From Arcanobacterium sp. (GTDB taxonomy: Bacteria > Actinomycetota > Actinomycetes > Actinomycetales > Actinomycetaceae): DNA of 64,000 nucleotides. How positions within the stretch are numbered: the stretch's first letter is position 1; each line of letters opens with the position of its first letter. The notes below the pieces were generated by a model. That model was not told where the DNA came from and searched no databases. It saw nothing but the letters and a program-made list of their open reading frames with translations. The stretch spans positions 248,001-312,000 of the forward strand of contig JALFSN010000002.1 of the NCBI GenBank assembly GCA_022778805.1. The letters run 5' to 3'. Position numbers and translations under genes: made by a program. Below, one piece after another: positions 1-64,000 of this stretch.

Positions 1-215
1 GTGGCAGAGGAAAGGTCTCCACCTGTGCCGCACGGCCTCATACGACGCACTACTCCGCTCAGTGCGCTACCCCACCAATGCCACTTTCACATAGGTGAGC
101 AAGCTCGCAGTTACGAAGGATAAACTGGTTTTGCAATTCTCGCTCTCAATCGTTTAAGCTATTACCCGTTCCACCAACGAGGAACGCAAGATCGTAGACG
201 GTCGGTCTACACCGC
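1..215. other. Leading sequence without a recognisable gene
   Basis: Short open frames run in from the left edge on the plus strand (the longest stops near 123), but none has a composition or motif I recognise, so a C-terminal fragment of an upstream gene can be neither confirmed nor excluded. A TTGCAA box at 131-136 followed about 17 nt later by an A/T-rich hexamer near 154-160 could be the promoter of the tRNA cluster; this is a weak match. Confidence 0.3.
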
Positions 216-288
216 GCCCCTATCGTCTAGCGGCCTAGGACGCTGGCCTTTCACGCCGGTAACACGGGTTCAAATCCCGTTGGGGGTA
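216..288 (+). tRNA. tRNA-Glu (anticodon TTC)
   Basis: A 73-nt cloverleaf. The 7-bp acceptor stem joins 216-222 to 281-287 with two wobbles. The anticodon stem CTGGC/GCCGG encloses CTTTCAC, giving anticodon TTC at 250-252. The T arm reads GGGTTCAAATCCC. The CCA end is not encoded. It is the first of three tRNA genes in the same direction. Confidence 0.95.
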
Positions 289-292
289 CAGC

Positions 293-506
293 GAGGAGTA
301 CGAACGGAGAGAACTTGTTCTCTTCAGCGAGTACGACGAAGCTGTACGTAAGAATGCGCAGCATTCTTACGAATACGATGAGGAGTACGAGCGAAGAGAG
401 TTTACTCTCTTTAGCGAGTGCGACGAAATTGTACGCAAGAATACAAATGTGTTCTTGCAAGTACAGTGAGAAGGGCGAGTGTTGCTTTTGCAAGCGCAGC
501 TTCTCA
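293..506 (+). repeat. Three-copy stem-loop array in the tRNA-Glu/tRNA-Asp spacer
   Basis: Two imperfect tandem units start at 293 and 380 (period 87), and a degenerate third starts at 468. Each of the first two units has the same order of hairpins. The first is a 7-bp stem with a 4-nt loop (307-324; 394-411). The second is a short GTAC-type stem around a conserved GACGAA loop (331-347; 418-434). The third is an 11-bp stem (347-371; 435-458). The stems keep pairing although the bases differ. For example, A-T in the first hairpin becomes G-C, and T-A and G-C in the long hairpin become C-G and A-T. Unit three keeps a TGAGAAG/CTTCTCA stem (467-506) around a TTGC-TTTT-GCAA hairpin. The region would be transcribed with the tRNAs. 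It could be RNA-processing structure, a structured ncRNA, or an extragenic palindrome family. Confidence 0.75.
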
Positions 507-536
507 ACAACAGGTAGATTTGTCTACTGTCATAAT

Positions 537-610
537 GGCCCTGTAGCGCAGTTGGTTAGCGCGCCGCCCTGTCACGGCGGAGGTCGCGGGTTCAAGTCCC
601 GTCAGGGTCG
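537..610 (+). tRNA. tRNA-Asp (anticodon GTC)
   Basis: A 74-nt cloverleaf with acceptor GGCCCTG/CAGGGTC (one G-T wobble), anticodon stem CCGCC/GGCGG, anticodon GTC at 571-573 and T arm GGGTTCAAGTCCC. CCA is not encoded. A further small hairpin (TAGA-tttg-TCTA, about 515-527) lies immediately upstream. Confidence 0.96.
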
Positions 611-623
611 CGGTGAGATGACT

Positions 624-657
624 CCCTGAATGCCGTTTCGGCACCAGGGTGTTTTCT
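624..657 (+). terminator. Hairpin with T-rich tail between tRNA-Asp and tRNA-Phe
   Basis: CCCTG (624-628) pairs with CAGGG (645-649) around an inner TGCCG/CGGCA stem with a TTT loop, followed by TGTTTTCTT. It has the form of an intrinsic terminator. Since tRNA-Phe starts six bases later, it may be leaky or serve as a processing structure. Confidence 0.5.
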
Positions 658-662
658 TATCT

Positions 663-735
663 GGCTCTGTAGCTCAGTTGGTAGAGCGAACGACTGAAAA
701 TCGTTAGGTCAGCGGATCGATGCCGCTCGGAGCCA
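663..735 (+). tRNA. tRNA-Phe (anticodon GAA)
   Basis: A 73-nt cloverleaf with acceptor GGCTCTG/CGGAGCC, anticodon stem AACGA/TCGTT, loop CTGAAAA and anticodon GAA at 696-698. The T arm AGCGG/CCGCT carries loop ATCGATG instead of the usual TTCGANY, so position 54 reads A and position 60 reads G. All stems pair fully, so I take it as functional. Confidence 0.93.
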
Positions 736-834
736 CTGCGTTGGCGATGCCCTTGGAGGAGCGCTGCCGAGATGGTTTGTACTCCTATCTTTCCCGTTTT
801 CATGTGGATCTCGTGCTAGCAGGAGGCATACAAC

Positions 835-2901
835 ATGGATCAGCGCAAACGCCGCCGTCCTGCACACCTCAAATTTTCTCAGCGTTCCACTGGTCGCTCT
901 ACTCACTCTCATACTCCTCGAGAGCACACCCGCTCTGATGCTTCTCCCCACGCTTCACGCATTTCTCCCCGCACCTCAAACCGCGCCCACAATCCCGCCC
1001 AGAGTACTGAGCACACTGGCGGGTACACTGACCACCATCCAAATACAGAGCGGCGCCAGCACGCACCCAGCATTAATGCCCGTCGTGACGCCGCCCGCGA
1101 GCGCCCGTATGAGCGTGAACAGCAGCGCGGGAATCACCGTGAATATCAGCAGCAGCGCTATGAGCACCGCCAGCGTGAACAGCTGAACCGGCATGAACCT
1201 GCGCGCGCTCCGCACCCCCGCGAAGCTGAACGCAGAAACCACGGTGAGACCGAGCGTTCAAGCGTGGCGCGCTCATCCCTTATCATGGCCTCTGGCACAC
1301 TCGTGAGCCGAGTACTCGGCATGATTCGCTCTCCCTTTTTACTCACGATGGTCATCGGCTTGAATTCTCCGATTGCTAACGCTTTCGATATTGCCAATAC
1401 CTTGCCCAATCTGCTCTTTAATTTCCTTGCCTCAGGCATTATTGATTCCGTGCTCGTCCCAGCGATTGTGCGCGCCTCCAATGGCGCTGACGGCGGGCGA
1501 GCTTATCTCAATAAACTTTTCACTATCTCAGTGGTGTTTCTCGGAGTAATCACGGCTTTACTCACGCTCGGCGCTCCGCTCGTCGTCAAGATATGGGCCG
1601 CTACGCTCAGCCCGCAGTGGTACCAGATCACCGTGATGATGGCGTACTGGTGCATTCCGCAGATTCTCTTCTATGGTCTGACGGCGGTACTTGGCCAAAT
1701 CCTCAACGCTCGCGAAGTCTTCGGCCCTTATATGTGGGTGCCGGTAGCGAATAATGTGGTAGCCATCGGTGGGTTTCTCACTCTGCTGTGGGTATTTGGC
1801 GCACCCTCGGAGGCACAGCTCATTGACCCGAACGCTTGGATAGGGCCGCGCAGCCTACTGCTGGCTATTATCTCCACCGCCGGTATTGCTCTGCAGGTGG
1901 TGCTGTTGCTCTTCCCGCTGCACCGCCTCGGAATTAAGCTGCGTCTCGATTTCCACTGGCGCGGAGCTGGTTTGCGCACCACCGGCAAGGCTTCTCTGTG
2001 GGCAATAGCTAGTTCGCTAGTCTTTATTCCGTCTTCAGCAATGCTCACCAATGTGGCTGCTGGCGCCACCCAACGGGCGCTCACAGCTGGCCTGGATCTT
2101 GGTACGGTGGCCGGCAATGCCGCCTACAATGTGGCCTATGCGCTGTTTATGATGCCAATATCGCTCGTAAGCACCTCTATTATCACCGCCATGTTCACTC
2201 GTATGGCCAAGTCCGCAGCCAACCGAGATTTGCCACTCATGCGCAGTCAGGTGATCCGCACGGCCAATTCCGTGGCAGTCATTAATTATCTCTCCATGGC
2301 GATGCTGATCATTTTCGCCTTGCCCCTCTCGCGAGTATTCGTACCGCGTGGCTCCGCAGCCGAGATCACTACGCTTGCCTGGCTGATTATTATTCTTTCG
2401 TTCAGCGTGATTCCCTGGGGGCTGATGTTGCTCTTTGACCGCGTTGGCTACTCCTTTGAGGACACCCGCGGTCCTTTTATCGCTTCGCTCCCCTCTCAGG
2501 TATTCACGCTTGTTGGCTATTTTTTCTGCGGTTTTCTTCCGCCGCACCTGACTATCCCCGTCGTGGCCGTCATCGCTATGCTGAGTACCCACCTCACATG
2601 CGTCATGGTAGCTCGGTATGCGAGGCGCACGCTGCATGGGTTGCGCATTGGAAAAATTTTAGTGCCTCACCTCAAAATTGCCGGTGTGAGCAGCATCGTC
2701 GTGGCTGCTTCGCTAGGGGTCTTGTGGCTCATCGGATTTGCCACCGTGACGGCGAACTTCTGGGCATCGGTTCTCACCGGTCTCATAGGAGCTCCATTAG
2801 TAGCACTACTCTATCTTGCATTGCTGATCGCTTTCCGGATTCCACAAGCAGAAGTGCTTATTAGCGCGCTCAAGCATGTGGCTCATAGATTGCACCGTTA
2901 G
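835..2901 (+). CDS. murJ: Lipid II flippase MurJ with long N-terminal extension
   Basis: MurJ (MviN) is the polytopic membrane protein that moves the peptidoglycan precursor lipid II across the membrane. Residues from about 141 onward match the family: the opening SLIMASGTLVSRVLGMIR is a MurJ hallmark and about 14 hydrophobic segments follow. Residues 1-140 form a hydrophilic tail rich in Arg, His, Gln and Asn with no predicted fold. Actinobacterial MurJ proteins often carry extra cytoplasmic regions, but usually at the C terminus (pseudokinase) or a shorter N-terminal one. The ATG start is supported by AGGAGG at 821-826. The gene starts 100 nt after tRNA-Phe, with envelope genes downstream. 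Confidence 0.93.
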   Translation: MDQRKRRRPAHLKFSQRSTGRSTHSHTPREHTRSDASPHASRISPRTSNRAHNPAQSTEHTGGYTDHHPNTERRQHAPSINARRDAARERPYEREQQRGNHREYQQQRYEHRQREQLNRHEPARAPHPREAERRNHGETERSSVARSSLIMASGTLVSRVLGMIRSPFLLTMVIGLNSPIANAFDIANTLPNLLFNFLASGIIDSVLVPAIVRASNGADGGRAYLNKLFTISVVFLGVITALLTLGAPLVVKIWAATLSPQWYQITVMMAYWCIPQILFYGLTAVLGQILNAREVFGPYMWVPVANNVVAIGGFLTLLWVFGAPSEAQLIDPNAWIGPRSLLLAIISTAGIALQVVLLLFPLHRLGIKLRLDFHWRGAGLRTTGKASLWAIASSLVFIPSSAMLTNVAAGATQRALTAGLDLGTVAGNAAYNVAYALFMMPISLVSTSIITAMFTRMAKSAANRDLPLMRSQVIRTANSVAVINYLSMAMLIIFALPLSRVFVPRGSAAEITTLAWLIIILSFSVIPWGLMLLFDRVGYSFEDTRGPFIASLPSQVFTLVGYFFCGFLPPHLTIPVVAVIAMLSTHLTCVMVARYARRTLHGLRIGKILVPHLKIAGVSSIVVAASLGVLWLIGFATVTANFWASVLTGLIGAPLVALLYLALLIAFRIPQAEVLISALKHVAHRLHR

Positions 2902-3015
2902 GTAATATAAGCGTCAGGTAGTATAAGTTCGTATAGCTTTTCACGTTGATCGTTGAGTGATCGCTGAGCTCGTAGCTGGAGCAGAGAGTTGCACCACTCC
3001 CGCAGTGCTTGAGGC

Positions 3016-3021
3016 TATATT
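3016..3021 (+). promoter_or_regulatory. Possible -10 box of the Holin-X/DUF3618 pair
   Basis: TATATT preceded by GGC lies 24 nt before a GTG start that also has a strong AAGGAGG. A TTGCAC at 2989-2994 is a poorly spaced -35 candidate. Confidence 0.4.
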
Positions 3022-3039
3022 CACGCGAAGGAGGACAAG

Positions 3040-3474
3040 GTGAATACCGACAAAGAATCGTCAATACCCGTGGATTCACCCTCGACGGGAACGACGATTG
3101 GTGAACTCGTTGCAAAGGTAACGGCGCAATTCTCTGCGCTCGTGCGCGACGAAATTTCCATTGCAAAGCTGAATGCGAAAGCAAAAGTCACGAAGCTCGG
3201 CATTGGGGGCGTGCTCTTAGCGGTAGCTGCGGTGCTCTCGCTTTACGTAGTGGGAATCTTACTAGTCGCTGCCAGCTTCGGGGTGAGCGCGGCGCTGGGC
3301 AATCGTCCCTGGCTAGGGTTCCTCATTATTGGCGGAGCCCTGCTGCTCGTGACGCTCATCGTGGCGCTGCTCGGCGTGGCCAAGCTCAAGGCGTCTCAAG
3401 CGCACACCGTCAATCCAGCCGCTGGACTTGCCAAAGACGTCGAAGCCGTGAAGAAAGGAATCCAAAGTGAATGA
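3040..3474 (+). CDS. Phage holin family (actinobacterial Holin-X type) membrane protein
   Basis: A 144-residue protein with a hydrophilic N terminus, an amphipathic stretch (about 20-55), two strong transmembrane helices (about 57-85 and 92-118) and a charged C-terminal tail. This is the layout of the actinobacterial Holin-X superfamily, small envelope proteins of unknown role that are not linked to prophages. The GTG start is supported by AAGGAGG at 3029-3035. The stop overlaps the next gene by 8 nt, and the two-gene arrangement with DUF3618 is common in Actinobacteria, so they are probably translated together. Confidence 0.85.
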   Translation: MNTDKESSIPVDSPSTGTTIGELVAKVTAQFSALVRDEISIAKLNAKAKVTKLGIGGVLLAVAAVLSLYVVGILLVAASFGVSAALGNRPWLGFLIIGGALLLVTLIVALLGVAKLKASQAHTVNPAAGLAKDVEAVKKGIQSE

Positions 3475-3832
3475 TCGCGTGAACTCTGCCGTCAATACCG
3501 CAGCTCGCACGGCAGCACAGGCGAAGAAGGCCGTCGATTATGAAATGCCTAAGGGCACTGCTGATCAGCGCTCAGCAGCCGATATTGAGCGCGATATTGC
3601 CCGCGTGCGAGAAGAGCTCACCGCTACAGTCGATGAGTTGGCAGGACGCCTCTCTCCAGACCGCCTCAAAGAGGATATTGTGGCGACCGCCAAAGCTAAG
3701 GTGGACGACGGGAAAGAGAAAGTGCGCACTCTCCTGGCACAGGCGCAAGCAGGCGATGGCAAAGCTATTGGCATTCTCGCTGGTGGAACTGCCCTCGCAG
3801 CTTACGCGCTCATCAAAATCATAAAGCGCTAG
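3467..3832 (+). CDS. DUF3618 domain protein
   Basis: A 121-residue protein with the DUF3618 core: a charged helix (about 35-65) of the form DIERDIARVREELTATVDEL followed by GRLSP, then a charged linker and a single C-terminal hydrophobic segment (about 100-117) ending in IKIIKR. The GTG start has AAAGGA at 3454-3459. It overlaps the upstream Holin-X gene by 8 nt. Function is unknown; membrane location is inferred from the C-terminal anchor. A strong terminator follows. Confidence 0.88.
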   Translation: MNDRVNSAVNTAARTAAQAKKAVDYEMPKGTADQRSAADIERDIARVREELTATVDELAGRLSPDRLKEDIVATAKAKVDDGKEKVRTLLAQAQAGDGKAIGILAGGTALAAYALIKIIKR

Positions 3833-3986
3833 ACGGCACGCGCCAGATCGTTCTAGGTGGTAGGCACTCAATCGTTGCAGATAAGCGTTGAGGGCGATAG
3901 CTGTCCTACCGCTGCTTACGCACTTCTGACCTCAGTGTTTACCGCGGTTTCATTGCATCGGTGCGCAGTGTACCCCACATAAGCCT

Positions 3987-4024
3987 TGAGGGCGTTTCAC
4001 ATCAGTGAGACGCCCTCATTTTTT
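3987..4024 (+). terminator. Rho-independent terminator after DUF3618
   Basis: A 14-bp stem (3987-4000 with 4005-4018, one T-G wobble), loop ATCA and a run of six T. A weaker nested hairpin (GGTAGG at 3859-3864 with CCTACC at 3905-3910) lies between the stop codon and this terminator. Confidence 0.9.
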
Positions 4025-4110
4025 ACCTTAACCCTAGCTTTGCTTGTCCAGCCATCCGCTGCCAGCTTCCCGCCGCTAACTGTTCGTTGCTTGACCAAAG
4101 CCCGCCAGCG

Positions 4111-4320
4111 TTAGCTTTCAGGCACATCTTCGCCCGTTTCCACAGCTTTTAATGCGTTTTCTACGTCCACGCGCCGAAAACGACGATGCCCTCCGAGTGT
4201 GCGAATTGAAGTAATTTTACCTGAATTTGCCCATCGAGCCACTGTTTTAGGATCAACGCGGAACAGTGCCGCAACTTCCGCTGGTGTCATCAACGGGGAT
4301 TGATCTGTTGCTCCTGCCAC
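4111..4320 (-). CDS. bldC: BldC-like MerR-type HTH DNA-binding protein
   Basis: A single-domain winged-helix protein of about 69 residues. The segment MTPAEVAALFRVDPKTVARWA followed by SGKITSIRTLGGHRRF is characteristic of BldC, the small MerR-like regulator that in Streptomyces represses premature development by binding direct repeats. I place the start at the GTG at 4318-4320, since AGAGGAGG ends four bases upstream; a TTG at 4333-4335 would put this ribosome site inside the gene. The gene is convergent with the DUF3618 operon and divergent from DUF3073. The target genes cannot be read from this window. Confidence 0.85.
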   Translation of the reverse strand: MAGATDQSPLMTPAEVAALFRVDPKTVARWANSGKITSIRTLGGHRRFRRVDVENALKAVETGEDVPES

Positions 4321-4655
4321 AACGCCTCCTCTCAAGTTGAAGATTTCTATCTAGCGTAATTTTCTTTGACGGGGCAATTATCAGTTACATGCGAGGTTAA
4401 ATTCAAGTCTGTCTCACGCAGAATTTTCCCTGAAAACTCACCGAAAACCCACAATCGAAAAACGTCAAGAAAATTTTTCTACTGTGATTCATTTCATCTC
4501 ATGTATCTTTTATTACAGCTCTAAAGACGTCCGCCACGTGGTGTTATTCGCCGTTTCGCGGTAAGGTAGGACTTACGAGAAAAAGCAGTAAGTTCAGGGC
4601 TCGCTACGGCAATCGCTGGTGCGAGACCCTATGAGTGTGAGGGGGGTCGGACCCT
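4321..4655. other. A/T-rich divergent regulatory region, bldC-like / DUF3073
   Basis: No gene is visible. The region holds the two divergent promoters, but I cannot fix the boxes. Visible structure includes the E-box-like palindrome CCACGTGG (about 4534-4541), a CTTAC/GTAAG hairpin (about 4572-4594), and a leader hairpin GGGCTCGC/GCGAGACCC (about 4597-4629) just before DUF3073. The octamer ACCCTATG occurs at 4626-4633 and again at 4651-4658, where it overlaps the DUF3073 start codon. Confidence 0.5.
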
Positions 4656-4916
4656 ATGGGGCGCGGCCGTCAAAGAGCCAAACAGCGTAAAGTTGCACGC
4701 GATCTGAAGTATTTTAGTCCTCAAACTGATTATGAGGCGCTTGAACGAGAGCTATCGTCGCACAGTGGGGATAGTGCCGGTTTTGACGACGTTGAAGAAG
4801 ATGACGAATACGCCGCCTATGCCGAGTTAGCCGCCAAGTACGACATTCCAGACGATCCTGATGATGTAGAAGCTGACGATGATGGATCGTGGGCAGCACC
4901 GAAAGACCCTCACTGA
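4656..4916 (+). CDS. DUF3073 protein
   Basis: An 86-residue acidic protein. The N terminus MGRGRQRAKQRKVARDLKYF followed by SPQTDY is the signature of DUF3073, an actinobacterial family of unknown function; the second half is very rich in Asp and Glu. The ATG start is the conserved one. The best ribosome-binding match, GAGGGG near 4639-4644, is rather far upstream (about 11 nt) and could pair with the nearby ACCC. The next gene starts inside its 3' end. Confidence 0.9.
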   Translation: MGRGRQRAKQRKVARDLKYFSPQTDYEALERELSSHSGDSAGFDDVEEDDEYAAYAELAAKYDIPDDPDDVEADDDGSWAAPKDPH

Positions 4917-5257
4917 AACGCAGGATTGACGCCGCTACTGGGCTGGCTTTAATACATCGTTTTACTGCTGGCGATGCTTTGAGCACCGCTGAGCAGCGCA
5001 CCGCTGTGCGCTTCGCACTAGAAGAATTTGCTGAGCGCTACCCAGGGCATTCCGTGGAGATTCGTGTGCCGTGGATTGGAGCAGTACAGGCGATCTCCGG
5101 CGTCAATCACCGCCGTGGCACTCCCCCTAACGTGGTAGAAATGGATGGCCAGACCTGGCTGGCTCTCGTCACTGGAAAGAGGCCCGAGCCTGCCCCACAG
5201 AGCATTTCATACTCCGGAGCACACTCGGACCTCTCAGCGTATCTACCTATTTTCTAG
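4889..5257 (+). CDS. SCP-like (sterol carrier) domain protein
   Basis: A 122-residue protein with the bacterial SCP-ortholog pattern: a basic opening, a helical middle, then a strand-rich core with EIRVPWIGAVQAI, a RGTPPNVVEMD motif and TWLALVTGK. The family is typical of Actinobacteria and often sits beside DUF3073, as here; its ligand is unknown. The GTG start gives a 28-nt overlap with DUF3073. No ribosome site is clear, so a slightly later start is possible. Confidence 0.8.
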   Translation: MGSTERPSLKRRIDAATGLALIHRFTAGDALSTAEQRTAVRFALEEFAERYPGHSVEIRVPWIGAVQAISGVNHRRGTPPNVVEMDGQTWLALVTGKRPEPAPQSISYSGAHSDLSAYLPIF

Positions 5258-5308
5258 AGCGGCTTCTCAGTCTTAGACTGGCCTCCAGTAGATCTTCCGG
5301 TATCAAAC

Positions 5309-7094
<1,786 letters not shown>

Positions 7095-7127
7095 GTGAGG
7101 GCGACTCCACTACGGAACCGCCCTCAC
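7095..7127 (-). terminator. Terminator hairpin after pckG
   Basis: GTGAGGGCG (7095-7103) pairs with CGCCCTCAC (7119-7127), with an inner TCC/GGA helix. On the minus strand it is followed by TTTCTAT and on the plus strand by ATCTTTTA. It lies 40 nt past the pckG stop. Confidence 0.65.
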
Positions 7128-7166
7128 ATCTTTTATTATGCAACTGTTATAAAGCTAACAGGCCTC

Positions 7167-9032
7167 TCAGGCAGCAGCCTTAGCAGCCGCGATGCGCTCA
7201 CGCAGTTTGGCGAGCTGAGCCTGCACGCGCTCTGGGAGCTTATCGCCGAACTGTTTGAAGTATTCTTCAGTGTCGTCAGCTTCAGCTTCCCACGCCTCGG
7301 GATCCACAGTGTACATGTAATCCCACGTGTCCTTGTCCACTTCGCCCTCAAGTCCGTCAAGGTTGAAGTCTTCAAACTTAGGATACAGACCCGTGAGTCC
7401 TTCCTCAGCCTCAACTTGTCCGCTCACGCGCTTCACAATCCAATCGAGCACGCGCGAGTTCTCGCCATAGCCAGGCCACACAAAGTTGCCATCGGCATCC
7501 TTGCGGAACCAGTTCACCTGATAGACACGCGGGAACTTGTCGCCCAGCTTGTCGCCCATCTCCAGCCAGTGACCCCAGTAGTCGGCCATGTTGTAGCCGC
7601 AGAACGGGAGCATAGCGAATGGATCGTGACGCAGAGCGCCCACCTTGCCTTCAGCAGCAGCAGTCTGCTCGGAAGCCACCGACGCGCCAATGAAGACGCC
7701 GTGATCCCTATCGAACTGCTCGGCAACGAGTGGCACGTTGGAGGCGCGACGTCCGCCGAAGAGAACCGCATCAATCCGCACGCCCTCTGGAGCTTCCCAA
7801 TCGGGGCAAATGATCGGGCACTGGTTGGCTGGAGCGGTGAAGCGGCTGTTCGGGTGAGCAGCTTTCTTGCCCTCAGCAGCATCAGCAGGAGTGAAATCAT
7901 TGCCCTGCCAGTCGATCACATGCTCTGGAAGCTCGGTGTCGATGCCTTCCCACCACACATCGCCGTCATCGGTGAGAGCCACGTTCGTGAAGATTGTGTT
8001 CTCTTTCATGGATTCCATAGCCATCGGGTTGGTCTTGTAGGAGGTGCCAGGAGCCACACCGAAGAAACCAGCCTCAGGGTTGATGGCACGCAGATCGCCA
8101 TCTGGGCCTGGGCGTAGCCATGCAATATCGTCGCCGACAGTCTCCACCTTGTACCCAGGGATAGTGGGCTGAAGCATGGCGAGGTTAGTCTTGCCAGTAG
8201 CTGATGGGAAAGCACCCGTCACGTGATACTGCTTGCCCGTCTTCTCATCTGTGAGACGCAGAATCAGCATGTGCTCAGCCATCCAGCCTTGACGACGAGC
8301 CATCGTCGAAGCAATGCGCAGGGCGTAGCACTTCTTGCCAAGCAGTGCATTCCCGCCGTAGCCTGAGCCGAAGCTCCAGATCTCGTTGGTCTCTGGGAAG
8401 TGCGTGATGTATTTCTCATCATTGCACGGCCATGCCACATCTTTTTCGCCTGGCTCCAGCGGGGAACCTACGGAGTGCACAGCTGGCACCCACTCTTCAC
8501 CCTTGCCAATGAGCTCCAGCGCGCCCTGACCCATGCGAGTCATGATGCGCATATTGACGACGACGTATGGCGAGTCCGTCAGCTCAATGCCGAGCTTCGA
8601 GATAGGGCCACCCAGCGGACCCATTGAGAATGGAATCACATACATCGGACGGCCATGCATTGAACCGCGGAAGACGCCCTTTTCGCCGATGAGCGTCTCT
8701 TTCATCTCTTTAGGATCTGCCCAGTGGTTCGTCGGGCCAGCATCTTCCTCTTTCTCAGAGCAGATGAATGTGCGGGATTCGACGCGAGCCACATCAGAGG
8801 GAAGCGAACGAGCCAAGAAAGAATTCGGGCGCTTGTCTGGATTCAGGCGGATGAACATGCCGCTTTCTACCATAGCTTCGGTGAGCCGAGTCCACTCTTC
8901 CTCGGAACCATCACACCACTCAATGCGGTCTGGCTCGGTGATATCAGCTACCCAGGCTATCCACTTCACCAGATCGTCAGGCGCAACCTCAGGAGCACCG
9001 GCGCGAACGTCTTCCACTGTAAATTTTGCCAT
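7167..9032 (-). CDS. pckG: Phosphoenolpyruvate carboxykinase (GTP)
   Basis: Converts oxaloacetate and GTP to phosphoenolpyruvate, the gluconeogenic/anaplerotic node. The 621-residue length and the whole sequence fit the GTP-dependent class, including NCPIICPDW-type and [12 protein letters not shown] motifs. One residue stands out. The nucleotide loop, normally FPSACGKTN with a nearly invariant reactive cysteine, reads FPSATGKTN here; Thr279 is encoded at 8196-8198. The remaining catalytic loops look intact, so the enzyme is probably active but perhaps altered. The ATG start has AGGAGG eight bases upstream. It is divergent from the LppM gene. Confidence 0.96.
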
Positions 9033-9202
9033 CGCATATCCTCCTAGACCAAGCGATGCCGGATTGTCTTACCCGATTATTATCACTCACAATCTGGAAA
9101 GATTCATAGGACTTGTGGGAAAATTCCCGACCTCACAAAAACCGCATTCCTCAGCTCACAAAATATCTTCTCGCAGGCGCTCATTCAGGCTCACTTGCCC
9201 GC

Positions 9203-9208
9203 TACAAT
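9203..9208 (+). promoter_or_regulatory. -10 box of a probably leaderless LppM transcript
   Basis: TACAAT lies exactly 7 nt before the ATG at 9216, the spacing expected when transcription starts at the start codon. No clear -35 element is visible. Confidence 0.45.
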
Positions 9209-9215
9209 TGAGGTC

Positions 9216-10289
9216 ATGATCAGTTTCCAGCGGGATGTGAGCACAAACGCCGTCTCTGACGGCGCGAGCTACCAGGGGATGGCACCGGCGTTCCTTGGCG
9301 CTAAGATACCTAACGCCACTAGTGATGTTCTCACTCCAGCACGGCACGCATCGGCGTCATCCATCGCGCTCACTACGGATCCGGCTGTGGCAGCGGTGCC
9401 GACATCAGCTGCGGGAGCAGACCGCCGTTATAACGATCACACCAATCATGCCGCGTTGCGCGTGCGGCGTCACCTCTGTGGCTTGTTGCTTGCATTAGTC
9501 AGTTTACTAGCACTTAGTTCATGTGAATCGCTGAGCACCATCGCCATTCAAACCGACGGGGTCATCACCGGCACAGTCGATATCAGTGGGGATGCCGCAC
9601 TATTGGATACTGCCGGCTTTGATTGCGAAACGATTGACACACTCATTCAGAGCAAGGGAGGAGCTGCCCTCGGCGGCGGCAAAGGTGCATACCAAGTGAA
9701 AAATCAGTCGGATGAAAATACGATGCACTGCATCATCGACTTCAACACTGGCACCTCGGTAGCGGGCACGGCTATGCTGTCCGAAACTCCCACCAGCTAT
9801 GTATTCAGCATCCCGCGCGGTATCCTCACCAGCGCAAACGTGCGCACATTAAAACTGCTCAACCCTACGTTCACGCTGTCGGTAGCTATGCCTGGCAATA
9901 TCATCTCCGCCCCCGGAGCCACGATACAAGGCAACACTGCCACGTTTACCAGCACTGATGTGCTCGTCGATGGACTCAATGTAGAGGGGGATAAGAATCC
10001 CCCGAAAAACTCCTCCAAAAGCGCAGCAAAGACACCTACGATCGTGCGCACAGCTACGGCACCGCTTGAGCGCAGCAAAAAACTCGGCATCATCGAGTGG
10101 GCGCTCATTGGAATTGGCATTTTCCTCGTCATCGTGCTCGTCGTCGGCATTAGCCGCCAGCGCAGCAGAATCCGCCGTCGGCGCATGAGCAATTCAGATA
10201 GCGGTTCAGATAAAGACAGCAATCAAGGTGACGAACTCGGTTACAACTCAAGCGACGAATCCAATCCAGACGAGGAACAGGAAGAATAA
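9216..10289 (+). CDS. LppM-like lipoprotein with C-terminal membrane anchor
   Basis: The core has a signal segment with lipobox LALSSC (Cys at about residue 103 from this start), a beta-rich domain of about 160 residues opening with TIAIQTDGVITGTV, a disordered linker, a transmembrane helix (IIEWALIGIGIF region), an Arg-rich stop-transfer and an acidic Ser/Asp/Glu tail. This is the layout of actinobacterial LppM, a surface protein that in M. tuberculosis affects phagosome processing. I chose ATG 9216 because TACAAT sits 7 nt upstream. It leaves about 80 hydrophilic residues before the signal peptide, which is unusual, so a later TTG (9456) or GTG (9462) start is a real alternative. Confidence 0.75.
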   Translation: MISFQRDVSTNAVSDGASYQGMAPAFLGAKIPNATSDVLTPARHASASSIALTTDPAVAAVPTSAAGADRRYNDHTNHAALRVRRHLCGLLLALVSLLALSSCESLSTIAIQTDGVITGTVDISGDAALLDTAGFDCETIDTLIQSKGGAALGGGKGAYQVKNQSDENTMHCIIDFNTGTSVAGTAMLSETPTSYVFSIPRGILTSANVRTLKLLNPTFTLSVAMPGNIISAPGATIQGNTATFTSTDVLVDGLNVEGDKNPPKNSSKSAAKTPTIVRTATAPLERSKKLGIIEWALIGIGIFLVIVLVVGISRQRSRIRRRRMSNSDSGSDKDSNQGDELGYNSSDESNPDEEQEE

Positions 10290-10420
10290 CCGATCCGCTA
10301 GCCGCGCTAGCTCCGAACAGACTCGGCCAGCGAATAGACGCGGCCAGCCCCGAACCAGGGCTAGCCGCTCAATGGAATCACCTTAGTCGCGCAGTGCGCC
10401 AGCCTAACCAAGCAGCCAGC

Positions 10421-11707
10421 TTAATCAAGCAGACTGTGGCGCACGATTGTCTGTTCGCGCTCCGCCCCCACGCCAATGGCGGAAATCCGGCAGCCCGAGA
10501 GTTCCTCTAACCTGTGGATGTAGGCCTGGGCATTAGCCGGCAACTCATCGAAATTGCGCGCCCCAGAGATATCTTCTTCCCAGCCAGGGATCATCTCGTA
10601 AATCGGCTGTGCATGATGTATATCAGACTGGCTTTGCGGCATGTCTTCCACGCGCTCGCCGTCAATATCGTATGCCACGCACACTGGAATTTCTTTCAGT
10701 CCGGTGAGCACATCCAACTTCGTGATGACGATATCCGTGAGAGAGTTGATCGCTGTGGCATAGCGCGCCACCACGGCGTCATACCATCCGCAGCGGCGTG
10801 GACGACCGGTCGTCACCCCATACTCATGCCCTGCCTCACGCAGCCAATCTCCCTGCTCACCAGTGAGCTCCGTGGGGAACGGTCCCTCGCCCACGCGCGT
10901 GATATAAGCCTTGGCAACGCCCACAATGCGATCGATTTTCCGCGGCCCGACGCCCGATCCAGTGCACGCTCCAGCAGCCGTACAATTGCTTGAGGTGACG
11001 AATGGATACGTCCCGTGATCAATATCGAGCATCGTAGCTTGGCCGCCCTCAAAGACCACCGTCTTTCCCGCATCGAGTGCATGATTGAGCTCAGCTGGCA
11101 CATTGAGCAGCATCGGCTTGATGCGATCCGCATAGCTGAGCAATTCATCGCTCACGCCCTCTACCGTAAACGGATCCTGGCCGAGTAGTTTCACGATATC
11201 GGGATTCTTTTGCGCCAGCGCCCCCTCTACCTTTTGTCGCAAAATTGAGGGATCGAAGAGATCTTGAATGCGTATGCCGATGCGGTTCATCTTGTCGGCG
11301 TACGTCGGGCCAATGCCGCGGCCAGTGGTGCCAAGTTTGCGCTTGCCTAGCATCCGTTCATTGACGGCGTCCATTGCCTTGTTGTACGGAGGAATGATGT
11401 GTGCGTTGGGAGAGATACGCAGCCGCGATGTATCGATGCCGCGCGCATTCAAATCAGCCATCTCATCAAAGAGCACCGCAAGATCCACGACGACTCCATT
11501 GCCAATCACCGTTGTGCACCCTGGGCTGAGGATACCTGCCGGCACGAGATGCAGAGCAAATTTTTCACCATTGACGACGACGGTATGTCCGGCGTTGTTG
11601 CCGCCGTTGAACTTTACGACGTAATCAACCGCTGTCCCGAGCTGATCAGTCGCTTTTCCTTTACCCTCATCGCCCCACTGCGCTCCCAGCACAACAATCC
11701 CTGGCAT
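10421..11707 (-). CDS. purA: Adenylosuccinate synthetase
   Basis: Joins IMP and aspartate using GTP, the first committed step to AMP. The protein is 428 residues and begins [18 protein letters not shown], the P-loop signature of the family. The ATG at 11705-11707 is preceded by GGAGG with good spacing, so upstream in-frame codons are not used. The gene follows fba on the same strand, separated by a strong terminator. purB, the next enzyme in the pathway, is elsewhere in this window at 43832-45274. Confidence 0.98.
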
Positions 11708-11840
11708 AACGTTCCTCCGCTTCACCTGCACAGTGCCAATCAGCATTGCTTTCTTATTTTAATGTATCCGCCTGCCCCGCACTAGGACGATCAACGCATG
11801 AAATGCGCAATACTTTATCGCGAGAAAACAGCCTTGCCGC

Positions 11841-11878
11841 GAAAACGGTGGTGGCTCCCAGGTTGAGGGAGCCACCAC
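11841..11878 (-). terminator. Terminator after fba
   Basis: A perfect 12-bp stem, GTGGTGGCTCCC (11848-11859) with GGGAGCCACCAC (11867-11878), a 7-nt loop and GTTTT on the minus strand (11841-11845). It separates fba from purA. Confidence 0.85.
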
Positions 11879-11957
11879 ACAGTATTATTTTCTTATTATT
11901 TCCGCTGGTTACGTTTGTTTTCGCTGCTCACGCAGACGGATCAACCCAGCGATGCGG

Positions 11958-12986
11958 TCACTTATTGTGCGAATCAATCGATCCCAAGCGCTCGCATGCT
12001 TCCACGACGCGATCAGCCATGCCAGCCTGAGCCGCCTTGCCCCAAGCGCGCGGATCGTAGAGCTTCTTCACGCCCACCTCGCCGTCAATCTTGAGCACGC
12101 CGTCATAGTTCTTCAGCATCCAATCCACCACTGGACGAGTAAATGCGTACTGCGTGTCGGTATCGACGTTCATCTTGATGACGCCGTTGGCCACAGCCGT
12201 AGCGATCTCTTCTTCGGTGGAGCCTGAGCCGCCGTGCATCACGAGATCGAATGGGCGATTGTCTTTCCAGCCCACAATCTGAGCCACTTCTTCCTGGATC
12301 TTGCCGAGGATGTCGGGACGCAGTTTCACGTTGCCTGGCTTGTAGACACCATGCACATTACCGAACGTCAGAGCCGTGATGTAGCGGCCTTTCTCGCCCA
12401 AGCCGAGAGCTTTCACCGCTTTCATAGCATCTTCAGTGGAGGTGTAGAGCTTGTCGTTGATTTCGCCAACGACGCCATCTTCCTCGCCGCCCACAGCGCC
12501 GATTTCAATCTCCAGAATGGTGTGTGCTTTCTGGCTCTTCTCAAGCATCTGCACGGCGATGTCGATATTCTCATCGAGAGCGATTGCCGAACCATCCCAC
12601 ATGTGGCTCTGGAAGAAAGGCTCACGACCAGCCTTCACTTCCTCTGCCTCAAGTTCCAACAGCGGAAGCACCCAGGAATCGAGATTCTGCTTAGCGCAGT
12701 GATCGGTGTGCAAAGCTACGTTGATAGGATAGTTCTTTGCCACTTCGCGGGCATATGCAGCCATAGCGAGCGAGCCGGCCACACGGTCTTTGATTGAAGA
12801 GCCGCTCCAGTATTCAGCGCCACCCACGCTCACCTGGATAATGCCGTCTGAATTGGCCTTAGTAAAGCCCTCCAGCGCCGCCGTGAGGGTCTGACTCGAC
12901 GTCACGTTAATGGCAGGATATGCAAATTTTCCGGCTTTAGCCTTGTCGAGCATTGCATTGTATTCTTCAGTGGTTACGATTGCCAC
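11958..12986 (-). CDS. fba: Fructose-bisphosphate aldolase, class II
   Basis: The zinc-dependent aldolase of glycolysis and gluconeogenesis. The protein is 342 residues, with the metal-binding ALHTDHC segment, GNVHGVY, the phosphate-binding MHGGSGS and the NVDTDTQ motif, as in the class IIA type common in Actinobacteria. The GTG at 12984-12986 is chosen since AAAGGAG lies six bases upstream. Neighbours trmH-type methyltransferase, fba and purA form an order seen in other Actinobacteria. Confidence 0.97.
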   Translation of the reverse strand: MAIVTTEEYNAMLDKAKAGKFAYPAINVTSSQTLTAALEGFTKANSDGIIQVSVGGAEYWSGSSIKDRVAGSLAMAAYAREVAKNYPINVALHTDHCAKQNLDSWVLPLLELEAEEVKAGREPFFQSHMWDGSAIALDENIDIAVQMLEKSQKAHTILEIEIGAVGGEEDGVVGEINDKLYTSTEDAMKAVKALGLGEKGRYITALTFGNVHGVYKPGNVKLRPDILGKIQEEVAQIVGWKDNRPFDLVMHGGSGSTEEEIATAVANGVIKMNVDTDTQYAFTRPVVDWMLKNYDGVLKIDGEVGVKKLYDPRAWGKAAQAGMADRVVEACERLGSIDSHNK

Positions 12987-13347
12987 GAGCAACTCCTTTT
13001 GCGATAGTGTGCGTGCCAGCGGGCAGCCATCAAACTGACATCTGCTCACTCGCCACCTACGAGTCCGCCGTCACACTCCATGACGGTTCTATTATTCCAC
13101 CGAATTCTGGTGCGCTCTAGGCACATAGGCACGATCTACACCACATTCGCGCATCTTCACTCACCGCGGGCGTCGCAGCGACTACCTGCCGGTGGCGGGC
13201 AGAACAAACAGTAGCAGACAACCGATAGCGTGGCAGAGCAGCAGCACAGCAGAACGGCAGACCAATAGATGCAGCAAAAGCAGCAGACAGACGAGCGGCT
13301 TGGACAGCTCAGCACAGTGCTCAGCGAGCATTGCTCATCCTGGCTCC
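12987..13347. other. Gap between fba and the RNA methyltransferase gene
   Basis: No supported gene. The stretch contains the presumed fba promoter and C/A-rich low-complexity sequence with repeated AGCAG words (13190-13330). No convincing terminator for the methyltransferase gene is seen. Confidence 0.35.
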
Positions 13348-14016
13348 TTATGCGCGATACTGCGCAATCCACCAGTGCATCGCAATCGCCGCCGCAGCCG
13401 CAACGTTCATAGAACGGGTAGAACCAAACTGCGGAATGTAGACGAATTTTTCGGCCGTAGCGAGCAACTCCGGCGAAATCCCCGTGCTCTCCTGCCCAAA
13501 GACGAGGAGACAGCGCTCGGGCAGCTCAGTGTGTTCCAACTGGGTAGAACCCTCCATATTATCGACGGCCACCACATGATAGTTGTGTTCTCGCGCCCAC
13601 TGTGCCAAATCGTCGGGGCTTGGATGGTGCATGATGTCCAGATATCGATCCGTCACCATTGCTCCTCGACGATTCCACTTACGCCGACCGACGATATGCA
13701 CTGCACCCACGTTGAACGCATTGCCAGTGCGGACGATGGAACCGATATTGAGATCATGCTCTAAATTTTCAATCGCAATGTGTAGCGCCGACGAATGCGC
13801 TCGTAAATCTGCGCGAATTGCATCCATACTCCAGTAGCGGTAGCGGTCAATGACGTTACGCCGATCGCCATTTTCTAACAGCTGCGGATCATAGGGTTCC
13901 GTGACGGCGCCATCTGCGCCGCGCGGCCACTCCCCCTCCCATGGCCCCACGCCAACCTCCGGCCGTGGGTAGGGCTGCTGCTCGTCATTCTCACGTGTCA
14001 TATTCTCACTTGCCAC
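13348..14016 (-). CDS. TrmH/SpoU-family RNA 2'-O-methyltransferase
   Basis: A 222-residue SPOUT methyltransferase. The trefoil-knot motifs are present: HDLNIGSIVRTGNAFNV (motif 1), LLVFGQESTGIS (motif 2) and GSTRSMNVAAAAAIAM (motif 3). Residues 1-60 are a hydrophilic extension. The family 2'-O-methylates ribose in tRNA or rRNA; the substrate cannot be deduced. The GTG start at 14014-14016 is supported by a TAGGAT box 8 nt upstream (leaderless type); an in-frame ATG five codons later is possible. Confidence 0.85.
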   Translation of the reverse strand: MASENMTRENDEQQPYPRPEVGVGPWEGEWPRGADGAVTEPYDPQLLENGDRRNVIDRYRYWSMDAIRADLRAHSSALHIAIENLEHDLNIGSIVRTGNAFNVGAVHIVGRRKWNRRGAMVTDRYLDIMHHPSPDDLAQWAREHNYHVVAVDNMEGSTQLEHTELPERCLLVFGQESTGISPELLATAEKFVYIPQFGSTRSMNVAAAAAIAMHWWIAQYRA

Positions 14017-14040
14017 GAAGAGCTATCCTAGCAGCGATAT

Positions 14041-14082
14041 CGGCAGGGTTTCGCCGCCACTGGCAACGGCGAAACCCTGCCG
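14041..14082. repeat. Perfect 16-bp inverted repeat
   Basis: CGGCAGGGTTTCGCCG (14041-14056) and its exact complement (14067-14082) flank a 10-nt loop. There is no T-run. It lies just upstream of the methyltransferase start and about 150 nt after the dehydrogenase stop, so it may be a terminator of the U-less type used by Actinobacteria, or a protein-binding site. Confidence 0.7.
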
Positions 14083-14228
14083 CCTTACGCATCAAACTCA
14101 CTGCCCAGCTAGCCACGCATTCATACACTGACGATTTATGCAGTTCGGGAGCGTCTGCGCGCGGAACTCTCGCTTGCGGCTCCGGCGTGCGGGCTGCTCA
14201 CACGCCGGATTCAGGCGTCATATGGAGT

Positions 14229-15014
14229 TCAGGAATTTGGAATTCCGGCGCTGCGTCCGGAGAGCTTCGGCCCTGCGAAAAATCTCACTAACGATCTCGG
14301 TGCCACTTTAAGAGCGCCATAGGCCGCCTTGTAGAGCAGACCTGGCACCACCAGCACTCTGCGGTGGCGAGCAGCATCGAGCGTTGCCTGCACTACGGTG
14401 TTGAGCGAGAGGAAAGCCCACTCGGGCCACTGACTTGAATCCACATGCGAGCGCTGATGGAACTCGGTGTGCATCAAACCAGGCAGCACCACCGTGGCAT
14501 TGACGCCGGTGCCCTCCAGATCGGCGGCAAGCCCCTCCGTAAATGTCTTCACCCACGCTTTGTGCGCAGAATACGTGCCCTGCACCGTCATTGAGGTGAT
14601 AGAAGCGACATTGATAATAGTGCCCCGACCGCGCGCTACCATCGCTTTCGTGGCCGCATGGGAAAGAACCAATACGGCATTGACCATCACGTTTGCCCCG
14701 CTCATCTCCACTCGCGCCTGCCCACCGACGAATTCTTGGCCTAATCCGCCGCCGGCGTTATTAATCAGTAGCGTGATTGGATCATCCTGAGCTCCCAGCC
14801 GATTCGCCACTTTCTGAACCCCCGCAGAGGTACTCAAATCGGCAGGCAGTACCTCAACGTCCACCCCAGCTTTCTGGCGAATACTTTCAGCCAGCTCCAT
14901 TAGCCGCTCTTCGCTGCGCGCCACCAGCACGACGTCGTTGCGCTCAGCAGCGAGTTCCCACGCGAATTCCTTACCCAGTCCAGAGCTGGCTCCTGTGATT
15001 AATGCACGTCCCAT
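14229..15014 (-). CDS. Short-chain dehydrogenase/reductase
   Basis: A classical SDR of 261 residues. TGASSGLG is the cofactor loop near the N terminus, NNAGG follows the fourth strand, and Ser (ASITS), Tyr and Lys (YSAHK) make the catalytic triad. The substrate is unknown; a partly hydrophobic C-terminal part (LLYKAAYGALKVAP) resembles SDRs acting on lipids or ketones. I use the ATG at 15012-15014, which begins exactly at the Rossmann strand and has TAAAGT 7 nt upstream; an upstream-extended frame would add 39 residues of unlikely composition. Confidence 0.88.
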   Translation of the reverse strand: MGRALITGASSGLGKEFAWELAAERNDVVLVARSEERLMELAESIRQKAGVDVEVLPADLSTSAGVQKVANRLGAQDDPITLLINNAGGGLGQEFVGGQARVEMSGANVMVNAVLVLSHAATKAMVARGRGTIINVASITSMTVQGTYSAHKAWVKTFTEGLAADLEGTGVNATVVLPGLMHTEFHQRSHVDSSQWPEWAFLSLNTVVQATLDAARHRRVLVVPGLLYKAAYGALKVAPRSLVRFFAGPKLSGRSAGIPNS

Positions 15015-15021
15015 GCGTCCC

Positions 15022-15027
15022 ACTTTA
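15022..15027 (-). promoter_or_regulatory. -10 box of a probably leaderless SDR transcript
   Basis: TAAAGT on the minus strand, 7 nt before the ATG of the dehydrogenase. No Shine-Dalgarno sequence is present there. Confidence 0.4.
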
Positions 15028-15240
15028 CATACGTTGCCAGCAATGCGCGTCGCAGATGGCAAAATGCGCCGCGAAAGCGCCCACGTGCGGGCAAGGCCAC
15101 GGTTCGCAGCCTGCACGAACGCAGCCTGCACGAACTCGGCGCATCAGCAAGCGCAGCTCGCCAACGCATCAGCAAGCACAGCCCGTCCTAACATCTGAGC
15201 GTCACAGCTCCTTAGCACTTTGGCGTTTAGTATCTTAGCG

Positions 15241-16089
15241 TCACAGCATCCGCATCTGAGCCGTGAGCGAGGGCCATATCACGCGATGAGGCTGCCCAAA
15301 AGGCACGCTGCCGAGAAATAAACCAGCTCGGCACACCTCGGGATCCATCCAAATAAAAGACCCTGCCTGCCCAAAATGACCAATCGTCTGCGGCGAAAAA
15401 TCAGCGCTGAGCCAATGGGGATCTTTGCGGCCACGAATCGAGAATCCCAATCCCCACTGATTGTTCACCTGTTTGCCATATCCAGGCAATATACCGGCGA
15501 GGCCATCAAACTGCGGCGCAATCGCCTGCTCAAACAAATCGGACGATATCAGCGTGGGATGCAGTAATTCCACAGCAAACCGCACCAACGAGTCTGCACT
15601 TGCCACCCCATCAGAGGCGATTGATCCAGCTGGCACCTCGTCGCTTCCCTGCACCGGCCACCTGCCCGCTACCAACGCAAACGTGTCCATCCCCAGCGGC
15701 TCCGCCACAGCGTGCATAATCCATTCCTGCACCGGCATTCCCACGTAGTGCTCCACTATCTGGCCGAGCACATCATAGCCATAGTTGGAGTAGATGCGGC
15801 GCACGCCAGGCTTTGCAATCGGTTTCCCTTTGCCAAAAGGCAGGCCAGAGGCATGTGCCAGTAAGTGGCGCAGCGTAGAGCCCTCAGGGCCAGCGGGAGT
15901 ATCAAGCGTGAGCAGACCGCGATCCACTGCCACCAAGGCAGCGTATGCCGCAATTGGTTTCGTCACCGATGCGAGCGGAAACATCCGATCTGGATCTCCC
16001 ACGATGAGATCGAGACCCTGCGGCGTCACGCTCATATATGAATGTGGAAAATCAAAATTGTCTGCAGGTAGCGGCTCATCCCTCACCAC
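15241..16089 (-). CDS. Serine hydrolase of the beta-lactamase/esterase (class C-like) family
   Basis: A 282-residue protein with the three penicillin-binding-fold motifs: SVTK (41-44, nucleophile Ser41), YSN (100-102) and an HFGQAG box in place of KTG near residue 245. It has no signal peptide, so it is probably cytoplasmic and more likely an esterase or peptidase than a resistance enzyme. The GTG start has AAGGAGGG seven bases upstream. It lies 63 nt after xth on the same strand. Confidence 0.85.
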   Translation of the reverse strand: MVRDEPLPADNFDFPHSYMSVTPQGLDLIVGDPDRMFPLASVTKPIAAYAALVAVDRGLLTLDTPAGPEGSTLRHLLAHASGLPFGKGKPIAKPGVRRIYSNYGYDVLGQIVEHYVGMPVQEWIMHAVAEPLGMDTFALVAGRWPVQGSDEVPAGSIASDGVASADSLVRFAVELLHPTLISSDLFEQAIAPQFDGLAGILPGYGKQVNNQWGLGFSIRGRKDPHWLSADFSPQTIGHFGQAGSFIWMDPEVCRAGLFLGSVPFGQPHRVIWPSLTAQMRML

Positions 16090-16152
16090 GTTTCCCTCCT
16101 TACGGCGTCACCGATATGCGCCGCCACTGATACACATCTTCTTCGGCGCGCA

Positions 16153-16947
16153 CTAGCCGATCTCCACGATGACGGGCACGTGATCAGACGCCCCTTTACC
16201 TTTACGCTCGTCCCGATCAATCTGGGCGGTGTGCACCCGCTGCGCGAGCGCCGGCGAGGCGTAGACGTAATCAATGCGCATGCCCTCATTGCGAGGAAAA
16301 TGCAGTCGCTGATAATCCCAAAATGTGTAATTCGTCGCGTGGGCACGGGTCACTTCCGTGAAGCCGCTATCTTCAAACGCGAAAAAGGCTTTTCGCTCTG
16401 AGGGCGTCATGTAGAGATGATCTGGCGTAGCATCTGTATCCCACACATCCGCATCAGTCGGAATCACGTTCCAATCGCCCACGATAGCAAGCTGTGCGTC
16501 AGGATGTGCAGTGACGACGCTCGCGGCATAATCACGTAGCTTCGCCAAGAAATCGAGTTTGTAGCGATAGTGAGGATCGTTCACGCTGCGCCCATTGGGT
16601 ACGTATACGCTCCACAGCTCCATTCCGCCCACACAAGCTCCCACTGCCCGAGCTTCTAAAGGCGGGTCCGTTTGCTGCTCATCTTTAGAAAACCCTGGTT
16701 GCTCAGGAAAACTATGTCGCACGTCATCCAGGCCCACTCGGGAAATGATTGCTACTCCGTTCCATTGATTGAGGCCGTGCGCCGCTACCTCGTACCCAGC
16801 TTGTATAAAAGGCTGCGCTGGAAATTGCTCGCTCTTACACTTCAGTTCTTGAATGGCGAGTACGTCGAGATCGTGGCGTTCTAACACCGCCAGTACTCGA
16901 TCGATCCGAGCTCGAATTGAATTCACATTCCAGGTGGCAATTTTCAT
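16153..16947 (-). CDS. xth: Exodeoxyribonuclease III
   Basis: An AP endonuclease and 3'-exonuclease of base-excision repair. The 264-residue protein starts MKIATWNVNSIRAR, has the metal ligand motif IQELKCK, the catalytic GDWNV and the C-terminal SDHVPV histidine box. The ATG is preceded by TAGGCTGGAGCT, which can be read as a ribosome site (GGAG) or as a -10 box for a leaderless message. The serine hydrolase gene follows. Confidence 0.96.
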   Translation of the reverse strand: MKIATWNVNSIRARIDRVLAVLERHDLDVLAIQELKCKSEQFPAQPFIQAGYEVAAHGLNQWNGVAIISRVGLDDVRHSFPEQPGFSKDEQQTDPPLEARAVGACVGGMELWSVYVPNGRSVNDPHYRYKLDFLAKLRDYAASVVTAHPDAQLAIVGDWNVIPTDADVWDTDATPDHLYMTPSERKAFFAFEDSGFTEVTRAHATNYTFWDYQRLHFPRNEGMRIDYVYASPALAQRVHTAQIDRDERKGKGASDHVPVIVEIG

Positions 16948-17155
16948 AGCTCCAGCCTATTTCATGGCACCAGCCAACACTCACTTTTATAGCGTCAGCT
17001 CACCGAGCCAACTTATAGTGCCAACCCATAGCGCCAGCTTATAGTGCCAGCCGGAACTCACTTTCACGGCGTCAGCTCACAGAGACAGCTCTTGCCGTGA
17101 CGCCGGCCGCGATGCTCGATGTGCATCACCGCTCACAGTGCGATAGCATTGTGAT
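16948..17155. repeat. Degenerate short-repeat spacer
   Basis: About eight copies of a drifting 12-16 nt word related to TATAGYGYCAGCTCA run from about 16948 to 17090, for example near 16999, 17020, 17032 and 17040. They end in the hairpin-like GGCGTCAGCTCAC / GTGACGCC pair at 17067-17105. No gene is visible. Similar word-repeat spacers occur at 15121-15240, 32690-32840 and 35880-36000. Confidence 0.55.
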
Positions 17156-17416
17156 ATGCACAACACAGGCACGGATTCAGCGCTTGGTGGCTCGCCGGCA
17201 CACATGACGACGGCGGGGGCTTCGTTTTGCGCTGCGCCTGATCCGCTTCTTGATCTGTGTATCTCACCTGCGGCGCCAGATCTCTATTCTCCCGTCCGCA
17301 CGCTGTGCTGTGCACGTCGCACGGCAGATGGCGAATTGGCAGCAGGCCACGAAGATCCAGATTATTCGCGCTCTTTCCGCAATCATCCCTCAAATTTCGG
17401 TAAAAATAAGCGCTAG
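17156..17416 (+). CDS. Possible small hypothetical protein
   Basis: An open frame of 86 codons starting with ATG. A TAGCAT box ends 6 nt before the start, compatible with a leaderless message; there is no ribosome site. The product contains four cysteines in the middle (CISP, CCARR), is hydrophilic at the C terminus (SRSFRNHPSNFGKNKR) and matches no family I know. It lies between a repeat spacer and the SRP RNA gene on the opposite strand. It may be a chance frame. Confidence 0.3.
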   Translation: MHNTGTDSALGGSPAHMTTAGASFCAAPDPLLDLCISPAAPDLYSPVRTLCCARRTADGELAAGHEDPDYSRSFRNHPSNFGKNKR

Positions 17417-17465
17417 CACGTGGCTCCCGAGCCACTGTCCCCAGGCCACTGCCTAGCTAAGAGAT

Positions 17466-17556
17466 AAAAAGGCTCCCCACGCACCCGCCAGAGCCGCCGT
17501 GCCCTTGCTGCATTCCTGCCCTGGGGGATTCCGTCAGATAGCGCCACGTGAGGAGC
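17466..17556 (-). ncRNA. ffs: Signal recognition particle RNA (4.5S, small bacterial type)
   Basis: The minus strand carries the SRP domain IV signature AGGGCAGGAATGCAGCAAGG: the asymmetric loop CAGG/AGCA, a GCA/TGC helix and a GGAA tetraloop. The ends form a 10-bp helix, GCTCCTCACG (17556-17547) with CGTGGGGAGC (17481-17472). A TTTTT run at 17470-17466 ends the transcript. Total length is about 90 nt. It binds Ffh for co-translational membrane targeting. tRNA-Ser ends three bases upstream, so the two may share a transcript. Confidence 0.93.
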
Positions 17557-17558
17557 TG

Positions 17559-17643
17559 CGGGGCATGGGGGATTCGAACCCCCGAGGGCGTGAACCCAAC
17601 ACGCTTTCCAAGCGTGCGCCATAGGCCGCTAGGCGAATGCCCC
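17559..17643 (-). tRNA. tRNA-Ser (anticodon GGA)
   Basis: An 85-nt class II tRNA. The acceptor GGGGCAT/ATGCCCC, anticodon stem CACGC/GCGTG with GGA, a long variable arm and T arm GGGGGTTCGAATCCCCC are all complementary. The discriminator is G, as required for seryl-tRNA synthetase recognition. Confidence 0.96.
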
Positions 17644-17687
17644 TCGCAACGTTCACCAGCAGCATTGACTACTGCCAGCTCACATTG

Positions 17688-17760
17688 AGCCCCCTGCGAG
17701 ACTCGAACTCGCGACCGCTCGCTTACAAGGCGAGTGCTCTACCAACTGAGCTAAAGAGGC
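17688..17760 (-). tRNA. tRNA-Thr (anticodon TGT)
   Basis: A 73-nt cloverleaf on the minus strand: acceptor GCCTCTT/AGGGGGC with wobbles, D arm AGCTCAGTTGGTAGAGC, anticodon stem CTCGC/GCGAG with loop CTTGTAA, and T arm GCGAGTTCGAGTCTCGC. It lies 44 nt upstream of tRNA-Ser in the same direction. Confidence 0.95.
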
Positions 17761-17799
17761 CTAGCAGCCACAAGGCTGCTCGTCAATCATGCCACAGCA

Positions 17800-18657
17800 T
17801 CACTTCACTTTGCCAGCAGCAACTTGATCCAGCCATGTGGCAATCGCCGCAGAATCAGTGCCCCCGTATGTTTCCGATTCTACAGTCGTGCCGTTGAGCA
17901 TCACCGTAGGTGTGCCCGTCACTCCCGCATCACGGAATCCCTGCAGTACATTCTTCAGGTAGTTATTCCACGGCGCACTGTCAAACTCTTTCACCATGCC
18001 AGCCACCACATCTGCGGGAACACCAGCCTGCTCTGCATACGTTTTAATCTGGTCTTTCCCAGGGACGGCTCCGCCGCCATTCGCAGCCTTGCTAATCAGG
18101 GCAAAAAGTCCGCTCTCGCCATCCATGAGTGCATCGTGGAACGCCTCAAACTGCGCCGGTGCATGCGTCGCCACATAGAATTCCGCCGTCACGCCCCAGT
18201 TTCCCTGATCGTAATACTGCGGCCCGATCGGGCCGATCGCTGCCGGTTGGTACACTACGTTGATATCGCCCGCTGCGATATGCTGTGATAACGCCTCGCG
18301 CGCTGCGGTATGAAATTCCACACAGTGAGGGCACGTGGGATCTTCATAAATACGAATCGTCGGCGTACCCGCTTTCTCGCTAGCCGTCGCTTCGCCCTTG
18401 TCAGTGACGGCGATACCATACGTTGGCGTCACGTTCTTCACCTCTGCCACGGCATGAGAGGTCGTCACGATCTTCACCGCAATGAACACCACCAGTGCCA
18501 GCACCACAACGCACGCCAAAATAACAATCAGCCGATTGCGTTTGCGCCGCTTTGCCTCTTGTTCACGCAAAATTCGCGCTTTTTCCTGCCGCTGCGCCGT
18601 GCGCTCAGCCCTGGTGAGTTTCGCATCGCTGGTGCCAGGCGTCTGCTTAGGTGCCAT
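17800..18657 (-). CDS. Membrane-anchored DsbA-family thiol-disulfide protein
   Basis: A 285-residue protein with a basic cytoplasmic N terminus (1-42, coiled-coil-like EKARILREQEAKRRKR), one transmembrane helix (about 43-64) and an extracytoplasmic thioredoxin-4/DsbA domain. The active site is CPHC (109-112) within YEDPTCPHC, and the cis-proline loop is TGTPTV. It likely oxidises or isomerises secreted proteins. ATG start with AAAAGGA upstream. It follows the kinase gene on the same strand at a distance of 70 nt. Confidence 0.9.
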   Translation of the reverse strand: MAPKQTPGTSDAKLTRAERTAQRQEKARILREQEAKRRKRNRLIVILACVVVLALVVFIAVKIVTTSHAVAEVKNVTPTYGIAVTDKGEATASEKAGTPTIRIYEDPTCPHCVEFHTAAREALSQHIAAGDINVVYQPAAIGPIGPQYYDQGNWGVTAEFYVATHAPAQFEAFHDALMDGESGLFALISKAANGGGAVPGKDQIKTYAEQAGVPADVVAGMVKEFDSAPWNNYLKNVLQGFRDAGVTGTPTVMLNGTTVESETYGGTDSAAIATWLDQVAAGKVK

Positions 18658-18727
18658 ATCCTTTTACCTATCTGTCTGCGTCATAGGGAACATCTGAATC
18701 GCTATTGCGAGAATGTCTGAATCAATC

Positions 18728-20788
18728 CTACTGAATGAGAAAACTAAATGCGCTATCGAGGGGGGAGAAACTCACGGAACCTCTCTGCACAGCTGCCGCG
18801 AAAAGCACCGCAGCTCCCAGCACAGCCACAGTTCCACCGGCAATCCACAGCCAGCGAATGCCAGCACGCTCAGCAGCTCCGCCCGCTATATATCTCACCC
18901 CCAAGCGGGCGCGCCGCGTGGATGGGAAAAGCCACATAATAGCGCACAGTATCGCCACTATCACCGCTGCGCTCAGCGGGCTGATATCAAGCGTTCGTGA
19001 GCTAGTCTCAAACGCCTTTCCACTGTCTAAGCCGTTGCCTAAACCGAAAGAATCCGAGGATTCGCCAAAGCGCGCAACCCACTGCGCAGCGAGCCATAGA
19101 ATCCCATACGAGATACCACCAAGAGCAGCAGCTAGGACGCCAGTGCGCACCAATGCTCCCAGCGCCGTCACCGGCAGACGCACAATGGCGAGCGTCGAAT
19201 CTCCAACGCGCGGTACACCTGCCCTCAGACGCCGCTCGCGCACAATCTGCATAGAACTACCCACTACATCGAGAATCCACACAGTGGCGGCCACAGCACA
19301 CAGCACTGCCACTGGCCACTGGCCACCCAAAAGAGCCACCGCACACCACATGAGCAGCACAAATGTGTACACCGGACGGGGTGAGCGCGCCCACCTCGGC
19401 GCCACATCATCTCCGATGCCTTCGGCGAAGAGATCTTCGCGAGTGCCATCTTCGCCGGTGCGTGGGATTCCAACGCGCGGGGTTCCCTCGTATAGAGCTC
19501 CGTCACCAGACGAATAGCGTAGAGCATCGTGCTCTCCTTGGCCGGCCGGAATCTGCCCTCCGTAGCTCGCCGGATAGTCTGCGACAGCTGCGCGATGTGC
19601 ATCATCGCCAGCACCCAATCTGCCCCCAGGTGTCACCATTGTGGGCGCGCCCGCCATAGGGGACATGACCGCGGTGGCGTCGGCAGATTCCATCCTCGCC
19701 GAGTATGGCAATCTCTCCGTCGGCGCAGATGGCAATTCCACCATTGCCATCTGCGGCAATGAGCTAGATTCGTCTGCTCCTCTCCCATCTGAGCCCCTCC
19801 TATCTGGGCCCCTCCAGGATTCCCTGCCGCCATCAGTGCCATACACGGCGGTGCGCTCACCATCGCCCAACCGGCTCGACTGAGCACTACCAGGTTCATT
19901 CGCAGCAGGATTGAGAGCTGCGGCGGCATCGAGAGCGATGGTGGGAGCCACTGGCATACCAGATGCGCCAGTGGCCTGTGGAGCGTTCAGCCACGAGGCT
20001 CCGCACGCCGGATTCTCAATTGCGGCGAGCAGCTGATGGAAACTAATCCGGCGCCCAGCATCGCGTGCCAAAGCCGCTTCAAAAGCGCACGCTAGCTGCG
20101 GGTCTAGATCCGGCAAAGCCGGCGTTTCGCGCAGCACCCGCGCCATCACCGCCGCGGCATTCCCCTCGCCAAAAGGCGGCTCCCCTGTAGCTGCGAACGC
20201 CAGCACTGCCGAGAGCGCCCACCAGTCGGCTGCCTCATCGGGCGACGCCCCGTTCAACACTCGCGGATCGCAATATCCTGGGGTGAGGGCGAGCATCCCC
20301 TGCTGCGTGAGCCGAGCGTCATTTTGTACCTGCGCAATGCCAAAATCAATGAGAATCGGGCTCCCCGCTTGAATCATCACGTTTGAGGGCTTCAAATCCC
20401 GATGGAGTACTCCCACGGCATGCACTGCCTGAAGTGCCTGCTCTAACTGCTCACCGAGGTGAAGCAGATCCTCTTCAGTGTAAATCCCATTGTCCAGCAC
20501 GTCTTTTTCCAAAGTGAGCCCCTGAATCAGCTCGGTGACGACGAACGGCTCGACGGCGTCAATCTCAGCATCAATCACCTGTGCCACGTATGGGCTGCGC
20601 ACTTTACGTAGTACTGCCACTTCGCGGCGTAATCGCAGGCGTGAGGTCTCATCTGCAGCGAGTGAAGGATGTAGCAGCTTGAGCGCCACGTGATCACCAC
20701 CGCCGTTGATCGCTTCATATACAGTGCTCATACCGCCACACCCAATTGTGCGTATCAGCTCATATCCACCAACGCTGCGCACCAGCAT
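18728..20788 (-). CDS. Serine/threonine protein kinase with multi-pass C-terminal membrane domain
   Basis: Residues 1-260 are a Hanks-type kinase: glycine loop GCGGMSTVYEA (17-27), ATP lysine in ALKLL, catalytic HRDLKPSN and DFG. The activation segment ends in TPGYCDPRVL rather than the usual APE form. Residues 270-450 are a low-complexity Gly/Ala/Asp/Pro linker. Residues 455-675 contain four hydrophobic segments and no PASTA or other sensor domain, so it differs from PknB. The whole is 686 residues. The ATG is preceded by GGGGAGG. The signal it senses cannot be read from the sequence. Confidence 0.85.
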   Translation of the reverse strand: MLVRSVGGYELIRTIGCGGMSTVYEAINGGGDHVALKLLHPSLAADETSRLRLRREVAVLRKVRSPYVAQVIDAEIDAVEPFVVTELIQGLTLEKDVLDNGIYTEEDLLHLGEQLEQALQAVHAVGVLHRDLKPSNVMIQAGSPILIDFGIAQVQNDARLTQQGMLALTPGYCDPRVLNGASPDEAADWWALSAVLAFAATGEPPFGEGNAAAVMARVLRETPALPDLDPQLACAFEAALARDAGRRISFHQLLAAIENPACGASWLNAPQATGASGMPVAPTIALDAAAALNPAANEPGSAQSSRLGDGERTAVYGTDGGRESWRGPDRRGSDGRGADESSSLPQMAMVELPSAPTERLPYSARMESADATAVMSPMAGAPTMVTPGGRLGAGDDAHRAAVADYPASYGGQIPAGQGEHDALRYSSGDGALYEGTPRVGIPRTGEDGTREDLFAEGIGDDVAPRWARSPRPVYTFVLLMWCAVALLGGQWPVAVLCAVAATVWILDVVGSSMQIVRERRLRAGVPRVGDSTLAIVRLPVTALGALVRTGVLAAALGGISYGILWLAAQWVARFGESSDSFGLGNGLDSGKAFETSSRTLDISPLSAAVIVAILCAIMWLFPSTRRARLGVRYIAGGAAERAGIRWLWIAGGTVAVLGAAVLFAAAVQRGSVSFSPLDSAFSFLIQ

Positions 20789-21125
20789 GCACCTCCCCTC
20801 AGTTTCTCTTCGAGCTCAGCTTTGTCGCGACGTTTGTGCTCAGCTCTACTACTATGCTGCTCTCCACGTGCTATGTTCTCCAGGCTAACGCCAATGCTGA
20901 GCGCTATGGGTGACGCCGCACAGCGGCGTCACGTTATCAGAAGGCTCTGAAAGCTCGCTATGAAAATGAGGCAAAAGGCCTTTATCTTTTTCGCTGTGAT
21001 CGAGTACACTTGTCTGCAGCGACACACAGACGGTACAAGTGTGCGCTTGAGAATTGAATACTTGCCTCAGGGCAACTTTCACTCGGATCGTCCGGCACGT
21101 ACCTGCCGGTGGAAGGAACTAGCAC
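20789..21125. promoter_or_regulatory. Divergent control region, kinase / sugar ABC ATPase
   Basis: No gene. Two structures are visible. At 20910-20932, GTGACGCCGC and GCGGCGTCAC form a 10-bp hairpin with an ACA loop. At 21006-21042, ACACTTGT and ACAAGTGT form a spaced inverted repeat 84 nt before the ATPase start that could be an operator for carbon-source control. Promoter boxes could not be fixed with confidence. Confidence 0.5.
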
Positions 21126-22250
21126 ATGGCTACTGTAACGTTTGATCACGCCACTCGCGTGTACCCAGGAGCTACCACTCCTGCTGTCGATCAGCTCAAT
21201 CTCGAAATTAAAGACGGTGAATTTTTAGTGCTCGTCGGCCCGTCTGGCTGCGGTAAATCCACATCTTTGCGAATGCTCGCCGGCCTGGAAGACGTCAATG
21301 CCGGCCACATCTTCATTGGGGATCGCGACGTGACCGATGTTTCTCCTAAAGACCGCGACATCGCTATGGTTTTCCAGAACTACGCTCTCTATCCCCACAT
21401 GACTGTGGCAGACAACATGGGCTTCGCACTGAAGATCGCCGGCGTGGATAAAGCTCAGATTCGCGCGCGCGTCGAGAAAGCTGCCGAAACTCTCGGCCTC
21501 ACGGAGTATCTTGACCGCAAGCCAAAGGCGCTCTCCGGTGGTCAGCGCCAGCGCGTGGCTATGGGACGCGCTATTGTACGTCAGCCGCAGGTGTTCCTCA
21601 TGGACGAGCCGCTGTCAAACCTGGATGCTAAGCTCCGCGTGCAGACTCGTACGCAGATCGCTTCGCTGCAGCGTGATCTCGGCGTCACCACTCTCTACGT
21701 GACCCACGATCAGACTGAGGCTCTCACCATGGGCGATCGCATCGCCGTGCTCAGCGCTGGTGTTCTCCAGCAGGTCGCTAGCCCAGATGAGATGTTTACC
21801 AAGCCGGCAAACGTCTTCGTGGCTGGCTTCATCGGCTCGCCTGCTATGAACCTTGGCACCTGGCGAGTAGAAAATGGGGTAGCTAAATTTGGGCAAGCAC
21901 ACATCGTTTTGCCACCAGCTGTAGCGGCAGAGGGCAACAAAGATGGCAAGATCGTCGTCGGTATGCGCCCTGAGGCATTCCAACCGCTCTCTGCCTCCAA
22001 CGGAGAGGATTCCATCCCTGTGGATATCTCTTTCGTTGAGCACCTCGGCTCTGATGCCTACATCTATGGAGCCGTTGCTGGCGCCGATCAGGAGAGCGAG
22101 CTCTTCGGCTCTGGAGACAACTCCAGCACGATCACCGTGCGTGTCGCCCCCGAGCATGTGCCCGCTGCTGGCTCCGCCATCACCCTCGCTCCCCGCCGTG
22201 AGCATCTGCACTTCTTCTCGGCAGTCTCCGGCAACCGCATCGATGGGTGA
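21126..22250 (+). CDS. msmK: ABC transporter ATP-binding protein for sugar uptake (MsmK/UgpC type)
   Basis: A 374-residue ATPase. Walker A GPSGCGKST (39-46), Q-loop, signature LSGGQ, Walker B with DEPLSNLDAKLR and the H-loop THDQ are followed by the C-terminal TOBE/regulatory domain typical of MalK-like subunits. Such proteins energise carbohydrate importers, and one orphan copy may serve several systems; no permease or binding protein is adjacent here. ATG start with GGAAGGA upstream. Three strong hairpins follow the stop codon. Confidence 0.93.
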   Translation: MATVTFDHATRVYPGATTPAVDQLNLEIKDGEFLVLVGPSGCGKSTSLRMLAGLEDVNAGHIFIGDRDVTDVSPKDRDIAMVFQNYALYPHMTVADNMGFALKIAGVDKAQIRARVEKAAETLGLTEYLDRKPKALSGGQRQRVAMGRAIVRQPQVFLMDEPLSNLDAKLRVQTRTQIASLQRDLGVTTLYVTHDQTEALTMGDRIAVLSAGVLQQVASPDEMFTKPANVFVAGFIGSPAMNLGTWRVENGVAKFGQAHIVLPPAVAAEGNKDGKIVVGMRPEAFQPLSASNGEDSIPVDISFVEHLGSDAYIYGAVAGADQESELFGSGDNSSTITVRVAPEHVPAAGSAITLAPRREHLHFFSAVSGNRIDG

Positions 22251-22254
22251 ATTG

Positions 22255-22284
22255 ATATCTAGTAGGACGTGTTCTACTAGATAT
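22255..22284. repeat. Hairpin 1 downstream of msmK
   Basis: ATATCTAGTAG and CTACTAGATAT form an 11-bp perfect stem with an 8-nt loop, five bases after the msmK stop. A short GTTCTAC follows, so it could be the msmK terminator. Confidence 0.65.
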
Positions 22285-22316
22285 GTTCTACAGGGCATTG
22301 ACGGGTGAATACTGAC

Positions 22317-22360
22317 AGTGGCAGTGCGTATGGCTTCATAGCTCTATACGCACTGCCACT
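22317..22360. repeat. Hairpin 2 downstream of msmK (15-bp perfect stem)
   Basis: AGTGGCAGTGCGTAT (22317-22331) and its exact complement (22346-22360) enclose 14 nt. There is no T-run. Confidence 0.75.
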
Positions 22361-22370
22361 GATCGCTAAA

Positions 22371-22419
22371 CTGGGCTGCTGAGTGAGCGAGCGCATGGCA
22401 CTGCTGCTGAGCAGCCCAG
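22371..22419. repeat. Hairpin 3 downstream of msmK
   Basis: CTGGGCTGCT (22371-22380) pairs with AGCAGCCCAG (22410-22419) around a 29-nt loop rich in CTG and GAG words. Confidence 0.6.
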
Positions 22420-22537
22420 AGTATAACCGTCACTTAAACCCAGAGCACAATAGTGGCACGCAGCATAATGGCGGCATAATACAGTGCCGTAAAGCTGATA
22501 GAAGCTGGTAGAATTGACTACTGGTTTCATCGGGAAA

Positions 22538-23896
22538 ATGCTCACGAGAGCAGAGAGCGCAGCGGCAGATATGATCCCACAGCCGACCTTACAGATTTCA
22601 TCCGTTGAGCAGCAGTCTGAGCTGTTTGATCTGCCGTGGCACCTCCCCCTCGTAGAATGGCCCACTGAGATTCTCGCTTCGCTGCCGCGTGGTATCTCAC
22701 GCCACGTCGTGCGCTTCGTGAAACTCGGCGGGCATATCCTCGCCGTCAAAGAGATCACCGATGAAGTAGCTCACCGCGAATACGATGCGCTACGCCGTCT
22801 CACTCGCGAGGAAGCTCCCTGCGTCGAGCCAGTGGCGGTGGTCTCTGGGCGCGTCGATAGCGCTGGAAATCCACTGCCAAGTGCTCTCATCACACGGCAT
22901 CTCGCATTTGCGCTGCCATATCGCATTCTCTTTGGACAAGCCTCCATGCGCCCAGAGACAGCCAACCGCTTAATTGGAGCCCTCGCGGTGCTGATGGTGC
23001 GCCTGCATTTGCTCGGCTTCTACTGGGGAGATGTCTCACTGTCGAATACGCTCTTCCGGCGTGACGCCGAGGAGTTCGCCGCCTATCTCGTGGACGCCGA
23101 AACCGGAGAATTCTATCCCGATCTCTCCGATAATCGCCGCCTCTACGATATCGAAATCGCAAGCGTCAATATCGTAGGCGAGCTGATGGATCTGCAGGCA
23201 GGCAACGTCCTCTCTGAAGAGTTTGACGCCATCTACATCGGCAAACGTTTTGAGCAACGGTACAAGTCTCTGTGGGATGAACTCACCCGCGAAGAGACGT
23301 TCTCCGTCGAAGACCGCTGGCGCATTGACAACCGCATTCGCCGTCTCAACGATCTCGGCTTCGACGTGGGTGAGCTGCAGATGAATACTAATGACGACGG
23401 CACTTCTATCTCCATTAAGCCGCGCATTGTGGATGCCGGCCATTACTCACGTAAGATTATGCAGCTCACAGGCATGGATGTGCAGGAAAAGCAGGCTCGC
23501 CGGATGCTTAATTCCATTGAGCAATACCGCGTGATTAACAATCTTGGCTCAGTGCCAATGAGCCTTGTAGCGCACAGCTGGATGACTGATATTTTTGAAC
23601 CAGTCGTGCGAGCCATTCCCCCAGAGCTGCGCGCCAAGCTGGAGCCAGCCCAAGTATTTCATGAACTCCTTGACCATCGGTGGTTTATGGCTGAGAGGGC
23701 TGGCCACGATATCTCGCTGGACGAAACCATCGAGTCCTACATAAATCAGGTGCTGAAGCATCGCCCTGATGAATCGCATTTGATCGTGCCTGGACTCAGC
23801 GAAACTGGAGAATTCACTGCTATTAAGGAGCAGCAAGAATTCGCGCAGAATTACCGTGAAGATTTTGACGACGAATGGTCTGGCTACTTAGCTTAA
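22538..23896 (+). CDS. DUF4032 (kinase-like fold) protein
   Basis: About 452 residues. The opening LQISSVEQQSELFDLPWHLP and the later LHLLGFYWGDVSLSNTLFRR, YLVDAETGEFYP and YSRKIMQLTGMDVQE are characteristic of the actinobacterial DUF4032 family. The HLxGFYWGDVSLSN segment resembles the catalytic HxDxxxxN loop of LPS-kinase/InaA-like proteins, so phosphotransfer is plausible but unproven. The start is uncertain: TTG 22514, ATG 22538 and ATG 22571 are all in frame, none with a good ribosome site; a TAGAAT box at 22509-22514 favours a start after it. The last would begin closest to the conserved domain. Confidence 0.85.
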   Translation: MLTRAESAAADMIPQPTLQISSVEQQSELFDLPWHLPLVEWPTEILASLPRGISRHVVRFVKLGGHILAVKEITDEVAHREYDALRRLTREEAPCVEPVAVVSGRVDSAGNPLPSALITRHLAFALPYRILFGQASMRPETANRLIGALAVLMVRLHLLGFYWGDVSLSNTLFRRDAEEFAAYLVDAETGEFYPDLSDNRRLYDIEIASVNIVGELMDLQAGNVLSEEFDAIYIGKRFEQRYKSLWDELTREETFSVEDRWRIDNRIRRLNDLGFDVGELQMNTNDDGTSISIKPRIVDAGHYSRKIMQLTGMDVQEKQARRMLNSIEQYRVINNLGSVPMSLVAHSWMTDIFEPVVRAIPPELRAKLEPAQVFHELLDHRWFMAERAGHDISLDETIESYINQVLKHRPDESHLIVPGLSETGEFTAIKEQQEFAQNYREDFDDEWSGYLA

Positions 23897-23929
23897 GGCT
23901 TTTCAGTAAGCTCGCGTTTGAACGGCGAG

Positions 23930-24058
23930 TTTCAGCCCAGCCTACTCTAAGACCGCAGACAGGCAGTAGACTGAACTGAATTCACGTAAGCGTTTCTAAG
24001 TTCACGCAGCGTTAAACAGTAGACCACTGCCAGCCACGCTGAGCTGGCTGGGCTGAAA
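23930..24058. repeat. Long-range inverted repeat at the DUF4032/asd convergence
   Basis: TTTCAGCCCAGCC (23930-23942) and GGCTGGGCTGAAA (24046-24058) are exact complements 103 nt apart. Between them, TTCACG-AGCGTT words occur twice (about 23981 and 24001) and CAGTAGAC occurs twice. The structure sits between convergent genes and may terminate both. Confidence 0.55.
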
Positions 24059-24115
24059 TTAGGCGGACTCACTGTTGAGCAGAGCAGCGCCGCGAATTGA
24101 GCCTGCGAATCCAGC

Positions 24116-26463
<2,348 letters not shown>

Positions 26464-26749
26464 GTGGTCTCCTTTGGCTGGAGGATAAACTATTAGCAAT
26501 AGTACGGGTAGCAGCGCAGCCGGTAGAAATTTTGCGATCTGCCGCACACTATTCGACTCCGTCTCAGCCGTATTGTGAGACAGCACGCTACGGACGGATA
26601 CGATACAGCGATGCAGCCTGCGGCAAAGACGCGCTGGGCGTTAGCACGCAGTAGCCGCATCCTCCGGCCAAAACGATTAGTTCTGCAGCGCCCGCTGTGG
26701 CTGTTCCCGTAGCTGGTCAGCCGTCGTCTCAGCTCATTCCGTCACTTAA

Positions 26750-26778
26750 AATTTAGCCGCGTCTAATTTAGCCGCGTC
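26750..26778. repeat. Tandem 15-bp duplication across the recR stop codon
   Basis: AATTTAGCCGCGTC occurs at 26750-26763 and again at 26765-26778. The second copy encodes the last residues of RecR (TRLN); the first lies after the stop. It suggests a small slippage duplication at the gene end. Confidence 0.8.
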
Positions 26779-27368
26779 CGTCCCTCCAGCGCCCGCGAAA
26801 TAGTGATCTCATCGGCGTATTCAAGATCGCCTCCTACGGGTAGCCCTGAGGCCAAGCGCGACACCGTCACTCCCAGCGGAGCGAGATTGAGCGCCAGATA
26901 CGTGGCCGTGGCTTCCCCCTCGATATTGGGATCAGTAGCGATAATGACTTCATTGACCTCACCACTGCTCAATCGTGCATACAGTTCACGAATTCGCAGC
27001 TGATCTGGCCCTATCCCACCAATCGGATCAATCGCTCCTCCCAGCACATGGTATCGCCCACGAAATTCGTGAGTGCGTTCGATAGCGACGATGTCTTTGC
27101 TCTCCTCCACCACGCAGATCACCGCATCAGTGCGCCGCGGGTCAGAGCAGATGCTGCACACCTCATTCTCTGTGACGTTTCCACAGATGGAACAGAACCG
27201 CACCTTTTCTTTGACCGCCTCCAAGGCATCCACAAGGGCACGCACCTCTTGCTCATCAGCTTCCAACAAATAGAAGGCTATCCGCTGGGCGCTTTTCGGC
27301 CCCACACCTGGCAGACGTCCCAATTCATCAATGAGATCTTGGACGGCGCCTTCATACACACCAGCCAT
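26763..27368 (-). CDS. recR: Recombination protein RecR
   Basis: A 201-residue recombinational-repair protein that loads RecA with RecFO. An N-terminal helix-hairpin-helix ([17 protein letters not shown]) is followed by a four-cysteine zinc motif (CSICGN...CSIC) and a TOPRIM domain ([14 protein letters not shown]). The start ATG has AGAGGTG upstream. It follows dnaX by 41 nt; the dnaX-recR-lysC-asd order recurs across Actinobacteria. Confidence 0.97.
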
Positions 27369-27409
27369 TTACTGCACCTCTTTCGCGTCACTCTTCTTTG
27401 CTGCGCTGA

Positions 27410-30103
27410 TTATATGTATCCGCGATCACTGGCGTCATCGAGAATCTCTACTACTTCGCTGCCTGGGAAAGTATCAAGCACCACGTTGAGCCCCACCAAT
27501 GAACTGCTCGATATTTCAGGGTCATCTGGAGAGACTTCATCCCAAGGATCGTCAAATTGCTGTTCTTCAGTATCGCCAACTTTGATATCGCCAGCCTGCC
27601 CGCCGCCAGCATGCGCAGCGCCAGAGGCCACCGAAGAATTGTGCGAGGCTGCCGAAGAATCCTGCACAAGGCTGGCTACCCACCGCTCCGCCACACTATC
27701 GGGAGCGGCCGCCACACCAGATTCTGCAGATGCAGAGCGCTCGGCATCCATAGCCGCATACCGCTTGGCGAAAGATGGCGGCAAGTGAGTCGGGGGCGGA
27801 GCGGGCATATCCTGCGCAAAAAATGGCTCTGCTGGCTCGGCCGGATTCTCTGAAACAGCTGCCTGTGCCCGTTGGCTACTGTGCGGGCGCTGCTGCGCTG
27901 ATGCTGGCTCAGTTAATGCCAGCTCGGCCGTCTCAGCTGGCGCGCTTTCCGTCTCTTCATCAGTCGGTATCTCTTCGTCAGCTGATTCGTCATCGACATC
28001 GAGCAGCTGACTCAGAACGCCAGCTGGATCTGCCTCATCGCTGTCATTCTCGAAACCGTAGACCGGATCGAGCTCCGGAGCTTCCTCAGTATCCGGCGCA
28101 TCCTCAAGGCCCAGGGTATCTGCATTGGCAGCAAAGCCGCTCGGCTCAGCAGCTCCGCTATCGCCTTTTGGGTGAGCATCAGCGGTGGGAGTGCCCACGC
28201 GTCCTTCCACTCGCAGCGATATTCCCATAGCCTGCTCAATGGAATGAGCAAGAGCGGCCTGAGCACGCTTATTGTGATTGAATCCGGCAGCGGTGCCCTC
28301 ATCGGCAAATCCCATGACGAGCAGTTCATCGTCTACAGTCAGTGGGCCGCTGGCATGTTTGAGCATATTGCCAACGATCTTCGATTCAGCACTAGCAGCA
28401 GCCATGATGCGCGCCCACGCCGATTGAATCTGATCGAGCTGGGCGCTGCCAGTTTCACGCGTGGCGCGAGTTTCGTGCGTGACGGCATCACGTGCGCCAG
28501 ATTCCCTGCCGCGCACTCCCTGCGCCGAATTTTGTGCTTGCTTCTGCGTTTGCTTCTGCACTGGTAGATCGTTCTGCGGCGCAGCGGCTCGATTGTCCGC
28601 TTCTGCCGCTGACTGCGGTGGAATCGCTGCATCTGCTGGTGTGGCATCTGCAGGCGCAGCAACCGAGCGAGCAGAGGCAGCTGCCGCTGGTTCCGGCGTC
28701 ACAGCTGAAGATTCCGACGTAAAGCTCGGCATCGGCTGACGCCTTGGATCAGCTAAAGCTGGACGCGGCAAAGCTGGAGCGGCTCCGTCCTCTGCCCTTG
28801 CCGACACACCACCAGATGCACCACTCGGCACTCCACTTGACGCGCTTGGCGTTCCGCTTGATTCGCGTGGCGTCTCACTGGATACATTCGGCATTCCGCT
28901 CGGCGTAGAACCCGCAGGCGTAGCACGAGTCTGCATCACTGCCCCAGAAACACCAGCTGCCCCAAAATTTCTGGCAGAGCTTGACGCCTGCGCTAGCGCT
29001 AGCTCATCTGCCACGATCAGCCGCGCACACAGCAGCTCTAGCTGCATCCTCGGAGCAGTAGCCCCCACCATCGCCGTCAGCGCCTCATTCACCAAATCAG
29101 CCGCTCGTGAAGCCCGTGCCGCCCCAAGTTCGCCCGCCTGGCTCACCATCAGCGCATACTGATCATCTGGCACCGAGAGAAACACATCTTTTACGGAGTC
29201 TCCTGCGAGCGCAATAATCACCACATCGCGCAGCCGCTGCAACAAATCTTCCACGAAGCGGCGCGGATCGTGTCCACTCTTGACGACTTCGTCCACCACT
29301 GTGAAGAGTGCCGCCCCATCGCGGGCTGCTATTGCCGCCACTGCCTCATCGAGCAGATGCGCGGACGTGTAGCCCAGCAGAGCCACCGCTCGCTCATACT
29401 CAAGCACATTGCCCTGTGACCCCCCAATGAGCTGATCGAGCACGGAAAGCGTATCGCGCACCGAGCCCGTGCCGGCGCGCACCACTAAGGAGAGCACGTC
29501 GCGCCCCGCCTGCACTCCCTCACGCTCGCACACCTGCGTCAAATAATCTTCTAAGACGGCAGGCGGCACCAGCCGGAACGGATAGTGATGGGTGCGGGAG
29601 CGAATTGTGTCGATCACTTTTTCCGGCTCAGTGGTGGCAAAGATAAACTTCACATGTGGCGGCGGTTCCTCCACCAGTTTGAGCAGAGCATTAAAGCCCT
29701 GATTGCTCACCATATGAGCCTCGTCAATAATGTAGATTTTGAAGCGATCTCGCACCGGCGCAAAGCCCGCCTGCTCGCGCAGCTCACGGGCATCATCCAC
29801 ACCTCCGTGGGAAGCTGCATCCAGCTCCACCACGTCCAACGAGCCAGAGCCATCGCGCGATAGCTCTCGGCACGAATCGCATTGTCCACACGGGGTATCC
29901 GTGGGATATTCAGCGCAGTTCAAGCAGCGCGCTAAAATGCGTGCCGACGTGGTCTTTCCGCATCCGCGCGGGCCAGAAAACAGGTAGGCATGCGTGGTAT
30001 TGCCAGCGGCGAGCGCAGCCATCAGCGGTTTGATCACGTGCTCCTGGCCGATCACTTCTTGAAAGGTTTCAGGCCGGTAGCGGCGGTAGAGAGCTTTAGT
30101 CAC
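27410..30103 (-). CDS. dnaX: DNA polymerase III subunit gamma/tau
   Basis: The clamp-loader ATPase of replication. Residues 1-370 are the AAA+ core: Walker A GPRGCGKT (44-51), a four-Cys zinc module (CLNC...CGQC), DEAH box (IIDEAHM) and sensor motifs. The remaining 500 or so residues are a long Pro/Ser/Ala/Glu-rich tail with short repeats such as SSGTPSASSGVPS (near gene position 28800-28900), plus a segment (about 560-650) likely equal to the tau polymerase-binding domain. At 897 residues it is longer than most. GTG start, GAGGG just upstream. Confidence 0.95.
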   Translation of the reverse strand: MTKALYRRYRPETFQEVIGQEHVIKPLMAALAAGNTTHAYLFSGPRGCGKTTSARILARCLNCAEYPTDTPCGQCDSCRELSRDGSGSLDVVELDAASHGGVDDARELREQAGFAPVRDRFKIYIIDEAHMVSNQGFNALLKLVEEPPPHVKFIFATTEPEKVIDTIRSRTHHYPFRLVPPAVLEDYLTQVCEREGVQAGRDVLSLVVRAGTGSVRDTLSVLDQLIGGSQGNVLEYERAVALLGYTSAHLLDEAVAAIAARDGAALFTVVDEVVKSGHDPRRFVEDLLQRLRDVVIIALAGDSVKDVFLSVPDDQYALMVSQAGELGAARASRAADLVNEALTAMVGATAPRMQLELLCARLIVADELALAQASSSARNFGAAGVSGAVMQTRATPAGSTPSGMPNVSSETPRESSGTPSASSGVPSGASGGVSARAEDGAAPALPRPALADPRRQPMPSFTSESSAVTPEPAAAASARSVAAPADATPADAAIPPQSAAEADNRAAAPQNDLPVQKQTQKQAQNSAQGVRGRESGARDAVTHETRATRETGSAQLDQIQSAWARIMAAASAESKIVGNMLKHASGPLTVDDELLVMGFADEGTAAGFNHNKRAQAALAHSIEQAMGISLRVEGRVGTPTADAHPKGDSGAAEPSGFAANADTLGLEDAPDTEEAPELDPVYGFENDSDEADPAGVLSQLLDVDDESADEEIPTDEETESAPAETAELALTEPASAQQRPHSSQRAQAAVSENPAEPAEPFFAQDMPAPPPTHLPPSFAKRYAAMDAERSASAESGVAAAPDSVAERWVASLVQDSSAASHNSSVASGAAHAGGGQAGDIKVGDTEEQQFDDPWDEVSPDDPEISSSSLVGLNVVLDTFPGSEVVEILDDASDRGYI

Positions 30104-30160
30104 GCCCTCTATCTTACGCTGTGCCTCCCCAAAAATTTCACGCGCGAGCGTTGCACTAGT

Positions 30161-30973
30161 TCAGCGGTGCAAGGCGGCAAGCAGTTCCTCCACTGTAGGT
30201 TGCCCTGGCGCTGAAGCTGTACCAACCGTGCCAAACGTCGCTACCGAACCATAGGAGCCACCCTCAAAACGCGATCTCTTCCCCATTTCTCCCATAGAAA
30301 TAGCCATGATTGCACGCCTAGAACTGCGCGCGACGCGAGCGCAGACGTCGAGCAAATTCTGCACATCGGCGTCATCATGAGCCATGACGGCGAGCTTCGC
30401 CACCACCCCTGGAAGCTCAAGCATATCTTCGTACACGATTTGCATAATCTCTGGATCAGGCGTCTCAGACCAGTCGTGATGCGAAATGACGACGGTCAAT
30501 CCCATCTCCTGCGCACGCCGCGCCAGCGCTGGAGTGCCCTCAAACCAGTGCTCAAGATCAATGGCAATGCGCTCCGGTGGCACATCAATATGCATCAAGG
30601 TGTCGAGCATCTCGGCGAGCAAGAGCCGGTACCGGCCTGGCCGCAGTTTAGCTTCTCCCCCCTGCCCACTCGTGCGAATAGTGAGCAGTAATGGTATATT
30701 CGTCGCCGCTACAATCGGCGTCACGACGTCTTTTCCAAGCGGAGCAAACGACAGCTGCTCATGCGTGGCCAGCATGAAATCGCTACGCCACTCCACGATA
30801 TCAGCACCGGCAGCCTCCGCCGCCCGAGCCTCTTCCACCAGCATTTGAGCCGTCGTACCCGTGAGTGGGACAATCACGGATGGCCGCTCCCGTACTAGCT
30901 TGCCATCTGGGCCATACGCCGGTGCGAAGACCTCGGCTGCCGTGCGCCCCTCGTACTTCTCGTCACTGCCCAT
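30161..30973 (-). CDS. aroD: 3-dehydroquinate dehydratase, type I
   Basis: Third step of the shikimate pathway, via a Schiff-base lysine. The protein is 270 residues with the type I motifs DIVEWRSDFM, the catalytic His in ISHHDW and the Schiff-base Lys in VVAKLAVM. The ATG at 30971-30973 lies inside the last codons of hisC (11-nt overlap), which argues for coupled translation; an upstream extension would run fully inside hisC. Type I is less common than type II in Actinobacteria. Confidence 0.93.
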   Translation of the reverse strand: MGSDEKYEGRTAAEVFAPAYGPDGKLVRERPSVIVPLTGTTAQMLVEEARAAEAAGADIVEWRSDFMLATHEQLSFAPLGKDVVTPIVAATNIPLLLTIRTSGQGGEAKLRPGRYRLLLAEMLDTLMHIDVPPERIAIDLEHWFEGTPALARRAQEMGLTVVISHHDWSETPDPEIMQIVYEDMLELPGVVAKLAVMAHDDADVQNLLDVCARVARSSRRAIMAISMGEMGKRSRFEGGSYGSVATFGTVGTASAPGQPTVEELLAALHR

Positions 30974-32069
30974 TGCGCACCCACTCTTCATACGCTGCAA
31001 CCAACCGCTGCTGTGCCTGTGGCTCCGCCACCGTGACCCGCACGCCGTCACCCGCAAAAGCGCGCACGACCAGCCCATGCTTCAGACACATATCAGCAAA
31101 TGCACCCGAGCGCTCTGCCATATCGAACCAGATGAAGTTCGCTTGCGAAACTGGCCCTTGCCAGCCCAGCTCACGCAGGGCTGCCTGCACTTTTTCACGC
31201 TCTGCTACCACTTGACGCACTCGCTCGTCCACCTCGGGACGAGCGCGGAGCGCCGCCAGAGCAGCCACTTGGGCAAGGGCATTGACGCCAAATGGAGTAT
31301 TTGCCGATTGCAGTGCCGCAATCACGCTCGGCTCAGCCAGCGCGTAGCCACAGCGCAGACCGGCTAGACCATAGGCCTTGGAGAACGTGCGCAGCGATAT
31401 CACATTCGCATACTCCTGGACGAGCTCCACGCCGCGCACGGCGTCATCCATTACGACGAAATCTACATATGCCTCGTCTACTATCACCGGAATGGTGGCA
31501 GGTACGCGGGCGATAAAATCTCGCAGCTCGCTGTGCGTGAGTGCGCTGCCACTGGGATTATTGGGGGTGCACACCATCACTGCGCGCGTTTGATCGGTGA
31601 TAGCAGCGAGCATCCCATCGAGATCGCACGTGCCATCCGCCTGCAGCGCCACCGGCACTGGCTTTGCGCCGCTCATCTGAATAGCAATGGGATAGGCTTC
31701 AAAGGAGCGCCACGGCATCACCACGTCTGCGCCCTCACCAGCCACGCTGGCAATAATTTTTTCAATCAGCGCCACTGAGCCATTGCCGACACACACCTGC
31801 TGCGGCGACACCCCATGATAATCAGCTATGGCACTGGTGAGATCGGCATTACTCATATCAGGGTAGCGGTTGAGGCCAGAGAGATGTTCTTCCACTGCTT
31901 GCACGACTGACGGCAGTGTCGGAAATGGAATCTCATTGCTTGCCACCTTGATGACGCTGGGGTCAGGACTAGCTTTTCCTGCTATATATGCTGGCAGAGC
32001 CGTAATGTACGGACGAAAGAATTGTTGCGCTTGCGTCGTATCTGGTTGCGTGTGCGTCGTATCTGCCAT
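30963..32069 (-). CDS. hisC: Histidinol-phosphate / aromatic aminotransferase
   Basis: A PLP enzyme of fold type I, 368 residues. The PLP lysine lies in TFSKAYGLAGLRCGYAL, and CTPNNPSG and VDEAYVDF are the other cofactor motifs. It could use histidinol phosphate or, like actinobacterial HisC2/PhhC-type enzymes, phenylpyruvate; its pairing with aroD hints at an aromatic role. No other his genes are nearby. ATG at 32067-32069 with GAAGGTG upstream. Confidence 0.88.
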   Translation of the reverse strand: MADTTHTQPDTTQAQQFFRPYITALPAYIAGKASPDPSVIKVASNEIPFPTLPSVVQAVEEHLSGLNRYPDMSNADLTSAIADYHGVSPQQVCVGNGSVALIEKIIASVAGEGADVVMPWRSFEAYPIAIQMSGAKPVPVALQADGTCDLDGMLAAITDQTRAVMVCTPNNPSGSALTHSELRDFIARVPATIPVIVDEAYVDFVVMDDAVRGVELVQEYANVISLRTFSKAYGLAGLRCGYALAEPSVIAALQSANTPFGVNALAQVAALAALRARPEVDERVRQVVAEREKVQAALRELGWQGPVSQANFIWFDMAERSGAFADMCLKHGLVVRAFAGDGVRVTVAEPQAQQRLVAAYEEWVRNGQ

Positions 32070-32295
32070 GCCACACCTTCTACCTGCCGCTGACGGCGGT
32101 CGTTTCATTTCCTACACTGCTGCTTGCATTGCCGCACCGATATCACGATGCCGCATGAGTACTATTATGCTCTCTCAGAACAGCTGTGCGCGCATGTAAC
32201 CGCCCTCCACTGTGGCCTGCACAATCCAGCTTCTGCCCGATATAATGCAGATACGAGTGTGTAGGACACAGGTGGATAGATTTTCGGGAGGTCTT

Positions 32296-32589
32296 ATGAA
32301 GTTAGTACGCACAGCCTTGGTTTTTGGAACTGGATATGTGCTCGGGACGCGCGCCGGCCGTGAGCGCTACGAGCAGATAGTGGCTGGAGCACATAAGCTG
32401 TGGGAATCCAGCCCCTTCAAGCAAGGACGCGAAAAAGCAAAAGATGCCGCCGCTTTCACGTTCAAGCAGGCGAAGCACGCGGCCACTGGCAAAGCTAAAG
32501 AAGCCGCTGAAGCCGTGAAAATTAAGGTGACTAATCCCAACGATGATCTCGACGATTCCGTGATCGTCGTAGAGCCTATCGAAAACTGA
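32296..32589 (+). CDS. Small YtxH-like membrane-associated protein
   Basis: A 97-residue protein. The N terminus MKLVRTALVFGTGYVLGTRA is one hydrophobic segment with the GYVLGTRAGRERYEQI pattern of YtxH-like proteins, followed by Lys/Ala-rich helices (KAKDAAAFTFKQAKHAATGK) and an acidic end. GGGAGG is six bases before the ATG. Function is unknown, possibly stress-related. It is divergent from hisC. Confidence 0.85.
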   Translation: MKLVRTALVFGTGYVLGTRAGRERYEQIVAGAHKLWESSPFKQGREKAKDAAAFTFKQAKHAATGKAKEAAEAVKIKVTNPNDDLDDSVIVVEPIEN

Positions 32590-32689
32590 CGCGCCATTCC
32601 GCGCCTGCCCATCCCATGCCCACCGAATTGCGCCTCTAGCGTGCTCCTTAGCCCGCAATACTTAACGTGCCATACAGATGCCAATACGG

Positions 32690-32840
32690 CGCATTAAGAC
32701 TCCAGTGCGGCGGATAGACAGGCGAAGCGACAGGCGCAACGCGGCTAAGCGAACGCAGCGGCAAGCGCAGCCGGCGTGATAAGCGAGCACGGCTAGGCGA
32801 ACACGGCGAGCACAGCGCAATAGGCGAACGTACGACAGCC
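32690..32840. repeat. Degenerate GCGA/CGGC word-repeat spacer
   Basis: A 150-nt stretch made of drifting 10-15 nt words such as GGCGAACACGGCGAGCAC, AAGCGAACGCAGCGG and AGGCGAACG. No coding frame stands out. It lies between the convergent YtxH-like and App1 genes. Confidence 0.5.
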
Positions 32841-32843
32841 GCG

Positions 32844-33953
32844 TCAGCTGTGGAGCACTGCGCGCAATTTCTTCACAAGTGCAAATCCATCGGGGGCGCG
32901 TACTACGGGTGTGCCGTGCCGTTCGGTGTCGCTATCCGTGCGCGTAGTCTCTACTGGCTCTGCTGTGCCGTGTGAGAGCACCTGCTCAATCGGATTGAGT
33001 TCCCGCAAGGCAATTGCGCGCACCCGCGAGGGATGCTCACGGGCGAGATCGTCGTAGATAATCGGATCGTGCTGCCCGTCGTCACCCACTAATATCCACT
33101 TGATATTGGGAAACATGATGAGGAGATTGCGAAGCTGAGTTTTCTTGTGCGCCTCACTGTTGCGAAACAGCCCCGTGGGGGTAGGGCCCCAATCCGTCAT
33201 GAGCAGTGGCCCAATCGGAAAATTGTATTTTTGCAGGAACATCAGAATCGTCTCGTAGGTGTTCCAAGCGCCACTGGAGAGGTAGAACACAGGGGCATTC
33301 GGGGCATCTGCCAGCAGCTCCTGATACATCTGCGCCATCCCTGGCACCGGCTGGCGCGCATTGGTGTGCGCCACAAACGCATTCCACGCCGCGATAAAGA
33401 TTCGCGGCATCCACGTGACCACCACGGTATCGTCAATATCGGAGACGAGGCCACGGCGCACATACGGAGAGACGATCATTACTGGCGCTTTCGCCGGCGC
33501 TCCCGCTGCCGGAATCAGCAACGCATCGTGCCAACCAGGGGTCAAACCGTGGTCTTCCACCAGCAGATCGAGATAGCCTCCGCGATCTGTGCGGGTGTGG
33601 ATCTCCCGATCTCCAATACGCACCGTGACCGGCAGAAACCCTACTTGCGTGGTAAAGAACTGACGCCATCCACGCTGCGCCTCAGCCCCTTTATCGACCA
33701 CTTTCTGAGCAAAATCGCCCACCACCGACGTGGCGAGTGAATGCACTGTGCCAGGCTGAAAAGCAAGATTTGGACTCGCGGCCTGATCGCGCGGATCAGC
33801 CATAATGACCCGCGCCATCACTTTGACAGCGCGAGTGGAGCCATAGCCCATATAGGGGATGAGGTGCGGCAGCCATCCGCGCTTCCGCCGCCGCACAATT
33901 CCCCTGCGGTTGGCGGCATCGTCTAAAGCGCGCGCGAAATCAGCAAGTGCCAT
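32844..33953 (-). CDS. App1-family (DUF2183) phosphatase-like protein
   Basis: A 369-residue protein. The C-terminal half is the App1/DUF2183 domain of the HAD superfamily, with the catalytic SDIDDTVV motif, FYLSSGAWNTY, the lysine in HKKTQLRNLL and the acidic GDDGQHDP. Yeast App1 is a phosphatidate phosphatase; the bacterial substrate is unknown. The N-terminal 130 residues contain a beta-rich region. ATG with GGAG four to five bases upstream. A 16-bp palindrome lies 77 bp before the start. Confidence 0.9.
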   Translation of the reverse strand: MALADFARALDDAANRRGIVRRRKRGWLPHLIPYMGYGSTRAVKVMARVIMADPRDQAASPNLAFQPGTVHSLATSVVGDFAQKVVDKGAEAQRGWRQFFTTQVGFLPVTVRIGDREIHTRTDRGGYLDLLVEDHGLTPGWHDALLIPAAGAPAKAPVMIVSPYVRRGLVSDIDDTVVVTWMPRIFIAAWNAFVAHTNARQPVPGMAQMYQELLADAPNAPVFYLSSGAWNTYETILMFLQKYNFPIGPLLMTDWGPTPTGLFRNSEAHKKTQLRNLLIMFPNIKWILVGDDGQHDPIIYDDLAREHPSRVRAIALRELNPIEQVLSHGTAEPVETTRTDSDTERHGTPVVRAPDGFALVKKLRAVLHS

Positions 33954-34030
33954 AGTGCTCCACTACGCCACCACACGCCACACGATAGATATCAGCCACA
34001 CTCATATCGCACATACCATCACGATCATCT

Positions 34031-34046
34031 TTCACAAGATTGTGAA
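34031..34046. promoter_or_regulatory. TTCACAA-GA-TTGTGAA palindrome (candidate operator)
   Basis: A perfect 7-bp inverted repeat with a 2-nt centre, in the short gap between pgm and the App1 gene, 77 bp upstream of the App1 start. There is no T-run, so it looks more like a regulator site than a terminator. Confidence 0.45.
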
Positions 34047-34080
34047 TAATCCAGAGACCACGATTCTAACTGCTACGACG

Positions 34081-35760
34081 TCACAGCCCAAGAGCTGAAT
34101 CCACCACGTGCTTGGCTTCTTCCTGCACACGCGCCAGATGCTCAGGGCCTTTGAACGATTCTGCATAGATCTTGTAGACGTCCTCGGTACCACTTGGACG
34201 CGCCGCAAACCACGCATTCTCCGTCGTCACTTTCAAGCCGCCAATAGGAGCTCCGTTGCCAGGCGCATTCACAAGACGTGCCGTAATCGGTTCACCAGCG
34301 AGTTCCGTAGCGGTGACGTCGGTGGGAGAGAGAGCCGCCAGCTTCGCCTTCTGCTCTTTCGTGGCTGGAGCATCAATGCGCGCATATGAGCTGGCGCCAT
34401 ACGTGTCCACCAGCTCACGGTGCAGTTGGCTCGGAGTCTTACCCGTGACGGCGGTGATTTCCGAGGCGAGCAGATTCATGATGAGACCATCTTTATCCGT
34501 GCTCCACACTGTGCCATTCGTGCGTAGGAAGCTCGCTCCCGCGCTCTCTTCACCGCCAAATCCCGCGGTTCCCGCGAGTAACCCTGGCACGAACCACTTG
34601 AATCCAACCGGCACTTCCACCAGCTCTTTGCCCATGCCAGCTACCACGCGGTCAATGAGCGAGGAGGAAACGAGCGTCTTGCCCACTGAATTTGTGTGCC
34701 ACTGGGGGCGATGCGTAAAGAGATAGCTAATAGCCACAGCGAGATAGTGATTGGGGTTCATTAAGCCCCCATCCGGCGTCACGATACCATGGCGATCAGA
34801 ATCTGCATCGTTGCCCGTGGCGATGTCGAAAGGCGTATGCCCATCTGCATCCGGCGTCATCCGAGATCGCAGACTGGCCATCGCATACGGAGACGAACAG
34901 TCCATGCGGATTTTCCCATCCCAATCAAGGGTCATAAATGCCCACGTGGGATCTACTTCTTTATTGACGACGGTGAGATCTAAGCCGTAGCGCTGGCCAA
35001 TTTCTCCCCAGTATTCCACGCTTGCACCGCCCATTGGGTCTGCTCCAATGCGCACTCCAGCACTGCGGATAGCGTCAAAATCAATGACGGATGACAAATC
35101 TTCCACGTACGCTGAGAGATAATCGTGACGCCGCGTCGTCGGAGCAGCCAACGCTTGCTCATACGGCACACGCTTCACGGATTTCCAGCCCGCACGCAAA
35201 ATCTCGTTGGCACGAGCAGCAATCACCTTGGTGGCATCCGTATCTGCTGGCCCGCCATGAGGGGGATTGTATTTGAAACCCCCATCGCGTGGAGGATTGT
35301 GGCTCGGCGTGATCACAATGCCGTCGGCCAAACCAGGCCCGCTGGTGCGCACGCCCGCTTGGGTGCCCGCCCCATTCGCCGTCAAAATTGCCAGCGACAC
35401 TGCGGGAGTCGGCGTCCAGGAATCGCGAGCGTCGATACGCACTTCCACACCATTGGCAGCGAGTACCTCAAGGGCAGTTCGCTGAGCTGGCTCAGAGAGG
35501 GCGTGGGTATCGCGGCCAATATAAAGCGGACCATCCACTCCCTGACTGCGCCGATATTCCACAATTGCTTGAGTGATCGCCACGATGTGCGCCTCATTAA
35601 AAGCCGCATCGAAAGCGCTTCCCCGGTGCCCTGATGTACCGAACACCACCATTTGACTGGGATTTTCCGGATCAGGCTCACGGTCGTAATAAGCGGCGAG
35701 CAAATCGCTCACGTTGATGAGATCTTCTACTTGGGCAGGAGTGCCAGCTCGTTCATTCAT
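34081..35760 (-). CDS. pgm: Phosphoglucomutase (alpha-D-glucose phosphate-specific)
   Basis: Interconverts glucose-1-phosphate and glucose-6-phosphate. The 559-residue protein has the opening FGTSGHRGS, the phosphoserine loop [13 protein letters not shown], the metal loop [11 protein letters not shown], the sugar loop [12 protein letters not shown] and the C-terminal phosphate site ARPSGTED. These identify the Pgm (not phosphomannomutase ManB) subgroup. ATG start; no clear ribosome site is seen. Confidence 0.97.
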
Positions 35761-36005
35761 ACTCTCATCATCTCACCTTTTCGTGAACGAACACGAGTTT
35801 TTTGCACATGCGCATGTTACACACCACACAGCGTCCTGCATCCTGGACCATAGCTGCACTCCCCGAGCCACGGCCACGCACCAGAGCTCAGCTCAGGCCG
35901 CATCAGGCCACGAGAATGTGAGGTGCAACTACCGGCTGAGCGCACATCAGGCTGGCGACTCTAGGAGAATCAGGGCTCATCGACAGCGGCGCACATCAAA
36001 CCACA
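35761..36005. repeat. Spacer with CATCAGGCCAC-type repeats
   Basis: The word CATCAGGCCAC occurs near 35900 and 36004, and shorter CACATCAGG variants at 35944 and 35996. They add to the family of word-repeat spacers in this genome. No gene or clear terminator for copA. Confidence 0.45.
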
Positions 36006-38735
36006 TCAGGCCACAGAACGCAGGCGCAAAGAATTCCCCACCACAATCACGGAGCTGCTGGCCATTGCCGCTGCCGCCAATCCTGGAGCAATGATCCCAG
36101 CCAATGCCAACGGAATAGCGATGAGATTGTAGCCAAATGCCCACGCCAAATTCTGCTTAATGACGCGTAGCGTGCGCGCTGAAATCCGCAACGCCGCAGG
36201 AATGAGCCGTGGATCAGAATTCATAATGGTGATGTCGGCCGCAGCTTTTGCCACATCTGTGCCAGCCCCCATAGCAATCGAAAGATCTGCCGCCGCCAAG
36301 GCAGCCGCATCGTTCACGCCATCGCCAGCCATTAAGACTCGCTCGCCGCGTTTTTGCGCCTCGCGCACTGCCGCCACTTTCCCATCAGGCAAAATTCCTC
36401 CGCGAGCACTGATTCCAAGCTGCTCAGCGACGGCGTCAGCAGCCGCTTGTGAATCTCCAGAAATCATCGTGGGAGCAACGCCTAGCTCTTTGAGCTCCCG
36501 CATCGCCTGCGCCGATTCTGGCCGAATAGTATCAGCTACGCCAATCACGCCGAGCACACTGCCACCGACGACGACGAGCACCGCGCTAGCGCCGCCTGCC
36601 TGCGCCGCTGCCACCTCGCTCTGAGCTACATGAGTATTGATGCCAAGCTCCGCAATCCACTGAGCGGTACCCACGTAGACCGTGTGCTCGCGTATCTGCG
36701 GCATTCCCGCCATCGGTATCTGCACCGTTTCCGCCATCGGCACGGTCACAGACGCCGCATTCGACGCGCTTGCCCCCGCACTCGATACACTGGCCGTAGC
36801 GAATGCACTCTCAAATTCCGGCAGCACCTGCACCGTGCCCTGTACTCCTTTTCCAGGAACCGCGCGAAAATCTCGCACTGGCAAAACGGCGACGCCGCGT
36901 TCTTTGGCCTGCGCCACAATCGCCTGCGCAATCGGGTGCTCAGAGCGCGCTTCCAAGGCTGCAGCAAATTTCAGTATTCTGTTTTCACCCAGCAGTTTGT
37001 TTTCGCCCAACGCCTTGTCTTCGCTCGCTTGTTTTTCGCGCTTGCCAGCCTCCCGAACAGTTCCAGTATCGCGCGCAGATTGCCGCTGCGCCGAGGCATT
37101 GCTGGCGTCCAGCGGCACTATTGAGCGCACACTCATCTCTCCTTTGGTGAGTGTGCCCGTTTTGTCGAGTAACGCGGCGGAAACTCCGTGTGCCGTCTCC
37201 AGCACTTCCGGCCCTGCGATGAGAATTCCGCGCTTGCTCGCAGCCCCAGAACCAACGAGCAGAGCGGTAGGCGTGGCCAACCCCAGTGCGCACGGGCACG
37301 CCACCACCAGCACCGTGATGGCGCTCGTGAGCGCCATCTCTACAGGATTGCCCACGATGAGTCGCACTAATAGATCGAGCGCGGCAATAATCAACACGGC
37401 TGGCACGAATACCGCCGATATTTTATCAGCCAGGCGCTGCACGGGAGCTTTGCCCGTCTGCGCTTCAGCGAGCAACCGTCCCATCTGTGCCAGGGTCGTC
37501 TCTTCACCTACGCGCGTGGCACGCACGGTGAGCTGGCCATATGTATTGAGCGTCGCTCCGGTGACGACGCTACCCACCGTCACGTCCACCGGCACGGATT
37601 CGCCAGTGATGACTGACGCATCGACGGCAGATTCTCCAGATACCACTACGCCATCTGTGGCAATTTTTTCTCCAGGCTTCACGAGAAAGACATCTCCGAC
37701 GCGAAGATCATCCGCAGCGATAATAGCGTCTCCCTCTTTGCTATGCTCTGCGGCTTTTCCGCCGTGCTCTCCGCTTTCTTCGTTGTCCTCTTCGCCGCCC
37801 GCTTGGTTGTTTCCCTTGCTGCTTGTTTCGCTTCCCGTTTCTCCAGCGGCGCGAGCGAGCACATGCACAGTGCGTACGCCAAGCTCTAGAAGCTCTCGCA
37901 ATGCATCGCCAGCACTGCGGCGAGAGCGAGCTTCCAACCAGCGGCCAAGTAGCAAGAACGTGACGATCATTGCCGCAGACTCAAAGTAGATGTGCGGCGC
38001 GGCGTCATGCTGGCCTAAGCTCTGCACCCCGCCCATGTGCATCACGTATCCGATATGGCCTGCTTCCGTAAAGAGGAGAGCCCACAAGCTCCATCCCATT
38101 GAGGCGATGACGCCGAGGGATACCAGAGTATCCATCGTCGAGCTGCCATGACGGCCTGCCCGAAAAGCTGCACGGTGGAATGGCCAACCGCCGTAGATAG
38201 CCACAACTAGCGCCGGCACCGCCATCACCCACTGCCACGCCGGAAATTGCAGTGGAGCAGCCATTGATACTGCCACCACTGGAACGGAGAGAATCAGGGA
38301 AATCCAAAAACGCCGCCGCAGATCGGTTACTCGCGCCGCGCTGGCCGCCTGGGCGCGCTCTTGCACAGCCTGAGCTGCGTGGGCAGCCTGAGCACTGGGC
38401 AATGCCGAGCGAGTGCCATCAGCTGCAATATCCACTCTCCGCAAGAAATCGGCTCCATAGCCAGCTTTCTCCACCGCAGAAATCAACTCATCGTTGGAGA
38501 TATTTTCCGCTTCGGGAGCCAACTCTACGTGAGCTCTCTCGGTGGCAAGATTCACCACGGCTTTAACGCCTGGCACTTTATTGAGTTTCTTCTCCACCCG
38601 AGCCACGCATGAGGCGCAGGTCATCCCAGAAATGGCCAAATCAATTTCAGCCACTGGCTTATAGGCCGCGGGCTTATCTACCGCACGCCCATCTTTCGTG
38701 TGGCTATCTGCCACACGCTCGGAGACTGCTGCCAT
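36006..38735 (-). CDS. copA: Copper-exporting P-type ATPase
   Basis: A P1B ATPase of 909 residues. One N-terminal heavy-metal domain has GMTCASC (37-43). The membrane metal site is CPC in VVACPCALGLA. The phosphorylation motif DKTGT and hinge GDGVNDAAAL are intact. Two low-complexity insertions are odd: about 50 Ser/Gly/Glu/Asn/Lys-rich residues before the actuator domain (GNNQAGGEEDNEESGEHGG) and Ser/Ala-rich and MAETVQIPMAGMPQ-type stretches in the nucleotide-binding domain, which explain the above-average length. The start has GAGGT upstream. It follows the chaperone gene copZ by 80 nt. Confidence 0.96.
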   Translation of the reverse strand: MAAVSERVADSHTKDGRAVDKPAAYKPVAEIDLAISGMTCASCVARVEKKLNKVPGVKAVVNLATERAHVELAPEAENISNDELISAVEKAGYGADFLRRVDIAADGTRSALPSAQAAHAAQAVQERAQAASAARVTDLRRRFWISLILSVPVVAVSMAAPLQFPAWQWVMAVPALVVAIYGGWPFHRAAFRAGRHGSSTMDTLVSLGVIASMGWSLWALLFTEAGHIGYVMHMGGVQSLGQHDAAPHIYFESAAMIVTFLLLGRWLEARSRRSAGDALRELLELGVRTVHVLARAAGETGSETSSKGNNQAGGEEDNEESGEHGGKAAEHSKEGDAIIAADDLRVGDVFLVKPGEKIATDGVVVSGESAVDASVITGESVPVDVTVGSVVTGATLNTYGQLTVRATRVGEETTLAQMGRLLAEAQTGKAPVQRLADKISAVFVPAVLIIAALDLLVRLIVGNPVEMALTSAITVLVVACPCALGLATPTALLVGSGAASKRGILIAGPEVLETAHGVSAALLDKTGTLTKGEMSVRSIVPLDASNASAQRQSARDTGTVREAGKREKQASEDKALGENKLLGENRILKFAAALEARSEHPIAQAIVAQAKERGVAVLPVRDFRAVPGKGVQGTVQVLPEFESAFATASVSSAGASASNAASVTVPMAETVQIPMAGMPQIREHTVYVGTAQWIAELGINTHVAQSEVAAAQAGGASAVLVVVGGSVLGVIGVADTIRPESAQAMRELKELGVAPTMISGDSQAAADAVAEQLGISARGGILPDGKVAAVREAQKRGERVLMAGDGVNDAAALAAADLSIAMGAGTDVAKAAADITIMNSDPRLIPAALRISARTLRVIKQNLAWAFGYNLIAIPLALAGIIAPGLAAAAMASSSVIVVGNSLRLRSVA

Positions 38736-38815
38736 ATTTTTACCTCATCGACAAGGGGTTAAGGAGGTTCAACCAGGAGGTTTATTTTGAAGAGTTAGCG
38801 GACGAACCGTGAGGG

Positions 38816-39046
38816 TCAGCGGACGATGCTCTCCACTGTGTATCCGCCAGCTTCATCTACAGCTTCGCGCAGCGCGTCGTCACTCACATCCGCATCGAGC
38901 CCCACGCGCACAGTGCTCTGCTCACCTGGCTTGAGTTCCACATCCACACTATTCACGCCGTCAAGCGCACTCAGCTCTTCTTTCACATGCATTTCGCAAT
39001 GCATGCACGTCATTCCACTCACTTTGAGTTCCACGCTGTTTGCCAT
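38816..39046 (-). CDS. copZ: Copper chaperone, heavy-metal-associated domain protein
   Basis: A 76-residue single HMA domain (beta-alpha-beta-beta-alpha-beta) with the metal site GMTCMHC near the N terminus. It would bind Cu(I) in the cytoplasm and hand it to CopA, encoded just downstream. ATG with AAAGGA upstream. No CsoR or CueR regulator gene is adjacent. The upstream region has a repeated TGGCCTGCCCTA (39091 and 39107), which could be structural or regulatory. Confidence 0.94.
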   Translation of the reverse strand: MANSVELKVSGMTCMHCEMHVKEELSALDGVNSVDVELKPGEQSTVRVGLDADVSDDALREAVDEAGGYTVESIVR

Positions 39047-39406
39047 GAGATTCCTTTCTCTAGCCTTTCTGGCTCTCGTTTCTCTCGCTCTGGCCTGCCC
39101 TATCTTTGGCCTGCCCTACTGATCTTATGCACTTGAGCCAACGCCCGCTCGCCGAGAGCTATTCCTACCGTCTATCTCTGCCGTCATGAGGGAGAGACTC
39201 CCATGAGGGAGGGAGGCCTCCGCGAAAAAGAGGAACGGAGCTGAATGAACTAATAAAGAGGGAGCGAAACCAAAAATAGGGGCGGCACCGCATAAAACCG
39301 CATAAAGAGGAGGCCGGAACTGAATAAAGAGGAGGTGGAACTGATTTTTCCAACGGTGCAACAATCGCCCTACCGTCACGGCATCGACTCGGTATGCTAA
39401 CAAACG
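39047..39406. other. copZ/DUF817 divergent region with purine-rich tandem repeats
   Basis: No convincing gene. Direct repeats: TGGCCTGCCCTA at 39091-39102 and 39107-39118. Tandem near-identical units ATAAAGAGGAGG...GGAACTGA lie at 39302-39323 and 39324-39344, with a more distant copy near 39252. Each unit contains AGAGGAGG. A long minus-strand frame across the repeats (39125-39481) is considered spurious. Confidence 0.5.
39393..39398 (+). promoter_or_regulatory. -10 box of a probably leaderless DUF817 transcript
   Basis: TATGCT lies 8 nt before the ATG, and no ribosome-binding site is seen. Confidence 0.4.
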
Positions 39407-40324
39407 ATGAATACTCACTCGCAGACCAGCCCACAAACAAGCTCTCAAACCAGCCAACAGACTAATCATCCCCATCGCCACTGGCGCCTGCCACTTTCTC
39501 GTTTGGCAATTTTTCCCCAGCAGCTAGCTCGCTTCACCTGGATTCAGCTGCAGTGCTGTCTCTTTCCTGGCCTGATTTTTCTCGGCCTCGCCGCCGCGCA
39601 TATCATCTGGGGGCACTTCACGATGCCGATTGCCCGCTATGATGCCCTACTGATCTACGTGGTGATCGTGCAGATTGCTTTCGTCGTATTCAAACTTGAG
39701 ACATGGCGTGAGCTGCTGGTGATTTGCGCTTTTCACCTCATTGGGTTGGCGCTGGAAATTTTCAAGACGCACATGGGATCGTGGGCATATCCCGACCCTG
39801 GGGTAGTGAAGCTCCTCGGAGTCCCCATTTTTAGCGGTTTCATGTATGCCTCCGTCGGCTCCTATATATGCCAAGCATTCCGCCGCTTTGATTTGCGTAT
39901 CAACCGCTTTCACTGGCTGGCCGTCTCGCTACTCGCAGTGGCGGCGTACGCCAACTTTTATACTCACCATTGGATTCCCGATCTGCGCTGGTGGATTGCG
40001 GCAGGATTCATCATCGCCCTGTGGCGCAGCCAGATTTTCTTCACGGTTGGCCGCGAGCGCTACTGGATGCCCGCCGCCGTCAGCTTTATTCTGATCGGCA
40101 CATTCCTATGGCTGGCAGAGAATGGTGCCACTTTCTTAGGAGCCTGGGCGTATCCAGGCCAGGAGAACGGCTGGGAAATGGTACACGTGGGTAAGCTCGG
40201 CTCGTGGAGTTTGCTCATTTCGCTCAGTTTTGTGCTGGTGGCAGCGGTAAAAGTGTGGGAGGGACGCTTTTATACCGACGCCCACGGATACGTGAGCACC
40301 GACGTTCACATTGATCATGCGTGA
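39407..40324 (+). CDS. DUF817 integral membrane protein
   Basis: A 305-residue protein. Residues 1-25 are Gln/Ser/Thr-rich; the rest has about eight transmembrane helices. The motif LLGVPIFSGFMYASVGSYI, together with FKTHMGSWAYPDPG and a second GAWAYPGQ repeat, is diagnostic of DUF817, whose function is unknown. The two halves with matching WAYP motifs suggest an internal duplication in the family. TATGCT 8 nt upstream of ATG and no ribosome site suggest a leaderless message. Confidence 0.9.
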   Translation: MNTHSQTSPQTSSQTSQQTNHPHRHWRLPLSRLAIFPQQLARFTWIQLQCCLFPGLIFLGLAAAHIIWGHFTMPIARYDALLIYVVIVQIAFVVFKLETWRELLVICAFHLIGLALEIFKTHMGSWAYPDPGVVKLLGVPIFSGFMYASVGSYICQAFRRFDLRINRFHWLAVSLLAVAAYANFYTHHWIPDLRWWIAAGFIIALWRSQIFFTVGRERYWMPAAVSFILIGTFLWLAENGATFLGAWAYPGQENGWEMVHVGKLGSWSLLISLSFVLVAAVKVWEGRFYTDAHGYVSTDVHIDHA

Positions 40325-40467
40325 CGCCGGTGCCCTTCGTCTGCGCGCTATAGCCGCCACTCGTATGTAAAGGTGTGTACGAGCGCGTGTGCTCTGCGTG
40401 CAATTGTCTGCACTGAATACTGAACAGCAGGTGCCCACTAGCAATGCAGAGCGCAGAGTGCTATTGC

Positions 40468-41310
40468 TCACCTGAGCGAGTATTGCTTTCGTAAAGAATG
40501 CAGCGTGATGGCTGCTAACACCACGAGCAGAACAGTCATCGAAATCAGCATTCCCACAGGGAAAGTATCCTGATATTCAAGTGTGCCAACGCGCACTGGC
40601 ACAAAGCCAATATCTGCCCCGATGCGCAGAGCGTCGCTCGCGGCAAAATGAATGCGTAGGCCCAGCGGAATCAGAAGCCCCGCCAGCGATAGCAAGTTGC
40701 GGGCAGCCCACGCCAGCGCCACCATAAGCACAATGCCACCATAGGAGCCAAATTTTGCAAGCCGTTCGCTTCGCCCAATGGTGATGACAAAAGCACCCTC
40801 AATTGCGAGGGAGAGCACGCCAAACAATACTGCAACACACAGGATGGCCACGAGACTCGGATTATCTTTGATAAACCTGCCAATCACGCCCGCTCCATGC
40901 TGCCAGATGCGCTGGCTCATCGGATATGCACCGCGTCCGTTGATCTCGGTAAAGATCGAGAAGCTCGCAAATATCATCACTGCGACGCTCACGAAGAGCG
41001 CTACTACTGCCCAAACGAGTTTCACGGCGTAGTGCCACCCTAGAGATATGGGTGTACTTGCCGTAAAAGCAGCAAGCGATCCGTGCATCGAGCGAAAATA
41101 GCTCATGAATAGTATCACCGCTACCAGTACTACTCCCACGCCCGTACACAGCCACATCACCACCTGTACGCTAATAATCACGCCAGGATTCCACTGCACA
41201 GGAAGATAGCCCAAGAGAGTACCCAGGATGAGACACGCCACCTGAGCGAGCACAATTCCCACGATTGCGAACCCATTGAGGCGCCATTCATGTTTCACCA
41301 GTGCAGCCAT
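40468..41310 (-). CDS. ABC-2 type transporter permease of the YtrA-controlled operon
   Basis: A 280-residue membrane protein with six hydrophobic segments (about 13-40, 48-75, 97-125, 160-185, 200-225, 250-275). It follows the ATPase gene, whose TAA overlaps this ATG by one base (TAATG). The order GntR/YtrA regulator, ATPase, permease matches operons induced by cell-wall-active agents in Gram-positive bacteria. The exported or sensed substrate is unknown. ATG at 41308-41310 with GGAGGAG upstream. Confidence 0.85.
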   Translation of the reverse strand: MAALVKHEWRLNGFAIVGIVLAQVACLILGTLLGYLPVQWNPGVIISVQVVMWLCTGVGVVLVAVILFMSYFRSMHGSLAAFTASTPISLGWHYAVKLVWAVVALFVSVAVMIFASFSIFTEINGRGAYPMSQRIWQHGAGVIGRFIKDNPSLVAILCVAVLFGVLSLAIEGAFVITIGRSERLAKFGSYGGIVLMVALAWAARNLLSLAGLLIPLGLRIHFAASDALRIGADIGFVPVRVGTLEYQDTFPVGMLISMTVLLVVLAAITLHSLRKQYSLR

Positions 41311-42032
41311 TATTTCTCCTCCCACCGGTACATCTGTCTGAAGAGCCCATCGAGGCTCATACCGTATTGATTGCGCAGCTCATCTGCATCGCCGGCGAGC
41401 AGCACCGTGCCTTCATGCATAAAGACTGCATAGCTCACGATTGCCTCAATATCCTGAATGAGATGGGTGGATATCAACATCGTGGAGTTCTCAGGCAGAT
41501 CTGCCAGAATCCCGTGCAAAATTTGATCGCGCGCTGCGGGGTCTACACCAGACAGCGGCTCATCAAAGAAATAGAAATCGGCGTCACGAGCCACTGCCAT
41601 GGCAATCTGTAGTTTCTCGCGTTGTCCTTTGGAGAGCCGAGCGGCTGGTCTATCAGCTGGCACCTGGAAATAGCGCAGTTTTTCCAGTGCCCGATCAACG
41701 TTGAAATCCGAGAAGAAATCGGCATACATCTGCGCCACCTGCCGCCCGTTTAGCCGTGCTGGCGATGAACTCGCATCCGGCAAAAAGCTCGTGCGCGCCT
41801 TCGTCTGTATGCTTGGCCGCTTCCCGCCAAGGAGTGCTTCTCCCTGGTAATCCAGCATCACGCCGGAGAGAATTTTGAGCAGCGTGGTTTTCCCCGAGCC
41901 GTTTTCTCCCATGAGACCGACGATCTGCCCCGATGGAATCGTGACATCCATATTGTTGAGTGCGCGCACTTTTCCAAAATCTTTCGACAGGTGCGCAACG
42001 CGAATATCTCTATTCATAGTTCCTCTATTCAC
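41310..42032 (-). CDS. ABC transporter ATP-binding protein
   Basis: A 240-residue ATPase: Walker A GENGSGKTT, Walker B with FFDEPLSGVDP and H-loop STHL. The signature motif reads LSKGQ instead of LSGGQ, a known variant in YtrB-like proteins. GTG at 42030-42032 is chosen because AAAGAGG lies six bases upstream; it overlaps the regulator gene by 8 nt. An ATG five codons later is an alternative with a closely spaced GAGGA. Confidence 0.92.
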   Translation of the reverse strand: MNRGTMNRDIRVAHLSKDFGKVRALNNMDVTIPSGQIVGLMGENGSGKTTLLKILSGVMLDYQGEALLGGKRPSIQTKARTSFLPDASSSPARLNGRQVAQMYADFFSDFNVDRALEKLRYFQVPADRPAARLSKGQREKLQIAMAVARDADFYFFDEPLSGVDPAARDQILHGILADLPENSTMLISTHLIQDIEAIVSYAVFMHEGTVLLAGDADELRNQYGMSLDGLFRQMYRWEEK

Positions 42033-42423
42033 CGTTCGCCTCTTTTTCCTCGACGAGCTTCCACTCGCGATGAACTAATTGCTGTGCTTTCTCTGGCTCT
42101 ATCTTTAATGCCTGCATATGTGCCACGAATTCATGTGCATGTACGGTAGCGAGCTCGATGAGCGTAGCCGCGATACGATCCTCATCGCGGGTGACGAAAC
42201 GCCCTGCAGTACTCTGCACAATCAGCAGTCCCCGTTCCTGCAACGCCGTGAGTGCTTTTTGTACCGTGGCTGGATTGACGCCGACGTCTACCGCAAGCGT
42301 CCGCACACTCGGCACACGACTGCCAGGTTCCCATTCTCCAATGGCAATCAACCGCGAAAACTCTTCCACAAGCTGATCGCCCAGTGGTCTCGTGGGATCT
42401 AATTGGTGCATCAGTGGGGTCAT
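42025..42423 (-). CDS. GntR-family regulator, YtrA subfamily
   Basis: A 132-residue protein with an N-terminal GntR winged helix (LVEEFSRLIAIGEWEPGSRV then PSVRTLAVDVGVNPATVQKAL) and only about 50 further helical residues, which defines the short YtrA subfamily. These repress their own operon, here with the two downstream ABC genes. Strong AAGGAGG before the ATG. The likely operator is in the repeat-rich region upstream; the tandem 23-bp units at 42644-42689 are candidates but lie 220 bp away. Confidence 0.92.
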   Translation of the reverse strand: MTPLMHQLDPTRPLGDQLVEEFSRLIAIGEWEPGSRVPSVRTLAVDVGVNPATVQKALTALQERGLLIVQSTAGRFVTRDEDRIAATLIELATVHAHEFVAHMQALKIEPEKAQQLVHREWKLVEEKEANGE

Positions 42424-42643
42424 AGCACCTCCTTGTTAATCAGATGGTTGCTCAGATGCCTCATTGTGACGTGTTGCTGCGACCGTCATTGGCAGCTAGC
42501 GCAGACGGCTACAGCAGCACACCACTCTGATAGTCCCTGATACGCACGGCAGCTTGTGCACCGCCGGCACACAGCCGAAGACGCAGAAGCGAGGCTAGCC
42601 ATTCAGCCGCTACTCAGGGATAAACAGTGTTGTCAGCTCGAAC

Positions 42644-42689
42644 TGTATTAGTAGAGTAACACAGATTGTATTAGTGAAGCAACACAATT
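42644..42689. repeat. Tandem 23-bp repeat, two units
   Basis: TGTATTAGTAGAGTAACACA and TGTATTAGTGAAGCAACACA head the two units, with three further bases each. Both contain TGT...ACA ends, typical of operator half-sites. Confidence 0.65.
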
Positions 42690-42764
42690 TCATAGTGTGC
42701 AATTCCATAGTGCGCGCGGTTGGTCTCACCGTTATGCGTTACCTTATAGAGCTTCAGTACGGAG

Positions 42765-42878
42765 GTGCCTGACGGTATAAAACTTCGTGACGGCGTCACC
42801 TATCGAGCTGACGGCGTCACCTATCGAGCGAAAAAGTTCTACACCGAGCGAGGCAACGCGGTAAAAAGAGTAGGATAA
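42765..42878 (+). CDS. Possible 37-residue basic peptide with tandem DGVTYRA
   Basis: A GTG-started frame of 37 codons ending in TAA. The 21-bp DNA repeat at 42788-42829 keeps the frame and encodes DGVTYRA twice; the tail KKFYTERGNAVKRVG is strongly basic. There is no well-placed ribosome site (GGAG abuts the GTG) and a stop codon lies just upstream in frame. It may be a real small gene, a fragment of one, or chance. Confidence 0.25.
   Translation: MPDGIKLRDGVTYRADGVTYRAKKFYTERGNAVKRVG
42788..42829. repeat. Tandem 21-bp repeat, two identical units
   Basis: TGACGGCGTCACCTATCGAG plus C occurs twice without a gap (42788-42808, 42809-42829). Each unit contains the palindrome TGACGGCGTCA. Confidence 0.85.
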
Positions 42879-42944
42879 CGGCACACTTCAGCGGAATCGC
42901 AGAGGTAAACAGGAGGTAGGCAGGGGTAAGCAGCCGTATCACCA

Positions 42945-43661
42945 TCAAGAATTGCGGCTTCGGCGATTTCGCAGCATTCGCTTCACAATCCACGCAATGC
43001 ATACGACGAGTACCAGAGCGATGAAAATCTTGGAAAAGAGTGAACCGTACTGTTCCACGATGTGCCAATTTTCTCCGAGTGCGTACCCAGCACTCACGAG
43101 GATGACATTCCATATCAGCGAGCCTGCCCCCGTATAGAGAACAAACTGCCACAGATGCATCTTCACGACGCCAGCAGGCAAGGAAATCAGGCAGCGAAAA
43201 ACGGGAAGCATCCGCCCGAAAAATACCGTCGGCTTGGAGTGCTTGTCGAAGAACGCCTCAGTTTTATCAATGTCTTCCATGTCGAGCAAAGGCACTTTTG
43301 CCATCCACCGGCGCGTGCGTTCACGGCCGAATTTATATGCCAACCCATAGAGCACTAATGATCCACAGATCGCCCCTACCGTGGCAGTGACGATTGCCGC
43401 AATAACGCCGAATCCCATACCACGGCTAGCCGTAAACCCGGCGAGCGGCAGCACGATCTCGCTGGGCACAAACGGCAGAATGTTTTCGAGCGTCGTTAAG
43501 AAAAAAACTGCCCCCAAACCCAAGGCGTCCATAATCTGCACCACCCAGTCGGTGAAACTGGTGAGCAGATTGCTCGACGCTACGGCATCGGCTCCCGCTG
43601 TAGAGCTTGCCCCAGAGGTGGAGCTTGCGGCAGAAAGAAGTGGCATGAAAGCTGCGAACAT
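42945..43661 (-). CDS. DedA-family membrane protein
   Basis: A 238-residue DedA/SNARE-associated (VTT) protein. Key motifs: ENILPFVPSEIVLPLAGF, GSLVLYGLAYKFGRERTRRW, FFGRMLPVFRCLISLPAGV (the conserved FxRxxPxxR region) and a C-terminal helix ending in RRSRNS. Members act as undecaprenyl-phosphate or phospholipid transporters and affect membrane potential. I start at ATG 43659-43661; a Ser/Ala-rich stretch (SSTSGASSTAGADAVASS) precedes the first helix. The ribosome site is unclear, and ATG 43646 is possible. It lies 170 nt after purB. Confidence 0.88.
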   Translation of the reverse strand: MFAAFMPLLSAASSTSGASSTAGADAVASSNLLTSFTDWVVQIMDALGLGAVFFLTTLENILPFVPSEIVLPLAGFTASRGMGFGVIAAIVTATVGAICGSLVLYGLAYKFGRERTRRWMAKVPLLDMEDIDKTEAFFDKHSKPTVFFGRMLPVFRCLISLPAGVVKMHLWQFVLYTGAGSLIWNVILVSAGYALGENWHIVEQYGSLFSKIFIALVLVVCIAWIVKRMLRNRRSRNS

Positions 43662-43831
43662 AGCTCTATTCAACCTGAAATCGCTGAGGATTCGCTGAAT
43701 ATGCCAAATTTTGCACTGATGCGTGGCCACTCTCACTTTCCAGCTGCACACACTTTTCAGCCGCACACGCTCCAGCGCCTCTGCAAAGGAACGCCAGCAC
43801 AACGCTCCAGCACGGGGAAATGCCAGCACTG

Positions 43832-45274
43832 TCAGTGCAGAAAATCCACAAGCTGCTGAGCCAGACCGGTGTAGCTAGCTGGCGTGAGCTGTAGCAGCCG
43901 CTCTTCCACATCCGCAGGCATATTGAGCTCGTGGATGAATTCCCGCATCTGCTGCGCGGTGACGGCATGCCCGCGCGTGAGTTCCTTGAGCCTTTCATAC
44001 GGATCGCCCATTCCCTGAGCGCCAGCGATTGCAGCGGCGCGCATCGCCTGCTGAATCGGTTCGCCGAGCACCTCCCACGCACCGTCGAGATCGGCAGCCA
44101 GCCGCTCAGAATTCACATCCAACCCCGCCACACCACGGCGCAGATTGCTCATCGCCAACAGCGAGTGCCCAAACGCCACACCGATATTGCGCTGAGTGGT
44201 GGAATCAGTGAGATCGCGCTGCATCCGCGACGTCACGAGAGTGGCAGAGAGCGTGTCAAAGAGTGCACAGGAAATCTCGATATTAGCTTCGGCATTCTCA
44301 AAACGAATGGGATTCACCTTGTGGGGCATGGTGGAACTTCCGGTAGAACCTTGCGCCGCAAGATTCTGATGAAAATACCCTTTGGAAATGTACGTCCAAA
44401 AATCAGTGGCGAGATTGTGTGCAATACGATTGAAGTGCGCCACGGAGCCAAAGAGCTCCGCATCCCAATCGTGCGATTCAATCTGAGTGGTGAGCGGATT
44501 CCACACAAGCCCAAGGCTGCGCACAAAATCACGCGAGAGGCTAATCCAATCTGCACCCGGCACCGCCACCGAATGCGCACCATACGTCCCCGTGGCGCCA
44601 TTGATTTTCCCGAGATACTCCTGCTCTTTCACGCGCTTGAGCTGCCTACTCAGCCGCCACGCAAAAACGGCCACCTCTTTGCCAAGCGTGGTGGGCGTGG
44701 CGTGCTGGCCATGCGTGTGGGAGAGCATTGGCTCGCCCGCATACGTGCGTGCCATATCCGACAGCTGATCGACGAACGCCTGCGCTGCTGGTAGCCACAC
44801 ATCCTCCACACCGCCGCGTACAACCAGTGCGTACGCGAGGTTGTTGATGTCCTCACTGGTGCAGAAAATATGCACAATCTCGTGGAGCTGGGTGAGTGCC
44901 GTATTCTCACCCAGCGGTTCACCATCCACTATCGCACTCGGAGCGGCGTCGAGACGGCGCTTGAGATAGTATTCCACAGCTTTTACATCGTGCTTAGTCT
45001 GCGCTTCGATGTGCGCCAGTTCAGCGATATCCGCCGCCCCAAAATTTTCTGGCAATGAGCGCAGATAGGCTTTTTCACGTTCCGTGACGGCGGGCGCTCC
45101 TGCGAGCACCTGCCGCTCAAGTAAGAAGATCAGCCACTCCACTTCCACTTTCACGCGCGCCCGATTGAGCGCAGCTTCAGAAAAGTAATCGACGAGCGGA
45201 GCCGTCTCTGGGCGATAGCGGCCATCAAGTGGCCCAAGAGCAATAGCAGGTTGCACATCAGCGAGTTTTTGCAT
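43832..45274 (-). CDS. purB: Adenylosuccinate lyase
   Basis: Cleaves SAICAR and adenylosuccinate in purine synthesis. The 480-residue protein of the fumarase/aspartase superfamily carries the signature GSSTMPHKVNP, the catalytic His in SHTHGQHATPTT and HIFCTSEDINN. It belongs to the longer subgroup resembling E. coli PurB. ATG with GGAG seven bases upstream. Confidence 0.97.
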   Translation of the reverse strand: MQKLADVQPAIALGPLDGRYRPETAPLVDYFSEAALNRARVKVEVEWLIFLLERQVLAGAPAVTEREKAYLRSLPENFGAADIAELAHIEAQTKHDVKAVEYYLKRRLDAAPSAIVDGEPLGENTALTQLHEIVHIFCTSEDINNLAYALVVRGGVEDVWLPAAQAFVDQLSDMARTYAGEPMLSHTHGQHATPTTLGKEVAVFAWRLSRQLKRVKEQEYLGKINGATGTYGAHSVAVPGADWISLSRDFVRSLGLVWNPLTTQIESHDWDAELFGSVAHFNRIAHNLATDFWTYISKGYFHQNLAAQGSTGSSTMPHKVNPIRFENAEANIEISCALFDTLSATLVTSRMQRDLTDSTTQRNIGVAFGHSLLAMSNLRRGVAGLDVNSERLAADLDGAWEVLGEPIQQAMRAAAIAGAQGMGDPYERLKELTRGHAVTAQQMREFIHELNMPADVEERLLQLTPASYTGLAQQLVDFLH

Positions 45275-45532
45275 GTCTCCATTCTTTCACGCTGCACCGC
45301 ACACCGAATCAGTGTTCACTTTTTGAACCGAAGCGTCTCATCTTTCAGATACTTTGCATTTTCAAACACCTTTGCGTTTTCGGATATCTGGCACGCCGAC
45401 AGCTGCTGCCCAGATATTATCTGCCCACGTTTCGCCCTTTCGTTCTGCCCAGATTCCTCGCCGCCCAGGAGTACGCACGCCGTACGCCGTCACCCGCAGC
45501 CTGCCACAATGCGCCCAGCTACCACAGTGGTC

Positions 45533-45538
45533 TATGAT
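45533..45538 (+). promoter_or_regulatory. -10 box of a probably leaderless rlmC transcript
   Basis: TATGAT is followed by 7 nt and then the ATG of rlmC. No Shine-Dalgarno sequence precedes the start. Confidence 0.45.
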
Positions 45539-45545
45539 CTGAGCG

Positions 45546-46829
45546 ATGGATATTCCCACACCACGTGCCGTGGACTGCACCTACTTTCGCGCAGGCGTCT
45601 GCCATTCATGCGAATGGCTCGCCTCCCCCTATCCGGAACAGATCGCCACTAAGAATCATCGTGCCCATGAACGCCTCCAGCCGTTTGCAGCAGAAAATGG
45701 CATTGATTGGCACGAGCCATATGAATCGCTCCCCGAAAACTTTCGCAACAAGGTGAAGCTCGCCGTCACTGGATCAACGAAACATCCCAACCTGGGCATT
45801 CTCTCTGACCCACGCACCGGAGCTGGAGTCGATTTACGACGTTGCCCGCTACCCACGTTAGGGATACGTGAGGCGCTTGACCCACTTGCTGATTTCACTG
45901 CTCGTATCGGGCTGCACCCATACAATATGCACACCGATCAAGGGGTGCTGAAGTACCTCATCGCCATGGAGTCTCCCCTGGGAGAGCTGATGGTGCGCTT
46001 TGTGGTACGCCGACGCGGCGTGCAAGGAGCAATCTTTAAGCACATCGACGATCTTTACGAGGCGCTGCCAATGCTGCGGGTGTGTGCTATAAACGTACAT
46101 CCCGAGCGCAAAGCCGTGGTCACTGGCTCCGAGGAAATTCTCGTGAGTGACGACGTCATCCTTCCCATGCAGCTTGAACTGGGAGAAAGCGTGCGCACTT
46201 CGGGGCAGGTACTGACGCTGGGGGTGACGCCAGGTGCATTTTTCCAGACGAATACGGCGGCGGCACAAATACTCTATCTGCGCGTCCAAGAGTGGCTCAA
46301 CGCCGCAATGGCTCAGTCACAAGCAAACGTGGGACATGTGCGCACTTCAGATGCTGCCATGGCGCAAAGTCATTCGCCATCTCGCCATACGGCTTGGGAT
46401 CTCTACTGTGGAGTGGGAGGTTTTTCGCTGGCGCTAGCTAGCTGCGGCGATTGGGACGTCATCGGCGTAGAAACGGAGCAGTCTGCCGTGGAAGCAGCCC
46501 GCTGGGCTGTGCGCGAGAACAGTCTTGACGGCGCTGCCCAGTTTGTAGCGGCAGATGCGCTTGAGTGGGTCAGGCAGCAAACAGCTGCTGGAGTTAAACT
46601 ACCCGATGCCGTCATCGTGAATCCCCCCAGGCGGGGAATTGGCACCGATGTGGCCTCCTGGCTGGAGAAATCTGGCGTACCCTACGTGCTGTATTCATCG
46701 TGCAATGTAGAATCATTCGCTCGCGATCTCGCTTCTATGCCGTCCTATCGGATCACTCGGGCACAGATGGTGGATATGTTCCCGCATACGAGGCATTTTG
46801 AAGTGATCACACTACTGACGCGACGGTAA
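45546..46829 (+). CDS. rlmC: 23S rRNA (uracil-5-)-methyltransferase, RlmC type
   Basis: A 427-residue enzyme of the RumA/RumB/TrmA family. Cysteines 11, 19 and 22 (DCTYFRAGVCHSC) and one near 100 (RRCPL) form the iron-sulfur cluster site. The SAM site is DLYCGVGGFSLAL, NPPRRG is the motif IV, and the nucleophile is Cys in YSSCNVESFARDL. The N terminus lacks a TRAM domain, fitting RlmC (m5U747). A short insertion before the SAM motif holds a near-duplicate AMAQSQ/AMAQSH. A TATGAT box 7 nt upstream points to a leaderless message. Confidence 0.9.
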   Translation: MDIPTPRAVDCTYFRAGVCHSCEWLASPYPEQIATKNHRAHERLQPFAAENGIDWHEPYESLPENFRNKVKLAVTGSTKHPNLGILSDPRTGAGVDLRRCPLPTLGIREALDPLADFTARIGLHPYNMHTDQGVLKYLIAMESPLGELMVRFVVRRRGVQGAIFKHIDDLYEALPMLRVCAINVHPERKAVVTGSEEILVSDDVILPMQLELGESVRTSGQVLTLGVTPGAFFQTNTAAAQILYLRVQEWLNAAMAQSQANVGHVRTSDAAMAQSHSPSRHTAWDLYCGVGGFSLALASCGDWDVIGVETEQSAVEAARWAVRENSLDGAAQFVAADALEWVRQQTAAGVKLPDAVIVNPPRRGIGTDVASWLEKSGVPYVLYSSCNVESFARDLASMPSYRITRAQMVDMFPHTRHFEVITLLTRR

Positions 46830-46839
46830 ACTATAGGCT

Positions 46840-47070
46840 GTGAGCACAACACCACGACATCACGGCAGACGCATTCTCGGTGGCATTGCTACATTCGTTT
46901 GCACCCTTCTCATTGCCAGAGTGCTAGTGGATCTTGCCCAATATGGAGCACTGTGGCGCCCTGAATCTTGGAGCTCTGCCGCTGAGTGGATCGCTCCGCT
47001 CGGTTTTGCCGTAATCGGAGTTTTTGCGTACTGGTATAGCCACAGAAGAGCTGGGAAAAATCACCCATAA
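46840..47070 (+). CDS. Small two-helix membrane protein
   Basis: A 76-residue protein starting with GTG ten bases after the rlmC stop. Two hydrophobic segments (about 13-33 and 48-66) with basic ends (RHHGRR, YSHRRAGK) suggest an inner-membrane hairpin. TAAACT lies 7 nt before the GTG, so it may also have its own leaderless promoter. The family is not recognised. Confidence 0.6.
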   Translation: MSTTPRHHGRRILGGIATFVCTLLIARVLVDLAQYGALWRPESWSSAAEWIAPLGFAVIGVFAYWYSHRRAGKNHP

Positions 47071-47092
47071 GCACCGCACAACTGCCGGCACT

Positions 47093-48403
47093 TTACCGGC
47101 ACACGTACTGCTCTGGGTCAATATCCCATCGCCCATCGTGCGGCCAACGCGCCACGAGATGTGGCATTCGATTTTCACGTTCAATGCCTAGCCGCATCCC
47201 ACTGTGCAGCATGAAATAGACAATTACTCCTAGCACGCACAAACCAGTTGCCCCAGCCCCAACTAGAATGCTCGCCCGTGGGCCGAAGATATCTCCAATC
47301 CATCCAATAATGGGCGCCCCAATGGGAGTGCCGCCCATATTAATTGCCATATAGATACTCATCACCCGCCCACGGAATTCAGGATCCACACTGAGCTGGA
47401 TAGCAGTATTAGCTGAGGTGAGCACAGTGAGGGCAGCGAAGCCAGCCGGTATCAGAAAGACCGCAAATGTCCAATAGCTTGGCGAGAGAGCTAGCGCAAC
47501 CATCGACACTGAAAATACCGCGAGCGCTATGAGAATCGTGCGCAGCCGTGGCACTCTCCTGCGAGCAGCCATCAAGGCTCCCCCGAGAGTGCCCACTGCT
47601 TGAATCGTGCCCAGCAAGCCGTATTCTCCAGAGCCACGCTCAAATACTTCTGTGGCCATCGTGGCATTGAAAATCTGGAAATTCAGCCCGAATGTACCCA
47701 GCATAAACACCACTACGAGCAGTACCACAATATCGGGATGGTTGGCCACGTATTTAATGCCCTCCCGAGCAGCACCTTTACGTTCCGCTCGGGGAGAGAG
47801 GAAGAGTTCTGCTGGCTTCATGGCCACCAGCGCTACCAGCATTGCCACAAACGTCAGTGCGTTGATGAGCAACGCGGGTGCGACGTCGTCATGAAAAGCT
47901 GCAATCAAAAAGCCTGCCACTCCAGGGCCAATCAAACGCGCACCATTAAACGACATTGAGTTTAAGCCCACAGCATTGGTGATGTATTGCATCCCCACCA
48001 TTTCCGAGACAAACGCCTGCCGCGCGGGAGCGTCGAATGACTGTACGATTCCTTGCACAGTAGCGAGTACATACATGTGCCACAGCTGCACCGTCCCCGT
48101 CACCACCACGCTCCACATGGCCAGAGCTACTAGCGCTTGTGCAGCCTGAGTGATGAATAGCAGCTTTCGCTTAGAGACGCGGTCTGCCACAGCACCCGCA
48201 TACGGGGAGAGAAAAGGAATGGAGATGAACTGTAACGCCGTGACGATTCCGAGCGTAGAGCTGGAGCCAGCCGTCAGCTGGGTGAGCACCAACCAGTCTT
48301 GGGCAATGCGCTGAATCCAGGTGCCGATATTAGAGAGCAGCCCTCCAATAAAGAAGTATCGAAAGTTGCGAATAGCGAACGAAGCAAATGTGCGAGATGC
48401 CAT
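47093..48403 (-). CDS. MFS transporter (MFS_3 / EntS-like)
   Basis: A 436-residue, 12-helix major facilitator. It starts MASRTFASFAIRNFRYFFIG, followed by GTWIQRIAQDWLVL and the cytoplasmic loop motif GAVADRVSKRKLL, patterns of the EntS/MFS_3 group of exporters. The substrate is unknown. The ATG at 48401-48403 has GAGGAGG about ten bases upstream. The next exporter gene lies directly upstream on the same strand (68 nt), so the two may be one operon. Confidence 0.88.
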   Translation of the reverse strand: MASRTFASFAIRNFRYFFIGGLLSNIGTWIQRIAQDWLVLTQLTAGSSSTLGIVTALQFISIPFLSPYAGAVADRVSKRKLLFITQAAQALVALAMWSVVVTGTVQLWHMYVLATVQGIVQSFDAPARQAFVSEMVGMQYITNAVGLNSMSFNGARLIGPGVAGFLIAAFHDDVAPALLINALTFVAMLVALVAMKPAELFLSPRAERKGAAREGIKYVANHPDIVVLLVVVFMLGTFGLNFQIFNATMATEVFERGSGEYGLLGTIQAVGTLGGALMAARRRVPRLRTILIALAVFSVSMVALALSPSYWTFAVFLIPAGFAALTVLTSANTAIQLSVDPEFRGRVMSIYMAINMGGTPIGAPIIGWIGDIFGPRASILVGAGATGLCVLGVIVYFMLHSGMRLGIERENRMPHLVARWPHDGRWDIDPEQYVCR

Positions 48404-48471
48404 TCCTAAATGTCCTCCTCCTCGAACACTACCGCACTCTCCGAGCGCTGTCGCAGCCAGTACCACAGCAG

Positions 48472-50526
48472 CTAGTCGTAGTACACTCCAGCTAGATCTA
48501 CGAGCAACATCGACCCAAGCGCGGAGCTAATTTTTCGCAGTTGATCGATGTCTACGCTCTCAAAATTTTGAGCGACCGTCAGATCTTCTTCTGGATCATT
48601 CTCCCGATCTTTCGGACGCTTAATTTCAGCTGCAGCATCGAAATCAGCACGCAGCTGTGGGCTGAATGGCCCCTCCCTGCGGGCTGCAAAAGCGCTAATT
48701 TCGGCAGCATATGCCTCTTCCTGAGCCATCTGCGCCGCCGAATCTGCTTTCAGCATACGCGCCGTGTGGCGCAAGAGCCGCATCCCACGCGCAAAATCCC
48801 CTGCACCAATCTCCGTAATCGCCCGCTCAAGCAACGGATAATCAGAGGTACTAGCAGCCCGCTCAAGCAGTTCAAACTGCATCCCGAGAATCTGCTCGCT
48901 CCTGCGAGGGGCGTGTCCATTCTCAGCCAGACGCTGCGCATCGCGTGGGCTCGTCTGTCCCATGCTCTCCAGATAATCAGCCTCCGCCGTCTCGCGGTCG
49001 CTCAATGTGGAGCGCAACGGCAATGCTTTAATTTGCAGCGTGAGCACAAACATCACGGCTATCACCGGCAGAGCTCCCACGAACACCCAATGTAGGCGAT
49101 CGGCAAGGCCGGCACGTACAGCGCTCGCCACTGCCTCCGGTAAACTGGCGAGCACGCGAGAATCTAGCACTGAGCCGACGTCAAGCGATTCGGAAGGAGC
49201 TGCCATCGAAGCTGGCAAGTGCAGCGATATCGCCTTGTCTAAACCAGTGTTCATCACAGTGCCAAAAATGGCGATGCCAACCGTAGAGCCGATATTGCGG
49301 AAGAATTGCAGGCCAGCTGTGCCCACCCCCAGATCTCGCATGGGCACGGCATTTTGCACCACCAACATATATTGCTGGATAGCCATACCGATGCCTAGGC
49401 CGAGAATCACCATGATCACCGATATGTAGAGCAGCGACGGTCGAGCTGGCATGAAAGCCAGCATGGATTGGCTAATGGCAAGCAGCACCACGCCGGCAAT
49501 CATAAATTCTTTATATCGGCCAGAGCGAGTGATGAATCGCCCCACCATGATGCCAACGACAATCTGCACAATGTCCATCGGCATGAGGACGATGCCGCTC
49601 ATGGTGGCACTTGCCCCCAGCACCCCTTGCACGTACACCGGAAGATAGGTGAGCGCTGAAAACATTACGACCGCCAGCAGCAGCGCAGAGAGTGTGGAGA
49701 GCGTATAAATCGAATTGCGGAAAAGATGCAAGGGCACCACGGGAGCCTGGGCACGGCGTTCTTGCCATACGAAAGCAACCGTGGCAATGACGCCCACAGC
49801 ATAGAGACCAATGATCATCGGCGAACTCCACGGATACGTGGTGCCACCCCAACTCGTGGCCAGCAGCACTGCAGTAAGCGCTATCGAGAGCAAGACCATG
49901 CCGAGCACGTCGATGCGCTCTTTGGCTGGCTCGTGGTCAAGTTTCAGGAGTTTAATCATCATCACCAGTGCGACGAAGCACAGCGGCAGAGCGCAGTAAA
50001 ATAGCCATCTCCAGCCGAATGTATCAGTGACGACGCCGCCAATGAGCGGGCCGGCCACTGTGGACACGCCGAAAGCGGCACCCATATATCCCTGGTAGCG
50101 CCCTAGCATTCGCGGCGGAATAATATCCCCGATCACAGTCTGCGAGAGCGGAATCAACGTGCCCATGCCAGCACCCGTGATAGCGCGTCCGATAATCAGC
50201 CAACCGAAACTCTGCGCCGCGCCTGAGATCACCGCTCCAACGATGAACACGCACAGGCCAGCGATGTAAAACAGCCGTCGCCCAAACATATCTGAGAGTT
50301 TGCCAACGATCGGCGTCACTAGAGCAGAAGAGAGCAAAGCTACCGTAGCTACCCACGAATAGTGCTCCATTCCTCCCAGCTCGGCAATAATGCGCGGCAT
50401 GGCAGGCCCTACGATTGTCTGATTCATAGCTGCCGAAAACATGCCTAGCAGCAACGCGATAAAAATGCCCCGCTCTTTCGGTGCCAATCGCCACTCTTTC
50501 GGATCAAATGCCTCAGATTCGCTCAT
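48472..50526 (-). CDS. DHA2-family MFS drug exporter (EmrB/QacA type) with C-terminal extension
   Basis: A 684-residue protein. About the first 500 residues hold 14 helices with motif A GKLSDMFGRR, motif C GPLIGGVV and an opening FIALLLGMFSAAMNQTIVGP typical of proton-driven multidrug antiporters. The last 180 residues are soluble, helical and charged (two ERA-type helices, AQMAQEEAYAAEI) and have no domain I recognise. ATG at 50524-50526; the ribosome site is weak, and a GTG four codons upstream is possible. Confidence 0.9.
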   Translation of the reverse strand: MSESEAFDPKEWRLAPKERGIFIALLLGMFSAAMNQTIVGPAMPRIIAELGGMEHYSWVATVALLSSALVTPIVGKLSDMFGRRLFYIAGLCVFIVGAVISGAAQSFGWLIIGRAITGAGMGTLIPLSQTVIGDIIPPRMLGRYQGYMGAAFGVSTVAGPLIGGVVTDTFGWRWLFYCALPLCFVALVMMIKLLKLDHEPAKERIDVLGMVLLSIALTAVLLATSWGGTTYPWSSPMIIGLYAVGVIATVAFVWQERRAQAPVVPLHLFRNSIYTLSTLSALLLAVVMFSALTYLPVYVQGVLGASATMSGIVLMPMDIVQIVVGIMVGRFITRSGRYKEFMIAGVVLLAISQSMLAFMPARPSLLYISVIMVILGLGIGMAIQQYMLVVQNAVPMRDLGVGTAGLQFFRNIGSTVGIAIFGTVMNTGLDKAISLHLPASMAAPSESLDVGSVLDSRVLASLPEAVASAVRAGLADRLHWVFVGALPVIAVMFVLTLQIKALPLRSTLSDRETAEADYLESMGQTSPRDAQRLAENGHAPRRSEQILGMQFELLERAASTSDYPLLERAITEIGAGDFARGMRLLRHTARMLKADSAAQMAQEEAYAAEISAFAARREGPFSPQLRADFDAAAEIKRPKDRENDPEEDLTVAQNFESVDIDQLRKISSALGSMLLVDLAGVYYD

Positions 50527-50817
50527 CCACAGCCTCACTCATTCCGCGCACAATTGCCAGCGTCTGAGCAAGCTCTGAATTCTCGCTGCACATCGTGCGC
50601 ATATTTGCTGTGCACTTACGCATTCGTGCATTCGCGCATCTGTGCGAGGCAGAGTTTCCACCACGCTGCCTCATTGCATTACAAATTTCCTGGAGTTAGG
50701 CTATCGGCCTTCAGCAACGCTCTGCAAGAAGCGTAGCTGAGGTGCTCCCAAGTTCACATCAGGCTACTGAACGTGGACTGGCAGCAAGCGGGGCGGCAGA
50801 GGTGGATGTGCAGTGAC

Positions 50818-52098
50818 TCATGCTTGCAAAGCTTGAATTGGAATGACGTGCACATGAGTAGCGGGGTCGGTATATGCAAGTTCAGCGCTGCCGACTATGA
50901 GAATAAGAGCTCTCGGCTCCCCGAGCACGCTCACGTCTATAGAGTGAGCAGTGGAGATAAGACTATCAATGCCAGCGGGAATCCGGCTGGCGCCAAGCTT
51001 CACCTCTACCCCAGCCCACGAACCATCCTCTAATACAATGACCGAGTCGAATTCTTTCCCGTTAGAATCACGATAATGCATGACCTGCCCACCGAGGGCT
51101 TCTGCATAGACGACCAACTGCTGATACGCGTAGTTTTCAAAAATGAAGCCGGCGGTCTCCAGATCATCCAATAGGTTTTTATCATTAGCTCCGAGTAAGA
51201 ATGCACTTAACGATGAATCTGCTAGATAGAACACAGGGGACGTGCGGATTGTCGCTTTAGAGCGCAGCTGCGGATACCACGCATCCACGGCCTCTACAAA
51301 GAAAAGCCTTTGCAAAGCTTCAAGCCATCGCGCCACAGTTCCACGATCAACCAGCCCATCACTGGCAGATACATCTGCCACCAGTGTGCTCAAGGATGGT
51401 GCTTGCCCCACATTCCTTGCCAGCGACCTCATGAGCGCACGTACACCCAGAGGACGTCTAATTCTTGATCCAGCAGCATCAAAGACGTCGTAGCTCGCCA
51501 TCCGATCCACATAATCTGCCACATGGCTACGGGCAGATCGCAAAGTGGCATCATGGTCTGCTGGCCATCCACCGTGTACCATCACCTCTATCAGCTCAGG
51601 CACAGAAAGCTTCTCCACTTTGTATGGAGAAATCTGCTCCCCATGCAGAATTCGGTTCAGACTCACTCCTCCGGAAAACACTCCACGCTCTAAACCCGTC
51701 ATTGGACGCATACGCACTCTGGCGAAACGCCCTACGCCGGAATGCCCCTTTTGCTCTTCAGCAGGCATAGCAGAACCGCTTAGAATAAACTGCCCTGGAG
51801 CCTGGCGAAGATCTATCTGCCGACGTACGTGATCCCAGAGCGGTAGCTCCACTTGCCACTCATCCAGAAGAATCGGCGTGTTACCTTCAAGTGCGAGGGC
51901 AGGATCCAACGAAAATAGCTGACGAAATGCATCATCCGTATCAACGAAATGCACAGTGTGCGCATGCCGCATGGCTGTAGCAGTCTTTCCACATGCTTTT
52001 GGCCCCTCAATAATTACTCCCCCAGAGCCGGATAACTTTTCCGCTACAATGGGGTCTACTACCCGCTCTAAATAAGAATTAGAAACCGTTGAAAACAC
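50818..52098 (-). CDS. AAA_14/DUF4143 ATPase
   Basis: A 426-residue protein of the widespread AAA_14 plus DUF4143 class. Walker A is GPKACGKT (32-39), Walker B ILLDEWQ, and SGSAMP fits the sensor. The C-terminal DUF4143 part has FENYAYQQL and an ending reminiscent of restriction-like nucleases (KEFDSVIVLEDGSWAGVEVK). The family has no settled function and is often horizontally moved. The GTG start is 7 nt after a TATATT box and has no ribosome site, so the mRNA is probably leaderless. Three 23-bp iterons cover the -35 region. It is a lone gene between an exporter and holB. Confidence 0.9.
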   Translation of the reverse strand: MFSTVSNSYLERVVDPIVAEKLSGSGGVIIEGPKACGKTATAMRHAHTVHFVDTDDAFRQLFSLDPALALEGNTPILLDEWQVELPLWDHVRRQIDLRQAPGQFILSGSAMPAEEQKGHSGVGRFARVRMRPMTGLERGVFSGGVSLNRILHGEQISPYKVEKLSVPELIEVMVHGGWPADHDATLRSARSHVADYVDRMASYDVFDAAGSRIRRPLGVRALMRSLARNVGQAPSLSTLVADVSASDGLVDRGTVARWLEALQRLFFVEAVDAWYPQLRSKATIRTSPVFYLADSSLSAFLLGANDKNLLDDLETAGFIFENYAYQQLVVYAEALGGQVMHYRDSNGKEFDSVIVLEDGSWAGVEVKLGASRIPAGIDSLISTAHSIDVSVLGEPRALILIVGSAELAYTDPATHVHVIPIQALQA

Positions 52099-52105
52099 AA
52101 GAAAA

Positions 52106-52111
52106 AATATA
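52106..52111 (-). promoter_or_regulatory. -10 box of the DUF4143 ATPase gene
   Basis: TATATT on the minus strand, 7 nt before the GTG start. The first iteron begins two bases further upstream, so a protein bound there would cover the -35 position. Confidence 0.5.
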
Positions 52112-52112
52112 C

Positions 52113-52181
52113 CATAACCCTAAAAATGTGGGAGCCATAACCCTAAAAATGTGGGAGCCATAGCCCTAAAAATATGGGAAT
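52113..52181 (-). repeat. Three 23-bp iterons upstream of the DUF4143 ATPase
   Basis: Units at 52113-52135 and 52136-52158 are identical; 52159-52181 differs at a few positions. On the plus strand each has the core CCCTAAAAATGTGGG, whose ends CCC and GGG are complementary, joined by GAGCCATAA. There are no spacers between units. The array directly abuts the promoter, which points to a repressor or self-binding by the ATPase. Confidence 0.85.
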
Positions 52182-52392
52182 CAAGAATCGCCGTCAGCAA
52201 TCAGCAAAGACCATTCGACAACGGATTTTTCGGCAAAGAATCCTAAAGCTATCAAGAGCCGCTCAGCAAAGAGACCAAAAAACAGCATGCAGCTGCTATC
52301 ACATACGGCTAGTGCCGCGCATCGCTGCCTATAGCTCTCACACACATTCATACACCCCGGTGTCACCCTCGCATGCCCACACCCTCACGCAC

Positions 52393-53811
52393 TCATTGTC
52401 TCACGAGCTGCACTAACGCCGCTTCCAATGCAAGCAGCGGAGCCACATTAGCACGCAACCTTTGCCGAGCTTGTGCACAGGCATCCATCGCGGCGATGGT
52501 TTGCTCCACCGTCGAGCACGCCGCTATCTCCTCAATCTGAGCAGAAAAATCTGCATTCACCACCGACACTTGGGCTCCAAGCTGTTTTACCAGCACATCA
52601 CGGAAAAAACTCTCCATGTAAATCAGCTCCCGATCCAGCATATCGCGCTGCATACGGGTCTGTCGGCGCTTCACGTTGCTGGCATCTGTGGCAATCTGGC
52701 TCTTGAGCACAGCCGGCACTCGAGCATCAGGGTCAAGTCCTAGCTCTCGCATACGCTGCCGTTGTTCAGCCTCCACCACGTCCGCCGCCGTGGGGGCTGG
52801 CGCACCACTGTGATGCTCACTATCTCTGTGTTCACTGCCAGAATCCATATACATTTTCTCAGCGTCAGTCAGCAGCTGCGCAGCCAACACCGCTTCTCCC
52901 ACACCGTGAAGCGACGTCAGCACTGTGAGAGTGGTATTCCTCAGTGCCGCTGCAGCGCTATCGGTGGCAAGAGCACGAGCTACACCAATATGCGATTGCG
53001 CAGCCTGAGCCGCTACCAGTGCTTTCTCCGGATTGACGCCGTCACGCGAGATGAGCAACTGCGCCACGTCTTGGGGGCTCGGCGTCACGAGATTGATATT
53101 GCGGCAGCGCGAACGAATAGTAGGAAGTACATCCGCTACTGCCACTGTGCACAGCATCCACACAGTGCGCGGCGCTGGCTCTTCGATTGCTTTCAGCAGC
53201 ACGTTCGTCGTGCGTGGCAGCATCCGATCGGCATCTTCGACGATGAAAATTCGGTAAGCTCCCTGCACTGGCGCCACATATGACTGCGCCACATAAGATC
53301 GCACATCCTGCGCCTTAATCGTCACAAGATCAGTGTTGATGACCGTCACGTCAGGATGATTGTCCGTCATGACGGCTTTACAGCTGGCACATTCTCCGCA
53401 GCCAGGAGTTAAGCCCGTGCATTCCAGCGCGGCAGCCAACGTCTTTGCCGCCAGAGAGCGGCCTGATCCTGGAGGCCCCGTAAAGAGCCATGCGTGCGTC
53501 ATCGCTGAGGAATGATCGCCTATCTCGCTATCAGTAACGCTACGGGAACTATCGGAATGGTCGGCATCACCAGCGCTATCGGTATTACCAGGGCTATCAG
53601 CACTAATGAGGCTACCTGCATCATCAGCATCGTCGGCACTCTTTGCACCCTCGGCGCTCTCAACGCTCTCTGCATTCTCTGCGCCCTCAGCTAAAGCATG
53701 TTTTTTTTCACCAGCCTGCTCAGCCCTATCGTTCTCACGCGCAGCGAGCGCAGCACGCACTATCTCCTCAACTGCCGCTTCCTGGCCAATGAGCTGCTCG
53801 AAGACGCTCAT
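52393..53811 (-). CDS. holB: DNA polymerase III delta' subunit
   Basis: The clamp-loader subunit partnered with DnaX. The AAA+ core has a degenerate Walker A (GPPGSGRS, 112-119), a Cys-rich CGECASC module, the FIVEDADRM box and TIRSRCR arginine-finger motif. Residues 30-105 form a low-complexity insertion of Ala, Asp, Glu, Ser and Gly between the first helix and Walker A; most orthologs go directly from one to the other. The ATG overlaps the tmk stop by four bases (ATGA). Confidence 0.95.
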   Translation of the reverse strand: MSVFEQLIGQEAAVEEIVRAALAARENDRAEQAGEKKHALAEGAENAESVESAEGAKSADDADDAGSLISADSPGNTDSAGDADHSDSSRSVTDSEIGDHSSAMTHAWLFTGPPGSGRSLAAKTLAAALECTGLTPGCGECASCKAVMTDNHPDVTVINTDLVTIKAQDVRSYVAQSYVAPVQGAYRIFIVEDADRMLPRTTNVLLKAIEEPAPRTVWMLCTVAVADVLPTIRSRCRNINLVTPSPQDVAQLLISRDGVNPEKALVAAQAAQSHIGVARALATDSAAAALRNTTLTVLTSLHGVGEAVLAAQLLTDAEKMYMDSGSEHRDSEHHSGAPAPTAADVVEAEQRQRMRELGLDPDARVPAVLKSQIATDASNVKRRQTRMQRDMLDRELIYMESFFRDVLVKQLGAQVSVVNADFSAQIEEIAACSTVEQTIAAMDACAQARQRLRANVAPLLALEAALVQLVRQ

Positions 53812-54686
53812 CGAACTTCACTTTCACGCTGTTCGCTCTGTTTCGGGATGAGTTGTTTCGGGATGAGTTGTTTCGGGATGAATGACGTCGCCTCACACGC
53901 TACCGTCTCGCGCACTGCTGCCTCTCCTGTGGTCTCACTCGCATCTCCCAAGTTGCTCGAATCGCCCGAGTCGCCTGAGCTGCCCATACCATCTGAATCG
54001 CCCAAATCCACTTCCTCCCTCAATGCGCTCTGGCTCGACGCACTCTGGGATGCGCCCTCGCGTTTGCTGAGCTGACTTTCATCGAGCAGTGGTTGCACAG
54101 CAGCCCAAATGTGAGTGCTAATATCCGCAATAGCCAAACGCCCATCCACGACCAAGAATCGCTGCGGCTCAGCTTCTGCCAACGCTAAAAAACTCTGCCG
54201 CACTCTCCGCTGAAAGTCTTCGCCCTCAGATTCCATACGGTCATGATTGCCACCACGACGGTCAAACCCTTGCTCCACCGGCAGATCTAGCAGCACCGTC
54301 AGCCGCGGGAGTAGCCCATTCGTAGCCCATAGCGAGAGTTCACGGACTTCATAGGGATTCAATGCCCGCGCTGCCCCTTGATACGCCACTGAAGAATCAA
54401 GATACCTATCCGAAATCACCACGGCGCCGCGCTCCAGCGCAGGACGGATTTTGCTAGCTACGTGGTGTGCTCGATCTGCCGCAAAGAGCAAAGCCTCAGC
54501 CCGAGGAGCCACATCTGAGCCGTGCAACAGCAGTTCGCGGATAGCCTGGCCAAGCTCAGTTCCCCCAGGTTCTCTGCTGATGACTACGTCGTATCCGCGT
54601 CGCTCCAATTCATTGGCAAGAGCAGCCACCTGCGTGGATTTGCCGGCGCCGTCACCGCCCTCAAACGTCACAAACAAGCCCGCCAT
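53808..54686 (-). CDS. tmk: Thymidylate kinase with C-terminal low-complexity tail
   Basis: Phosphorylates dTMP to dTDP. Residues 1-210 are the kinase: P-loop EGGDGAGKST, DR motif (ISDRYLDSSVAYQG) and LID region RRGGNHDRMESEG. The usual length is 200-215; here 80 extra residues rich in Ser, Gly, Asp and Glu follow and end in three IPKQL units encoded by a 15-bp tandem repeat. GGAG lies just before the ATG. It is coupled to holB and follows topA by 149 nt. Confidence 0.96.
   Translation of the reverse strand: MAGLFVTFEGGDGAGKSTQVAALANELERRGYDVVISREPGGTELGQAIRELLLHGSDVAPRAEALLFAADRAHHVASKIRPALERGAVVISDRYLDSSVAYQGAARALNPYEVRELSLWATNGLLPRLTVLLDLPVEQGFDRRGGNHDRMESEGEDFQRRVRQSFLALAEAEPQRFLVVDGRLAIADISTHIWAAVQPLLDESQLSKREGASQSASSQSALREEVDLGDSDGMGSSGDSGDSSNLGDASETTGEAAVRETVACEATSFIPKQLIPKQLIPKQSEQRESEVR
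53840..53884. repeat. 15-bp tandem repeat in the 3' end of tmk
   Basis: GTTTCGGGATGAGTT occurs at 53840-53854 and 53855-53869, and a third copy with two changes at 53870-53884. It encodes IPKQL units in frame, so copy-number change would alter tail length without frameshift. Confidence 0.9.
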
Positions 54687-54835
54687 TGCTCCGCCCTATC
54701 CATCATTGCTTATCCGTACCTGCACCGGCGTTCCAACTCCCAGCGCATCCGCTGTATCAGCTTGTTTAAGCAGCTTTGCGTGCTTGCCAGCTTGCTTACC
54801 TAGCTTTACCAGCTGCTGCGCTCTTGGCTTTACTC
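54687..54835 (-). other. topA-tmk spacer that looks like a displaced Lys/Ala-rich tail
   Basis: Past the topA stop, a shifted frame continues as KARSKAKSAAAGKAR and a third frame as KQAGKHAKLLKQADTADALG up to a stop next to tmk. The composition equals that of the TopA tail, so this may be the remains of a once longer tail, or simply repeat-derived sequence. Confidence 0.35.
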
Positions 54836-57580
54836 CTAGCTTTTACTACCAGCTTTTTTACTGCCCGTCTTGCCGCCAGCTTTTTTACTGCTAGCCTTGC
54901 CACTAGCTCTCTTGCTGCCAGCTTTTGCTGTTCGCTTCGTCTTTGCGCTGCGCGTCCCACGTGCCGTCCCACCGTTTTCTGCGATTTTAGCGCGCCGCAG
55001 CTCCAGCAGCTCTTGCGCACGCTCCGGCGTGATCTGATTGATGTCGTCGCTGCGCGGCACTGAAGCATTCACCGTACCATCGGTCACGTATGGGCCAAAG
55101 CGGCCATCCTTGAGCACAATGGTGCCGCCCGATACTGGATCTGTGCCGAGTTGCGCAAGCGGAGGCTTGGCTGCTGCACGGCCACGCACCTTAGGCTGCT
55201 GGAAAATCTCCTCTGCCTGCTCAAGAGTGATGGTAAAAATCTGATCGTCACTAGTCAATGAGCGTGAATCGTTGCCGCGCTTCATATATGGCCCATATCG
55301 GCCATTGTGGACGGTGATCATCTCTCCCTGCGATTCTCCTAGCTCGCGTGGAAGTGACAGCAAATCCAATGCATCCTCTAACGTCACTGAATGCGCATCC
55401 ATGCCAGAAAGCAGCGAAGCGGTGCGAGCTTTGGGCTTCGTTTTCGAGACTTTCCCTGTAGGGGTGTACGCCACTGCATCATCAGGGAGAACTTCCGAGA
55501 CGTACGGGCCAAAACGGCCATCCTTCACCACGATGGTGTAGCCCGTAGCAGGGTCTTGCCCTAGCACTCGGTCTTCTTGAATGGCCGTGTCGAGAATGCT
55601 ACGTGCCTTTTCCACTGTGAGCTCATCCGGCGTGACGCCGGCAGGCACGGAAGCACGTCGCTCCTCTGTGCCATCCGAATTCGTCTCTTCAAGGTATGGG
55701 CCATACCGCCCTACTCGCACAGCAATTCCATCTCCAATCGAAATGGTATTAACGGCGCGCGCATCAATATCACCAAGGCTTCCCACCTGATCTCGCAGAC
55801 CTTTTTCACCGTTTGCCCCACGGTAAAAATCTGCTAAATACTGCACCGGATTTTCTCGGCCCGCCGCAATCTCATCAAGATCGTGCTCCATGTCCGCTGT
55901 GAAATCATAGTCCACGAGCTCCGGCAGATTCTCTTCGAGCAGCCGCACGACTGAAAACGCCAGCCACGTTGGCACTAATGCTTGTCCTTTACGCTCTACG
56001 TAGCCGCGATCAATGATTGTAGAAATTGTGGAGGCATACGTAGACGGTCTGCCAATACCTTTTTCTTCCAGCGTCTTCACCAAGCTGGCCTCGGTGTACC
56101 GCGGCGGCGGAGCCGTCTCGTGGCTAGCTGCCTCTCCGCCACGGTTATTCAGCTTCTCTCCCTCAGCGAGCTGCGGCAGATGCGCCTGCGCTTTTTCTTC
56201 GTAACGAGCAGAATCTCGTCCCTCTTCGTATGCACTCAAGAAACCAGGGAAAGTGATGACCGTGCCGGATGCAGACAGCTGCGCTGTGGAGTAGCCAGGC
56301 ACGGAAGCAATATCAGCCACCAGCCGGATAGAAGCTGTCGATCCTGCGGCATCTGCCATCTGGGATGCCACCGTGCGCTTCCAGATCAGCTCATAGAGCG
56401 CATATTCTCGCCCATGGAGTTGCCCAGCGACTTGTTGCGGGGTACGAAATTTATCTCCCGCCGGCCGGATGGCCTCGTGCGCCTCTTGCGCACCTTTAGA
56501 TTTCGTCGCGTAATACCGAGGTTTTTCTGGCACAGATCGTGCGCCATAGAGTTCGGCGGCCTGCTCTCTCGCCGCGTGAATAGCCTGCTCCGAAAGATTC
56601 ACTGAATCAGTTCGCATGTAAGTGATAAAGCCATTTTCGTACAGCGACTGTGCCACACGCATCGTATCGCGCGAGCCTATGCGAAGTTTGCGAGATGCCT
56701 CTTGCTGCAACGTCGAAGTGGTAAACGGTGGGGCAGGACGCCGATGAAATGGCTTCGACTCAATGCTCACTACTTCTGATGTGCCATCGCCGAGCGCCTG
56801 CGCAATCGCTGCCGCGAGCTCACCTGTGAGCACGAGCACGCCATCGGCGTCAGCCTTTTTGGTGAGGCGTCCACGATCATCAAAATCCTTACCTACAGCC
56901 ACCCGAGTGGAATCGACGGAAGTGAGTTTCGCCGTAAACTCCTCGCCTCCTTTAGCGAGCGTAGCCACCACGTCCCAGTAGTTTGCACTGACAAAAGCCA
57001 TGCGTTCGCGTTCGCGCTCCACCACAAGACGAGTGGTGACGGATTGTACTCGCCCCGCCGAGAGCGCTGGAGCTACTTTACGCCAGAGCAATGGTGAGAC
57101 TTCATAGCCCACAAGCCGATCGAGAATACGCCGAGACTCTTGCGCATCAACGAGCTGCGTATTTAAATCGCGAGTCGTCTGCAAAGCACGCTGAATAGCT
57201 TCTTTGGTAATTTCGTGAAACACCATGCGTTTCACTGGCACTTTAGGTTTGAGCACCTCTAGCAGATGCCAAGCAATTGCCTCTCCCTCGCGATCCTCAT
57301 CAGTAGCAAGATAGAGAGCATCTGCCTTTTTCAGAGCTTTTTTCAGCTCTGCCACTTTTTTCTTTTTATCCGGATTTACCACGTAAAATGGCTCGAATTC
57401 GCCATCGACGTTTACGGCGAACTTCGCATAGGGACCTTTTTTCATATCGGCAGGAAGATCCGAAGGCTTCGGCAGGTCGCGGATATGGCCCACGCTCGCT
57501 TCCACGTCGTATTCGGGCCCCAAATAGTTCGCAATTGTGCGCGCTTTTGCTGGAGACTCCACGATCACAAGCTTCGTCAC
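54836..57580 (-). CDS. topA: DNA topoisomerase I (type IA)
   Basis: Relaxes negative supercoils. 914 residues from the GTG at 57578-57580, which has AGAGGA eight bases upstream. The TOPRIM domain contains VIVESPAKA and TDEDREGEAIAWH, and the catalytic Tyr is in GFITYMRTDS. Four actinobacterial-type C-terminal repeats follow (GRYGPYLE, GRFGPYVS, GRYGPYMKR, GRFGPYVT) in place of zinc fingers. The end is a Lys/Ala/Gly/Ser tail (SKKAGGKTGSKKAGSKS), as in mycobacteria. Its tail may once have been longer. Confidence 0.97.
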   Translation of the reverse strand: MTKLVIVESPAKARTIANYLGPEYDVEASVGHIRDLPKPSDLPADMKKGPYAKFAVNVDGEFEPFYVVNPDKKKKVAELKKALKKADALYLATDEDREGEAIAWHLLEVLKPKVPVKRMVFHEITKEAIQRALQTTRDLNTQLVDAQESRRILDRLVGYEVSPLLWRKVAPALSAGRVQSVTTRLVVERERERMAFVSANYWDVVATLAKGGEEFTAKLTSVDSTRVAVGKDFDDRGRLTKKADADGVLVLTGELAAAIAQALGDGTSEVVSIESKPFHRRPAPPFTTSTLQQEASRKLRIGSRDTMRVAQSLYENGFITYMRTDSVNLSEQAIHAAREQAAELYGARSVPEKPRYYATKSKGAQEAHEAIRPAGDKFRTPQQVAGQLHGREYALYELIWKRTVASQMADAAGSTASIRLVADIASVPGYSTAQLSASGTVITFPGFLSAYEEGRDSARYEEKAQAHLPQLAEGEKLNNRGGEAASHETAPPPRYTEASLVKTLEEKGIGRPSTYASTISTIIDRGYVERKGQALVPTWLAFSVVRLLEENLPELVDYDFTADMEHDLDEIAAGRENPVQYLADFYRGANGEKGLRDQVGSLGDIDARAVNTISIGDGIAVRVGRYGPYLEETNSDGTEERRASVPAGVTPDELTVEKARSILDTAIQEDRVLGQDPATGYTIVVKDGRFGPYVSEVLPDDAVAYTPTGKVSKTKPKARTASLLSGMDAHSVTLEDALDLLSLPRELGESQGEMITVHNGRYGPYMKRGNDSRSLTSDDQIFTITLEQAEEIFQQPKVRGRAAAKPPLAQLGTDPVSGGTIVLKDGRFGPYVTDGTVNASVPRSDDINQITPERAQELLELRRAKIAENGGTARGTRSAKTKRTAKAGSKRASGKASSKKAGGKTGSKKAGSKS

Positions 57581-57927
57581 GTGCGGTTCCTCTTTCTCTG
57601 TTTCCGCGCCTCGCTGTGCCACTAAAATACGTGCCACTCGATACGCCTACTATTGGCCTCGCTCCGCGCTTATCATAGGCTCAATGCGACCGAATTGCGC
57701 AACATCATTTTTATTTGACCTTTCACAGCCCCATACGCTGCCCTTTTTCACTTTTGCCCGCGTGCCCTCAGTTTTGCCTGCACACCCCTCAGAGTCTCAC
57801 GCCTCTAACTGCCTTCACCTCTCCATCTTCCCTGCTTTTACCCGCACTTTATCGTTTTCGCTCACGCTTTCCCACTTTTCTCCCGCACTTTCCAACGTTC
57901 TTCCATACTTTCCTGTTTTCACCTGCG
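57581..57927. other. Pyrimidine-biased spacer between topA and the tad genes
   Basis: No gene. From about 57710 to 57930 the plus strand is rich in TTTT, CCC and CACTTT words with drifting repeats of CCCGCACTTT type. In mycobacteria this position holds a DEAD/DEAH helicase and a cold-shock gene; neither is here. Confidence 0.5.
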
Positions 57928-58398
57928 TCACATCGGCTCTGAAAGTGGCCCCGCTACCGCGTGTACTCGCACAGTCGGGGCGAGCCATGCAAACATCCCT
58001 TTTGCCTCAACGTTCACTCGGATATTGTCTCCCTCTGCCGCGCACTCTAGCTGCGGCCGATCGGGCAACTCTGCCACAATAAAGCTGGCCACTGCACAAG
58101 AATCTGCGAGTGAAAATCCGGCCACATACTTTGTGGCCGCTCCTAGAGCTGCCAGATCAGCGCCATTTTGCAACCGCTCTTTTTGAGCTATCCCGATACT
58201 CATCTGAACCAGTACCGCCGATATCGTGACGGCGACGGCCATCGCTACCGCCACAAATGCGGTTGCCATCCCACGTTCAGCTCTCACAGTTGCTCGCGCG
58301 AGCACGTTCCGCCCACATGGCCATCTGCGGCATACCTGTTTACGTACCATCCACCTACGCATCGCAGCGCCCCGCCTACATCCACGGTGATTCTTCAC
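57928..58398 (-). CDS. Helicase/secretion-neighbourhood TadE-like protein (Rv3654c type)
   Basis: A 156-residue pseudopilin-like protein. After a basic N terminus (1-42) comes ERGMATAFVAVAMAVAVTISAVLV, a single hydrophobic helix with the E5-like ERG start of TadE/TadG, then MSIGIAQKERLQNGADLAALGAA, a motif strongly shared with the actinobacterial TadE-like family next to Tad clusters. It is likely a minor pilin. The GTG overlaps the tadE stop by four bases. Last gene of the operon. Confidence 0.85.
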   Translation of the reverse strand: MKNHRGCRRGAAMRRWMVRKQVCRRWPCGRNVLARATVRAERGMATAFVAVAMAVAVTISAVLVQMSIGIAQKERLQNGADLAALGAATKYVAGFSLADSCAVASFIVAELPDRPQLECAAEGDNIRVNVEAKGMFAWLAPTVRVHAVAGPLSEPM

Positions 58399-58844
58399 GG
58401 TGTGCTCCTCGGCTCTATCAAGGCCACATGCTGCGATTGCACAGTAAATCCCAGGAATGCCAGCGAATCTACAGGAGGACGCCGCACAGATACGCGCACA
58501 TACTCGCCCTCTTCTCGGATCGTGACGCTGGCATTGCGGCCAGCCACCGCGAGCGCCACATTTTTTGCCTCAGTTTCACCTTTGCCCACAGAGTAGGCGC
58601 GTGCTGCCTCCCGCGCAGCATCGGTGGTGATAGCCACGCTGCTGGCATATGCCAGCGCTCCAGCACACACCAACACCACTACAATAAAGAGCGGGATAGT
58701 CAGCGCCCACTCCACACTTACCATCCCTGATTCTGCCGTTACTCTCCGCTTCTGGCACTGAGACATATGCAATCGTGTATCACTTGCCGCGCCATCCAGA
58801 TCTGCGGCGTTACCCAGCGTATTTATCTCTCGGTCTACATTCAC
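58395..58844 (-). CDS. TadE-family minor pilin (Rv3655c type)
   Basis: A 149-residue protein. AESGMVSVEWALTIPLFIVVVLV is a TadE N-terminal helix (about 39-65) with the conserved Glu; VAITTDAAREAARAYSVG is the second family motif. An ordinary 35-residue hydrophilic part precedes it, so the start may be later, for example near the cysteine-containing MSQC (27). It lies 18 nt after the unknown 67-residue gene. Confidence 0.85.
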   Translation of the reverse strand: MNVDREINTLGNAADLDGAASDTRLHMSQCQKRRVTAESGMVSVEWALTIPLFIVVVLVCAGALAYASSVAITTDAAREAARAYSVGKGETEAKNVALAVAGRNASVTIREEGEYVRVSVRRPPVDSLAFLGFTVQSQHVALIEPRSTP

Positions 58845-58862
58845 TACTGACGCCTTTCTATA

Positions 58863-59066
58863 TCAATCCCAATCAATGACGCCGTACTCATCTCTCGCAT
58901 ACAACTGCGAGTATGCTGTCTCTTCACGTGCCCGGCTTCTCACGCGCCAGGCTTCTTCGTATGTGTACAGCGACTCCACGGTGTGGGGAGTTGCACCGTC
59001 CCGCAGCACGTCAGGCACCGCGGAGCCGCTGCACATCGCTACTACTGTCTTATGTATCCAGCTCAT
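58863..59066 (-). CDS. Unknown 67-residue protein of the tad operon
   Basis: Starts MSWIHKTVVAMCSGSAVPDV and ends YGVIDWD. The ATG overlaps the flp stop by four bases (ATGA), and tadE follows after 18 nt, so it is almost certainly translated as part of the operon. There is no hydrophobic helix long enough for a pilin; the middle is Glu/Arg-rich (YTYEEAWRVRSRAREETAY). The family is not recognised. Confidence 0.75.
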   Translation of the reverse strand: MSWIHKTVVAMCSGSAVPDVLRDGATPHTVESLYTYEEAWRVRSRAREETAYSQLYARDEYGVIDWD

Positions 59067-59266
59067 CCAGCTACAATCCGGCGGAAAATATCTGCGATGA
59101 GTTCTCGCAACCACTCTTGCTGCGAGAGCCAAATGAGGATTCCCGCGATGCCCGTGGTTGCCACCGTGCCTAAAGCATATTCAGCAGTCACCATGCCATC
59201 TTCAGCTGCATGGCCCCGCTTCGTAAACACAGCTAACACTTTTGATGGTGTCATTTTCTTTTTCAT
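59063..59266 (-). CDS. Flp-like pilin, DUF4244 family (Rv3656c type)
   Basis: A 67-residue protein starting MKKKMTPSKVLAVFTKRGHA. EDGMVTAEYALGTVATTGIAGIL is the prepilin-type segment with the conserved Glu of the mature helix (TAEYALGT), as in DUF4244 pilins; the cleavage site would be at DG-M. It is probably the major pilin. GGGAG precedes the ATG at 59264-59266. The 217-nt gap to tadC may hold an internal promoter, which would allow higher pilin output. No prepilin peptidase gene (TadV) is in this window. Confidence 0.88.
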   Translation of the reverse strand: MKKKMTPSKVLAVFTKRGHAAEDGMVTAEYALGTVATTGIAGILIWLSQQEWLRELIADIFRRIVAG

Positions 59267-59483
59267 TAGGTATCTCCCTCGATTTTCCTTTGGCACACGT
59301 ATGTGCGACCAAAATTTTGCTACCTGTTTCTTGCGTCCGCTCTCTTTGAAACGGACACCTTTAGCATCTCGAAAGAGCCCCTCTCGTAGTTCGCTGCATA
59401 AATATCTGTGGATTGTGTTCCCGCATATGCGCATTGTGCACAGCGCCGAAAATAACGAATACTCTGCTCAGCTAGAACACCAG

Positions 59484-60167
59484 CTAGAACAGTTTTTCTG
59501 CCGCTGCGACGACCACGGGCAAGACGCCAATCAGCATGAAAGCTGGCAGAAAGCACGCCGCCAGCGGAATGACCAGCAGACTTCCAAGCCGAGCAGCGGC
59601 CTCTTTAGCTCTGCGCGAGCGCGAGAATCGCAGTTCCTGCGCACTCCGCTCTAAAAGCGCAACGGGAGCTACGCCGTCATTCCACGCCGGTGCTAACGCC
59701 ACAGCTAATCGCCGATAGCTGGGAAGTACCTGCTCCCACGCCTCTTCCCAAGCAGCTCCCATCAGCAACAGATTGGCCACTTCTTGCAACGTGCGCCCAT
59801 GAGCTGCGCCGTTTTTTAGCTGGCTCCTCGTGCGAGCTCGACCATCGTCTCCTCTGCTTTCTCCGCTACGCCACGCAGGTGCCCCGCACGTAAGCATTCC
59901 AACGGCTCTCCCTATGCGTTTCACTCCGGCACCTGGCGTGGCCTTTGACATAGCACTTGGCACAGAAATAGCTGGGTCATCCATCGCTTGATGGACGGCG
60001 TAAAGCATTGAGGGAATAGAAACTCCAGCTTTGAGCGCACTGGCGGCGAGATCGAGAATCACCGCTTGATCGACAGGCCCAGAATGGGGGCGAACTGGCC
60101 AGGAAAATCGGTGCCAGCTCGGCGTCACGAATACCAGCGCCACGCAGACGATCATAAATGCCGTCAT
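59484..60167 (-). CDS. Tad secretion inner-membrane protein TadC (T2SF)
   Basis: A 227-residue type II secretion F-domain protein. It has an N-terminal membrane segment, LDLAASALKAGVSIPSMLYAV, a central low-complexity stretch (ESRGDDGRARTRS), and the ARLGSLLVIPLAACFLPAFM core with two C-terminal helices. The ATG overlaps the tadB stop (ATGA), so an upstream in-frame extension is not used. It partners TadB as the membrane platform of the pilus motor. Confidence 0.88.
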   Translation of the reverse strand: MTAFMIVCVALVFVTPSWHRFSWPVRPHSGPVDQAVILDLAASALKAGVSIPSMLYAVHQAMDDPAISVPSAMSKATPGAGVKRIGRAVGMLTCGAPAWRSGESRGDDGRARTRSQLKNGAAHGRTLQEVANLLLMGAAWEEAWEQVLPSYRRLAVALAPAWNDGVAPVALLERSAQELRFSRSRRAKEAAARLGSLLVIPLAACFLPAFMLIGVLPVVVAAAEKLF

Positions 60168-60985
60168 TGTATCTCTGCCTCTCGGCGCGCTTGTGCCACC
60201 ATATGCGCCACCAGTGCCACCCCTGCACTCTCGCACGCTATTCCCCCTACAAGCGCCACATTTCCCCAAAACGTTCCCAAGAGAAACGCGAAAGGATTAG
60301 CCCCCAGAGCGTATCCCAATGCCAAACCAAGCACTGGCAACACCGCGAGCATTCGCGCAGATGCCTGCGGACCAGCGAGCGCCACATCACGTGCAGAGCG
60401 GGCTTCCCCTGCTTCCGTGACGCCGGCAGCACATGAATCTAGAATCTCTGCCATCGGTGCCCCTGTGGCATTCCCCATTCGGCACACTGCAATAGTGGCT
60501 GGTAAGGCTTGCACGGCAACTGAGCTAAGCCCTGCCCGCCGGCGCGCTAGTGCGTTCATCGCCCACAGCTGCCGCAGCGCCACTGGCACCCCAGAGGGAT
60601 CAAGTGCTGATATATCAGCGGAATCGAGAGCTGCCGCGTCTCGCCTACGCCCCAGCCCGCCGAGCCTACCTGCATCGGCAAAATTTCGCACATATTTCTT
60701 TACTCTATTTCTCTGTGCTCTACTGCCAATCATGCTTTCTACGTGCAGATGCGCCAGAGTGAGCGCCCACGCCCTCTGAGTTGTGGCTCCGCTGCGCAGC
60801 CGAGCGGCCACTTCTGTAAGCATCACCCCCATCTGCAGTTCCTGCCGGTGATGCCACATCTTCTCGCTACGTTCGTGACGCCGAACCTCTCGTTCCTTCG
60901 TGCGCACTCCAGTTGCTGGCCCCGCCGTAACGCCGAGCAACGCCGTCAGCACGACGCCCAGCCATATCGCAACTGAGCCCATCAT
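60164..60985 (-). CDS. Tad secretion inner-membrane protein TadB (T2SF)
   Basis: A 273-residue T2SF protein with one N-terminal helix, a helical cytoplasmic domain (VMLTEVAARLRSGATTQRAW) and GAPMAEILDSCAAGV/ALAGPQASARMLAVLPVLGLALGY, typical F-domain segments, then two C-terminal helices. The tadA stop overlaps its ATG (ATGA). Confidence 0.9.
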   Translation of the reverse strand: MMGSVAIWLGVVLTALLGVTAGPATGVRTKEREVRRHERSEKMWHHRQELQMGVMLTEVAARLRSGATTQRAWALTLAHLHVESMIGSRAQRNRVKKYVRNFADAGRLGGLGRRRDAAALDSADISALDPSGVPVALRQLWAMNALARRRAGLSSVAVQALPATIAVCRMGNATGAPMAEILDSCAAGVTEAGEARSARDVALAGPQASARMLAVLPVLGLALGYALGANPFAFLLGTFWGNVALVGGIACESAGVALVAHMVAQARREAEIQ

Positions 60986-62514
60986 GCCGACGTCGTCTCC
61001 TGCGCTGGCAGTGGCAGAGCATCCGCCGGCATGGGCACGTCAAGCTGAGCGCACAACTTCTGCCCATAAGCACTCGCTCGAATCTCCTGGCGATCTGGAT
61101 CCACAGCAAAGGCGCACGGGCAGATTAAACCACTGTGTTGCCGCTCAAAAGTGGCAATCTGCGACACGTACCTCCCGCGTGAACTGCGCCGAATATGAAT
61201 CACTGCATCCAGAGCAGCTGCAACTTGAGCTGCCACCGTATTCTCACTCATATTGGCCAGCGCACCGAGCGCCACCAATCGAGCCGGCACGTCAGACGCC
61301 GAGTTGGCGTGAATAGTTGCCCATCCTCCCTCATGGCCGGTATTGAGCGCACTGAGTACATCTCGCACCTCTTCGCCGCGACATTCCCCCAGCACAATCC
61401 GATCTGGCCGCATACGCATGGCCGCTTTGACTAGTTCACTCATCGAAATCTCTCCCACCCCTTGCACGTTGGCATGGCGCACTTGCATGTGCACCACATG
61501 CGGATGGCTGGGAGCCAGCTCTGCTGCCTCTTCAATAATGACGATTCGCTCATTGGGCTCCACCAGCGACAACATCGAATTGAGAAAAGTCGTTTTCCCC
61601 GCTCCCGTCGCTCCTGAAATCATCACATTTGCTTTTTTCTCCACTAACGCACACACGAGCGGGACGAGACCACTTACCAGCGTGCCACTCGCTACCAGTT
61701 CTTCAATCGTGAGCACATGCGAGTGATGCACGCGCAGAGAAATGAGCGTACCCGTGCTAGAGAGCGGGGGAATCATCGCATGCAGACGTATTCCCGAGGG
61801 GAAAGTACCATCCACAATAGGACTCGCATCGTCGAGCCGTTGGCCACATTGGGCGGCGAGCCGGACGGCGAGAGCGCGAACCGCCTTTTCTGTGGCCAAT
61901 TCAGGATCTCCCGAGCAGCTCACCTGCATCAGTCCCGCTCCACGATCCACCCACACATTTTCTGGGCCATTGACTAATACATCCGTCGTGTGCGGGTCTT
62001 CCAGCAGCGGCGCAATCGTCGCTCCTGCACCGAGCAGTTCACGACGCACAGATTGCTGCAAGCGAGCCAAATCTGCAGTAAAGAGCACATCCGTTGCAGA
62101 ATTGAGCACCTGTGCCATCGGTGTACCTGCGGCGAGCTGCGCTCGCATTCTTCGTGCCCACGCGGCATCTATCCCTGGTTGTCGTAGCTTTTTCGCAGCG
62201 TCAGACTGCGTGACGCCGTTCGCTTTCCGCCGCTCCGCGTCACGTTCTCCTGTTTGCTCTGCGTCATGTCCCTTAGCCGGCCCCACGTCATATATTGCGC
62301 AAGCAGCGGACTCATCGTGAGGATGTGAGGAAAGCGGCTGCACGGAGGGCGCTCGGGGCTTTGACTCTTCCAACTGCGCGTTCTCAGCATCGTATCCACC
62401 ACTTTCACTGCCGCATCTGCCAGCCTCAGCATCGAACTCGTCGATCGTAGTACTGCGCTTGCTACTGTGCTTTCCACTGCGATAGGGCGCGGATTTTCGG
62501 GCGTCGTCACGCAT
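60982..62514 (-). CDS. Tad pilus/secretion ATPase TadA (CpaF)
   Basis: A hexameric secretion ATPase of 510 residues. A 120-residue hydrophilic N-terminal extension (Ser/Glu/Asp/His-rich) precedes the core: Walker A GATGAGKTT, Walker B-like VIIEEAAEL, an HVQVRHANVQG-like His box and the GGWATIHANSASDVPARL motif. These are specific for TadA/VirB11-type ATPases of the actinobacterial helicase/secretion neighbourhood. The ATG at 62512-62514 shares one base with the ssd stop (TGATG). Confidence 0.95.
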   Translation of the reverse strand: MRDDARKSAPYRSGKHSSKRSTTIDEFDAEAGRCGSESGGYDAENAQLEESKPRAPSVQPLSSHPHDESAACAIYDVGPAKGHDAEQTGERDAERRKANGVTQSDAAKKLRQPGIDAAWARRMRAQLAAGTPMAQVLNSATDVLFTADLARLQQSVRRELLGAGATIAPLLEDPHTTDVLVNGPENVWVDRGAGLMQVSCSGDPELATEKAVRALAVRLAAQCGQRLDDASPIVDGTFPSGIRLHAMIPPLSSTGTLISLRVHHSHVLTIEELVASGTLVSGLVPLVCALVEKKANVMISGATGAGKTTFLNSMLSLVEPNERIVIIEEAAELAPSHPHVVHMQVRHANVQGVGEISMSELVKAAMRMRPDRIVLGECRGEEVRDVLSALNTGHEGGWATIHANSASDVPARLVALGALANMSENTVAAQVAAALDAVIHIRRSSRGRYVSQIATFERQHSGLICPCAFAVDPDRQEIRASAYGQKLCAQLDVPMPADALPLPAQETTSA

Positions 62515-63536
62515 CAAGGCACCACCTGCTCAAGATATGCGCACAGCGCATTCACATCTCGTGAAAACCGCGAGCGCGAACGCTCTCCTGGCTCCACGCC
62601 GTGCTCAAGGGCAGCGTCATACGAATGCTCAAACCGGACGGTATGCACGAATTCCACAGCGAGCATTTGGGCAATATGCGCCGCTTCGTTTTTTGATTTC
62701 ACGTCTACTGCCACTACGCTGGCGAGCACGTTGCTACCTAGACGGCTGAGTAGCGTGTGAGTAGCAGCAAGGTGGACGGTGTCAGAACGGGTGACGATAA
62801 ACAGATAATCGCACCATTCCAAGATGGAGTTCGTGGGCATCCCAGGCACTAATGCCGACGTTGGCACGTCTATCACAGTCCAGGCATTCATCTGAGAGAT
62901 AGCCGCAATCATATTTGGCCCCGCTTCTGCTTGCGGAGGCATGCCCCCTCGCTCATCGGCCGATAGCACCCTCACCCCGTGCCACAATGGCAGTGAACTG
63001 TTGAGTTTCCCTGCGAGTAATGCACCCTGCCCATGCACATCTGCCCAGCGTTTTCCAGGCACCCCTACCAGCGACAGCAACAGCTCAATGCCGGCAGAGG
63101 CAGGATCCACGTCGATCAAAGCCACACCACCGCCATCGCGCACTAGCTCTCGCGCTAAAGTTGCCGCCAACGTTGATGCTCCCGCTCCGCCGTGCGCCCC
63201 CACGACCCCCACTACTTTCCCGCGAATCGTGGCACCTACTGCCACTAGCAGCTCTAGTATTGTGGCGGAATCTTGGCGTACATCAAGCATTGCCGCTTGC
63301 GCAGAAAAATACGGCGCAAAGAGATCGTGAAAGCTGGCGTTCACGTATCCCGAGGGGCAGTTATCACTCGTAAATCGCAATACGCCATCTCGCATATCGG
63401 CATGGCTGAGCCGAGTGAGATCGACACCAACGAGCTGCGCAAGATGCGACAGCTCATGAAAAACGCCGTCATCTGAACCGCGGAATACTGCCGATAGAAG
63501 TTGCACATCCGGCTGTAGAATTTTTGAAACACTCAC
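62514..63536 (-). CDS. CpaE/Ssd-like P-loop protein (septum-site determining type)
   Basis: A 340-residue MinD/ParA-superfamily protein at the head of the tad operon. The deviant Walker A reads GAHGGAGAST without the usual lysine, as in mycobacterial Ssd (Rv3660c), which affects septation, and in CpaE, which localises pili. VIDVPTSALVPG and FIVTRSDTVHLAA follow. The GTG at 63534-63536 lacks a well-spaced ribosome site; a start a few codons further in is possible. Confidence 0.9.
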   Translation of the reverse strand: MSVSKILQPDVQLLSAVFRGSDDGVFHELSHLAQLVGVDLTRLSHADMRDGVLRFTSDNCPSGYVNASFHDLFAPYFSAQAAMLDVRQDSATILELLVAVGATIRGKVVGVVGAHGGAGASTLAATLARELVRDGGGVALIDVDPASAGIELLLSLVGVPGKRWADVHGQGALLAGKLNSSLPLWHGVRVLSADERGGMPPQAEAGPNMIAAISQMNAWTVIDVPTSALVPGMPTNSILEWCDYLFIVTRSDTVHLAATHTLLSRLGSNVLASVVAVDVKSKNEAAHIAQMLAVEFVHTVRFEHSYDAALEHGVEPGERSRSRFSRDVNALCAYLEQVVP

Positions 63537-63852
63537 TCTTTCAGAGTGTCCGGTAAGCCAATAGGTAGAAACTCGACCTCATCGCATGTGGATAGACACC
63601 AGTTATCCACATGCTGCCGTGTTTATATTTTTTCGTACCGGTGAGACGTCGTCAGCTCACGGGCGTGACGGCGCGAATACACGGTAGCACTGCAAACCCA
63701 GGTACTCGACGTCGTAAGGCCGAGAAAATGAGCAAACGTGGCAGCACTCAGCTACTATTTCACGAAACACCGATGTTTATCTCAGAATTGTTCATAAAAA
63801 CAAGTAGCGTGGGGGCTAAGACTATGCCCGTTCACCAGTCTGAGGAGAAAAC
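63537..63852. promoter_or_regulatory. Divergent control region upstream of the tad operon
   Basis: No gene. It holds promoters for the tad operon (minus) and the partial gene (plus). Notable are an inverted DnaA-box pair at 63584-63614, the A/T run TTTATATTTTTTCG right after it, and TTGTT...AACAA (about 63789-63804) with a TAAGAC hexamer near 63826 upstream of the plus-strand gene. Confidence 0.5.
63584..63614. promoter_or_regulatory. Inverted pair of DnaA boxes in an 11-bp palindrome
   Basis: GCATGTGGATA (63584-63594) and TATCCACATGC (63604-63614) are exact complements with a 9-nt spacer. The right arm contains a consensus DnaA box, TTATCCACA (63603-63611); the left contains CTATCCACA on the minus strand (63587-63595), one mismatch. 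It is followed by an A/T-rich run. Confidence 0.6.
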
Positions 63853-64000
63853 GTGCCTACACCAACTGACCCTTACAACTCTGCACGGTCAGAGCATTCT
63901 GACGGCGAAGCGGTGCTCACTGAGATCACCGACGTCACGAGACCGGAAACGGAAGATGCTGCCAGCGTCGCCTACGGCGATGGCGATGCTCTCGCTTGGG
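63853..64000 (+). CDS. 5' end of an unidentified gene (runs off the window)
   Basis: A GTG start with GAGGAGA eight bases upstream opens a frame of at least 49 codons: MPTPTDPYNSARSEHSDGEA, then an acidic, Glu/Asp/Thr-rich stretch. The visible part is hydrophilic and probably disordered, and does not show a domain. Divergent from the tad operon. Confidence 0.7.
   Translation, partial: MPTPTDPYNSARSEHSDGEAVLTEITDVTRPETEDAASVAYGDGDALAW

Follow-up and report, generated by a model that had tools for sequence, protein, structure and literature searches.

Tandem two-hairpin units with a conserved fold behind tRNA and tmRNA genes of Actinomycetaceae, and their junction in common with serine-recombinase prophages

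The window analysed here is a stretch of 64,000 nt from Arcanobacterium sp. (contig JALFSN010000002.1, positions 248,001–312,000, forward strand), whose first 740 bases hold a cluster of tRNA-Glu, tRNA-Asp, and tRNA-Phe genes, in an order kept in all 10 genomes of the genus. tRNA-Glu(TTC) occupies 216–289 and tRNA-Asp(GTC), the downstream gene of the same operon, 537–611 (both on the plus strand, ARAGORN); the spacer between them measures 247 nt and contains two units, 290–376 and 377–464, which show 83% identity across 63 nt when compared at an offset of 87. The left junction of this array is AC, the last two bases of tRNA-Glu (288–289); the gene end at this place reads GGGGGTAC in 10 of 10 congeners. 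Each unit consists of HP1, a hairpin with a 5 × 5 internal loop (GAGGA/GACGA) and a further GA step, and HP2, an otherwise plain hairpin with a bulge of two bases; all four hairpins are on the plus strand. HP1 of unit 1 (290–343; 77.7 bits with R1, a covariance model built from five copies of three congeners; also assigned from covariation and from GA positions nearly invariant in 78 sequences) is composed of P1 (AGC/GCT), the GAGGA/GACGA loop, P2 (GTAC/GTAC), the GA step, a long stem, and a CTTG loop, and its P1 can be extended into the tRNA-Glu end as GTACAGC/GCTGTAC. HP2 of unit 1 (344–376; assigned from its fold) carries an AA bulge, terminates in ATAC at the next junction, and is of the same type as GTGCGTAATCCCnnnnGGGATTACTAGCAC of other genera. 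Unit 2 comprises HP1 (377–430; R1 79.1 bits) and HP2 (431–464; fold), the latter terminating in GTAC at the right junction.

Between the array and tRNA-Asp lie two simple hairpins (465–536, plus strand), which a first-pass annotation of this DNA had taken for a third, degenerate unit suited to a common covariance model. R1 does not match them, and the segment is better read as native Glu-Asp spacer, an equation with the congeners that is based on position and layout (hairpins, 72 nt) and not on sequence identity. In 7 of the 10 congeners this spacer is only 32–63 nt long, with simple hairpins and no array; the array is present at tRNA-Glu in 3 of 10. The layout of the window genome and of G002, two units plus about 70 nt, agrees with units having been inserted behind the tRNA end and ahead of the native spacer; native trailers at this site also start with a hairpin. 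Because tRNA genes in conserved operon order flank the array and what we read as a promoter-like sequence lies upstream of tRNA-Glu, the array is very probably transcribed and read through as part of the pre-tRNA. The Asp-Phe spacer (612–662) consists, in 10 of 10 congeners, of a single GC-rich hairpin and then a T-rich tract just before tRNA-Phe, and has a terminator-like look inside the tRNA cluster.

The sense strand of 289–465 folds at −72.9 kcal/mol versus −44.0 kcal/mol in shuffles (z −7.2), the antisense more weakly (−51.1 kcal/mol, z −4.2). When the five HP1 copies of three congeneric genomes were aligned by MAFFT, two-sided changes were present in 12 of 19 pairs, and 96.8% of cells paired versus at most 50.5% with the partners slid. 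A second covariance model, R2, gave 88 copies (78 distinct), in which 91.3% of cells form standard pairs versus 25–38.3% with the partners slid, 18 of 19 pairs carry two-sided changes, and the covariation score is 0.707 versus 0.263 in shuffles; this larger alignment is model-fitted and so leans to structure, its sequences are related, and the figures are not probabilities, the same picture being given by the five-copy MAFFT alignment. Across the family the internal loop reads GA-n-GA opposite GA-n'-GA; each of the eight G/A positions is kept in 71–78 of the 78 sequences, and the n-n' pair between the GA steps is G-C in 44 and C-G in 22 of them, an arrangement that would form two tandem sheared G.A steps around one base pair. 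The GA steps are carried on the sense strand. G.U makes up 9% of paired cells, which suits RNA and is also compatible with DNA. The pairing-preserving changes described in the first-pass annotation between the two units were thus confirmed, and covariation supports its view that selection acts on a folded strand; as to whether this strand is RNA or cruciform DNA, sense GA steps and operon position make array RNA very probable, and folded single-stranded DNA is also allowed.

R1 detected strong relatives in other genera, and the search of related Actinomycetaceae was productive: nearly all of the R2 copies belong to this family, with matches in 24 of 213 family genomes and 10 of 36 genera. In a class-wide sample of 395 genomes, one genome of another order was matched by R2, with a copy adjoining tRNA-Met. 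A pattern scan of a named genome collection gave convincing matches in Actinomycetaceae only (Varibaculum cambriense; V. vaginae; G213, of the genus Varibaculum and recorded as Tissierella sp.; and the Actinomycetaceae MAG G002); those in named genomes outside the family, with 21.1 bits at most and no tRNA alongside, resemble chance matches. The window units had no match in 50,697 phage records, and five pattern matches in IMG/VR were discarded, each being either at most 14.4 bits or missed by R2. The supposition that no described RNA family has this form agrees with Rfam 15, where no family reached gathering within the units (only tRNA, tmRNA, Lysine, and msiK, outside them); the covariance model of Actinomyces-1 RNA (RF02928) found no match in five unit-carrying genomes, nor in control genomes, and our literature search found no description of an HP1-HP2 element. 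The window genome has three HP1 copies, the third of which lies in L124 (7708–10230; contig C5, about 347707–350230), where a prophage-like region appears to end; this region carries, beside the copy, a C5 methylase and a restriction enzyme of the SinI type.

Of the 88 copies, at least 29 directly adjoin an intact tRNA or tmRNA gene at its 3' end, in every case on the gene's own strand; sixteen start exactly one base past the annotated end. The genes concerned are tRNA-Val(TAC), Lys, Pro(TGG), Glu, Ala(CGC), Gly(CCC), Pro(CGG), Val(GAC), Val(CAC), and Met, and tmRNA. By our own arithmetic, a genome of 2 Mb with roughly 50 genes of this kind would show such adjacency by chance about 2 times in 10,000. 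AC directly precedes 64 of 88 copies; the exceptions include joins to tRNA-Gly, which follow TC, and copies at tRNA-Pro and tRNA-Met, which overlap the acceptor strand, and the G005 unit has a lower score and begins one base further on. Most of the copies that do not abut a gene follow other units in the same arrays, stand beside displaced tRNA/tmRNA fragments or phage ends, or are dispersed in G186. The family thus adjoins about a dozen kinds of tRNA/tmRNA gene; the RNA form that the first reading placed inside a tRNA operon is present there as an array, but it is not specific to that operon, given these other genes, the signs of mobility, and the breakpoint common to prophages that are described below. 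The basal stem of HP1 can often be extended into the tRNA 3' end (Glu, GTAC/GTAC; tmRNA and Ala, CAC/GTG; Pro, CCCC/GGGG), and two pairing registers are possible, because the bases that extend the HP1 stem also pair within HP2. It is a testable idea that this extension might affect tRNA maturation.

Such features could belong to an old host element, a resident pre-tRNA trailer RNA that shapes tRNA/tmRNA 3' processing and is duplicated or exchanged by homologous recombination, with phages merely using the tRNA end as attB. The same-strand position at the first trailer base, the conserved fold, the stem extendable into the tRNA end, and the retention of orthologous Lys and Val copies among Varibaculum species all agree with this explanation, which we consider possible but rather doubtful: presence is patchy (24 of the 213 genomes of the family and, at tRNA-Glu, 3 of 10 congeners), near-identical units occur at different loci in different genera, copies are dispersed in G186, and both phage-HP1 and HP2-phage joins fall at the same base.

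The phage junctions were delimited in G009, where a prophage separates the tmRNA from HP1; the site is uninterrupted in its congener G007. Comparison of the two gives attB as CTCCAC followed by AGTAACG of HP1, attL as CTCCAC followed by CACTAGGACGCTCATTTTGATACAA, and attR as TTGTATCAAAATGAACGTCTAAGTAAC followed by AGTAACG. The implied attP, TTGTATCAAAATGAaCGTCtaagtAAC followed by CACtaGGACGcTCATTTTGATACAA, is a near-palindrome and has only AC as a core in common with attB, a two-base core being as expected for a serine integrase. Among the prophage genes are those for tail, holin, and endolysin proteins and for a pair of adjacent serine recombinases. With P and P' denoting the two phage arms, complete attP junctions occur in G021, G002, and G176; tRNA-P' junctions at tRNA-Ala, tRNA-Gly, and tmRNA across many genera; HP2-P' junctions in L219, L234, and L241 (twice); and P-HP1 junctions in L069 (twice), L072, L089, L093, and L078, the last in the window genome itself. 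Each of the six possible joins of tRNA end, HP2 end, or phage P with HP1 or phage P' was seen, with the break after AC. That tRNA-HP1 and tRNA-P' meet at one base is partly expected, because A73-C74 is common to all tRNAs; independent weight for a shared breakpoint comes from the HP2-P', HP2-HP1, and P-HP1 joins. The HP2/HP1 half-sites have no obvious resemblance to the phage P/P' arms, a motif screen of the unit loci found nothing convincing in the way of tyrosine recombinases beside the units, and most other twin-recombinase elements in the family have their ends at different sites, where HP1 is missing. Two more adjacent pairs of serine recombinases were noted in the window genome (L273, L274), one near tRNA-Gly(CCC) and one near a tRNA-Ala/tRNA-Ile pair; these are probably other integrated elements.

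Filled and unfilled sites were also found in pairs, and insertion at the tRNA/tmRNA 3' end with the tRNA left intact is what marks a tRNA-targeted element: at tRNA-Ala(CGC), P' directly follows the tRNA end in G009 and G200, with one unit between them in the congeners G003 and G198. Units cluster by type, not by locus. The tRNA-Lys unit of V. vaginae is 97% identical to a Varibaculum tmRNA unit versus 75% to other Lys units, and the tRNA-Ala unit of G003, of another genus, is 97% identical to Varibaculum units. Arrays at tRNA-Val have one to four units, and a tmRNA-derived array is ordered X-Y-A in G210 versus A-Y-X in G211. Behind the tmRNA of V. cambriense G210 (contig C5, L069 3423–10490) come three HP units, an arsenic-resistance (ars) islet, an HP unit, a surface-protein islet, and an HP unit, the islets having phage-like P arms at their ends. 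Interleaving of this kind, together with unit ends that behave like ends of integrated elements, might suggest that the units are attachment-site debris, left over from integration and excision of prophages and islets and with no role of their own; debris would not retain 18 covarying pairs and near-invariant GA steps across 78 distinct sequences, and we judge this explanation highly improbable.

The highest count of any genome, at least 27 dispersed copies, is in G186 (L102–L119, L079, L081), where many copies are nested in a REP-like repeat whose core, CCTCGCAAYGACG, occurs 155 times and is of the CGTC type; the repeat is absent from the two congeners tested. A palindromic repeat of the REP/MITE kind, moved about by RAYT or another transposase that favours tRNA 3' ends, would account for this copy number and nesting and for the tandem hairpin layout, and CGTC-tagged REPs are themselves known to have no dedicated transposase, their spread being left open in the literature (Di Nocera et al. 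2013, PMC3733652). The Y1 transposase PF01797 is present in 3 of 14 genomes; G186, the window genome, and the five Varibaculum genomes tested all lack it, so that a RAYT/Y1 mover is missing where copies abound; there is no GTAG tag, and the junction is common to serine-recombinase prophages. We therefore regard this explanation as improbable. The two groups are alike in their short palindromic units, tandem clusters, and plausible transcription. CGTC REPs have a stem of 8–9 bp that starts with A-T pairs, within 20–40 bp in all (PMC3733652), whereas HP1 is 54 nt in the window (50–78 nt in the family) with a GAnGA/GAnGA loop and a 4-bp P2, mostly GC or GTAC. As to the unpaired CGTC, TGTC, or CCTC tag at one end of such REPs, the complement of GACGA gives TCGTC next to P2, but with its GAGGA mate opposite, and the two swap sides. 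The window units stand at tRNA 3' ends, and copies number 3 in the window genome versus at least 27 in G186. G186 has neither a twin-recombinase match at E ≤ 1e-60 nor a Y1 transposase to account for the spread of units in that genome, and the lack of a recombinase match tells against the cassette explanation given below.

Integron arrays resemble the present ones in their head-to-tail units at a fixed short core, folded repeats, and order changed between genomes, and differ from them in that our units are gene-less and their junction is common to serine-recombinase prophages. Identity with an integron was rejected, as no genome exceeded the TIGR02249 cut-off for the integron-type tyrosine integrase and only weak Xer-like matches were found. 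The RtT RNA (RF00391) of the E. coli tyrT operon consists of tandem repeats that follow a tRNA, include a portion of its 3' end, and are co-transcribed with it; our units are similar in this arrangement, but have no Rfam match, another size and fold, and many kinds of tRNA gene. Genomic islands and prophages at tRNA and tmRNA genes (Islander, PMC4383910) have the same precise 3' position, and the unit ends copy a few tRNA-end bases; the units, however, are about 87 nt, gene-less, and tandem, and would be moved by a serine rather than the usual tyrosine recombinase.

We give an even chance to the explanation that each HP1-HP2 unit is a structured mobile cassette, small and non-autonomous, which inserts itself at the AC junction at tRNA/tmRNA 3' ends, probably via serine recombinases, and then serves as a pre-tRNA trailer. 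Units stand directly behind mature tRNA/tmRNA ends, mostly after AC and themselves ending in AC; they are stacked in tandem, are shuffled between tRNA loci and genera, and keep a tRNA-sense fold. Entry would be by site-specific recombination at the AC dinucleotide. The mover would most likely be large serine recombinases like the adjacent pair of the prophage group, a role suggested by the shared junction in the sequences. After entry, HP1 would be the first trailer hairpin of the pre-tRNA, and its fold may be kept because it serves as such. Tentatively, and with considerable doubt, the analogy may be carried to a serine-recombinase counterpart of the integron array, in which folded gene-less units, prophages, and gene-carrying islets would be interchangeable head-to-tail cassettes at a two-base core behind tRNA/tmRNA genes, the unit doubling as pre-tRNA trailer.

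We regard the element as new, in that its combination of fold, target, and junction is unusual among small non-autonomous mobile elements. The attachment junction of serine-recombinase prophages of Actinomycetaceae is mapped by the same comparisons, which also bear on how small palindromic repeats without a transposase of their own spread. If the proposed explanation is true, tRNA/tmRNA trailers would be exchangeable modules moved by site-specific recombination, and a single structured family would make both mobility and pre-tRNA processing testable.
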